Below, piece by piece: positions 1 to 36,954 of a stretch of DNA of 36,954 bases. The position numbers were made by a program, and so were the translations under genes. This stretch comes from Clostridia bacterium (GTDB lineage Bacteria > Bacillota > Clostridia > Oscillospirales > Acutalibacteraceae), in the NCBI GenBank assembly GCA_017465825.1, contig JAFTVI010000028.1, positions 1 through 36,954 of the forward strand. Direction: 5' to 3'. The notes beneath the pieces are model-generated. The model was not told the origin of the DNA. It saw only the letters and a list, made by a program, of their open reading frames with translations, and did no database searches. The first letter of the stretch is position 1, and each line of letters starts with the position of its first letter.

Positions 1-14
1 AAACTCGTAAAGGT

Positions 15-71
15 CTGTGGTCGGAGCCTTTCTGAAACCGTCGGGCGGTAGGAGGTGAAACCGATCCACAG
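15..71 (+). other. Structured RNA leader at the left edge, class not recognised
   Basis: Nested inverted repeats lie just upstream of the GH4 gene. CTGTGG-TCGG (15-24) pairs with CCGA-t-CCACAG (61-71), leaving one bulged base, and inside it ACCG (37-40) pairs with CGGT (46-49) around TCGGG. A weaker short hairpin (AGTCC...GGACT, about 94-111) follows. This looks like a cis-acting leader or the 3' end of a structured RNA that starts outside the window. I could not match it to a riboswitch, T-box or known RNA family, and the missing upstream sequence limits any call. Confidence 0.35.
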
Positions 72-150
72 TATCCATTACAGTATAGCATACAGTCCTT
101 GGAGAGGGACTCTAATAACTACTACTTTATTATACGAGGATTTGATACAA

Positions 151-1434
151 ATGAAAGAAATTAATGTTACCGTTATCGGTTCAGGTTCAACATACTGCCC
201 CGAGCTTGTAGACGGATTTCTCCAGAGACAGGATTCATTAAAGCTCAAAAGACTTGTTCTTATGGACATTGACGAGAGAAAACGCACAATTGTAGGCAAT
301 CTCTGCATCCGTATGATTAAAAATGCAGGACTCGACTGCGAAGTTGTTATGACAGACGACCTTGACGCCGCATTACAGGGCGCAGACTTCGTTGTTACAC
401 AGATTCGTGTGGGCAAGCTTCACTGCCGTTACCTTGACGAGCAGATTCCCGTAAAATACGACCTTATCGGTCAGGAAACAACAGGTATCGGCGGTTTCTT
501 CAAGGCTCTGCGTACAATTCCCGTAATCGGCAACATCTGTAAGAAAATCGAAGAGATCTGCCCCGACGCCTGGCTTATCAACTTCACAAATCCCTCCGGT
601 ATCGTTACAGATTACGTTCTTAACAACACAAACGTTAAGTGCATCGGTCTTTGCAACGTGCCCATTGATATGATTGACGATGTTAAAGAGGCTGTAGGCG
701 AGGATGCAGACGTTACATATCTCGGACTTAACCACTTAAGCTGGATCACATCCGTTATGAAGGACGGCGAAGAGAAGCTTTACGACCTTTTCGACGAGGG
801 CTACGCTCCCAAGGTTATGGCTAACATCAAGGATGACGGCTTTGACATCGGCTGTCTTAAGGCTGTCGGCGGCATCCCCTCATCATATCTCCAGTATTAC
901 TACTGCCGCGATGCAAAGCTCGATCATCTTATGACAGACGAAAAGAGCCGCGCACAGGTATGTATGGAAATTGAAGAGGATCTTCTCAAGCTCTATCAGA
1001 ACGAGGAAATCGTTACAAAGCCTGCACTTCTTGATAAGCGTGGCGGCCACAAGTATTCACTTGCAGCCTGCTCACTTATTGACTCAATCGCAAACGACAA
1101 AAACGACGTTCACGTTGTAAATATTCTCAACAACGGCACACTTCCCTTTATGAATGATGATGATGTTGTTGAAATTGCCGCAAGAATCGGCGCTGACGGC
1201 GCAAAGCCCGTTCCCGTAAGAAAGACCTGGAACAGACACATCGAAGGTCTTATGAAGGTTGTCAAGGAGTACGAGAAGTACACAGTTGAAGCCGCAAAGA
1301 ACGGCGACGACAACGCAGCTATGAACGCTCTTATGATTCATCCCCTTGTAGGCGATTACAAGAGAGCACACGCTTGCTACTACGAAATGAAACAGGCTCA
1401 TATGGACTTCCTGCCCCAGTTCTTTAAGAAATAA
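151..1434 (+). CDS. GH4 glycosidase, probable 6-phospho-beta-glucosidase type
   Basis: Family 4 glycosidases hydrolyse (usually 6-phosphorylated) glycosides through an NAD+- and Mn2+-dependent oxidation-elimination mechanism in the cytoplasm, normally downstream of PTS uptake. The 427-residue product has the family length. Visible are the N-terminal nucleotide-binding loop IGSGSTYCPEL (residues 9-19), GQETTGIGGFFKALRTIPV (about 107-125), NFTNPSG (144-150), GLCNVP with the expected metal-ligand Cys168, and GLNHLSW with His195. The reading frame opens further upstream at a GTG (55), but those 32 residues do not look like the family N-terminus and would cross the structured leader, so I start at ATG 151 with ACGAGGA about 11 bases upstream. 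No PTS gene is adjacent. The substrate (cellobiose-6-P type or galacturonide type) cannot be settled from sequence alone. The gene ends in a strong terminator. Confidence 0.9.
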   Translation: MKEINVTVIGSGSTYCPELVDGFLQRQDSLKLKRLVLMDIDERKRTIVGNLCIRMIKNAGLDCEVVMTDDLDAALQGADFVVTQIRVGKLHCRYLDEQIPVKYDLIGQETTGIGGFFKALRTIPVIGNICKKIEEICPDAWLINFTNPSGIVTDYVLNNTNVKCIGLCNVPIDMIDDVKEAVGEDADVTYLGLNHLSWITSVMKDGEEKLYDLFDEGYAPKVMANIKDDGFDIGCLKAVGGIPSSYLQYYYCRDAKLDHLMTDEKSRAQVCMEIEEDLLKLYQNEEIVTKPALLDKRGGHKYSLAACSLIDSIANDKNDVHVVNILNNGTLPFMNDDDVVEIAARIGADGAKPVPVRKTWNRHIEGLMKVVKEYEKYTVEAAKNGDDNAAMNALMIHPLVGDYKRAHACYYEMKQAHMDFLPQFFKK

Positions 1435-1463
1435 TTAACAATGTACAATTTACAATGTACAAT
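1435..1463. repeat. Fragment of the TGTACAAT-rich miniature repeat
   Basis: Directly after the GH4 stop codon lies TTAACAATGTACAATTTAC followed by AATGTACAAT. The same wording occurs inside the miniature element at 1518-1656 and its relative at 29113-29249. It has no terminal repeat of its own and looks like a broken or partial copy between the gene and its terminator. Confidence 0.5.
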
Positions 1464-1466
1464 AAA

Positions 1467-1506
1467 AGCAGTCACTACCTCAATGGCGGTGACTGCTGAT
1501 TTTTTC
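1467..1506 (+). terminator. Intrinsic terminator after the GH4 gene
   Basis: AGCAGTCAC (1467-1475) pairs with GTGACTGCT (1489-1497), followed by GATTTTTTC. The stem is perfect with a 13-base loop. Confidence 0.9.
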
Positions 1507-1517
1507 AGTGTTTGCGT

Positions 1518-1656
1518 TAAACAATAATTTACCTAATTAACAATGTACAATGTATAATGTACAATAGAGGAAAGGGCTCCGCCCTTTAACCCGATTTATA
1601 TATTATCCGTTAATTGTACATTGTAAATTGTAAATTGTACATTAAATTATTGTTTA
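1518..1656 (+). mobile_element. TA-flanked miniature inverted-repeat element, copy A
   Basis: The ends AACAATAATTTA and TAAATTATTGTT are perfect inverted repeats, and each is bounded by TA. The interior (about 110 bp) has no reading frame and contains TGTACAAT repeats plus AAAGGGCTCCGCCCTTT, a palindromic centre. A near-identical interior occurs in opposite orientation at 29113-29249. TA target duplication and short ends suggest a non-autonomous MITE moved by a Tc1/mariner/IS630-type transposase (inference). No transposase is encoded in the window. Confidence 0.75.
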
Positions 1657-1683
1657 TCACTCTACGTATCATTCTCAACAGGA

Positions 1684-1712
1684 TTGACTAAAAATGAAAA
1701 ATCAATTATAAT
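1684..1712 (+). promoter_or_regulatory. Promoter of the GNAT gene at 1740
   Basis: TTGACT (1684-1689), a 17-base spacer and TATAAT (1707-1712), 27 bases before the ATG. This is close to the sigma-A consensus. Confidence 0.8.
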
Positions 1713-1739
1713 TAGATAAAATTTCACAGGAGATTTCAT

Positions 1740-2231
1740 ATGACATACAAATGGTTAAATTACAATCCTGACACAATGAATTTTGTCGAAGATTGGCTTG
1801 ATGATGAAACGGTAAGAGTGACGGGGCTTGATGACGGTTTTCAGGATTTTTATGAATATTGGAAAAATGAAAACACACCCAATAGAAATTTTTGGTGCAA
1901 GGTGGTTTACGAAAACGGGGCACCATTTGCAGTTATTGCAATTGGTAAAAATGAGGGTAGGTACGTCATAATGGAGTTGGTCGTAGCCTGTTATGAGAGA
2001 AACAAGGGCAAAGGTACATTACTTTTAAAAGACTTGCTCCAAAACAGTGAAAATATTTTAGGGCAGGAAATAATGACATCCGAAGCGGTTATATTTCCAA
2101 GCAATCCGGCATCACAAAGAGCATTTGAAAAAGCAGGATTTATTTTCAGCCACGCTCACGAAGACGGCGATGCGCTATATTACACATACACAAAAAAACA
2201 AAAAAGCCACGGATTTTGCTCCGTGACTTGA
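1740..2231 (+). CDS. GNAT family N-acetyltransferase
   Basis: A 163-residue cytoplasmic acetyl-CoA-dependent N-acetyltransferase; the acceptor is unknown. The acetyl-CoA pyrophosphate loop reads ERNKGKG (residues 86-92), fitting the R/Q-x-x-G-x-G/A motif, preceded by the beta strand YVIMELVVA. The C-terminal signature NPASQRAFEKAGF (about 122-134) is typical of GNAT motif B. The start is ATG 1740 with AGGAG seven bases upstream, and a consensus promoter sits at 1684-1712. The last ten codons overlap a hairpin that works as a terminator only on the opposite strand (2191-2225), so the 3' end of this gene is shared with the transcript from the neighbouring toxin locus. It is monocistronic. Confidence 0.85.
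   Translation: MTYKWLNYNPDTMNFVEDWLDDETVRVTGLDDGFQDFYEYWKNENTPNRNFWCKVVYENGAPFAVIAIGKNEGRYVIMELVVACYERNKGKGTLLLKDLLQNSENILGQEIMTSEAVIFPSNPASQRAFEKAGFIFSHAHEDGDALYYTYTKKQKSHGFCSVT
2191..2225 (-). terminator. Minus-strand terminator for the toxin mRNA
   Basis: On the minus strand CACGGA-GCAAAA-TCCGTG (2225 to 2208) is followed by GGCTTTTTTGTTTTTTTG. The T-runs lie only on this side, so it terminates leftward transcription. It would let the toxin mRNA run through the whole antisense-RNA gene before stopping. Confidence 0.75.
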
Positions 2232-2256
2232 CAAACGCATTAAGATAGTGTAGAAT
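2228..2256 (+). promoter_or_regulatory. Promoter of the antisense RNA
   Basis: TTGACA (2228-2233), a 17-base spacer and TAGAAT (2251-2256). It starts inside the GNAT stop region and points at the toxin gene. No reading frame with a ribosome site follows, so the product is most likely a small RNA. Confidence 0.85.
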
Positions 2257-2262
2257 ATAATC

Positions 2263-2350
2263 AAGAGGTAACCGTTCAAAGCGGTTAGCTTATAGGATTT
2301 TTATTTATTTATAACTGTCCTGTCTGCCAACAGGGCGGTTATTTTTTTAT
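2263..2350 (+). ncRNA. Candidate antitoxin antisense RNA (about 88 nt)
   Basis: A short transcription unit runs from a consensus promoter to a strong terminator and has no plausible coding region. It begins with AGAGGTAACCGTTC, folds AACCG against CGGTT, and ends in the hairpin at 2313-2340 with a T-run. Its 3' part is fully complementary to the end of the toxin reading frame and its 3' UTR. Its 5' part, TAACCG-TTC, can also pair with GAA-g-CGGTTA in the toxin leader. Convergent antisense RNAs of this kind repress type I toxins. The transcription start is inferred from the promoter. Confidence 0.7.
2313..2350 (+). terminator. Antisense RNA terminator overlapping the toxin stop codon
   Basis: AACTGTCCTGT pairs with ACAGGGCGGTT (11 bp including two G-U pairs) and is followed by ATTTTTTTAT. 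Read on the minus strand the G-U pairs become C-A mismatches, so the hairpin is much stronger for the plus-strand RNA. Confidence 0.85.
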
Positions 2351-2416
2351 GGATTTGATAGCTTCTGTAATCGCAATCACAATAAGTAACGCAACAATCA
2401 AAGTTGTAAGATCCAT
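2339..2416 (-). CDS. Candidate type I toxin: 25-residue hydrophobic peptide
   Basis: The ATG (2416) opens a 25-codon frame ending in TAA. The peptide starts Met-Asp, has one predicted membrane span (LTTLIVALLIVIAITEAI) and a basic tail (KSIKK), the build of Fst-, TxpA/BsrG- and Ldr-type membrane toxins. AAGGAGG lies seven bases upstream but is locked in a hairpin (2422-2442). A full consensus promoter sits at 2478-2506, leaving a leader of about 55 bases, and an antisense RNA is encoded convergently. The sequence does not match the toxin families I can recall, so homology is unproven. The function rests on architecture: small membrane peptide, sequestered ribosome site, overlapping convergent RNA. 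It could instead be a small membrane-regulator peptide. Confidence 0.7.
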   Translation of the reverse strand: MDLTTLIVALLIVIAITEAIKSIKK

Positions 2417-2421
2417 ATGCA

Positions 2422-2442
2422 ACACCTCCTTCCGGAGAGTGT
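2422..2442 (-). promoter_or_regulatory. Hairpin sequestering the toxin Shine-Dalgarno
   Basis: In the toxin mRNA ACAC-t-CTCC pairs with GGAG-GTGT around a GGAA loop. The paired strand contains the AGGAGG ribosome site. Type I toxin mRNAs commonly hide their ribosome site this way until processed or opened. Confidence 0.75.
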
Positions 2443-2477
2443 GCTAACCGCTTCTGTCGCCTCTTGACTACCCGTTT

Positions 2478-2506
2478 ATTATACAAATTATGTCGTATTT
2501 TGTCAA
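2478..2506 (-). promoter_or_regulatory. Promoter of the toxin gene
   Basis: On the minus strand TTGACA (2506-2501), a 17-base spacer and TATAAT (2483-2478), both boxes perfect consensus. It is the strongest promoter by sequence in the window. Confidence 0.9.
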
Positions 2507-2523
2507 CTGTATGTCTTGCTTTA

Positions 2524-2552
2524 TTGACAATATCTTGTTTTAATGCTATCAT
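2524..2552 (+). promoter_or_regulatory. Promoter of the GH35 gene
   Basis: TTGACA (2524-2529), a 17-base spacer and TATCAT (2547-2552), 29 bases before the ATG and back-to-back with the toxin promoter. Confidence 0.8.
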
Positions 2553-2581
2553 AATTTCATTAAAAGCAAAGGAGCAGAATT

Positions 2582-4336
2582 ATGTCCACCTTTACATACA
2601 AAGACGATAAATTTTATCTTGACGACGAGGAATACACCATAATTTCAGGTGCGATGCACTATTTCCGTATTCCCCGTGAATACTGGTACGACCGCCTTTT
2701 AAAGCTCAAAGAGTGCGGCTTCAACACTGTTGAAACCTACACCTGCTGGAATCTTCACGAGCCGAAGGAAGGCGTTTTTGACTTTTCAGGAATGCTCGAT
2801 TTAGGCGCATACATCGACATTGCAAAGGATTTAGGGCTCAACGTTATTCTTCGTCCGGGTCCGTACATCTGCGCTGAATGGGAATTCGGCGGACTGCCCG
2901 CCTGGCTTCTCACATACAGGGATATGCATATCCGCTGTAACGACGAATCCTTCATTTCAAAGGTTGACAGATACTACAAAGAGCTCCTTAAAATTGCCGT
3001 TCCGCGCCTTTGCACCAACGGCGGCAATATCATTATGATGCAGATTGAAAACGAGTACGGCTCTTACGGCAACGACCACGAATATATGCAGAAAATTGCC
3101 GACATTTACATAGAAAACGGTGTTGACTGTCAGCTTTACACCTCCGACGGAGCGACGTATTTTATGCTCGGTGGCGGCACACTCCCCCAATACCCCTGTG
3201 TTGCAAACTTCGGCTCAAAACCTAAGGAAAATTTCAAGGTGCTTGACGATTTCAGACCAAATCAGCCGAGAATGTGCGGCGAATACTGGTGCGGCTGGTT
3301 TGACCATTGGTACGGCGAGCACCACACCCGTAACGCAAAAGAGCTTGCAGGACTTTTTAAGGATATGCTTGATGCAGGTGCATCACTTAACTTCTATATG
3401 TTCCACGGCGGCACGAACTTCGGCTTTATGAACGGCGCAAACTACTACGACAAGTACGAGCCAACCATTACAAGCTACGATTACAACGCTCTGCTCTCCG
3501 AAGCAGGCGACCTGACACCTGCCTATCACGAGGTACGCAAGGTTATTGAAAAATGGAGCGGCAAAAAGCTGCCCGAGCTTACAGTTAAAAATTCAGAGAA
3601 AAAGGCTTACGAAAAAGTAGAATTAACCGAAAAATGCGATATTTTCACCGCAGCAAAGCTCCTTGCAAAGCCTGTTCATTCAGCCGCACCGAAATTTATG
3701 GAAGATTTGGGGCAGAACTACGGCTTTGTGCTTTATTCAACCGAGCTTGAAGGGCCGAGAGAGGATTGGGAGCTGAATTTTGACGCCGTACACGACAGAG
3801 CAGTAGTTTTTGTAAACGGCAAGTATAAAGGCTATGTTGAAAGAACCCGTCACAAGGACACTATCCGCATTCCCCTTAAAAAAGGAGAAAAAGCAAAGCT
3901 GGACATTCTTTGCGAGAATATGGGCAGAGTGAACTACGGCAACAAAATTATGGACAGAAAGGGACTTTCGGGCATCCGTTTCGGCTTGCAGTACCACTTC
4001 GGCTGGGATATGTATTCCTTGCCTATGACCGACCTTTCCGCCCTTGAATATGAGCCGAATACAGGCAGAACAAAGGTTGCATCATTCCTCAAAGGCAATC
4101 TCAACATTGAGGGCAAGCCTTGTGATACATTTATTAAACTCGACGGCTTCCACAAGGGGATCGTTGTTGTAAACGGATTTAATCTCGGCAGATATTACAA
4201 CGATGCAGGTCCGCAGAAAACACTCTATGTCCCCGCACCGATGCTCAAAGAGGGCGACAACGAGGTAATCGTATTTGAAACGGATAAGACATCGCGAGGA
4301 TATGTAACATTCACAGACAAACCAAAACTCGGATAA
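2582..4336 (+). CDS. GH35 beta-galactosidase
   Basis: A 584-residue family 35 retaining beta-galactosidase that removes terminal beta-linked galactose. It has no signal peptide, so it is probably cytoplasmic and acts on imported oligosaccharides. The TIM barrel covers about residues 1-330, with HYFRIPREYWYDRL near the start, LRPGPYICAEWEFGGLPAWL (90-109), the acid/base region QIENEYGSY (154-162) and the nucleophile in RMCGEYW (Glu234). MFHGGTNFGFMNGA is also typical. The C-terminal part is beta-rich, as expected for the jelly-roll domains, and ends near VVVNGFNLGRY. The start ATG 2582 follows AAAGGAG. It stands alone with its own promoter and terminator. Confidence 0.95.
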   Translation: MSTFTYKDDKFYLDDEEYTIISGAMHYFRIPREYWYDRLLKLKECGFNTVETYTCWNLHEPKEGVFDFSGMLDLGAYIDIAKDLGLNVILRPGPYICAEWEFGGLPAWLLTYRDMHIRCNDESFISKVDRYYKELLKIAVPRLCTNGGNIIMMQIENEYGSYGNDHEYMQKIADIYIENGVDCQLYTSDGATYFMLGGGTLPQYPCVANFGSKPKENFKVLDDFRPNQPRMCGEYWCGWFDHWYGEHHTRNAKELAGLFKDMLDAGASLNFYMFHGGTNFGFMNGANYYDKYEPTITSYDYNALLSEAGDLTPAYHEVRKVIEKWSGKKLPELTVKNSEKKAYEKVELTEKCDIFTAAKLLAKPVHSAAPKFMEDLGQNYGFVLYSTELEGPREDWELNFDAVHDRAVVFVNGKYKGYVERTRHKDTIRIPLKKGEKAKLDILCENMGRVNYGNKIMDRKGLSGIRFGLQYHFGWDMYSLPMTDLSALEYEPNTGRTKVASFLKGNLNIEGKPCDTFIKLDGFHKGIVVVNGFNLGRYYNDAGPQKTLYVPAPMLKEGDNEVIVFETDKTSRGYVTFTDKPKLG

Positions 4337-4343
4337 ACAGCAA

Positions 4344-4378
4344 AACCACCGACCATAATGTTCGGTGGTTCGCTTTAT
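4344..4378 (+). terminator. Terminator of the GH35 gene
   Basis: AACCACCGA (4344-4352) pairs with TCGGTGGTT (4362-4370), then CGCTTTATT. The T-run is weak but the stem is strong. Confidence 0.75.
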
Positions 4379-4379
4379 T

Positions 4380-4414
4380 ATAAAAGAAAAAAGCAATTTC
4401 CAAAAGGAAATTGC
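4380..4414 (-). terminator. Terminator of tRNA-Gly
   Basis: On the minus strand GCAATTTCC-TTTT-GGAAATTGC is followed by TTTTTTCTTTTA. Confidence 0.9.
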
Positions 4415-4421
4415 AAAAAAA

Positions 4422-4497
4422 TGGAGCGGATGACGAGGCTCGAACTCGCTACCTCCACCTTGGCAAGGTGGCGCTCTACCAGATGAGCTACATCCGC
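4422..4497 (-). tRNA. tRNA-Gly (GCC)
   Basis: The 76-base cloverleaf has acceptor GCGGATG/CATCCGC, D-arm GCTC...GAGC, anticodon arm CCACC-TTGCCAA-GGTGG with anticodon GCC, T-arm GCGAG-TTCGAGC-CTCGT, and an encoded CCA. It has its own consensus promoter and terminator, so it is a single-gene unit. Confidence 0.97.
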
Positions 4498-4510
4498 AAA
4501 CTGCTTTAAT

Positions 4511-4539
4511 ATAATAGCAGAAACATATTGCTTTGTCAA
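4511..4539 (-). promoter_or_regulatory. Promoter of tRNA-Gly
   Basis: On the minus strand TTGACA (4539-4534), a 17-base spacer and TATTAT (4516-4511), 14 bases before the mature tRNA. Confidence 0.9.
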
Positions 4540-4562
4540 GCAGTTTTTTATATTTTTTTAAT

Positions 4563-5648
4563 TTATTTTTCGTTTATGAAAACCCTGAACAGCGGAAGAC
4601 AGGCATTGAAAAATCTTTTATACGCCAAACAATAATCCTCACTCAGCTGAGTTCTTTTACATCCGCCTGCTCTGCAAATGGGATAAACATTGCATTTTTT
4701 GCACCTTTCGGGCACAACAAGGCTTTCCATTATAAAATCTCTTGCTGTTCTGCTGTTTACCATTTCATTCAAAGAAGAATCTTTTATATTGCCCAGCAGA
4801 TATTCATCGGTACAGTAGAAATCGCAGGGATAGATATTTCCGTTTGCCTCGGACACAAACTGATGGGTGCAATGCCCCATTATTCCGCACTGCTCGGTAG
4901 GCTGACGGAGAAATGAACGCACCCAGTTGTCAAACTGCCTTACGCTCACATAATCGTGCCGCACATAGTCCTTCACATACATATTGAACACCTTTATCAG
5001 GAAGTCGCCGTACTGTTCGCCCGTCATATACAGCTCGCTCTGCTCCGTTGAGCCGAACGGGCGCAGACAAGGAATAAACTGCAGATATCTGAAACCTTTT
5101 GAACGGAAATATTTATAGATCCGCTCGCCGTTCTCCGCACAATAGCCTGTGAGAACGGTAAGAATATTGAAATCAACCTTATGCTTTTTGAGAATCTGCG
5201 CCGCAGAGGTGATTTTGTAAAAAGAATTTTCTCCGCTCGGTTTTTTACGGAATTTGTTACCTTCATAATCTCCGTCAAGGCTCAATCCCACAAGAAATTT
5301 ATTATCGGCAAAAAATGAAGCCCATTCGCCGTCAATAGTTGTGCCGTTGGTCTGTATGCTGTAGAAAACCGTACTGTTTTTTGTGTTCAGCTCGTTGACT
5401 GTGTCAACAAAAAAATTGAAATAATCAAGCCCTGCAAGAGTAGGTTCACCGCCCTGAAATGCAAATGCAACCGTTTCTCCGTTTGCAAAGTCCAACGATT
5501 TTTTTATAAGGATGCGTGCCGTCTCCCTGTCCATTTTACCGAAACCGAGATGCTCGCGATGCTCGGAAACATCGCGATAAAAGCAGTATTCACAGGAAAG
5601 ATTGCACAGCGACGATGCAGGCTTTATCATCATTGACACAGGCGGCAT
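4563..5648 (-). CDS. Radical SAM/SPASM protein, anaerobic sulfatase-maturase type
   Basis: A 361-residue radical SAM enzyme. Residues 15-22 hold the CxxxCxxC cluster motif (CNLSCEYC) in the family opening MPPVSMMIKPASSLCNL. AFQGGEPTLAG, SIQTNGT and GLSLDGD follow in the usual order. The C-terminal half carries SPASM cysteines (CGIMGHC, NIYPCDFYC, CKKCNVYPIC, GGC) for auxiliary Fe-S clusters. Known relatives oxidise a Cys or Ser of sulfatases to formylglycine, and others modify peptides. No sulfatase or small peptide substrate is adjacent, so the target is open. The frame extends to a GTG three codons upstream, but AAAGGG is correctly spaced only for ATG 5648. It is single, with its 3' end near the tRNA-Gly promoter. 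Confidence 0.85.
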   Translation of the reverse strand: MPPVSMMIKPASSLCNLSCEYCFYRDVSEHREHLGFGKMDRETARILIKKSLDFANGETVAFAFQGGEPTLAGLDYFNFFVDTVNELNTKNSTVFYSIQTNGTTIDGEWASFFADNKFLVGLSLDGDYEGNKFRKKPSGENSFYKITSAAQILKKHKVDFNILTVLTGYCAENGERIYKYFRSKGFRYLQFIPCLRPFGSTEQSELYMTGEQYGDFLIKVFNMYVKDYVRHDYVSVRQFDNWVRSFLRQPTEQCGIMGHCTHQFVSEANGNIYPCDFYCTDEYLLGNIKDSSLNEMVNSRTARDFIMESLVVPERCKKCNVYPICRAGGCKRTQLSEDYCLAYKRFFNACLPLFRVFINEK

Positions 5649-5701
5649 AATTATCACCCTTTACTGATTTGTAAGGACATTATACATCATATTTGTAAGA
5701 A

Positions 5702-5777
5702 AAACAATAATTTATCGATGTTTCGTAGGGCGCGTCGCTCACTACAATTACCAAACATCACTGCTAAATTATCGTCT
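5702..5777. mobile_element. Degenerate miniature repeat, copy B
   Basis: The left end AAACAATAATTTA is intact. The right end TAAATTATCGTCT differs from the inverted copy at two positions. The 50-bp interior has GTAGGGCGCGTCGCTCACTAC, like the interior of the copy at 9540-9741, so this appears to be a shortened and decayed relative. It lies between the radical SAM gene and DUF3021. Confidence 0.55.
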
Positions 5778-5807
5778 ATCTTTATTTTTTTGACTATACA
5801 AAAAACA

Positions 5808-6227
5808 TTACAGCTTCTTATTAATTCTGTCCGTCTGGATTTTTGTGCAGCGGTAAATAATCAGCCATATTACGGCGTAACCGACAATAAATACCGCCGT
5901 AAAAATGAGAACAGGCACAAGCTGTCGTTTCAGCCAGCCGTTGATGAGATAGATTAAAATATACGCAACATACAGACCTGCACCGTGAATGAGAATTGCA
6001 GATACAAGCGGAAGTTTTTCCACCTGATAAATTGCAGTCATACCGCCCACAAACAGCGCAAGAAGGGTTATGGTAAAAATTCCCAGACAGACCTCTTTCG
6101 GAGTAAAGCTGCTTACCTCACCCGTTGCACCGAGTATGCCGTAAACAATTGCCAGCACCACAGGTCCGCCTGCCGCAGCCATTAAGCCTCTGAGAAAAAA
6201 ATCAGAAATAAACTTTTTCATAATCAT
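5808..6227 (-). CDS. DUF3021 membrane protein
   Basis: A 139-residue protein with four hydrophobic spans (about residues 10-30, 45-65, 73-95 and 103-125) and a basic tail, matching the DUF3021 family. Members are nearly always encoded beside a LytTR-domain regulator, as here, and are thought to control its activity from the membrane (family knowledge; mechanism unproven). The ATG at 6227 overlaps the upstream TGA stop as ATGA, with GGAGG five bases before it. A second in-frame ATG two codons later is also possible. No ABC transporter target follows, unlike many such loci. Confidence 0.8.
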   Translation of the reverse strand: MIMKKFISDFFLRGLMAAAGGPVVLAIVYGILGATGEVSSFTPKEVCLGIFTITLLALFVGGMTAIYQVEKLPLVSAILIHGAGLYVAYILIYLINGWLKRQLVPVLIFTAVFIVGYAVIWLIIYRCTKIQTDRINKKL

Positions 6228-6661
6228 TCATACCTCCGTTTGATTGCCGCAAAACAGCGGCGTGATACATACTCCCTGTAACCGCACTTAAAAACTGCAT
6301 CAACTCCGCCGCTGAATGCCGCAGAAAATTCCTTTAACCGGTTTTCATTTGCGAATGAAGATTTGTTGATACGGATAAAGCTTGATGGGAGCATTTCTTC
6401 CAGTTCGTACAGTCTTTGCTTAAGACGGTATTTCTCTGCGTTGCAGTCAATTGCACAGGTTTTGCCGTTTACAACCGTGATGCACTCAATTTCGGATAAT
6501 TTTAATATCCGCATATCATCCTCGGTGTAAGCAACAATTCTGTCGGTCTTTTCGTACGCCATAACGAGCGCCTCAATTTTATCTGTAAGCTCTGTACGCC
6601 CGTGCACTGTTGCAACAACTTCTTCGTCTTTTGATTTATCAAGAATAAGCCTGAATTTCAT
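6224..6661 (-). CDS. LytTR family DNA-binding regulator
   Basis: A 145-residue transcription regulator with a C-terminal LytTR domain. Motifs are RIVAYTEDDMRILKLSEIECI, where this family has a short beta hairpin before the DNA-binding part, and SSFIRINKSSFANENRLKEF, the conserved IRxNKSxxxN stretch. It has no receiver domain, so it is the stand-alone class paired with DUF3021. The start is ATG 6661 after AGGAGGTGAGCG; an upstream ATG (6682) would place the ribosome site inside the gene. It is translationally coupled to the DUF3021 gene, and an inverted repeat sits over its probable promoter. Confidence 0.85.
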   Translation of the reverse strand: MKFRLILDKSKDEEVVATVHGRTELTDKIEALVMAYEKTDRIVAYTEDDMRILKLSEIECITVVNGKTCAIDCNAEKYRLKQRLYELEEMLPSSFIRINKSSFANENRLKEFSAAFSGGVDAVFKCGYREYVSRRCFAAIKRRYE

Positions 6662-6684
6662 CCGCTCACCTCCTGTACACATAT

Positions 6685-6712
6685 TACCACATTAAAAAGT
6701 AAAAATGTTGTA
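6685..6712. promoter_or_regulatory. Inverted repeat, possible LytTR autoregulatory site
   Basis: TACCACATT and AATGTTGTA form an imperfect inverted repeat with ten bases between, 24 to 51 bases upstream of the LytTR start and overlapping a TAATAT -10-like box. LytTR proteins bind paired half-sites about one helical turn apart, so autoregulation is plausible. No other copy was seen. Confidence 0.35.
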
Positions 6713-6782
6713 TTTTTCACTCATCGGTCAAAAAAGAATATCAAACGGAAAAGGCAGCGACTTAAGACAAAACAGAAAAATA

Positions 6783-6811
6783 TTGCATTCAGCAATCAAT
6801 TAGTGTATACT
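6783..6811 (+). promoter_or_regulatory. Promoter of the MNT/HEPN operon
   Basis: TTGCAT (6783-6788), a 17-base spacer and TATACT (6806-6811), then AAAGGAGG before the ATG at 6838. Confidence 0.8.
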
Positions 6812-6837
6812 AATAATGAAGAAAGGAGGAACGGTAA

Positions 6838-7179
6838 ATGTGCACTGAAAACCAACTTGGAAATATTTTATCTGTTGTGGCATCACAGGCAAAGGTCTTA
6901 TTTGCCGACAAGCTTGATTCTGTAATTCTGTTCGGTTCTTACGCCAGAGGAGATTTTGATAATGAATCCGATATTGACATTATGATATTGGCAGATATAA
7001 ATGATATTGATGTAAATATCTGCACAAGGCAGATTTATGAAAAGATTTATTATCTTGAGCTTGAATATGATTGTGTTCTGTCCCTTTGCGTTGTGCCGCA
7101 GGAAAGATTCAATAAATTCAAGGGAATTTTGCCGTTCTATCGCAATGTAGACAGAGAGGGTGTTAAGATTGCAGTATGA
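6838..7179 (+). CDS. MNT-type nucleotidyltransferase (probable antitoxin of an MNT/HEPN pair)
   Basis: A 113-residue minimal nucleotidyltransferase of the pol-beta fold. The diagnostic GSYARGDFDNESDIDIMI runs from residue 33, with metal-ligand aspartates at 45 and 47. In MntA/HepT pairs the MNT protein neutralises the HEPN RNase by transferring AMP to it. This gene overlaps the HEPN frame, which supports such a pair. AAAGGAGG precedes the ATG by nine bases. The third acidic residue (later DCVLSL) is in place. Some MNT/HEPN couples have substrates other than tRNA or mRNA, so the target is unproven. Confidence 0.85.
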   Translation: MCTENQLGNILSVVASQAKVLFADKLDSVILFGSYARGDFDNESDIDIMILADINDIDVNICTRQIYEKIYYLELEYDCVLSLCVVPQERFNKFKGILPFYRNVDREGVKIAV

Positions 7180-7573
7180 AGATAAAGTTTCTCTGTCCAA
7201 AGTAAGGCTGGAAACAGCAAAGAATTGTCTTGGCGATTCACAGATTCTGCTGAACTCGGGCAGTTTCAAAGCATCTGCAAACCGTTCCTACTATGCAGTA
7301 TTCCACGCAATGCGTGCAGTCCTTGTTTTTGATGAATTTGACAGTAAAAAACACTCAGGAATAATTTCGGAATTCAGAAAAAGATATATAAAAACAGGAA
7401 TCTTGAGTGCTGAAATATCTAAAATTATAGACATTCAATTCAGTGTGAGAACTCATAGCGATTACGACGATTTTTATGTCATATCAAAAAGTGAATCCGT
7501 TAATCAGCTTCTTGAAGCTGAAAAAATGGTTAAGGAAATTGAAAAATATTTAACCGGGTTATATAATAAATAA
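7169..7573 (+). CDS. HEPN-domain protein (probable toxin of an MNT/HEPN pair)
   Basis: A 134-residue all-helical HEPN protein. The R-x6-H signature of the RNase centre is RSYYAVFH (Arg39, His46), followed by AMRAVLV. A second conserved block, RTHSDYDDF (94-102), is typical of this HEPN subgroup. I place the start at TTG 7169, eight bases after GAGAGGG. The GTG at 7160 overlaps that ribosome site, and a start at 7169 gives the usual short N-terminus. The start lies inside the MNT gene (11-base overlap), so the two are translationally coupled. A terminator follows directly. Confidence 0.8.
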   Translation: MQYEDKVSLSKVRLETAKNCLGDSQILLNSGSFKASANRSYYAVFHAMRAVLVFDEFDSKKHSGIISEFRKRYIKTGILSAEISKIIDIQFSVRTHSDYDDFYVISKSESVNQLLEAEKMVKEIEKYLTGLYNK

Positions 7574-7577
7574 TATC

Positions 7578-7620
7578 AGAGCTGTTTTTGTCTGACGACA
7601 AGAACAGCTCTTTCTTTCAA
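7578..7620 (+). terminator. Terminator of the MNT/HEPN operon
   Basis: AGAGCTGTTTTTGTC pairs with GACAAGAACAGCTCT around TGAC, one mismatch, followed by TTCTTTC. It separates this operon from the convergent regulator at 7624. Confidence 0.9.
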
Positions 7621-7623
7621 TAT

Positions 7624-8718
7624 CTATCCAAGCATTTCTATTATTGCTTTGAATTCTTCGGTGGATTTGAATTCAGCTGAAAGCGGGTAACGTTCGGTCA
7701 AAAGAAATTTCATTCTTTCGCACATTGTTTTGCCACGCAAATCTTTTTCGTAAGTCCTGTTTTCAAAAAACTGCGCTTGTCGTTCGGTTATCTGCGGAAG
7801 ATTATCGTATTCCTTTGAATACTTTGCAGATAATTCAAGATTTTTCAATGCATTTTCTCTGTCACCGATTGCCAGATACAAATACCCAAGATGACCAAGA
7901 TTATAGATTTTCTGCATCATATTTTTACCGAGATTACCGTCAGTATAAATAATGTCATAAATCTTGTTCATTTTTTCCATTGCTTCAATTTTATATTCGG
8001 GAGAAAAGCTGTCATCATAATTGCAATAATGACTGATTGCATTCTGCAGAAGAAACAAAAGCTGTTCAATAGCATCGGAGCAAGCTTCATAATGCTTGTT
8101 CATATCCGCAATCAGCATGGTTGAAAGGTATTCTTTTGTGTCGATCATTGCAGGCATTTCATTTAACAGTTGTTCAGCCTGTTCCTGATATTCAATATTG
8201 CCCGTGTAGTACGCTTTTGTGTGAAGATGCTGACAAATCAACCGCTTTGCCCACATACGAATGCCGTCATCTGAACAATGATTTCTGATATTATCGTAAA
8301 TCGACAGCAGCTCGTGAGAGACTTTTTCGTAATCGGGTGCATCTTTTGATGTTTTTTCCGCCATTAAAAGTTCCATATACCTGACAAGCAGACGGAATTC
8401 ACCCGGAAACTCCTTAACGGCTTTTGTTAATGCTTCAAGGGTCAAGGGCGTGTCTTTCAACCGCATTTTATTGTAAAAATCAAGGTACTCGTTGATTTTT
8501 TCTTCTTGTTCTGATTTATCAATACCAAGCAACTCATCTACAGATACATTAAAAAATGATGCTATCGCAGGCAGCATTGTTACATCGGGATAGCTTTCGC
8601 CGCGCTCCCATTTGCTAACGCTCTGGAAGGTTACGCCTAAAAACTGTGCAAGAGTTTCCTGTGTAAGACCTTTGTCAAGCCTGAACCTTTTTATATTTTC
8701 GCTTAGGTAAATTGTCAT
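7624..8718 (-). CDS. XRE-family regulator with long helical C-terminus
   Basis: A 364-residue protein. Residues 5-60 are a Cro/CI helix-turn-helix (FRLDKGLTQETLAQFLGV...SVSKWERGESYPDVTMLP), closing with SVDELLG. The remaining 300 residues are helical and TPR-like (for example LGHLGYLYLAIGDRENALKNL), an arrangement found in peptide- or partner-sensing regulators. The start is ATG 8718, with GAGGTGATA eight bases upstream; a reading-frame extension of three codons begins inside that ribosome site. It is convergent with MNT/HEPN. Its target is unknown. Confidence 0.85.
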   Translation of the reverse strand: MTIYLSENIKRFRLDKGLTQETLAQFLGVTFQSVSKWERGESYPDVTMLPAIASFFNVSVDELLGIDKSEQEEKINEYLDFYNKMRLKDTPLTLEALTKAVKEFPGEFRLLVRYMELLMAEKTSKDAPDYEKVSHELLSIYDNIRNHCSDDGIRMWAKRLICQHLHTKAYYTGNIEYQEQAEQLLNEMPAMIDTKEYLSTMLIADMNKHYEACSDAIEQLLFLLQNAISHYCNYDDSFSPEYKIEAMEKMNKIYDIIYTDGNLGKNMMQKIYNLGHLGYLYLAIGDRENALKNLELSAKYSKEYDNLPQITERQAQFFENRTYEKDLRGKTMCERMKFLLTERYPLSAEFKSTEEFKAIIEMLG

Positions 8719-8831
8719 TACTATCACCTCTGATTTATTTTAACTGATCAGCTTAAGCTTATAATAATCTAAAAAACACAGAAAAACAATAACTTATCTA
8801 TTGAAAATGATTCAACTGACGGGTGAATTAT

Positions 8832-9524
8832 TCAATTTAATGAAGAATTTTGCCGTTTTTCCATTCTCCGCCAACTCACAAATCCGTAAATATCATTTAT
8901 AAAAAATGCAATAAAGCACACCACAACGGAAATATAAGAGCTATCTTCAAAAGATGCTAAAATCCAAAGAACAATCAGCACCACATCATTAGCGGCGTAA
9001 CATATTGCATAGTAAGGACTTCTTCTGAATGTAAGATACACCGCGAGAAAGCTTGTTGTTACGGACACCGTACTCGGCACAATATTGGCAGTATTGAAGC
9101 TATCCAATAAAAAATAGAAAACCGCTGTAACGATTGCGGTAAGGAGCCACATAAAAATATGCTCGTTTTTGCTTATGTGATTGACTTTAACCTCCGCTTT
9201 ATTGCCGTTGTAGGGATTTTTCAGCCAGGAAATCAACGCAAACAATGCCATAGGTGCAGTCATTCCAAGGTATGTAATCATTTCGCCGTAATATGAAAAT
9301 GTGTACGAGATTATGCCGTACAATGCGCTGAAAATAATCATAAGCAATTGACCGAAAGGGTTACCCTTTGCGTTGAATATCAAAGATGAGACGCCGATTA
9401 CAGATGCGGCAAGAGTTAAATAATTCTCCCTGTCAAAAATGCAGAATGACAGAATAATTGCACCAACAGACACGCTCCATAACAGAATTTCAATTACAGA
9501 AAAATAGTTTAATAATTTTTTCAT
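8832..9524 (-). CDS. pnuC: Nicotinamide riboside/NMN transporter PnuC
   Basis: A 230-residue membrane protein with about seven spans and basic loops, the PnuC length. The conserved C-terminal block is RRSPYYAICYAANDVVLIVLW followed in family order by FINDIYGFVSWRRM; NPFGQL lies near the middle. PnuC carries out facilitated uptake of nicotinamide riboside or related B3 vitamers for NAD salvage. GGAGG lies eight bases before the ATG. A miniature repeat (9540-9741) begins directly upstream of that ribosome site, so the whole leader is provided by the insertion. No NAD-sensing riboswitch was seen. In the same window, nadB-nadC cover de novo synthesis. Confidence 0.88.
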   Translation of the reverse strand: MKKLLNYFSVIEILLWSVSVGAIILSFCIFDRENYLTLAASVIGVSSLIFNAKGNPFGQLLMIIFSALYGIISYTFSYYGEMITYLGMTAPMALFALISWLKNPYNGNKAEVKVNHISKNEHIFMWLLTAIVTAVFYFLLDSFNTANIVPSTVSVTTSFLAVYLTFRRSPYYAICYAANDVVLIVLWILASFEDSSYISVVVCFIAFFINDIYGFVSWRRMEKRQNSSLN

Positions 9525-9539
9525 TGTTTTTCCTCCGGA

Positions 9540-9741
9540 TAAACAATAATTTAGCGTTCCGCAGGGCGCGTCGCCCCCGTCGCGCCGATTGATAAAAATG
9601 TACCATTTTTATCAATAATAATATTTTATAATTTGATTTAATCCGTTATAATAATCCAAATCGCAGATTTGGATTATTCGGAGCGACGAGGGCGTCGCTC
9701 CCTACGATTATCAAACAAATTCACTGCTAAATTATTGTTTA
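9540..9741 (-). mobile_element. TA-flanked miniature inverted-repeat element, copy C
   Basis: The ends AACAATAATTTA and TAAATTATTGTT are the same as in copies A and D and are flanked by TA. The 180-bp interior differs: GC-rich arms (GCAGGGCGCGTCGCC against GGGCGTCGCTCCCTAC) enclose two perfect hairpins, TTGATAAAAATG/CATTTTTATCAA and AATAATCCAAATC/GATTTGGATTATT. No reading frame is present. It ends six bases from the pnuC ribosome site. Confidence 0.75.
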
Positions 9742-9754
9742 CTTTATATTTTCA

Positions 9755-9813
9755 AAATCAAAAAAACATCCGACTGCACATCTTCTAAGACCTGACGATG
9801 TGCAACCGAATGT
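9755..9813 (-). terminator. Terminator of greA-lysS
   Basis: On the minus strand CATTCGGTTGCACATC pairs with GATGTGCAGTCGGATG (one mismatch), followed by TTTTTTTGATTTTG. Confidence 0.9.
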
Positions 9814-9853
9814 ATAACATTCACTACCCGGTGGCAGTATTATTCAGTTTTAA

Positions 9854-11365
9854 TTATTTATCAACCGATTTCATTGTTGGGAAGAGGAGGACGTCGCGGA
9901 TAGCGGCGGAATCTGTAAGAAGCATTACCATTCTGTCGATACCGAAGCCGATACCGCCTGTGGGTGCCATTCCGTATTCGAGAGCTGTCATAAAGTCCTC
10001 GTCGGTTGTATTTGCCTCGTCGTCGCCTGCGGCAAGCTGTTCTTCCTGTGCCTTGAAACGCTCTCTCTGGTCGATGGGATCATTAAGCTCTGAGTAAGCA
10101 TTTGCCATTTCCCAGCCGTTCATAAAGAACTCGAAACGCTCAACGTAATCGGGATTTTCGGGCTTTCTCTTTGTAAGAGGTGAAATTTCAACGGGGTGAT
10201 CCATAAGGAATGTGGGCTGAATAAGATGGTGCTCAACAAACTCCTCAAAGAACAGGTTGAGAATATCGCCCTTTTTATGTCTGTCCTCAAATTCTATATG
10301 TTTTTCTTTTGCAATAGCTTTGGCCTCTTCGTCGGTCTTGATTTCATTGAAATCAACGCCTGCGTATTTCTTGACAGCGTCAACCATTGTGATACGCTCA
10401 AAAGGCTTGCCCAGATCCATTTCAACACCATTGTAAACGATCTTGGTTGTGCCGAGAACCTCCTGTGCAACGTGACGGTAAAGATTCTCCGTAAGATCCA
10501 TCATACCGTGATAATCGGTATAAGCCTGATACAGCTCCATAAGGGTGAATTCGGGATTATGTCTTGTGTCGCAACCCTCGTTACGGAAAACTCTGCCGAT
10601 TTCGTAAACTCTTTCCATACCGCCGACAATAAGTCTTTTAAGGTAAAGCTCGAGAGAAATACGGAGCTTGAAATCCTCGTCAAGAGCGTTGTGGTGAGTT
10701 TCAAAGGGTCTTGCCGCCGCACCGCCTGCGTTGGCAACCAGCATAGGTGTTTCAACCTCAATAAAGCCCTGTGAATCAAGGTAATTTCTTACTGCTCTGA
10801 TAATAAGTGAGCGCTTGATAAAGGTATTTTTAACATCGGGATTTACGATAAGGTCAAGATAACGCTGACGGTATCTTGTATCTACGTTTGTAAGACCGTG
10901 ATACTTTTCGGGCAGGGGAAGAAGTGACTTTGTAAGAAGCTTTACAGATTTTGCGTGAACGGAAATCTCACCTGTCTTAGTTTTGAAAACATAGCCTTTT
11001 ACTTCAACGATATCGCCGATATCATACTTTTTGAAATCGGCGTATTCTTCTTCACCTATATCGTCACGGCGCACATATACCTGCATTTTGCCGTCACGGT
11101 CGTGAATATTCATAAAGCTTGCTTTACCCATAGGACGCTTTGTGATAATTCTGCCGCAGATTGCAACATCCTTACCCTCAAGCTCGTCATAATTTTCTGT
11201 AATATATGTGCTGTGGCAGTCCTGCTGAGCAACGGTTACCTGAAAGGGGTCCTTGCCTGCATCCTGTAATGCCTTGAGCTTGTCAACACGGATCTGTCTT
11301 AATTCGTTGACATTCTGTTCCGGTTCCTGTGATTCTGCTTCCGGATTTCTGATTTCATCAGCCAT
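9854..11365 (-). CDS. lysS: Lysyl-tRNA synthetase, class II
   Basis: A 503-residue cytoplasmic aminoacyl-tRNA synthetase that charges tRNA-Lys. The N-terminal OB-fold (about 60-165) contains [21 protein letters not shown]. Catalytic motif 2 is [20 protein letters not shown] and motif 3 is [14 protein letters not shown] near the end. Further family marks are [10 protein letters not shown] and [18 protein letters not shown]. Length is normal. The first 25 residues are acidic and poorly conserved. It follows greA with a gap of 23 bases and shares its promoter at 11919-11947. I saw no T-box leader. Confidence 0.97.
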
Positions 11366-11388
11366 TGATTTTTTACTCCTTAAATGAA

Positions 11389-11883
11389 TTACTTAAATTC
11401 TGCGTTGGAAATCTCTCTTACAACAAGTTTTACGATGCCGCCGGGAGCTTCAACCTTAACCTCGTCGCCCACTTTGCTGCCTACGAGAGCTTTGCCTACG
11501 GGGGACTCATTTGAAATTTTGTTTGCAAGAGGGTCAGCTTCTGCTGAGCCTACGATCTGATATACTGCTTCCTCGTTGAAATCAACATCAAACACCTTGA
11601 CATATGAACCCATATTGACTTCGTCTGTGCTGATAGCGGATTCGTCAATAATTACGTGATTTTTAAGTATTGCTTCAATTTCTGCAATACGGCTTTCGAT
11701 TCTGCCCTGCTCTTCTCTTGCAGCATCGTATTCGCTGTTTTCGGAAAGGTCACCGTAGGATTTTGCTTCACCGATTTTTGCTGCTACTTCAGCTCTTGCT
11801 GTTTTGGTAAGGTAATCATATTCACTTTTATATTTCTCATAAGCGGTTTGAGTAAGAGAAATGCGTTTTTCGTTATCCATCAT
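11389..11883 (-). CDS. greA: Transcription elongation factor GreA
   Basis: A 164-residue factor that enters the RNA polymerase secondary channel and stimulates cleavage of backtracked transcripts. The N-terminal coiled coil (about residues 10-80) contains [20 protein letters not shown] with the acidic tip residues. The C-terminal FKBP-like domain has [16 protein letters not shown]. The start may be the first or second Met of MMDN; GGAAG precedes it. It is followed by lysS, a pairing common in Firmicutes. Confidence 0.95.
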
Positions 11884-11918
11884 TCATTACTTCCTTTATA
11901 TTATTACAGTTATAGATT

Positions 11919-11947
11919 ATTATAGCTAAAAATTACAGTTATGTCAA
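11919..11947 (-). promoter_or_regulatory. Promoter of greA-lysS
   Basis: On the minus strand TTGACA (11947-11942), a 17-base spacer and TATAAT (11924-11919). It lies directly next to the stop codon of the upstream gene. Confidence 0.9.
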
Positions 11948-11949
11948 GA

Positions 11950-12765
11950 TTATACGGTGAAAATTATGCTTGTTTCGTTTGCTGCACTTTTGGGAACCAA
12001 CCGTTCAAGAAGTTCGAGAGCTTTTATGTCGTTACCCTCAAAGCTGAAGGTGCGGCACACCGCATTGTGCAGCCGTTTGTCGTGATTGAGCTCATAAACT
12101 GCGCCCAGAAAGTCAACAGGCTCTATATACGCAGGGCAAAGCACCTTTAAATCGTTGAATCCGTCGGTGTATTTAGGCGTGATTCCGTTGTTGAACGGAG
12201 AAAACACCACTCCCCTTTTGCCGAAAAGAGTACCGGCTGTGTCAATAACCACTGCATTGTCGTCTGTGATCTGCGCCCTTTCGGTCACCGAAACACCTGC
12301 ACCGAAGTCAGAATACATCTTCGCCGCCTGAGTAATATAGCGGAATCGGTTGGCGGTGATAACGGTTGTCCGCGCAGAATACCGCGCAACCTTTGACAGA
12401 AATGAAAAATAATCACCCTTGGGGTCGTTTATATAACAGGATGTACGGCATCCTGCAAGGAACATCTGCTTAAGAAGCAGTTCCAGAGTGTTGAATATAA
12501 GCAGATTTTTATATGCAACAGGATCAAATCTGCCAACGGGTGCATTCTCGGGCAGAATTATGTTTTTATTAAGCAGAATATGTGATGCGTGCCTGCCTAA
12601 AAAATGAGACACCTCATTCCAATCCACGCCTTTTTCGCTGTCCAGCACATCTGCAATATAGAATCGTTCTCCCTTCGCATTGAAGTGATCGTAAACCTTT
12701 TCAACGGTTTTGCCTTTTTTGATTTTTCGCTTTCCCGACGGCTTTACATTTACAATTACAAACAA
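11950..12765 (-). CDS. Conserved-looking protein of unknown function, 271 residues
   Basis: I do not recognise this family. The protein is soluble-looking, mixed alpha/beta, without signal peptide or membrane span. It opens with a strand (FVIVNVKPSGKRK) and has ATP-independent-looking blocks such as SRHASHILLNKNI-like HASHILLNKNIILPENAPVG, FLAGCRTSCYIND, a possible Rossmann-like strand (NAVVIDTAGT) and a C-terminus rich in Leu. Start: TTG 12765, with AAAGGGG eight bases upstream; no good ATG is nearby. That ribosome site and the start codon lie in the 3' arm and T-run of the terminator of the GH27 gene (12764-12823), so expression is unusual. The stop abuts the greA promoter. Confidence 0.7.
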   Translation of the reverse strand: MFVIVNVKPSGKRKIKKGKTVEKVYDHFNAKGERFYIADVLDSEKGVDWNEVSHFLGRHASHILLNKNIILPENAPVGRFDPVAYKNLLIFNTLELLLKQMFLAGCRTSCYINDPKGDYFSFLSKVARYSARTTVITANRFRYITQAAKMYSDFGAGVSVTERAQITDDNAVVIDTAGTLFGKRGVVFSPFNNGITPKYTDGFNDLKVLCPAYIEPVDFLGAVYELNHDKRLHNAVCRTFSFEGNDIKALELLERLVPKSAANETSIIFTV

Positions 12766-12823
12766 AAAAATATCCCCTTTCTGACATATACAATTAAGTA
12801 TATAGCCGAAAAAGGGGAAATAT
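12764..12823 (-). terminator. Terminator/attenuator containing the next gene's ribosome site
   Basis: On the minus strand the GH27 transcript forms TTTCCCCTTT with AAAGGGGATA, with an inner stem TATAC/GTATA (both orientations of the loop), then TTTTTTT. This is a normal intrinsic terminator, but the AAAGGGG arm is also the only Shine-Dalgarno of the gene at 11950-12765, and its TTG start is built from the end of the T-run. Confidence 0.65.
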
Positions 12824-12831
12824 AACAGATT

Positions 12832-14121
12832 TTAAATTTTTTCTATTCTGAAAATTGCAGAATCGTTTGCGGCAAGCTTAAGAGAGAAATCCTCTGCCGA
12901 GGCGGTGATTTTTTCTTTCGTCCAGAGGTTTGTCAGGGTGATATTTTCAGTTTCTGCTATTTCTGCAGGCATAGTGAATGTCATATCGTCATCCGTAAGG
13001 TTAAAGAATGCAACCACCCTGTTACCGTCCTTATCAAAACAGGTCCAGACAGCCTTATCCTTTTCGGAAACAACAGGTCTGTTGCCGCTTGAATGCTGAT
13101 TGATGTCGATAATATCCTGATTTGTAAGGAGCGAAAGTGTAAATTCGTCGTTATCGGGCATATGACCGCCGAAGATAAGAGGAGAACGGAAAATCGACCA
13201 CAGATTCATTACGGTATACTGATCTTCCTTTGTAAAGCGTGTGTAGCTGTCCTCTCTCACGTCGCCTACGCGGAGATGACCGAAGGGAAGCATATCGCAG
13301 TCGGGCCAACAGCCTTCGGATGTAAATTTATACCACATTTCGCACTTGCGGAACATTTCGTGTACCTTTTCACGCTGATCCCAGAAGTCACCTGTAAGAC
13401 GCCACATATTTGCATTTACTGACAGATGATGTGCGTGCTCGATCTGTGCAGGTCCGGGAGAGAGGCTGAGAACCATATCTCTGCCGCACTTGTCCATAGC
13501 CTTTCTTATCATTTCGATTTCAGCTTTGCCTGAATAGAGGTTGTTGGGATGTCCCTCTGTGATGCAGATATCGTCAACCTTGATAAAATCAACACCCCAG
13601 GATGCATACAGCTCAAAAATCGAATCGTAATACTCCTGCGCGCCCTTTACGCCCGCCTTGATGCCGTACATATCCGTATTCCAGGAGCATACGGAGAACT
13701 GCTGTGCAATATCCCTTGCTGTCACGCCGTCGCACTTGATTGCCGTGTTTCTGTGAACAGCCTGTCTGGGAATACCTCTCATAATATGTATGCCGAATTT
13801 AAGTCCCATAGCGTGGATTTTCTCCGCAATAACGGAAAAGCCTTTGCCGTCTGCCGAAGATGGGAATCGCTCAGGAGCGGGAATAAGACGGGAATATTCA
13901 TCCATATACAGCTCTGCAAAATTATGGTAATTGCAGGAATGTGCGGTAGGCTCACTCCATTGGATATCACAAACCACATACTCCCAGCCGTATTCTTTAA
14001 GATTATCACACATATATTCTGCGTTTGCCATAAGCTGTTCTTCATTGACGCCTGCGCCGAAGCAGTCCCAGCTGTTCCAGCCCATAGGGGGTGTCAATGC
14101 AACTTTATTTTTATCAGTCAT
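12832..14121 (-). CDS. GH27 family alpha-galactosidase-like glycosidase
   Basis: A 429-residue retaining glycosidase of family 27, without signal peptide. The N-terminus ALTPPMGWNSWDCFG (8-22) is diagnostic. The nucleophile is Asp183 in DFIKVDDI, and Asp245 in RLTGDFWD is the acid/base. The C-terminal beta domain (about 330-429) ends with NDSAIFRIEKI. Most members remove alpha-galactose, while some clostridial and actinobacterial members act on beta-L-arabinopyranose or alpha-N-acetylgalactosamine, so the exact substrate is open. The start is ATG 14121 after GGAGG; the frame extends three codons to a TTG. It has its own promoter (14145-14173). Confidence 0.9.
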   Translation of the reverse strand: MTDKNKVALTPPMGWNSWDCFGAGVNEEQLMANAEYMCDNLKEYGWEYVVCDIQWSEPTAHSCNYHNFAELYMDEYSRLIPAPERFPSSADGKGFSVIAEKIHAMGLKFGIHIMRGIPRQAVHRNTAIKCDGVTARDIAQQFSVCSWNTDMYGIKAGVKGAQEYYDSIFELYASWGVDFIKVDDICITEGHPNNLYSGKAEIEMIRKAMDKCGRDMVLSLSPGPAQIEHAHHLSVNANMWRLTGDFWDQREKVHEMFRKCEMWYKFTSEGCWPDCDMLPFGHLRVGDVREDSYTRFTKEDQYTVMNLWSIFRSPLIFGGHMPDNDEFTLSLLTNQDIIDINQHSSGNRPVVSEKDKAVWTCFDKDGNRVVAFFNLTDDDMTFTMPAEIAETENITLTNLWTKEKITASAEDFSLKLAANDSAIFRIEKI

Positions 14122-14144
14122 AATTATCAACCTCCGTTTCCACC

Positions 14145-14173
14145 ATTATAATAATAAAAATGTGGCTTGTCTA
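14145..14173 (-). promoter_or_regulatory. Promoter of the GH27 gene
   Basis: On the minus strand TAGACA (14173-14168), a 17-base spacer and TATAAT (14150-14145), 24 bases before the ATG. Confidence 0.8.
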
Positions 14174-14263
14174 CTGTTTTTTACCAAAATTTTTATTTTT
14201 TACTCTTGTGAAAATATCTTATATATGATAGTATTATAGTTGATTAATTATGAGGAGAAAAGA

Positions 14264-15526
14264 ATGAGAACCATAAAAAAATTTTCAGCAATATTACTTA
14301 TTGTTTTAACAGCGATTTCAGTATTTACAACAACTTCCTGCGCCATTGATTATGAAGATACACCCTTGAGTGAAATATACAAAGACCACACAGGCTATAC
14401 GATGGTTGCATCAAGAAAAGGAAACACTCACTATGAGCCTGAAAATTCACTTTCGTCCGTTGAACAGGCTGTAAAAGACGGTGCTGACATAGTTGAAATT
14501 GACATCAAAAAGACATCTGACGGCGTTTTGATTCTTATGGATGACGATACGATAACAAGAACCTGTTACGGCTACGGCGAAAAAACCGCAGTCGCAGAAA
14601 TGACCTATGCCGAAATCAAAAAACTTAAGCTCCTTACGGGCAAAGGCGGTGCAAGTGCTGATAAAACAGAGAAAACTGTGCCGTCCCTTGAAGATGTTTT
14701 CAAAAACAGGCAAAATTGTCTTTATCTGCTTGATGCGGAGTGGGAATTACGAAATGAAATTTACACTCTTGCCGAAAAATACGATATGCTCGACAGCGTG
14801 ATTTTTTATATCTGCGATGCAAAAACGGATGAAATTGCAGATTGGAAATCAACACTTTCAACCAAACCTATGATAATGACGTATTTCAAGGGTAACGTTA
14901 TCTTTGCGGCAACGGCAAGCGTCAAAAATGCGGCAGAAGTTTCGGACTGCATTCAGCTTGCGACAAAAAATCCGTACGGCGTTATCTTCGGCGAAACAGT
15001 ACAGGAAACGGCATACGAAAGCTCAATCAGAACAATGGCGACGCCCTGTTATTCCGAGCTTTGCGGCGGCAGACAGGATACTGCCGAATACTGGGATGAG
15101 CTTATCAGCAGAGGTTTTAACGTAATACTTACCGATTATGCTTACGAATTACGAAGATACGTTGACGATTCACACAATATCAAAGCTCTTGAGCTTAAAT
15201 GGATAACCAATATGCTTGTGAACAAGTGGGAGCTTCCCGATTTTAATTCAGACAAATTCCTTGATTACAAATTAGCGTATACAACAGCGGCAGAAAAAGC
15301 AGAAGAATTGATGTCAAAAGATCAAAGCCGTTCATACAGTGACTGTGCTCAGGCAATTTACGAATTGCAGAAGGCTTATGACGACATCAATGCAAACTAC
15401 GAGGAGCTGTCACAGGGCACGGCCGGTATGACCGTAACACCCGTAAGAATACTTCTTTGCGTGCTTGCTGTTGCGGCTGTCACATTGGTTGAAATTTTCT
15501 TTTACAAAAAGAAGAAAAAAGCTTAA
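14264..15526 (+). CDS. GDPD-like membrane lipoprotein lacking both catalytic histidines
   Basis: A 420-residue exported protein. Residues 7-26 form a signal peptide ending in TTTSC, a loose lipobox with Cys26, and residues 397-414 form a C-terminal membrane span followed by KKKKK. The middle (about 45-300) is a glycerophosphodiester phosphodiesterase barrel: PENSLSSVEQAVKDGADIVE, then EID (Glu78, Asp80), KTSDGVLILMDDDTITRT. Active members have His in HRG and in HD. Here these are Ser50 (SRKG) and Asp93 (DD), so the general acid/base pair is lost and hydrolysis is doubtful. Residues 325-385 resemble a FIVAR-type helical module. GAGGAG precedes ATG 14264. It is the first gene of a four-gene operon, next to a lysoplasmalogenase-like gene. 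Confidence 0.8.
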   Translation: MRTIKKFSAILLIVLTAISVFTTTSCAIDYEDTPLSEIYKDHTGYTMVASRKGNTHYEPENSLSSVEQAVKDGADIVEIDIKKTSDGVLILMDDDTITRTCYGYGEKTAVAEMTYAEIKKLKLLTGKGGASADKTEKTVPSLEDVFKNRQNCLYLLDAEWELRNEIYTLAEKYDMLDSVIFYICDAKTDEIADWKSTLSTKPMIMTYFKGNVIFAATASVKNAAEVSDCIQLATKNPYGVIFGETVQETAYESSIRTMATPCYSELCGGRQDTAEYWDELISRGFNVILTDYAYELRRYVDDSHNIKALELKWITNMLVNKWELPDFNSDKFLDYKLAYTTAAEKAEELMSKDQSRSYSDCAQAIYELQKAYDDINANYEELSQGTAGMTVTPVRILLCVLAVAAVTLVEIFFYKKKKKA

Positions 15527-15541
15527 TCGGGAGGTTATTTT

Positions 15542-16288
15542 ATGCAGACTTGGCTGTTTATTTCACTTCTTTTACTCGCTATAATAATTGAGCTTATCTT
15601 TGTGCCGAAATTCCTTGTTGCTCAAAGACCGGGAATCTGCATAAAATCGTTCTGCTTTAAAATGATCTGCGCCACGATGTTTGTGGCAACAGGCTTTTTA
15701 TGCTACCGTTATTCGGGCAACACCTCGGAATTTGCAAAACATATGCTCATAGGCTTATGTCTTGGCTGGGTGGGTGATGTATTTCTGCATATCAAACCGA
15801 AAAAAGAGTTTTTCTTTGCTATCGGTTTCTGCTTCTTCTTTTCCTCGCATATTCTTTACCTTATTGCTTTTTCGAAGGCATCAAAGCAGTATTTACAGCA
15901 AAGCAAAGCCGCAACTATCATCAGTATTGCGCTTATTGCGATTGTAATTTTCGGCTCATATCTTTATATAAAATTCAAAAAGAAGATGAAAATGAACCTG
16001 CTTACAGCGCCGCTGTGCTTCGGCTACGGTCTTGTGCTTGTACCTATGATGGTCAATGCATTTATGTTTTCCGTTCAATATATTGCGGCAGGCTATCCCA
16101 ATGCAATCTGGGGCGGAATATGCCTTACTCTGGGTGGAATTTCATTTTATCTGTCTGATTTCACTATTGCTTTTCTTATGTTCAACGAAGCAGACAAGGG
16201 AAATATACCCCTTAAAAATTTTAATATCGGTACATACTTTTTTGCGCAGACAATGCTTGCGCTTTCAATACTTTTCATAGGAGGATAA
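15542..16288 (+). CDS. YhhN family integral membrane protein (lysoplasmalogenase-like)
   Basis: A 248-residue protein with about eight hydrophobic spans. The two YhhN/TMEM86 hallmarks are GWVGDVFL in the third span (conserved GD) and YLSDFTIAF in a late span (conserved SD). Characterised relatives hydrolyse the vinyl-ether bond of lysoplasmalogens, releasing an aldehyde and a glycerophospho-headgroup. Clostridia make plasmalogens, so a lipid-turnover role fits. The gene follows the GDPD-like gene by 15 bases with GGGAGG upstream and precedes the ACT-domain gene by 4 bases. Confidence 0.8.
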   Translation: MQTWLFISLLLLAIIIELIFVPKFLVAQRPGICIKSFCFKMICATMFVATGFLCYRYSGNTSEFAKHMLIGLCLGWVGDVFLHIKPKKEFFFAIGFCFFFSSHILYLIAFSKASKQYLQQSKAATIISIALIAIVIFGSYLYIKFKKKMKMNLLTAPLCFGYGLVLVPMMVNAFMFSVQYIAAGYPNAIWGGICLTLGGISFYLSDFTIAFLMFNEADKGNIPLKNFNIGTYFFAQTMLALSILFIGG

Positions 16289-16292
16289 AATT

Positions 16293-16562
16293 ATGAGAGC
16301 CGTTATTTCAGTTATAGGAAAGGACGCAGTGGGTATTCTTGCCGCTGTTTCCGCAAAATGCTCGGATTACAACATCAACGTTCTTGAGGTTACACAGTCC
16401 GTTCTACAGGATATGTTCGTTATGGTTATGATGACGGATATTTCTGCAATCAACGCAGATTTTGCATCATTCGTTGATGAAATGGATGCTCTTGGCAAAG
16501 AGAAAAACCTTTCAATCAGAGCTATGCACGAAGACATTTTCAATGCTATGCACAACATATGA
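16293..16562 (+). CDS. ACT domain protein, UPF0237 family
   Basis: An 89-residue single ACT domain. It begins MRAVISVIGKDAVGILAAVS, the typical first strand and ligand-loop of the GcvR-like UPF0237 group, followed by NINVLEVTQSV. Such domains sense amino acids. It is commonly encoded directly before a UPF0210 gene, as here, and a joint function is assumed but not shown. AGGAGG lies just upstream, and the spacing of 11 bases to the next start indicates coupling. Confidence 0.9.
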   Translation: MRAVISVIGKDAVGILAAVSAKCSDYNINVLEVTQSVLQDMFVMVMMTDISAINADFASFVDEMDALGKEKNLSIRAMHEDIFNAMHNI

Positions 16563-16573
16563 GGTGAACGACC

Positions 16574-17932
16574 TTGATTAATCATAACGATATTCTTGAA
16601 ACAATAACTATGATTCAGGAAGAGAATCTTGATATCCGTACAATAACTATGGGTATCTCTCTTCTTGACTGCTGTCACAGCGACATTGACGTTGTCTGCG
16701 ACAAAATTTACAACAAAATCACAACATACGCTAAAGACCTTGTAAAAACAGGTGAGCAGATTGAAAAGGAATTCGGCATTCCCATTATCAACAAGCGAAT
16801 TTCCGTAACACCTATAGCTATGATTCTTGCCGCCTGCGAGAATAAGGACGCTGTCAAAATCGCACTCACGCTTGAAAAAGCGGCTGTAACCTGCGGCGTA
16901 AACTTCATAGGCGGATTTTCGGCACTCGTTCAGAAAGGCTTTGCTCACGGCGACAGGGAGCTGATTGAAGCAATTCCCGAAGCTCTTGCTGTTACCGAGC
17001 ACGTCTGCTCCAGCGTAAATATCGGTTCAACAAAAACGGGTATCAATATGGACGCAGTCAAGCTTATGGGGGAAACCGTCGTAAAAGCGGCTGAACGCAC
17101 CAAGGACAACAACTGCATAGGCCCTGCAAAGCTCGTTGTATTCTGCAACGCTCCCGAGGATAACCCCTTTATGGCAGGTGCATTTCACGGCGCAGGCGAG
17201 CCCGATTGCGTTATCAACGTGGGCGTATCAGGCCCCGGTGTTGTAAGAGCGGCGCTTGCAAAATCAAAAGGACTTGACCTTACACAGGTTGCAGACCTTA
17301 TCAAGCGCACGGCATTCAAAATCACAAGAATGGGTCAGCTTGTAGGCACAGAGGCATCAAAAAGGCTCGGTGTCCCCTTCGGCATCGTTGACCTTTCACT
17401 CGCTCCCACTCCCGCTGTCGGAGATTCCGTTGCATATATCCTTGAAGAAATCGGTCTTGACTGCTGTGGCTGTCCCGGTACAACTGCGGCGCTTGCTATG
17501 CTCAACGACGCAGTTAAAAAGGGCGGCGTAATGGCATCCTCACACGTGGGCGGTCTTTCGGGCGCATTTATCCCCGTTTCCGAAGATGCAGGTATGATTG
17601 CGGCGGCACGCAACGGCTGTTTAAGGCTCGAAAAGCTTGAGGCTATGACTGCCGTATGCTCCGTAGGTCTTGATATGATAGTTATCCCCGGTGATACATC
17701 TGCGGCAACGATATCTGCAATCATCGCAGACGAAGCGGCAATAGGTATGGTCAACTCAAAGACAACGGCGGTAAGAGTTATCCCCGCAATCGGCAAAAAC
17801 GTGGGTGACGAGCTTGAATTCGGCGGACTTCTGGGCTCAGGCCCCGTAATGCCCGTAAATACAGCATCACCTGAAAAATTCATAAACAGAGGCGGCAGAA
17901 TTCCCGCACCTATGCAGAGTTTAAAGAACTAA
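16574..17932 (+). CDS. UPF0210 (PFL/DUF711) family protein
   Basis: A 452-residue cytoplasmic protein. [14 protein letters not shown] near the N-terminus, [31 protein letters not shown] and the Gly-rich [20 protein letters not shown] are characteristic of UPF0210. The fold is related to glycyl-radical/formate acetyltransferase-like proteins, but no Gly-radical motif is visible and the reaction is unknown. The start is TTG 16574, seven bases after GAGGTG; no ATG fits. It is the last gene of the operon and always pairs with the ACT protein, which may sense a ligand for it. Confidence 0.9.
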
Positions 17933-17943
17933 ATCATACAAAC

Positions 17944-17985
17944 AAAAAAATACAGACACCCTGTTGGGTGTCTGTATTTTTGGAA
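17944..17985 (+). terminator. Terminator of the GDPD-like/UPF0210 operon
   Basis: AAATACAGACACCC pairs perfectly with GGGTGTCTGTATTT around TGTT and is followed by TTGG. A-rich and T-rich flanks make it usable in both directions. Confidence 0.9.
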
Positions 17986-18055
17986 AGGTTGCGTAAAATA
18001 GAAGTATAATCTGTATAAGATTGAACCATCGAGAATAATGAAATCCTTGCTCTCT

Positions 18056-18169
18056 TCCAACGAAGTTGGATTTCATCGCGGAGCGATTTCATCCACCATA
18101 GGTGGATTTATTCCGTACGACAGGACGGATTTAGTTGAAAAAAGCACTTGCTTTCGCAAGTGCTTTTTT
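18056..18169 (+). repeat. Array of five consecutive small hairpins
   Basis: Five perfect or near-perfect stems follow one another: TCCAAC-GAA-GTTGGA (18056-18070), ATCGC-GGA-GCGAT (18075-18087), ATCCACC-ATA-GGTGGAT (18091-18107), TCCGT...ACGGA (18112-18129) and a terminator-like AAAAAAGCACTTGC-TTTC-GCAAGTGCTTTTTT (18138-18169). TTTCAT or TTTA-type links join them, and the loops of the first three have three bases. No coding capacity is seen. From memory, similar arrays occur elsewhere in gut Clostridia, but I cannot verify this. Confidence 0.7.
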
Positions 18170-18170
18170 C

Positions 18171-18190
18171 TGGCGGAGAAGGAGAGACTC
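18171..18190 (-). repeat. Duplicated 3' end of tRNA-Ser (20 bp)
   Basis: TGGCGGAGAAGGAGAGACTC is identical to 18383-18402, the T-loop to CCA end of tRNA-Ser(GCT). The rest of the tRNA is absent here. This is the footprint expected of integrase-mediated insertion at a tRNA 3' end or of a decayed tRNA copy. Confidence 0.65.
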
Positions 18191-18273
18191 CCCTCTTGCG
18201 GTGCCCAAAATCGACGGGCGCTCGTTCCTTCGCTGCCGATTTTGACCGCTGCGCCATCTCAAACTCCCTCTCC
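18181..18273. repeat. GC-rich palindromic element beside tRNA-Ser
   Basis: An imperfect palindrome with GGAGAG (18181) against CTCTCC (18268) and CAAAATCG (18206) against CGATTTTG (18237). GC content is visibly higher than in neighbouring genes, and the GC-rich tract extends to about 18330. No reading frame is credible. It may be REP-like or an insertion remnant. Confidence 0.5.
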
Positions 18274-18342
18274 CCGCCCCCGGCGGCGGTCGTTTTCGAT
18301 GCCCGCGCCTTTCGTCGCTCGAGTTCGAGTTTTATCATTATA

Positions 18343-18380
18343 CAAAAAAAAACACAGACATCCGATAGAATGTCTGTGTT
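18343..18380 (-). terminator. Terminator of the tRNA-Ser pair
   Basis: On the minus strand AACACAGACAT pairs with ATGTCTGTGTT and is followed by TTTTTTTGTA. Confidence 0.9.
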
Positions 18381-18382
18381 TT

Positions 18383-18476
18383 TGGCGGAGAAGGAGAGAC
18401 TCGAACTCTCGCGCCGGGGTTTAGCCGACCTACGCCCTTAGCAGGGGCGCCTCGTCACCAACTTGAGTACTTCTCC
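18383..18476 (-). tRNA. tRNA-Ser (GCT)
   Basis: A 94-base type II tRNA with a long variable arm. Acceptor GGAGAAG/CTTCTCC, anticodon arm CGCCC-CTGCTAA-GGGCG with anticodon GCT, T-arm GAGAG-TTCGAGT-CTCTC, encoded CCA. It follows tRNA-Ser(TGA) by 32 bases and shares its promoter. Confidence 0.95.
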
Positions 18477-18508
18477 ATTGGTAACTTTTTGAAATTATTC
18501 AAAAAAAG

Positions 18509-18599
<91 letters not shown>

Positions 18600-18613
18600 G
18601 TAAATGCTTAGTT

Positions 18614-18642
18614 ATGATATCATAAAACGCCCACTTTGTCAA
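18614..18642 (-). promoter_or_regulatory. Promoter of the tRNA-Ser pair
   Basis: On the minus strand TTGACA (18642-18637), a 17-base spacer and TATCAT (18619-18614), 15 bases before the first tRNA. Confidence 0.85.
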
Positions 18643-18675
18643 TACCTTTTTTATTATTTTATGTTATTTTACTGA

Positions 18676-18712
18676 TAAAAAATCGGTAAACTTTACAGTT
18701 TACCGATTTTAG
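18676..18712 (-). terminator. Terminator of the surface-protein gene
   Basis: On the minus strand AAAATCGGTAAACT pairs with AGTTTACCGATTTT around GTAA, followed by TTATC. It lies seven bases after the stop codon. Confidence 0.9.
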
Positions 18713-18718
18713 TTTTAT

Positions 18719-21700
18719 TTACCAATGAGCAATGCCGCAGTCGCAGTAACGGTTAGCCTGAATATTGAAAAGCTTGCTGAAGAACAGAGCAATCTGCCAG
18801 AAGAATTTCATAAAGGCATTACTGCTGTGGCAAATGTGAGAGCAGTCTGCACTCAAATCATAACCGCAGGAATCACACTTACTGTCGCCGTTTTCATTAA
18901 CGTGACCTGTTGCAAGGATAACCTCCTGTGCCGTCAACTTAGTATTGCATACAGAACACTTAATACCGTCGGTAAGACCGTCATTTGTGCAATCGGCAGG
19001 AGTGCCGCTGATGCTTTCTTCCGTGTGACTGAGAGCTGAAGCATTAGCACCTGTGTATGTATCACCGCAATAGCAGGTGTAGGTTGTGTAGCCCTGTGCA
19101 GTACAGGTGGGCGAAGTTTCAACAATTTCATAGAGATGATAATGAAGCAGTTTTGCACCAAAAACAAGAATTGAGTATTCTGTTACATCTTCATCCAGCA
19201 CATACTCAAAAGTAAGATTTTCGCTTTCTGCCGTTTTCTGGTCAATATAAAGAATATTGTCTGATGAAAGCAAGTCGTCTGCATTTTCATCCTTAACTGC
19301 AACCATAAGATAATTATTACCAATAGTTGCGTCATTAACAATCTTTGTTTTTGTATTATCTTGCGCAGGTATAGAATATCCAACACTCATCAATTCAAAA
19401 GGAGCATCTCCTTTACAAAATATAGTTGCAGATACAAGACATTCATTACCTGTTCCTATTGAAATTTCATCCCATTGTTCTTTTGTTCCTTCAAAAAATA
19501 CATATTCCAGTTCATCACAGCAATCAAACGCATAATCTTCTATAGCTGTTACACTTGAAGGAATCGTAATACTTTCAAGTTTAATACAACCGCCAAAAGC
19601 GTGCTCCTCAACATCTGTTACGCCACTTGGTATTTCTATATTTATAAGATTTCTGCAATCTCCGAATAAATATTCTTCAATGATCTTTACACTGTTCGGT
19701 AAGGTAATGCTTGTAAAGCCGCACTCATAAAAAGCAAAAGGACCAATAACACTAACTGTATCCGGAATATTTATTTCTGTGAGATTTTTGCATTTAAAAA
19801 ATGCATTCATTGATATTTTTTCTACACTATTTGGAATATCTATTTTTACAAGATTGGAACAATGCTGAAATGCCGCATTTCCTATAATTGAAACATTATC
19901 ACCAACAATCACATCAACGAGATTTTCACAAGCATAGAATGAATATTTCGAAATTGTGTCTATACCATTGCCAATTAAAACTTTTTTTATGTAAGATGCG
20001 TACGGATACCAAACCACTGATTCAATAGAATTCCAATCTGTCATACTTCCCGAACCATTAATTACCAATTCTCCATCGTTATATAGCATCCATATTATAT
20101 CATCACCACATTTACCGCTTTTATAAACCCCGCTATCATTCTTACTTATGTATACAGTTACTTTTTTATCTACAATCTTTACTGTTTCCGTTCTGACTTC
20201 GCCATTTTCAAACTTCGCTGTAATTGTATGTATTCCGCTTGCTAAATATATGGTCAGCATTCCGTTTTCATCTGTTTTGTATTCATCATTGATTACAACA
20301 TCCGACAATGGATCTCTTTTTTCATCAGTGACATAAATATTGACTGCATATCGTATATTAGGACAGTTATCCAATCCGAAACCGAAAGAGTCAGAATAAT
20401 ATGCCGAAAACCAAAGCAGTTTTATATTACCGAATACAGTTTTCTTATTAAATATATCAAAAAATTTAGCAGATACTGACTGGCTTGTAACGAGATAAAA
20501 ATCAATATCCAAACAGGTTCCGCAATCGTGAACAGCTTCTTCCGGATCTAAAACCAAAGGTTCAATATTAACTTCAAGTCCTGCACGTGCCGAAACTGAT
20601 ATCTCCACCCAGTCCAGAACTTTTGCTTCCGGTTTTAATTCAAAACCTGCAAAGAATTTAACTTTTATTTCAAGCTCGTGGTCATATTCCAATGCCGAAG
20701 TTTTATTTTTATTTACAAATTCACCTGTATTGCTGTCATACGAAAAACCGACAACCACTTCTGCAAGGCTCCAACTAAGACTTAATTCAGCTTCTGCTTC
20801 AAAGATAAAGTTCAGCGGCACCTCTGCTTTTATACTACCAAAGAAATTAAAACCAACTTTTCCCAAAGGTATTTCACAGTCTATTTTGCCTGTTACGGCA
20901 ACTGATACATCAAATCCGCTTGTTGCTGTAAGTTCTATGTAGAAATAGTCATCACCAAACAAGAGAACATCATAAAATATTTTCAAACCAAAAGTAAAAT
21001 TACCTGTAATATCAGCGGCAATTTCAATATTATCAGAAAGTTCCAACTGAATTGCCCATTTTTCAACAGCTCCCATACTGCCATCGATATTAATATCGTA
21101 TCCCATAGGAGCAATTGCAACTGACTCGTGAGTTACACCATCAGCCATTTCTGTTTCATCGAAAACTGAATCTGTTGATGTTTCATCAATTTTAATGAAT
21201 TGAAACAATTCACTTATTGATTCCACTTTGGATGCCGTAAGTGTGACTGTATCTTCATTTATTTGTACTTTATCAACTTTTATTATGATATACTCACTTT
21301 CACCACTACCATACTTATAATAGAAAATATCATCTTTTTTTAGATTTTTCACCTGTTCATCAGCATTTTCAATAACATAGACACCATTTGCATAGTCATC
21401 TGTTACAACTGTATTTGTGCCGTTTTCAAATTCAACGATTGTTGCATCGTCTGAAACAACAAGAAAGTTATTATCTTTCTTTTCATCAAGATTGATGACT
21501 CTGTCAGCGTCAAAGTCAGCAGTAGTTTTTTGTATAAATTCTTCATATTCTTTTGTGTATTCGTTTGTTTCGTAACTTTTACAAAGAGGAACATTGCTTT
21601 CATCAACAAGAAACGCTTTTACATAAAAATAATCCGGCATTTCATCTATTTCAATCTCAACAGTTACTGTATCATCATCCACATATTCTTTTGCATCAAC

Positions 21701-22027
21701 ATCCGCTTTTCCGCTGGCAAGCATTTTTTTGCCTTTTTGCTCAAAAACAGCAACAACAACATAACAAGCAGCGCTGTTCTTTAAATCAACAGTTGCAGTT
21801 GTTCCCTCAATACTGACAGATTGAATAAGGTATTCAGTATTTTCCTCTTGTTTACTTTCTGCATTATCAAGAATTAATTCACCCAAAACATTGGTTGCTT
21901 CGTATTTGACATCCGTCTGAGTATTCACATTTGATTCTTCACTTTCCGCAAATGCAGGAACAACCGTCGTTGCAAGCATTACAATTGCTATAAACACTGC
22001 CAATGTTCGTTTTAAAATTGTTTTCAT
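18719..22027 (-). CDS. Large secreted protein with BspA-type leucine-rich repeats and Cys/His-rich C-terminus
   Basis: A 1102-residue exported protein. A signal peptide covers residues 1-28 (TLAVFIAIVMLATT, cleavage after AFA). Residues 30-620 are beta-rich and acidic and of no recognised family, and about 550-620 has the look of an Ig-like/CNA-B domain (VNIYVTDEKRDPLSDVVIND). Residues 655-850 hold about seven LRR_5/BspA repeats of the form IPxSVxxIxxxAFxxCxxL. The C-terminus (about 980-1102) has paired CxxC-like motifs (TYTCYCGDTY, IKCSVCNTK, KCDSCGYDL) and ends with an unusual segment: CSHICH, a hydrophobic FFWQIALFFSKLF, then YCDCGIAHW. No LPXTG motif or long membrane anchor is seen. BspA-type repeats bind host or bacterial surfaces. 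The start is ATG 22027, with AAAGGA upstream. The gene is divergent from an XRE regulator across a twin operator. Confidence 0.85.
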   Translation of the reverse strand: MKTILKRTLAVFIAIVMLATTVVPAFAESEESNVNTQTDVKYEATNVLGELILDNAESKQEENTEYLIQSVSIEGTTATVDLKNSAACYVVVAVFEQKGKKMLASGKADVDAKEYVDDDTVTVEIEIDEMPDYFYVKAFLVDESNVPLCKSYETNEYTKEYEEFIQKTTADFDADRVINLDEKKDNNFLVVSDDATIVEFENGTNTVVTDDYANGVYVIENADEQVKNLKKDDIFYYKYGSGESEYIIIKVDKVQINEDTVTLTASKVESISELFQFIKIDETSTDSVFDETEMADGVTHESVAIAPMGYDINIDGSMGAVEKWAIQLELSDNIEIAADITGNFTFGLKIFYDVLLFGDDYFYIELTATSGFDVSVAVTGKIDCEIPLGKVGFNFFGSIKAEVPLNFIFEAEAELSLSWSLAEVVVGFSYDSNTGEFVNKNKTSALEYDHELEIKVKFFAGFELKPEAKVLDWVEISVSARAGLEVNIEPLVLDPEEAVHDCGTCLDIDFYLVTSQSVSAKFFDIFNKKTVFGNIKLLWFSAYYSDSFGFGLDNCPNIRYAVNIYVTDEKRDPLSDVVINDEYKTDENGMLTIYLASGIHTITAKFENGEVRTETVKIVDKKVTVYISKNDSGVYKSGKCGDDIIWMLYNDGELVINGSGSMTDWNSIESVVWYPYASYIKKVLIGNGIDTISKYSFYACENLVDVIVGDNVSIIGNAAFQHCSNLVKIDIPNSVEKISMNAFFKCKNLTEINIPDTVSVIGPFAFYECGFTSITLPNSVKIIEEYLFGDCRNLINIEIPSGVTDVEEHAFGGCIKLESITIPSSVTAIEDYAFDCCDELEYVFFEGTKEQWDEISIGTGNECLVSATIFCKGDAPFELMSVGYSIPAQDNTKTKIVNDATIGNNYLMVAVKDENADDLLSSDNILYIDQKTAESENLTFEYVLDEDVTEYSILVFGAKLLHYHLYEIVETSPTCTAQGYTTYTCYCGDTYTGANASALSHTEESISGTPADCTNDGLTDGIKCSVCNTKLTAQEVILATGHVNENGDSKCDSCGYDLSADCSHICHSSNAFMKFFWQIALFFSKLFNIQANRYCDCGIAHW

Positions 22028-22073
22028 ACGAATCATCCTTTCAATTTTCAGAATAATTTTTTATTCCGCTGAT

Positions 22074-22102
22074 ATTATAGATAAAATTTATCTAAAAGCC
22101 AA
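22074..22102 (-). promoter_or_regulatory. Promoter of the surface-protein gene
   Basis: On the minus strand TTGGCT (22102-22097), a 17-base spacer and TATAAT (22079-22074). The -10 box and most of the spacer overlap the first palindromic operator. Confidence 0.65.
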
Positions 22103-22119
22103 TAGATAATATTTATCTA
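22078..22119. promoter_or_regulatory. Twin 17-bp palindromic operators
   Basis: TAGATAAAATTTATCTA (22078-22094) and TAGATAATATTTATCTA (22103-22119) differ at one base. They are separated by eight bases, centres 25 bp apart. They sit over the promoter of the surface protein and just before the -10-like TATAAT (22123-22128) of the XRE gene. They most likely bind the XRE regulator encoded next to them, giving joint control and autoregulation (inference). Confidence 0.8.
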
Positions 22120-22146
22120 ACATATAATATCAGTGGGGTGATTATA

Positions 22147-22356
22147 ATGAAAAGCCGAATCCGTGATTTACGAGAGGATAACGACCTTACACAGCAACAG
22201 GTTGCGGATGCTATCGGCATCACTCAACGCAAATACTCTTACCTCGAAACGGAAACTCAACCGCTGACTGATGAATTACTTATAAAATTAGCTGATTTTT
22301 ACAATACAAACATTGACTATATACTTTTCAGAACCGATATAAGTGCAAAAATTTAA
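22147..22356 (+). CDS. Small XRE-family regulator
   Basis: A 69-residue protein consisting of one Cro/CI helix-turn-helix: IRDLREDNDLTQQQVADAIG, ITQRKYSYLETETQPLTDEL, then LADFYNTNIDYILF. The start is ATG 22147 with GGGGTGATT upstream; an upstream GTG (22138) would use the ribosome site as codons. Proteins this size act as dimers, and the twin palindromes upstream suit one. It is divergent from the large surface protein, which it probably controls. A terminator follows directly. Confidence 0.9.
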   Translation: MKSRIRDLREDNDLTQQQVADAIGITQRKYSYLETETQPLTDELLIKLADFYNTNIDYILFRTDISAKI

Positions 22357-22386
22357 GCATCGCCTGCTGTTGGCGATGCTTTTTGT
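22357..22386 (+). terminator. Terminator of the XRE gene
   Basis: GCATCGCC pairs with GGCGATGC around TGCTGTT, followed by TTTTTGT. It also lies at the convergent end of the BRO gene. Confidence 0.85.
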
Positions 22387-22387
22387 A

Positions 22388-23260
22388 TTATTCATTTTCC
22401 GCTGTTTCTTCCGCAATGCCCTCTATCAGGTCGGTTACAACTCTGTTAAGCTCGGCGGCATTTTGCGAGGTTATAACGGGTTTTCCCGTTCTGTTCTCAA
22501 TAGCTTTACGTGTATCTCCTGCAATCGAGCCACCCTCACGGGCAATTTTTATGTTTTCATCAATGCTTATTGGCTGTTCTTTCTTTGATATTTCCGTAGT
22601 GGTAGCTTCTGCAAGCATATTCAAAACCAATTCAAGCGTACTCATATTGTCACGCAAATTCTCTTTTTTCAAGCCTTTAAGGTTTTTATACTCCCTTGTT
22701 TTCATACCTGACCACGATTTTGTAATCTCATCTGTCAGTATGGCATACTCAATGCCTTTCTGTACTCCTCGTTTATCCCATTCATCCGTAAGCTCCTTGC
22801 GTACCTGAATAGCCTGCAAACGCTGATTTATCCATTCCCGTGAATATCCTTTTTTCAGATATGTTTCCAATGCTCTGTTAATTGTCAGTTCGGGGTCAAT
22901 GGTTTCATCAATGCGTTCTTTTCCGACCTCGGCAAGCCACATTTTAAACGGCTCTGCCTTTGGTGACGGTATAGACTGAATAATACGGAGTATTCCGGCA
23001 ACATCAGAAACCGTAGTTTTATATCTTTTACCATCTGCCGCAGTTAGTTCAGTCAGGGTACAAATTGTACCCCACCTTAAATTAAGTTCGGCATCACGGC
23101 TCCGCATTTTCTTTATGTATTGCTTAACATCCTTACTGTCTGTTAATGCTTCTACCACATCGGCAACGGAAAAATACCATTCTTCGGCTTTTTCATTCCA
23201 AGCAGTTCTTATCTTTTTATTTTCAAATAATTGAATATTGTTATTTTCCGATACACCCAT
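22388..23260 (-). CDS. BRO-N domain protein (phage antirepressor-like)
   Basis: A 290-residue protein. Residues 8-115 match the BRO-N domain: IQLFENKKIRTAWNEKAEEW, then YFSVADVVEALTDS and IQSIPSPKAEPFKMWLAEVG. The C-terminal half carries TINRALETYLKKGYSREWIN, RLQAIQVRKELTDEWDKRGV and KGLKKENLRDNMS, a conserved extension of chromosomal BRO proteins. BRO domains bind DNA and are common in phage and mobile elements, so horizontal origin is plausible. The start is ATG 23260 after AAAAGGG; the frame could open seven codons earlier at a TTG without a ribosome site. It is 28 bases behind nadC and in the same orientation, perhaps co-transcribed, with no functional link to NAD. Confidence 0.85.
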   Translation of the reverse strand: MGVSENNNIQLFENKKIRTAWNEKAEEWYFSVADVVEALTDSKDVKQYIKKMRSRDAELNLRWGTICTLTELTAADGKRYKTTVSDVAGILRIIQSIPSPKAEPFKMWLAEVGKERIDETIDPELTINRALETYLKKGYSREWINQRLQAIQVRKELTDEWDKRGVQKGIEYAILTDEITKSWSGMKTREYKNLKGLKKENLRDNMSTLELVLNMLAEATTTEISKKEQPISIDENIKIAREGGSIAGDTRKAIENRTGKPVITSQNAAELNRVVTDLIEGIAEETAENE

Positions 23261-23288
23261 AATGCATATGCCCTTTTGCAAAATTCAT

Positions 23289-24128
23289 TTATTTTTTTAT
23301 TCTCATTGAAATATCGAAGGCTTTTACCGAATGGGTTATTGCTCCCATCGAAATAATATCCACGCCTGCCTGTGCGACTGTTCTGATATTTTCAAGAGTT
23401 ACATTGCCCGAAGCCTCTGTAAGTGCCTTACCGTCGATAACATCAACGGCTTCTTTCATCTGTTCGAGGTTCATATTATCGAGCATAATAATATCTGCTC
23501 CTGCCGCTACAGCCTCTTTTACCTCATCGAGAGTTCTCGTTTCAACCTCAATTTTAACGGTATGACCGATTTTTTTGCGGAGTGCCTCAACGGTCTTTGT
23601 AATTCCGCCGCCTGCGTCAATGTGGTTGTCCTTGAGCATTGCCGCATCGGAAAGATTATAGCGGTGATTATGTCCGCCGCCGCAGGTTACCGCATACTTC
23701 TGTATTGCGCGAAGGCCCGGGAGAGTTTTTCTTGTGTCTGCAATGGATGTGCCCGTGCCCTCAACAGCTTTGACCGCCGCATTCGTCATAGATGCAACAC
23801 CCGACATATGCTGTAAAAGGTTGAGTGAAGTTCTTTCGCCCTCAAGCAGTTTGAGAGTTTTGCCGCTGAATTCGGCAATCAGGTCACCTGCCTTAAGCTC
23901 CTCACCGTCGTGCTTATAAAGGGTATATTCAAACGTATTGTCAAGGAGTGAGAACACTCTCATTGCGATATCAATTCCGCACAGAACACCGTCTGCCTTT
24001 GATACAAAATATGCATCTGTTCTGTCATCGTCGCTGAAAAGATATGCAGAAGAAACATCTATATAATTTATATCTTCCGTGATTGCTTTTTTAATAAGCT
24101 CATCAACATAAAAATCGGGAAGTATCAT
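23289..24128 (-). CDS. nadC: Nicotinate-nucleotide diphosphorylase (carboxylating)
   Basis: A 279-residue enzyme that makes nicotinate mononucleotide from quinolinate and PRPP in de novo NAD synthesis. Family blocks are IADTRKTLPGLRAIQKYAV, GGGHNHRYNLSDAAMLKDNH, VKIEVETRTLDEV, ADIIMLDNM and the closing ISMGAITHSVKAFDISM. Length is normal. The ATG overlaps the nadB stop as ATGA, so the two are translationally coupled. nadA, the remaining step, is not in the window. Confidence 0.95.
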   Translation of the reverse strand: MILPDFYVDELIKKAITEDINYIDVSSAYLFSDDDRTDAYFVSKADGVLCGIDIAMRVFSLLDNTFEYTLYKHDGEELKAGDLIAEFSGKTLKLLEGERTSLNLLQHMSGVASMTNAAVKAVEGTGTSIADTRKTLPGLRAIQKYAVTCGGGHNHRYNLSDAAMLKDNHIDAGGGITKTVEALRKKIGHTVKIEVETRTLDEVKEAVAAGADIIMLDNMNLEQMKEAVDVIDGKALTEASGNVTLENIRTVAQAGVDIISMGAITHSVKAFDISMRIKK

Positions 24129-25606
24129 CTTTCGTCCACCTCATTGAGTATAATATGTGCCGCTGTTGCCATACTTAAAATTTCACACAGCTCAGTCGTT
24201 ATTGCGAAGTTGCCGTTTTTAAGTCTGCCTAAAAGGTTGTCTATACGGATTCTGCCCGAACGGATCTTGCCGTTATCGGGCAAAACAAAATATCCGCGCT
24301 GAAGAATCTCTCTTATTTCTGTTTTTACGCCCTTAGGAACAGGTGCGCCGCCTGTTATATTGTCAATCGGGCTGGGGTACTCCCCTACCGTCGGGAAGCC
24401 TGCCGCCATACAGCGCTTGATATCCTGTGCGGCTCTGCGTGAGAACACAAGAGCCTCGAGGAGTGAGTTGCTCGCAAGCCTGTTTTTGCCGTGAACGCCT
24501 GTATTTGCACATTCGCCCGCCGCATAAAGCCTGGGAACGGAGGTTTTTGCATCAATATCAGTTTCAATTCCGCCCATAAGATAATGCTGACAGGGGAAAA
24601 TCGGAATCAGATCCTTTGTCATATCAACGCCGTAGCGCATACAGCCCTGATAAATTCCGGGAAAACGCCATTTTACAAATTCGGGATCTTCGTGAGTGAT
24701 GTCGAGATAGAAATTATTACTGCCTGTTCGTCTGCTTTCAAGGATAATGGACTTTGAAACAACATCACGGGGAGCGAGTTCAAGTCTTTCATCATAACGG
24801 TGCATAAAGCGTTCCTTATTGCAATTGAGAAGAACAGCGCCCTCACCTCTTACAGATTCACTGATAAGGAACTGCTCACCGTCCTCCGAATTGAAAGCGG
24901 TAGGATGAAACTGAATATAGCTCAGATTTTTTATTTTTGCGCCCAATTCATAGGCAATTCTTATGCCGTCACCTGTTGCGGTTTTGGGATTGGTCGTATA
25001 CTTGTAAATTCTGCCGATACCGCCCGTGCAAAGGATGCAATAACTGCAGAACACACTTCCCAGCTTGCCGTCCTTGATGATATCTGCTCTGAAACCGCTT
25101 TTTACTCTTGAAAGAGCATAAAGTGCCGTATTGGAGCTCAGCTCAATGTTGCTGTGCTTTTCGGTTTCTTTCAACAGCTTGCGCACCATCTCTGCGCCTG
25201 TTGAATCCTTATAATGCATAATTCTGCGTCTGCAATGACCGCCTTCAAGGGTTTTGTCAAGAGTTCCGTCCTCGTTACGGTCAAATTCAACGCCCATATT
25301 ATCCATAATATTTCTTACATCGTCAGGACCTTCACGCACAAGCACGTCAACGGCTTCAATATCATTCGCCTGTCCGCCTGCAATCATAGTGTCCTGAATA
25401 TGCAGATCATAGCTGTCATCCTGCAAATCGAGAACAGCCGCAACGCCGCCCTGTGCAAGGTTGCTGTTTGAAACATTGCTCTCATATTTTGACAGCATAA
25501 GCACGCTCGTTGATTCGTCAAACTGCAGAGATGCGTACATTCCCGCAACACCGCTGCCCACAACAAGCACATCATATATCTTTTTTTCAGTAAGTAAGCT
25601 ATCCAT
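24125..25606 (-). CDS. nadB: L-aspartate oxidase
   Basis: A 493-residue FAD enzyme that oxidises L-aspartate to iminoaspartate, the first step of NAD synthesis; in anaerobes fumarate can accept the electrons. The FAD dinucleotide loop is VLVVGSGVAGMYASLQ. SNLAQGGVAAV, GGHCRRRIMHYKDSTGAEM, GIGRIYKYTTNP, QFHPTAF, MGGIETD and GECANTGVHGKNRLASNSLLEA follow in family order. The C-terminus is a little short for the family, as in other clostridia. The AGGGTGA ribosome site precedes the ATG. The gene is divergent from hflX. Confidence 0.95.
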   Translation of the reverse strand: MDSLLTEKKIYDVLVVGSGVAGMYASLQFDESTSVLMLSKYESNVSNSNLAQGGVAAVLDLQDDSYDLHIQDTMIAGGQANDIEAVDVLVREGPDDVRNIMDNMGVEFDRNEDGTLDKTLEGGHCRRRIMHYKDSTGAEMVRKLLKETEKHSNIELSSNTALYALSRVKSGFRADIIKDGKLGSVFCSYCILCTGGIGRIYKYTTNPKTATGDGIRIAYELGAKIKNLSYIQFHPTAFNSEDGEQFLISESVRGEGAVLLNCNKERFMHRYDERLELAPRDVVSKSIILESRRTGSNNFYLDITHEDPEFVKWRFPGIYQGCMRYGVDMTKDLIPIFPCQHYLMGGIETDIDAKTSVPRLYAAGECANTGVHGKNRLASNSLLEALVFSRRAAQDIKRCMAAGFPTVGEYPSPIDNITGGAPVPKGVKTEIREILQRGYFVLPDNGKIRSGRIRIDNLLGRLKNGNFAITTELCEILSMATAAHIILNEVDER

Positions 25607-25625
25607 AAAATCACCCTATTTAAAT

Positions 25626-25654
25626 AGTATAACACACTTTTACATTTATTTAAA
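25626..25654 (-). promoter_or_regulatory. Probable promoter of nadB-nadC
   Basis: On the minus strand TTTAAA (25654-25649), a 17-base spacer and TATACT (25631-25626), 20 bases before the ATG. The -35 box is poor. No clear repressor site was seen. Confidence 0.55.
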
Positions 25655-25676
25655 TATTTTTTTAAATGAATTTTTA

Positions 25677-25705
25677 TTGCAATAGGTCACACAATATGGT
25701 AAAAT
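25677..25705 (+). promoter_or_regulatory. Promoter of the hflX operon
   Basis: TTGCAA (25677-25682), a 17-base spacer and TAAAAT (25700-25705). Confidence 0.7.
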
Positions 25706-25721
25706 TAAATAGGTGATAACT

Positions 25722-26984
25722 TTGGCTTCATTTTTTGAAATAGAAGATAAACAGGAAGTTTGCGTTCTCGTAAGCGTTGACACAGGCGAATTTGACGCCG
25801 ATGCTTCCATTGACGAGCTTGAAGAACTTGCGCACACTGCAGGAGCAGAGGTTTTTGCAAAGCTGATTCAGAAAAGAGAACGCCCCGACAATGCCACGTA
25901 TCTTGGCGAAGGCAAGCTATTTGAGCTTAAAAATATATGCATCAACAACGACATTGACCTGCTGATTTTTGACGGCGAGCTCACTCCCTCACAGCAGAGA
26001 AACATAGAAAATCATACCGACATAAGAGTAATTGACCGCACAATGCTCATACTTGATATTTTTGCTCTCAATGCAAGAACAAGCGAAGGCAAATTACAGG
26101 TTGAGCTTGCACAGCTTAAATATTCACTTCCCCGTCTGGGCGGCAAGGGCGCACAGATGTCAAGACTTGGCGGCGGCATAGGCACAAGAGGTCCCGGTGA
26201 GTCAAAGCTTGAGTCCGACAGACGTCACATTCACAGACGGATCGACGCTCTGGAAGAGAATCTTAAAAATCTCTCCAAAAGACGCAGTCTGATGCGTCAG
26301 AGAAGAAAGAAAAATTCAGTAACCACCGTTGCAATCGTCGGTTATACAAATGCAGGCAAATCCACACTGCTCAACGCGCTGACTGATGCAGGCGTGCTTG
26401 CCGAAAACAAGCTTTTTGCCACCCTTGACCCAACATCAAGGGCATTGAAGCTCCCCGACGGCAGAAGTGTTCTGCTTGTTGATACGGTTGGATTCATTTC
26501 AAGACTTCCGCACGACCTTGTTGAGGCATTCAAGTCAACTCTTGAAGAGGTTGTTTACGCCGACCTTATACTCAACGTCTGCGATGCATCCGACCCCGAT
26601 TTTGAGGAGCATATACAGGTTACAAAACAGGTCATTTCCGACCTCGGAGCCGGAGCAAAGCCTGTGCTGACCGTTTACAACAAGTGCGATAAAAATCCCA
26701 CTCTGCGTTTCTTCGGCGAATCGGGCAACGATGTAAGAATATCTGCACTTCATAAAATCGGGCTTGACAATATGCTTACAAAAATGTGTTCAATGCTCGA
26801 AAACACAAGGCGGCAGGTAAAATTGCTGATTCCCTACTCTGACGGCAGTATTGCATCAAAAATCCGCAAACAGGGAGCAGTTTTACAGGAGGAATATCGC
26901 GATGACGGTCTGTTTATGGAGGCTGTTCTTGACGGTGTATTTCTCAATAACATAAAACATTATATTCTTCCCGATGAAGAATGA
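25722..26984 (+). CDS. hflX: Ribosome-associated GTPase HflX
   Basis: A 420-residue GTPase that splits or rescues stalled 70S ribosomes. The N-terminal domain includes ATYLGEGKLFEL and ELTPSQQRNIEN. The diagnostic linker GGGIGTRGPGESKLESDRR precedes a coiled coil (IDALEENLKNLSKRRSLMRQ). G1 is GYTNAGKS (207-214), G2 is in FATLDPTSR, G3 is DTVGF and G4 is NKCD. The start is TTG 25722, with AGGTGATAAC upstream; the frame can extend to GTG 25713 inside that ribosome site. It leads an operon with a deacetylase and an ATC-hydrolase-like gene. Confidence 0.95.
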   Translation: MASFFEIEDKQEVCVLVSVDTGEFDADASIDELEELAHTAGAEVFAKLIQKRERPDNATYLGEGKLFELKNICINNDIDLLIFDGELTPSQQRNIENHTDIRVIDRTMLILDIFALNARTSEGKLQVELAQLKYSLPRLGGKGAQMSRLGGGIGTRGPGESKLESDRRHIHRRIDALEENLKNLSKRRSLMRQRRKKNSVTTVAIVGYTNAGKSTLLNALTDAGVLAENKLFATLDPTSRALKLPDGRSVLLVDTVGFISRLPHDLVEAFKSTLEEVVYADLILNVCDASDPDFEEHIQVTKQVISDLGAGAKPVLTVYNKCDKNPTLRFFGESGNDVRISALHKIGLDNMLTKMCSMLENTRRQVKLLIPYSDGSIASKIRKQGAVLQEEYRDDGLFMEAVLDGVFLNNIKHYILPDEE

Positions 26985-27002
26985 TATAAAAAGGAGAAAA
27001 TT

Positions 27003-27896
27003 ATGGACAAGTATTTAATTATCAATGCCGATGATTTCGGTATGTGTCACGCTCACAACGTGGCAACAATGGAGCTTTTCAAATGCGGCGGTATCACGTC
27101 GTCAACAATTATGGCACCCTGTGCCTGGGCAAAGGAAGCTGTTCAGTTTGCAATTGACAATCCGCAGTACGCAATCGGCGTACATCTTACAACTACAAGC
27201 GAATGGGGCAACTACCGCTGGGCGCCCGTAAATAAAGAAAAAACCGCAACTCTGCGCGACGAAGAAGGCTTTATGTGGCACGAATGTGACCAGTTTGCAA
27301 ATGCCGCTGATTTGCAGGAGGTATGCGGAGAAATTGTTGCACAGGTTGAGCATCTTAAAAATTTAGGTCTTAACCCCTCACATCTTGACAATCATATGGG
27401 CTCACTTTACGGTGTTGACACAGGCAGATTTGAGCTTCTTGTTGCAACGATCGAAATTGCAGGCAAATACGGCTTGCCTTTCAGAATGCCCACAACATTT
27501 ACAGATGCTCAGTTCTCCAACGATATGCTCGACATCAAAGTTCCCCGTGAAATGATAGATTCACTTATCGGTCAGCTTGTTGAATTGGGTAAAGCTCACA
27601 AGGTTGCAATGCCCGATTTCCTGCTCCCCGGTGATTGGAACGGTCCGCAGAACGACAGCTACGAGAATTTCAGAGAGTACATATACGAGCTTTACAGAAC
27701 ATTCGAGCCCGGTGTAACCGAAACATACATTCATCCTGCTGTGGAATGTGATGAAATAAAGGCTATCACAGGCTGCTGGCACAGAAGAGTATGGGAATAC
27801 AAGCTCTTCTCCGACCCGAAAACAAAACAGCACATTGATTCTATGGGAATCAAGCTTATCAATTACAAAGACCTCAACAAAATGAGAGGTTATTGA
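27003..27896 (+). CDS. YdjC/ChbG family carbohydrate deacetylase
   Basis: A 297-residue metal-dependent deacetylase that removes acetyl groups from N-acetylated oligosaccharides such as chitobiose. Key blocks: INADDFGMC with Asp10 and Asp11, GVHLT with His61, SHLDNHMG, and IHPAVE near the C-terminus. AAGGAG lies seven bases before ATG 27003, 18 bases after hflX. No chitobiose PTS is adjacent, so the natural sugar is unknown. Confidence 0.9.
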   Translation: MDKYLIINADDFGMCHAHNVATMELFKCGGITSSTIMAPCAWAKEAVQFAIDNPQYAIGVHLTTTSEWGNYRWAPVNKEKTATLRDEEGFMWHECDQFANAADLQEVCGEIVAQVEHLKNLGLNPSHLDNHMGSLYGVDTGRFELLVATIEIAGKYGLPFRMPTTFTDAQFSNDMLDIKVPREMIDSLIGQLVELGKAHKVAMPDFLLPGDWNGPQNDSYENFREYIYELYRTFEPGVTETYIHPAVECDEIKAITGCWHRRVWEYKLFSDPKTKQHIDSMGIKLINYKDLNKMRGY

Positions 27897-27927
27897 TTAA
27901 AAAATCTACTAAAAAGAAGATGTTATT

Positions 27928-28422
27928 ATGAGCAAAGTAAAAAACGAAGCAAAAATCAAAAATCCCCTTATCAAAGCCGTTCGTGAACAGCTTGAGCACA
28001 GAGCTTTATGGCTGTATCTGCTGTGCGACGAAGCCGGCAAGAGAGGTCTCGAGTGGGAGGATTTCGGTTCTGCCGCAGTTAAAAGATGCGGTCTTTCACA
28101 GGGCGCAGGTCTTGTAAAGAAGGGCAATACTGACTCACTTGTGGGACTTAAGAAAACTCTTTTCACAAAGCCTGCACAGTGGGTGTTTGAAATGGATATC
28201 ATCAAAAGTACCGACGATGAGCTGAACATCAATTTCCATTACTGCCCTCTTGTAAAAGCCTGGCAGAAGGCAGGATGCACCGATGAAGAAATTGCAAAGC
28301 TCTGCGACATCGCTATGTGCGGCGACAGAGGTATAGGCGAATGCTACGGTAGTGTGCTCGACCTGCCCCAGAGCATTGCAAAAGGTGACCCTATCTGCGA
28401 ATTGAGATACCACAAGAAATAA
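27928..28422 (+). CDS. L-2-amino-thiazoline-4-carboxylic acid hydrolase-like protein
   Basis: A 164-residue cytoplasmic protein matching the ATC-hydrolase family. The conserved core FHYCPLVKAWQKAGCTDEEI, AKLCDIAMCGDRGIGE and the final LPQSIAKGDPICELRYHKK are typical. The founding Pseudomonas enzyme opens the ATC ring to cysteine precursors, but many clostridial members are uncharacterised and may act on other small molecules. GAAGATG lies upstream of the ATG, and the gene is 31 bases behind the deacetylase. It is the last gene of the hflX operon. Confidence 0.8.
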   Translation: MSKVKNEAKIKNPLIKAVREQLEHRALWLYLLCDEAGKRGLEWEDFGSAAVKRCGLSQGAGLVKKGNTDSLVGLKKTLFTKPAQWVFEMDIIKSTDDELNINFHYCPLVKAWQKAGCTDEEIAKLCDIAMCGDRGIGECYGSVLDLPQSIAKGDPICELRYHKK

Positions 28423-28454
28423 CAACATTTTTTGTTAATCTTAAATTGATATAT

Positions 28455-28492
28455 TAAAAAAACAGTCAGCAGAATTGCACTGCTGACTGTTT
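28455..28492. terminator. Bidirectional terminator
   Basis: AACAGTCAGCAG pairs with CTGCTGACTGTT. On the minus strand TTTTTTAATA follows, so it ends the secreted-protein gene. On the plus strand TACCGTTTTG follows, so it can also end the hflX operon. Confidence 0.85.
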
Positions 28493-28503
28493 ACCGTTTT
28501 GTA

Positions 28504-28995
28504 TCAAGTTGAACTCAAGCTGCTGAAAGAACCAAATGCAATAATCAATGCGCCTATTGCATCAAAAATTTCGGGTGAGAGTCTTTCTTCATCAATATTG
28601 ATCTCAGCAACCTTTGCACCGTTGTAATACTCGTTAATGCTGCTGTCCTCACTGCTGCCGCCCAGCACATCAAACAATCTAAAAAGAATCACGTGCAAAG
28701 CAAGCTCACCGGCTATATGGCTCTTACTCATAAGCACATAAGTACCGTCATCAAGCTCTGCCTGCTTTTCGTAAAGAGCGAGAGTTACACCATAAAGAGT
28801 GCCGATATCGGTAAGCTCGGGATTGTTCTCAATGTCAACACTGATAACAACAGTTTTTGCGTCTTCACCCAAATCACGCACTTTGCAAACAGACTCACCG
28901 GCAATTTCATCAGCCGCATCCGCAAATGCACACAGTGAGAATGAAAAAACAAGTATAATTGATAATACGATTGCACCAACAGATTTTAATTTCAT
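28504..28995 (-). CDS. Secreted protein of unknown function
   Basis: I do not recognise this 163-residue protein. It has a clear signal peptide (IVLSIILVFSFSLCAFA, cleavage about residue 25) and no later membrane span, so it is probably released or held in the wall. The mature part is acidic, with a beta-rich middle (TVVISVDIENNPELTDIGTL) and a C-terminal hydrophobic run (AIGALIIAFGSFSSL). There are no Cys pairs in the mature domain except one Cys near the start. GGAGG lies nine bases before the ATG. It has a consensus promoter (29026-29054) and a palindrome directly upstream of the -35. Confidence 0.75.
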   Translation of the reverse strand: MKLKSVGAIVLSIILVFSFSLCAFADAADEIAGESVCKVRDLGEDAKTVVISVDIENNPELTDIGTLYGVTLALYEKQAELDDGTYVLMSKSHIAGELALHVILFRLFDVLGGSSEDSSINEYYNGAKVAEINIDEERLSPEIFDAIGALIIAFGSFSSLSST

Positions 28996-29025
28996 TATTT
29001 TCCCTCCGATTTTGTTTATATCATA

Positions 29026-29054
29026 ACTTTAGCATAAAAGCTGTATATTGTCAA
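29026..29054 (-). promoter_or_regulatory. Promoter of the secreted-protein gene
   Basis: On the minus strand TTGACA (29054-29049), a 17-base spacer and TAAAGT (29031-29026), 31 bases before the ATG. Confidence 0.8.
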
Positions 29055-29060
29055 TGAAAT

Positions 29061-29076
29061 TGTAAAATATTTTACA
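29061..29076. promoter_or_regulatory. Perfect 16-bp palindrome upstream of the promoter
   Basis: TGTAAAATATTTTACA is a perfect palindrome, six bases upstream of the -35. With flanking bases it resembles the redox-repressor Rex box (TTGTxAA...TTxACAA type), but the match is only partial. Confidence 0.45.
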
Positions 29077-29112
29077 TTATTCCAAATCTGTCGCACAAAA
29101 TTAAGCAAGCAT

Positions 29113-29249
29113 TAAACAATAATTTAATGTACAATTTACAATGTACAATTTACAATTATTGAATAATACAAATCGGGTTAAAGGGCAGAGCCCTTTCCAC
29201 CATTGTACATTATACATTGTACATTGTTAATTCGATAAATTATTGTTTA
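29113..29249 (-). mobile_element. TA-flanked miniature inverted-repeat element, copy D
   Basis: The ends AACAATAATTTA and TAAATTATTGTT and the flanking TA are as in copy A. The interior reads the same as copy A in the opposite orientation, including AAAGGGCTCTGCCCTTT. It ends directly at the stop codon of the HTH gene at 29250. Confidence 0.75.
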
Positions 29250-29438
29250 TCACACATCAAACGGGTCGATATCAAGCGTTTTGCATATTAACATTACTGA
29301 ATCAAACGATGCGCCGCCGATGTTCCTTGAAAGAATCGTCATCAACGTGCTGTAAGGGATGTCTGCTTTTATTGCAAATTCACGCAGACTTTTATAATTA
29401 TCGAGAATTGCATTACGCAATCTTAACTCACGGTTCAT
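29250..29438 (-). CDS. Small HTH protein coupled to the DeoR gene
   Basis: A 62-residue Cro/CI-type helix-turn-helix. LRNAILDNYKSLREFAIKAD, IPYSTLMTILSRNIGGASFD, and LICKTLDIDPFDV give the usual helix pattern. Its ATG overlaps the DeoR stop as ATGA, so it is translationally coupled and may be a partner or antagonist of the upstream regulator. The C-terminus ends one codon before the miniature repeat, and the last codons and stop are unaffected. The function is unknown. Confidence 0.8.
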   Translation of the reverse strand: MNRELRLRNAILDNYKSLREFAIKADIPYSTLMTILSRNIGGASFDSVMLICKTLDIDPFDV

Positions 29439-30217
29439 TTTGGCTCCTCGACAACTATAACTTCAACTCCCTTTTCTTCAATAGCTTCAATTTGTTCATC
29501 CTCGGCTACATTCCAGTCGGTAATAAGATAATTGAGCCGTTCAACAGGACAAATACTTACAATTGAATCAAAACCGATTTTTTCGGTAGGGTACAATCCG
29601 ATTGCAGTCTTTGAACTGTCGAGAACCGCATTCCAAAAACTGATTGCCTGCGATTTTTGAATGGATAAACCAAAATCAGCAGAAATGCAAGCCGAAGTAA
29701 TAAAGCATTTATCGAACCGCAGTTTTTTAATCATTTCAACAGCAAAAGAATCATACAGACTGCCTTTATTATTCATTTCACCGCCGAGCAGAATTGTTGA
29801 AATGTTTTCTTTTGTCCGCAATTCTTCCGCAAGAATAATACTGTTGGTTACAACGCGGATATGCAAATCATCAGGTATATTCTGAACCATTAAATATCCC
29901 ACAGATGCCGCCATTATAAAAACAACATCATTTTCTTTTATCATTGATACGGCTTTTTTGGCAATCTCTGAATAGTTAACCTTTACCTCGGTAAAATCTC
30001 TGCAGGTGCATCCGGCAGGCTTACTGTAACCTATCTGACGCATTGTTATTGCGCCGCCGTGTGTTCTTTTGCAAATGCCTTTTTGCTCAAGCATACGCAA
30101 ATCCCTGCGTGCCGATTCATCCGATATTGCATATTTTTCCGTAATCTCACTGACGGTTATTTTTCCGTTCATTCTGATTATTTCAGCAATCTCCTGCTGT
30201 CGTTCTTCTATGAACAT
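29435..30217 (-). CDS. DeoR/GlpR family regulator
   Basis: A 260-residue repressor type. The N-terminal winged helix-turn-helix has RQQEIAEIIRMNGKITVSEI, DESARRDLRMLEQKG and RTHGGA. The C-terminal sugar-phosphate-binding domain has VTNSIILAEEL, ILLGGEMNNKGSLYDSFAVE and DKCFITSACISADFGLSIQ. Effectors in this family are phosphosugars. No target sugar gene is adjacent, so its regulon is elsewhere. GGAGGAATTGAT precedes the ATG. Direct repeats flank its own -10 (30252-30288), suggesting autoregulation. Confidence 0.9.
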   Translation of the reverse strand: MFIEERQQEIAEIIRMNGKITVSEITEKYAISDESARRDLRMLEQKGICKRTHGGAITMRQIGYSKPAGCTCRDFTEVKVNYSEIAKKAVSMIKENDVVFIMAASVGYLMVQNIPDDLHIRVVTNSIILAEELRTKENISTILLGGEMNNKGSLYDSFAVEMIKKLRFDKCFITSACISADFGLSIQKSQAISFWNAVLDSSKTAIGLYPTEKIGFDSIVSICPVERLNYLITDWNVAEDEQIEAIEEKGVEVIVVEEPK

Positions 30218-30251
30218 ATCAATTCCTCCGTTAAATTTCAGATTTAATCGA

Positions 30252-30293
30252 ATTCGACAACATCATAATAACACACATTCGGCAACATATCAA
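30252..30293 (-). promoter_or_regulatory. DeoR promoter with two 12-bp direct repeats
   Basis: On the minus strand TTGATA (30293-30288), a 17-base spacer and TATTAT (30270-30265). ATGTTGCCGAAT (30288-30277) lies in the spacer and ATGTTGTCGAAT (30263-30252) just past the -10, 25 bp apart. Repeat position and spacing suit an autorepressor. Confidence 0.6.
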
Positions 30294-30334
30294 CATTTTC
30301 GGTAATCGGATTTGCGTATATTTCAATTATAATC

Positions 30335-30367
30335 AAAAAAAAAGCTATGCGGTAAAAACCACATAGC
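30335..30367 (-). terminator. Terminator of the deaminase/pyrophosphatase-like operon
   Basis: On the minus strand GCTATGTGG-TTTTTA-CCGCATAGC (one mismatch) is followed by nine T. Confidence 0.9.
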
Positions 30368-30382
30368 AATTTTTATATTACA

Positions 30383-30703
30383 TCAAGCAATTATTTCACT
30401 CTCAAAATACTGTTCCTGAAAATACAGGATTTCTTTAATCTCCCGTTTAGAAAAGCGCATCCCGTCGGGAGTAACAACCCACTTATCCTCGTTATCGTTC
30501 AGCCTGTGAACTATTGCGATAATTGTGCCCTCGAATTCAGTCAACGGCTCATCAATGCCGAGAATGTAAACATCCTGTTCCTCACCGTCACCGCCGATGA
30601 GCCCCTCAACATATCCGTAATTAACAGGATAAATCATATCATACTTCGGGTGTTTACTGCCCAACGGTCGGTCAACGGTTACTTTTACTGTTTTGCCAAG
30701 CAT
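30383..30703 (-). CDS. Small inorganic pyrophosphatase-like protein
   Basis: A 106-residue protein resembling the core of family I pyrophosphatases: VTVDRPLGSKHPKYDMIYPV, NYGYVEGLIGGDGEEQDVYI and DKWVV. It is only about 60 percent of the usual length (about 170 residues) and the acidic cluster DGEEQD differs from the canonical D-x-x-x-x-D set (DGDPLD type), so activity is not certain. The start is ATG 30703 with TAGGAGAATTT upstream, not the upstream ATG 30724, which lies in the ribosome region. It is eight bases behind the dCMP-deaminase gene; both act on nucleotide-phosphate pools. Confidence 0.75.
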   Translation of the reverse strand: MLGKTVKVTVDRPLGSKHPKYDMIYPVNYGYVEGLIGGDGEEQDVYILGIDEPLTEFEGTIIAIVHRLNDNEDKWVVTPDGMRFSKREIKEILYFQEQYFESEIIA

Positions 30704-30711
30704 AAATTCTC

Positions 30712-31194
30712 CTATAAATGCCATTTTAATTCTTTTGCGGAAATAACCGTATATTCATCCGCATTTTCACCCACGCGCATAATTACGTTATTAATGCCTG
30801 CCTGAATGATAAGTCTTGCACAAATTGGACACGGTTTTGCACTGTGAACAGAATTATCATCAGGATTTATACCTGCCAGATATATATCTGCGCCGACAGT
30901 CAGTTCTCTTGAGCAATTAAGGAGCGCATTCTGCTCTGCGTGAATTGCCTTGCATAAGCCATATCCCTCGCCCTGATGCATATCCAGCTCAATCCGCTCA
31001 CATTTGCCTGTATCGCAACAATTGTCAAAGCCACGGGGAGAGCCGTTATAGCCTGTTGAGATGACAACATCATTTTTAACAATCACCGCACCGTATTTTC
31101 TTTTCAAACAAGTGCTTCTGTAAGCAAAAGTTTCGGCAACATTCAGATATGTATCGATTTTTGATATTCGTTTCTTTCCGTCAGGCTTTACCAT
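30712..31194 (-). CDS. dCMP deaminase family protein
   Basis: A 160-residue zinc enzyme of the deoxycytidylate deaminase/ComEB group, which turns dCMP into dUMP for thymidylate synthesis. The zinc motif is HAEQNALLNC with PCPICARLI. YNGSPRGFDNC and KYGAVIVKND are also family features. GGAG precedes ATG 31194. It starts the operon with the pyrophosphatase-like gene, from a consensus promoter at 31225-31253. Confidence 0.9.
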   Translation of the reverse strand: MVKPDGKKRISKIDTYLNVAETFAYRSTCLKRKYGAVIVKNDVVISTGYNGSPRGFDNCCDTGKCERIELDMHQGEGYGLCKAIHAEQNALLNCSRELTVGADIYLAGINPDDNSVHSAKPCPICARLIIQAGINNVIMRVGENADEYTVISAKELKWHL

Positions 31195-31224
31195 AATATT
31201 ACTCCGTTAAAATAGTATAATATT

Positions 31225-31253
31225 ATTGTATAGAGAAAAAAATGTTTTGTCAA
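31225..31253 (-). promoter_or_regulatory. Promoter of the dCMP deaminase operon
   Basis: On the minus strand TTGACA (31253-31248), a 17-base spacer and TACAAT (31230-31225). It follows the terminator of the sigma gene by two bases. Confidence 0.85.
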
Positions 31254-31254
31254 C

Positions 31255-31277
31255 ACAAAAACGGCACCGAAGTGCCG
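31255..31277 (-). terminator. Terminator of the sigma-factor gene
   Basis: On the minus strand CGGCAC-TTCG-GTGCCG (a UUCG tetraloop) is followed by TTTTTG. Confidence 0.85.
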
Positions 31278-31290
31278 CCATATGGAAAAA

Positions 31291-32811
31291 TTATTCATTC
31301 AACAACACGTAAGTTGTTGGCAAAACACCCTGTCCCGAATACGGATATAAAATCTTCCTCTCTGCCAACATACCTACCGGCATAGAAATTGCATCCTCAA
31401 AAATTCTGAAATATGCCATATCTGCAGACAGATTTTTCAAATGGACAGGAATATAATTCCTTATGATTTTTGCAGCTGTTTTCATAATACTTTCCGCGTT
31501 CTGTTCAACGATATCAATCACATCAGCAAACGAACCAATAAATATATCAAACTCAGATTTTGTAAAAACAGGAACATTCACACTCAATTTTTCATCCGTA
31601 TTGAGAACATAGCCTTTCTGAACAAGCTCTGCAACGATAGCCTTATCAAATTCACTTGTAAAATCGGTTTTTCCTTTTGCAATATCAACAAAAACATTTG
31701 TCAGGCTCTGTGATGTATAAAAGCTGTGATGCACCATTTCTCCGTTAACAGAAAAATCGAAAAACTGAACTCTGTCACCGTTTTCATTCTCTGTATTTGA
31801 CACCCCGAATGAAAATCCCTTGTTTCTCATTGAATTTGAGCCCTTTTCAACAGCCCACACTATACAGTTTTCGCCGAATTTGTTCTCGGGAATTTCAGGA
31901 CTAACCCTACCCTGCAATTTTTCAAAAATCGCCTTGTAAAGTATACAACAGACTGAAAGCCACGCCTGAGAATTTGACAAGTTTCTGCTTTCAATAACAT
32001 TCTGCAAAGAATCTGCGATATTTTCTTTAAGCCGAGCTGTTTTATTGCTGATTTCAACATCCATTTCTCTTGTAAGAATAACAATGTTAGTGTAATACTT
32101 TTTTCCGTTAAGCTTAAGTATCTCATATTCACAAAGTTCTTTAAGAATATCCTCAATATAAGGCAACGACACACCAAGTTCAAGGCTGATTTGCTCTGCA
32201 GTCAGCCTGTCATTATAACAAGCGAAAATAATATTTTGAGCAAGTCTTTTTTCAAGAGTTTTGCAGTATGATTTTTTGCCGTTTCCCCAATAAAGAATTG
32301 ATAATTCTCTGGGATTGTAGCTTTGTTCACCGTAGGTTCTTTCCATAGTAATACCTTCTTTCAATATTTGTCTTGATTTGAAAAGCAAGTATTTTACCAT
32401 ACTTTCGCTGACAGAGAGAATATCGGATATCTGCTTACAGGATTTATTTTCAATATAATACAGAATTACGGCTTTTCGGTATTGCTCCGACAGAATTGAA
32501 AGCTCTCTGCGAAGGAGATTTAACTGATAATCATCTTTTACATCATCATAATTAGTAACTTCTTCGACAAGCTGAATGTCTGTATTTTTCTTTTTTCTGC
32601 ACCACTGCTTATAAACATTGCCTGCAACTGACCACATAAATCCGTAAAATGCGGCATCATTCCTTAGATTCTCGGCTGATTTGCATAATTCGAATATAAT
32701 ATCCTGTGCAAGATCCTCTGCATCGAAACGGTTTGACGTTCTGTTTAAGCAGTAAGACAAAATGCTTTTAGCTGCATCAGAAATTTTATCATCAAAATCC
32801 TTTTTATCCAA
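31291..32811 (-). CDS. ECF-type sigma factor with a ~330-residue C-terminal extension
   Basis: A 506-residue protein. The first 160 residues are an ECF sigma factor: region 2 (NRFDAEDLAQDIIFELCKSA and the aromatic FYGFMWSVAGNVYKQWCRKK) and region 4 (LSEQYRKAVILYYIENKSCK then ISDILSVSESMVKYLLFKSR). Residues 165-250 look like a winged helix (RLTAEQISLELGVSLPYIED). The remaining 250 residues are helical and of unknown function. No anti-sigma gene is adjacent, so the extension probably holds the regulation in cis, as in other extended ECF groups. The start is TTG 32811 after GGGAGG. A TTG further upstream overlaps that site. Autoregulation could use TTAACCGTTT at about 32861-32870 (low confidence). 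Confidence 0.8.
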   Translation of the reverse strand: MDKKDFDDKISDAAKSILSYCLNRTSNRFDAEDLAQDIIFELCKSAENLRNDAAFYGFMWSVAGNVYKQWCRKKKNTDIQLVEEVTNYDDVKDDYQLNLLRRELSILSEQYRKAVILYYIENKSCKQISDILSVSESMVKYLLFKSRQILKEGITMERTYGEQSYNPRELSILYWGNGKKSYCKTLEKRLAQNIIFACYNDRLTAEQISLELGVSLPYIEDILKELCEYEILKLNGKKYYTNIVILTREMDVEISNKTARLKENIADSLQNVIESRNLSNSQAWLSVCCILYKAIFEKLQGRVSPEIPENKFGENCIVWAVEKGSNSMRNKGFSFGVSNTENENGDRVQFFDFSVNGEMVHHSFYTSQSLTNVFVDIAKGKTDFTSEFDKAIVAELVQKGYVLNTDEKLSVNVPVFTKSEFDIFIGSFADVIDIVEQNAESIMKTAAKIIRNYIPVHLKNLSADMAYFRIFEDAISMPVGMLAERKILYPYSGQGVLPTTYVLLNE

Positions 32812-32885
32812 TATTACACCTCCCAAGCATTGCTTTCACCTATATAGTGAACAAAACAATCAAACGGTTAATAAAAACATTAAAA

Positions 32886-32912
32886 TTTCACCCATCAAAA
32901 CGATGGGTGAAA
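32886..32912 (-). terminator. Terminator of the symporter gene
   Basis: TTTCACCCATC and GATGGGTGAAA form a perfect stem around five bases; on the minus strand TTTTAATGTTTTTATT follows. Confidence 0.8.
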
Positions 32913-32925
32913 ATCTTTGATATAA

Positions 32926-34512
32926 TTATTCAGCTGTCTGTGCAAAATCTTCAACATTGCCGTTTTTAACAGCCTCGAAGTCTTCTTCTATTTCCTTTGA
33001 AGGCTTCTTTGTAAGCAGTGAAACCACAACGATGCAAAGAGCTGAGAAAATAAATGCAGGAAGAAGCTCATAAATTGCGAACACGCCGCCAAGATTACTG
33101 ATAACAAGCTTCCACAGGAATACCATACCTGCGCCGCCTACCATACCTGCGATAGCACCGGCTCTTGTTGTTCTCTTCCAGAAAAGTGAGAGAATCATAA
33201 GAGGTCCGAAAGTTGCGCCGAAGCCTGCCCACGCGAATGAAACGATGCTGAAAATAACGCTGTTTTCATCAAGAGCAATAAACATTGCAACAAGAGCGAT
33301 AGCAAGAAGTGTAATTCTTGTAACAAGCATAACCTGCTTGTCGCTTGCCTTTTTCTTTATAACACCCTGGAAGATGTTCTTTGCAAATGCAGACGCAGCA
33401 ATAAGAAGATAAGAGTCTGAAGAACTGATTGTTGCGGCAAGAATACCGGCCATAACAAAGCCTGCAATAATGGGGGGCAGGAAAGATGTTGAAAGTGTAA
33501 TAAATATACTTTCAGCACTTGTCTTTGTAAGATGCTCTACGGGGAAAAGCTGTCTGCCGATAATACCGATGAATACTGCAACTGCAAGGGAAATGATAAC
33601 CCATACCATTGCTATTCTTCTTGACATTTTAAGCTCGCTTTCCTTACGGATAGCCATAAATCGGAGAAGAACCTGCGGCATACCAAAGTAGCCGAGACCC
33701 CAGGCAAGCATTGAAGCAATTGTAAGTCCGCCGTATTCGGATGCTTCACCAAACAGGGGTTTACCTGCTTCAACAAGCTGTGTACCCGCTGCATCAGTAA
33801 CAGGTGTTGCGAGTCCGAAGAAATCAAGGAAACCGGGAATTGATTGAGCATTTTCAACGACTGCACCGATTCCTCCAGCCTTAACAGTGCTTATAATGAC
33901 GATAACTGCAAGAGCAACAACCATAACGATTGCCTGCATAAAGTCTGATGCGCTCTCTGCAAGGAAACCGCCGAGAATAGTGTATGCAAGAACAAAAACT
34001 GCACCGACAATCATCATAAGCTTGTAATCAAGACCGAAAAGTGTTGAGAAAAGCTTACCGCAGGTTACGAAACAGCTTGCAGCATAAACAGTAAAGAAAA
34101 TAAGGATGAAAAGTGCGGCAAGAGTCATAATGACCTTGTTCTTTTCACGGAAACGGTTTGAGAAAAATTCGGGCAGAGTGATTGAATTGTTTGCCCTGAT
34201 ACTGTAACGGCGAAGTCTTTTTGAAACTATAAGCCAGTTTAAGTAAGTACCCACAGCAAGACCGATTGCAGTCCAAGCCGCGTCAGCTAAACCGCACCAA
34301 TACGCAACACCGGGAAGTCCCATAAGAAGCCAACCGCTCATATCGGATGCCTCCGCACTCATTGCAGTGACCCAGGGACCGAGCGATCTGCCGCCAAGGT
34401 AATAATTTTCTGAACTTTTATTTGCTTTTTTGGCGTAAACTACACCGATTCCGATAACAGCGGCCATATAAATGACCATCGCAACGAGAATCTGAATAGT
34501 ATTTCCGTCCAT
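32926..34512 (-). CDS. putP: Sodium/proline symporter
   Basis: A 528-residue solute:sodium symporter with about 13 membrane spans. PutP features are FYLGGRSLGPW-like NYYLGGRSLGPWVTAMSAEA, then SDMSGWLLMGLPG, FFSNRFREKN and the sodium-site ISSSDSYLLIAASAF. GYFGMPQVLLRFMAIR is also typical of proline carriers. It imports proline with Na+. The start is ATG 34512 with AAAGGAG ten bases upstream. Its promoter lies at 34566-34594, with a 30-bp palindrome directly upstream of the -35. The TetR gene at 34718 is in the same orientation and may regulate it. Confidence 0.9.
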   Translation of the reverse strand: MDGNTIQILVAMVIYMAAVIGIGVVYAKKANKSSENYYLGGRSLGPWVTAMSAEASDMSGWLLMGLPGVAYWCGLADAAWTAIGLAVGTYLNWLIVSKRLRRYSIRANNSITLPEFFSNRFREKNKVIMTLAALFILIFFTVYAASCFVTCGKLFSTLFGLDYKLMMIVGAVFVLAYTILGGFLAESASDFMQAIVMVVALAVIVIISTVKAGGIGAVVENAQSIPGFLDFFGLATPVTDAAGTQLVEAGKPLFGEASEYGGLTIASMLAWGLGYFGMPQVLLRFMAIRKESELKMSRRIAMVWVIISLAVAVFIGIIGRQLFPVEHLTKTSAESIFITLSTSFLPPIIAGFVMAGILAATISSSDSYLLIAASAFAKNIFQGVIKKKASDKQVMLVTRITLLAIALVAMFIALDENSVIFSIVSFAWAGFGATFGPLMILSLFWKRTTRAGAIAGMVGGAGMVFLWKLVISNLGGVFAIYELLPAFIFSALCIVVVSLLTKKPSKEIEEDFEAVKNGNVEDFAQTAE

Positions 34513-34565
34513 AAAAACAACTCCTTTCACATTTTTAAATTACATATAATTACAATACAGACGAA

Positions 34566-34594
34566 AGTATAACATATTTTTCCGCAAAATGCAA
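34566..34594 (-). promoter_or_regulatory. Promoter of putP
   Basis: On the minus strand TTGCAT (34594-34589), a 17-base spacer and TATACT (34571-34566). Confidence 0.8.
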
Positions 34595-34600
34595 TACAGA

Positions 34601-34630
34601 ACAAAGTACAGACTGTAGTCTGTACTTTGT
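34601..34630. promoter_or_regulatory. Perfect 30-bp palindrome, candidate operator
   Basis: ACAAAGTACAGACT and AGTCTGTACTTTGT are perfect 14-bp arms around GT, six bases upstream of the putP -35. Two related fragments, CAATACAGACGAAAGTATA and CAATACAGAACAAAGTACA, lie in the same leader, one over the -10. The size is right for a TetR-type dimer pair. A terminator role for the TetR gene is less likely, as no T-run follows on either strand. Confidence 0.6.
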
Positions 34631-34717
34631 GGCTGATATATAGCAATAACTATCGTGTTTAAGGTATATTTTCAACAAGAATATAGTATATACTAAAAAT
34701 GATACAAAAAATAAACT

Positions 34718-35305
34718 TTACTTATTTGTGATCCGTTCCATAAAAAACGGCATCATTCTGGATGCGGAATCACTCAACGAATAGTCGCCGTTACAAAGAC
34801 ACCAATCGTAAATGATTGCCCTTTCACAAAAAGCGTAATATTTGACAATCTCATTAACCGACATTGCTTTTGTAATCTCATTAATTTCCTGACCTTTGAT
34901 AACAATCTTCCTGAGCAGACGATAATAAACACGGTTATGGTCAAGGAGCTGCTTCTCATTTTTGGTTACCAGCTGAGTGGAATAAAGACGTTTCATCAGC
35001 TCAAGGTCAACAGTATTTTCTATCATTTCAAAAAGCTGACGGTTTAAGAACAAAAGCGTGCCGATACTGCTCAGACTGCTATCAATCTCATTCTCCAGCT
35101 GTTCATATTTTTCATCAAAAAGATATGCCAATGAACCGAGAAGTGAATCCTTACTCTCAAAATAATGATAGAAAGATCCCTTTGATGTGCCGGATTCAAC
35201 AATTATTTCATCAACGGTAGTGTTTTCGTAGCCGTTGTCATAAAAAAGCTTCCACGCGGCGGATACGATTTTGCTTTTTGTGTTTCTGCTGTTCTTTTTT
35301 GACAT
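34718..35305 (-). CDS. TetR family regulator
   Basis: A 195-residue one-component regulator. The N-terminal helix-turn-helix (about 12-55) reads IVSAAWKLFYDNGYENTTVD, EIIVESGTSKGSFYHYFESK, then DSLLG. The helical ligand-binding part follows and is not recognisable. The ATG is preceded by GGTGATAAT and a consensus promoter at 35321-35349. It lies upstream of putP in the same direction, with the palindrome between them. The putP link is inferred from position only. Confidence 0.9.
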   Translation of the reverse strand: MSKKNSRNTKSKIVSAAWKLFYDNGYENTTVDEIIVESGTSKGSFYHYFESKDSLLGSLAYLFDEKYEQLENEIDSSLSSIGTLLFLNRQLFEMIENTVDLELMKRLYSTQLVTKNEKQLLDHNRVYYRLLRKIVIKGQEINEITKAMSVNEIVKYYAFCERAIIYDWCLCNGDYSLSDSASRMMPFFMERITNK

Positions 35306-35320
35306 ATTATCACCGTTTAC

Positions 35321-35349
35321 ATTATATATCAGGGATAAAAAAATGTCAA
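35321..35349 (-). promoter_or_regulatory. Promoter of the TetR gene
   Basis: On the minus strand TTGACA (35349-35344), a 17-base spacer and TATAAT (35326-35321). Confidence 0.85.
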
Positions 35350-35365
35350 TTAATCTGATTTACCA

Positions 35366-35395
35366 TTGAATACATTATAAATAGTATGTTATTAT
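35366..35395 (+). promoter_or_regulatory. Probable promoter of the metallophosphoesterase operon
   Basis: TTGAAT (35366-35371), an 18-base spacer and TATTAT (35390-35395). The boxes are fair. Confidence 0.5.
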
Positions 35396-35433
35396 AAATA
35401 ATAAAAATCTTTTGAAATCAAGTAGGTGATATT

Positions 35434-36162
35434 ATGCGCTTAGGGGTTATTACAGATATACATAACAATCTTCCGGCACTTAAAGTTGTTATTGAAAAAT
35501 TACAGCAGCTTGATTGCAATAAGATTATTTGCTGTGGTGATATAATCGGAATCGGGCCATATCCCGAAGGAACTGTGCAATATCTTATGAAGATTCCAAA
35601 TCTGATTGCTGTGCGAGGGAATCACGAAAAATACCTGCTTGACAAAATGCCTGCCGAATATCCCAATGAAGAAAATATGGGCTACGAGGAAATGAAACAT
35701 CACAAATGGGAACATAGTTTATTATCAACAGAATCCATTGATTTCCTCAAAAAGTTACCGTATCAATTAAGCTTTATTTGTGAAGGCTACTCTTTGTCTG
35801 TTATTCATTACTGTATGGACAATGACGGGCATTATAAGAGCGGTAAAATGAATCCTACAAAAAAAGATTTAAATAAGATGTTTGCCAACATTGAAGCAGA
35901 TATTGTTTTATACGGTCACAACCATAACAGAAGCATTTACAAAGGTGATAAATTTTATATTAATGTCGGTTCACTTGGTTGTCCGGCTCAAGACAAGAAC
36001 ATCGTACGGGCAGGTATCTTAAGCATAGAAAACGACACAGTTGAATTTGAGGCAATTGACTTGGAATATGATGCCGATGAAGTAATCAGCGCAATTGATG
36101 AAATCAATTATCCTGATGCTGAAAATATAAAAAAATACTTTTATGGAGTGCATTATGATTAA
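35434..36162 (+). CDS. Calcineurin-like metallophosphoesterase
   Basis: A 242-residue two-metal phosphoesterase. Ligand motifs are DIH (residues 8-10), CGDIIG, GNHE and GHNHNRSIY, all present in family order. It resembles YfcE/diadenosine-type prokaryotic phosphatases, but the substrate is not predictable. AGGTGATATT precedes the ATG. Its final codons overlap the next gene by eight bases, so both are coupled. Confidence 0.9.
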   Translation: MRLGVITDIHNNLPALKVVIEKLQQLDCNKIICCGDIIGIGPYPEGTVQYLMKIPNLIAVRGNHEKYLLDKMPAEYPNEENMGYEEMKHHKWEHSLLSTESIDFLKKLPYQLSFICEGYSLSVIHYCMDNDGHYKSGKMNPTKKDLNKMFANIEADIVLYGHNHNRSIYKGDKFYINVGSLGCPAQDKNIVRAGILSIENDTVEFEAIDLEYDADEVISAIDEINYPDAENIKKYFYGVHYD

Positions 36163-36697
36163 AATAGATGCAGGGGATTTTTTCTTGGTTGAGCCGAGTG
36201 AAGAATATGCTGAACAAATTGCAGAATATAAACAGGCTTGTTTGGATGCAAATTCTTCAATGGATGGATGCGGTCCTCTTCGTAGATGTGAAACCACGAC
36301 AGATTATATTGCGGAATGTCAAAAATACACAAGTCCTGATACTTTACCTGAAGGTTTGGTTATTGCAACTCAGTTCCTGTACATACGAAAAGACGATAAT
36401 TGTCTTGTGGGAATGATACAAGTGCGGCATTATTTTAATGACTATCTTTCTGAATTCGGTGGCAATATCGGGTATTCGATAAAACCCAACGAAAGAAGAA
36501 AAGGATATGCAACGTCAATGTTAAATGCTGTTCTCCCGTATTGTAAAGAAATCGGTCTTGACAAAATACTCATATCTTGTATTGATGGCAATATTGGCAG
36601 CGAAAAAACAATACTTAATAATGGTGGTGTTTACGAGTCTACTGTTTATGGACAGAATGAAAAATACCACTTGAAGAGATTTTGGATAACTCTTTGA
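36155..36697 (+). CDS. GNAT family N-acetyltransferase
   Basis: A 180-residue GNAT protein. NIGYSIKPNERRKGYATSML holds the acetyl-CoA loop (RRKGYA), and NIGSEKTILNNGGVYE is the usual later motif. Substrate unknown; relatives often acetylate amino groups of small molecules. I start at ATG 36155, seven bases after GGAG. An ATG at 36143 also reads in frame but lies in that ribosome site. It overlaps the metallophosphoesterase stop codon. Confidence 0.85.
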   Translation: MIKIDAGDFFLVEPSEEYAEQIAEYKQACLDANSSMDGCGPLRRCETTTDYIAECQKYTSPDTLPEGLVIATQFLYIRKDDNCLVGMIQVRHYFNDYLSEFGGNIGYSIKPNERRKGYATSMLNAVLPYCKEIGLDKILISCIDGNIGSEKTILNNGGVYESTVYGQNEKYHLKRFWITL

Positions 36698-36716
36698 CAA
36701 TATAATCCGCATACTG

Positions 36717-36750
36717 ACTGTCCTTGCATTTGTGAGGACAGTTAATTTTA
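36717..36750 (+). terminator. Terminator of the metallophosphoesterase/GNAT operon
   Basis: ACTGTCCT pairs with AGGACAGT, followed by TAATTTTA. The T-run is interrupted. Confidence 0.7.
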
Positions 36751-36767
36751 TCATAATTGACTATGAT

Positions 36768-36804
36768 ATAAAAAACAAAAGAGCCGTAGAAATAATCTAC
36801 GGCT
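36768..36804 (-). terminator. Terminator of the rRNA operon
   Basis: On the minus strand AGCCGTAGA pairs with TCTACGGCT, followed by CTTTTGTTTTTT. It lies about 60 bases after the end of the 23S gene. Confidence 0.85.
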
Positions 36805-36865
36805 TACTGTGGGAATGCACCCTCAAAACTAAACAAAGGAGAAGTGGAATAGAACCAAATGAAGA

Positions 36866-36954
36866 AAGGACAAGCCCTCGACCTATTAGTACTGCCAAGC
36901 TGAACGTGTCACCACGCTTACACATGCAGCCTATCAACCTCATAGTCCATGAGG
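36866..36954 (-). rRNA. 23S rRNA, 3' end (partial)
   Basis: The reverse complement reads ACTAATAGGTCGAGGGCTTG at its 3' side, the conserved end of bacterial 23S rRNA. The gene runs off the right edge of the window, with transcription leftward. The exact 3' base is estimated by alignment with known ends from memory. The 60 bases to the terminator contain no 5S rRNA. Confidence 0.93.

What the first reader, a model, noticed from the sequence alone, without database searches (positions are those of the whole stretch)
2191..2506. Compact candidate type I toxin-antitoxin locus with a convergent antisense RNA
A 25-residue peptide (one membrane span, basic tail) is read from the minus strand with a perfect consensus promoter. 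Its AGGAGG is held in an 8-bp, GGAA-loop hairpin. From the opposite side a second consensus promoter makes an RNA of about 88 bases that ends in an 11-bp hairpin overlapping the toxin stop codon. That hairpin is well paired only in the plus-strand RNA. The toxin mRNA has its own later terminator, so the full antisense RNA lies inside it. All parts of a par/Fst- or TxpA/RatA-like system are present in about 300 bp, but the peptide does not match the toxin families I know. The membrane-toxin role is inferred from architecture.
Basis: partly seen in the sequence, partly recalled or inferred. Interest (0 to 1): 0.85.

Follow-up and report, generated by a model that had tools for sequence, protein, structure and literature searches.

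The report
Swappable peptide toxin with RNA antidote
A gut-type bacterium carries about a dozen copies of a tiny gene pair in which a short RNA appears to silence a small, probably toxic peptide, and relatives have kept the RNA control parts while exchanging the peptide for quite different ones.

Summary
Window 2191-2506 holds two convergent consensus promoters, a 25-residue ORF with its AGGAGG in a local hairpin, an ~88-nt antisense RNA gene ending at the toxin stop codon, and a separate terminator for the toxin mRNA. It is not a lone locus: this genome holds 12 strong copies of the antisense gene, 10 with a toxin ORF, and cassettes of the same layout occur in related genera and four other families of the order. 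(2) The peptide is a plug-in: directly upstream of one GH35 gene two species carry class A and two an unrelated class B in leaders 87-94% identical, and other genera put Hol_Tox peptides (a known type I toxin family) in the same layout. Best reading: a type I toxin-antitoxin cassette, BsrG/TxpA-like in layout, not par/Fst, with new peptide classes and toxin exchange on a constant RNA chassis. Transcripts and toxicity are inferred, not shown.

The parts
2478..2506 (-). toxin mRNA promoter, TTGACA-17-TATAAT
   Evidence: 12 of 12 match
2443..2470 (-). toxin mRNA 5' leader arm (UCAAGAGG...AAGCGGUUAGC), 5' half of the long-distance pairing
   Evidence: inverted repeats I6 and I7; folds to the 3' arm; coevolution
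2423..2441 (-). local hairpin holding the AGGAGG Shine-Dalgarno in its 3' arm (minus-strand loop GGAA)
   Evidence: fold; same element in relatives, with an alternative CCAAGC-GAAA-GCGAGG form
2339..2416 (-). 25-residue toxin-like ORF (class A), stop codon included
   Evidence: codon-position pattern for classes B and C, weaker for the mixed A group
2228..2256 (+). antisense RNA promoter, TTGACA-17-TAGAAT
   Evidence: 11 of 12; 11 or 12 of 12 in 43 of 43 loci, window included
2263..2350 (+). antisense (antitoxin) RNA, about 88 nt
   Evidence: fold; alignment A1 and model R1; covariation. Ends inferred from promoter and terminator
2258..2289 (-). 3' arm of the toxin mRNA's long-distance pairing, the complement of the antisense RNA's 5' end
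2311..2349 (+). antisense terminator; its U run is the AAA-AAA (Lys-Lys) end of the toxin ORF read on the other strand
   Evidence: helix 2
2204..2229 (-). terminator of the toxin mRNA
   Evidence: a hairpin of differing sequence sits at the same place in relatives, read by eye

Best explanation
A type I toxin-antitoxin cassette with a constant RNA chassis and an exchangeable toxin ORF. A strong promoter makes a ~275-nt mRNA whose Shine-Dalgarno is locked at once in a local hairpin and whose 5' leader then pairs with its own 3' end. A convergent strong promoter makes a ~88-nt RNA that lies wholly inside the mRNA's 3' half, starts with the same sequence as the leader (so it can replace the leader by strand exchange) and stops at the end of the toxin ORF. 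The duplex most likely silences and destroys the mRNA; if antitoxin supply stops, leftover stable mRNA is translated and the peptide harms the cell, probably at the membrane. In classes A and B the antitoxin covers only the last two or three codons, the stop and the 3' UTR, so the ORF with its SD hairpin can be swapped without losing control; in class C it also covers the last ten or so codons. Shown by sequence comparison: the parts, their conservation, leader/3' coevolution, coding constraint (classes B, C), toxin exchange. Inferred: transcription, silencing, mRNA stability, toxicity.
For: 11 DNA matches, the window's own included, and 12 antisense genes of at least 70 bits in the own genome. 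Cognate leader/3'-end duplex mean -43.4 kcal against -25.7 for tails of other arm clusters, cognate better on average in 19 of 19 clusters; at least 10 leader-tail pairs in 83 of 83 folds; mismatches of the G-U kind 143, of the A-C kind 40, in 75 distinct arm pairs, clusters 16 to 1 with 2 ties, which places the selection on the toxin-mRNA strand. Codon positions 1/2/3 differ 252/110/427 in class B and 729/372/1222 in class C, summed over pairs. Swap at the GH35 locus; nearest chassis has another toxin class in 11 of 45. Hol_Tox (PF16935) matches 5 of 29 chosen peptides of this layout at E <= 1, best 1.1e-8; L091 has 32 bits over the 23.3 cut-off, three others are below it. The 19 class B and C ORFs that two single-query tblastn searches found in the genus all lie on an antisense gene (against 32), while 6 of 40 strong antisense genes have lost the toxin: the direction of loss expected of a toxin.
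Against: No transcript or toxicity data. The window's own peptide matches no Pfam or NCBIfam family. SD pairing is the same in full, 3'-truncated and nascent RNA (median unpaired 0.20 in all three), so the long-distance pairing is not what hides the SD and 3' trimming alone is not predicted to open it; in 12 of 83 the SD is 0.3 or more unpaired. Class C peptides are not clearly membrane-spanning (best 15-residue hydropathy 1.15 and 1.44 for the two tested, against 2.90 for the window peptide). Codon-position pattern of the mixed A group is weak (966/591/1151). Two of the three class A copies in this genome have lost the usual stop and read on into the hairpin. The 83 cassettes are not independent (many per genome).
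Confidence: 0.83

Rival explanations
1. An antisense-regulated small peptide that is not a toxin (a small membrane or signalling peptide) under tight RNA control.
For: Classes B and C are less hydrophobic; toxicity not shown; a dozen copies per genome are tolerated.
Against: Hol_Tox peptides share the layout; 6 of 40 strong antisense genes have no toxin but none of the 19 class B and C ORFs found lacks an antisense gene; unrelated peptide classes replace one another at one locus, which is hard for a specific signalling role.
Confidence: 0.12
2. A non-autonomous mobile element (MITE-like): the inverted repeats are its ends, and promoters and ORF are passengers.
For: Multi-copy, inverted repeats near both ends, tandem arrays, and presence at the GH35 site in 4 of the 9 genomes whose ~480 upstream bases were read, absence in 5.
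Against: Homology runs past the repeats through both promoters to a terminator of differing sequence; the repeats differ between clades but stay complementary with a G-U bias, which acts on RNA and not on DNA ends; class B and C ORFs show coding constraint; no target-site duplication seen by eye at the one filled/empty pair compared (G006/G007; not tested systematically).
Confidence: 0.04
3. A true par/Fst (pAD1-like) module.
For: Convergent promoters, SD in a 5' hairpin, small hydrophobic peptide with basic tail.
Against: Repeats are inverted, not direct; the toxin mRNA has its own terminator beyond the antisense gene, so no shared bidirectional terminator; no PxxxG motif in the peptide (motif as described in PMC7472228).
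Confidence: 0.01

Closest known systems
bsrG/SR4 and txpA/RatA (Bacillus subtilis TxpA/BsrG family)
   Same: Antisense RNA pairs with the 3' part of the toxin mRNA, SD held in a short G+C helix; SR4 works against the 3' part of helix P1 of bsrG RNA (passages of PMC6562991). Rfam's BsrG model is hit end to end, 26.3 bits in the window, and in 4 of 12 loci scanned, up to 34 bits. Hol_Tox peptides occur in the same layout.
   Different: All BsrG hits are below the gathering score 55, and 8 of the 12 loci, the Hol_Tox carriers L091 and L116 among them, gave none at E <= 0.1. The window peptide is not Hol_Tox. The antisense RNA lies wholly inside the mRNA and copies its 5' leader. Toxin classes are exchanged.
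par/Fst of pAD1
   Same: Convergent promoters, SD-sequestering 5' hairpin, small hydrophobic peptide.
   Different: Inverted instead of direct repeats, separate terminators, no Fst motif (features from passages of PMC7472228).
aapA/IsoA (Helicobacter) and hok/Sok
   Same: 5'-3' long-distance interaction in the full-length toxin mRNA and, in aapA3, early SD hairpins (passages of PMC6733600).
   Different: In aapA3 the long-distance pairing hides the SD; here the SD stays in its local hairpin with or without it. The antitoxin here targets the 3' end.
Clostridioides difficile type I modules
   Same: Class Clostridia, small hydrophobic toxins, several per genome.
   Different: A review reports no sequence homology of those toxins with other bacteria's systems (PMC6563280, section 3 read); no direct comparison was made here.

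Membership tests
type I toxin-antitoxin system (general) | antisense RNA gene overlapping a small toxin mRNA, each with its own promoter | tested here: met
   same parts in 83 cassettes. Transcripts themselves not tested
type I toxin-antitoxin system (general) | peptide toxic when over-produced and neutralised by the RNA | not testable with these tools
   needs an expression experiment
TxpA/BsrG family | antitoxin overlaps the 3' part of the toxin mRNA, separate terminators | tested here: met
   (predicted transcripts)
TxpA/BsrG family | toxin matches Hol_Tox (PF16935) | tested here: not met
   window peptide: no Pfam match; 5 of 29 chosen peptides of the same layout do match at E <= 1
TxpA/BsrG family | Rfam RF01412 above gathering score | tested here: not met
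   26.3 bits against 55, full length; E 4e-4 in 901 bases, 0.015 in 33,858 bases
TxpA/BsrG family | RNase III-dependent decay of the duplex | not testable with these tools
   needs experiment
par/Fst | convergent promoters | tested here: met
par/Fst | shared bidirectional terminator | tested here: not met
   plus terminator 2311-2342 and minus terminator 2229-2204 are separate
par/Fst | DNA direct repeats DRa/DRb giving complementary 5' ends | tested here: not met
   the repeats at these places are inverted, so the two 5' ends are alike
par/Fst | PxxxG motif in toxin | tested here: not met
   the peptide has no proline or glycine
aapA/IsoA and hok/Sok type | 5'-3' long-distance pairing in the toxin mRNA | tested here: met
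   predicted in 83 of 83 folds; coevolving in 19 of 19 clusters
aapA/IsoA and hok/Sok type | long-distance pairing itself hides the SD and 3' trimming frees it | tested here: not met
   by folding only: SD unpaired probability unchanged on truncation, median 0.20 in both

The most novel reading that the evidence does not exclude
A toxin-agnostic antitoxin platform: an RNA chassis (leader, 3' pairing partner, antisense gene, both promoters) that keeps any small ORF silent, because its antitoxin mainly touches the 3' UTR. Toxin modules (SD hairpin plus ORF), including non-classical class C peptides (beta-strand-like by pattern, no structure predicted) whose last codons form the antitoxin's terminator, are exchanged by recombination among a dozen or more copies per genome, giving a changing repertoire (perhaps against phages or rivals), while toxin-less antitoxin copies survive as possible anti-addiction genes.
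Probability: 0.45. Interest if true: 0.8.

Novelty: new variant of a known kind. Interest (0 to 1): 0.64.

Why it matters
Type I toxins are usually described as fixed pairs with their antisense RNA (recalled). Here comparison of closely related genomes shows the RNA control part kept while the peptide is replaced, which makes it testable how an antitoxin RNA can be independent of the toxin it guards, and why a genome keeps a dozen such loci. It also offers peptide classes (A to D) without a convincing match in Pfam, NCBIfam or PHROGs, linked by a common layout to a known toxin family, and a named strain with a class C cassette for experiments (Vescimonas fastidiosa MM35).

Tried and rejected
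par/Fst membership (three defining features fail). Mobile-element reading (see rivals). Phage or plasmid origin: the 351-base locus has no match in 72,556 plasmid or 50,697 phage records and the 21-base pattern none in viral contigs. Single class B and C peptides gave one weak plasmid hit (E 0.6), a class C cassette on the 860,917-base plasmid record of Vescimonas fastidiosa, and one weak phage hit (E 0.02), MT835905.1, whose neighbouring ORFs look by eye like a serine-pathway aminotransferase and a methyltransferase, so that record looks like a bacterial contig. Activation by 3' trimming opening the SD: not supported by folding. Model R1 matched 126 of 250 family genomes at E <= 0.01; weak rows include what looks like a plain terminator (L083) and were not checked one by one, so that count is not used as prevalence. 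Order survey at E <= 1e-6: 8 of 295 genomes, the own included. A first, strict cassette detector found 23 and was replaced by a looser one: 121 candidates, 83 with both promoters; the 38 dropped rows include real cassettes at contig ends (L021, L030) or with a toxin promoter below threshold (L075, L092, L095, L125, L128) as well as chance ORFs; one of the 83 (L057) was read from a wrong start codon. In one search two class C peptides were filed wrongly, giving 15 of 44; corrected count 11 of 45. Literature: nine full-text searches listed no paper that by title or abstract describes this family or toxin exchange on a constant type I RNA; most subscription papers and all bioRxiv preprints are outside that library.

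Full report
What is there. The window (contig C21 of genome G000, 2.2 Mb in 37 contigs) has, between a GNAT acetyltransferase gene (1740-2231 +) and a GH35 beta-galactosidase gene (2582-4336 +), two convergent promoters: TTGACA-17-TATAAT on the minus strand at 2506-2478 and TTGACA-17-TAGAAT on the plus strand at 2228-2256. The minus transcript has a leader, an AGGAGG in a hairpin, a 25-codon ORF (2416-2342) and a terminator at 2229-2204; the plus transcript is about 88 nt and ends in a 13-pair hairpin with a U run that overlaps the end of the ORF. The U run is the same DNA as the two final AAA lysine codons.

The two RNAs begin alike..UCAAGAGG...AAGCGGUUAGC... Since the antisense gene lies inside the toxin mRNA, the mRNA carries the complement of its own leader near its 3' end, and its minimum-energy fold joins 5' and 3' ends (-91.7 kcal, z -6.9). 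This is opposite in sense to pAD1 par, where direct repeats make the RNAs complementary (passages of PMC7472228).

It is a family. The own genome has 11 DNA matches, the window's included. A covariance model of the antisense RNA (R1, 42 sequences) gives 12 hits of at least 70 bits in the own genome and 40 in the 11 genomes of the genus; the genus tally of 10 of 11 at E <= 0.01 rests partly on weak hits. An exact pattern with 21 fixed bases finds 26 stretches in 11 assemblies of the collection of 84,980 species, titled Clostridia, Clostridiales, Eubacteriales or Ruminococcus, with rectum or colon as source where one is named. Cassettes of the same layout, read by eye, occur in six genomes of four other families of the order (L142-L147, L149, L150), in tandem arrays at about 330-350 bp spacing (L086, L103, L105), and in Vescimonas fastidiosa MM35, whose (incomplete) gene table shows nothing at the toxin.

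The RNA parts are under selection. Antisense helices: 96.4% of cells paired against 88.4% in shuffles, 71 cells with both-side changes against 29.3. Antisense promoter: 31 of 43 loci match 12 of 12 and 12 match 11 of 12, against 0.7% of 1,153 control windows at 11 or more. Leader and 3' end: in 83 cassettes the cognate duplex averages -43.4 kcal; tails of other arm clusters give -25.7; the cognate is better on average in all 19 clusters, even where the letters are quite different, as in L086. Departures from complementarity are G-U-type 143 against A-C-type 40; without the recurrent site before GCGGU, 113 against 40; by cluster 16 to 1 with 2 ties. That asymmetry points to pairing inside the toxin mRNA rather than mere likeness of two DNA repeats. 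The 83 are not independent samples.

The peptides. Class A (window) MDLTTLI..EAIKSIKK; class B such as MAKVLMFLIIYVIYKDIKSVTLTIKK; class C such as MPITLTFHIGKITITIQIKVKSNSRHSAK, in which the antisense terminator hairpin lies inside the ORF; class D (L021, L030) with a longer middle. Within-class changes fall mostly on third codon positions in B and C (252/110/427 and 729/372/1222, summed over 38 and 111 pairs); the mixed rest, class A included, shows it weakly (966/591/1151). In related genera the layout carries Hol_Tox peptides: 5 of 29 chosen peptides match PF16935 at E <= 1, best 1.1e-8, L091 at 32 bits over the 23.3 cut-off, three others at 12-22 bits; NCBIfam gives weak matches to ComI and PepG1, below their cut-offs for the member shown. 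Classes A to D match nothing convincing. Rfam's BsrG model matches the window mRNA end to end (26.3 bits, E 4e-4) and, of 12 loci scanned together, L001, L004, L103 and L146 (26.3-34 bits), always below gathering 55; the other 8 loci gave none.

Toxin exchange. Directly upstream of the orthologous GH35 gene, G000 and G006 carry class A, G004 and G009 class B; G004 has a further, class A copy on the other side of its GNAT gene, about 0.9 kb away. Between L015 (A) and L016-713 (B), leader identity is 0.93 and 3'-half identity 0.96 but SD-hairpin-plus-ORF identity 0.66; the two G004 copies share 0.99 of the leader and 0.67 of the ORF part. Conversely L012, elsewhere in the own genome, shares 0.94-0.95 of the ORF part with the B copies of G004 and G009 but 0.75-0.80 of the chassis parts. 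In 11 of 45 cassettes of the main arm cluster the nearest chassis carries another class. Of the 9 GH35 loci whose upstream ~480 bases were read, 5 have no cassette there (G001, G003, G005, G007, G008); G007 shares with G006 an upstream coding stretch but lacks the cassette.

Loss is lopsided. The 19 class B and C ORFs found in the genus by two single-query tblastn searches (not all copies) lie on an antisense gene, as do the three class A ORFs of the own genome (against 32), while 6 of 40 strong antisense genes lack a usable toxin: G000:C10:209, G000:C2:31359, G008:C128:62 (at a contig end), G003:C9:85573, G003:C5:104447 and G003:C8:4112 (read). That fits a harmful ORF and a harmless RNA.

How it probably works. 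The SD is paired locally in full, truncated and nascent RNA alike (median unpaired 0.20; below 0.3 in 71, 70 and 71 of 83), so early translation is blocked by the hairpin, not by the long-distance pairing. The latter more likely guards the 5' end and keeps a silent, stable pool, and occupies the site that the antitoxin must enter; the antitoxin, whose 5' end copies the leader, can displace it. This is inference; the nearest studied case is SR4 acting on helix P1 of bsrG RNA (PMC6562991 passages). In silico duplexes among nine cassettes of the own genome are -81 kcal on average between non-cognate partners (strongest -109) against -161 for cognate ones, so each antitoxin should prefer its own mRNA, with some cross-talk possible.

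Verdict. A type I toxin-antitoxin cassette in mechanism and layout (0.83), nearest to BsrG/TxpA but failing its sequence tests, and not par/Fst. New, as far as the searches show, are the peptide classes, the wholly nested antitoxin that copies the leader, and toxin exchange. Papers: PMC6563280 outline and its section 3; PMC6562991, PMC6733600 and PMC7472228 by passages; all others by search listing only.

Noticed in passing
window 1438-1650; L003 1400-1450: Intergenic repeats of the kind AATGTACAATTTACAATGTACAAT, also seen near another cassette in the same genome; they produce promoter-like matches.
   Followed up: no
L027 1620 and L032 1643 (toxin strand), L021 1414 (genome G001): A recurrent 34-residue acidic ORF, MSxEKxNLExFELEDGEEMTAETLENLTGNGG.., directly beyond the class C cassettes of L027 and L032 and about 1.3 kb from the class D cassette of L021; resembles a peptide precursor leader (recalled, not tested).
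   Followed up: no
window 2193-2231: The last dozen codons of the GNAT gene are read from the cassette's terminator and its stop overlaps the antisense -35; the homologue in G004 aligns only over residues 1-152 of 163.
   Followed up: partly
L002 1552 (+); L003 1598 (minus): Two class A copies in the own genome have a shorter A run, lose the usual stop and read 12-15 residues further; decay or assembly indel.
   Followed up: no
L103, L086, L105, L106, L018: Tandem arrays of two to five cassettes, mostly about 330-350 bp apart, often with differing peptides.
   Followed up: partly
L163 (MT835905.1): Record labelled bacteriophage carries a class C cassette between ORFs that look like bacterial housekeeping genes; probably a bacterial contig.
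   Followed up: partly
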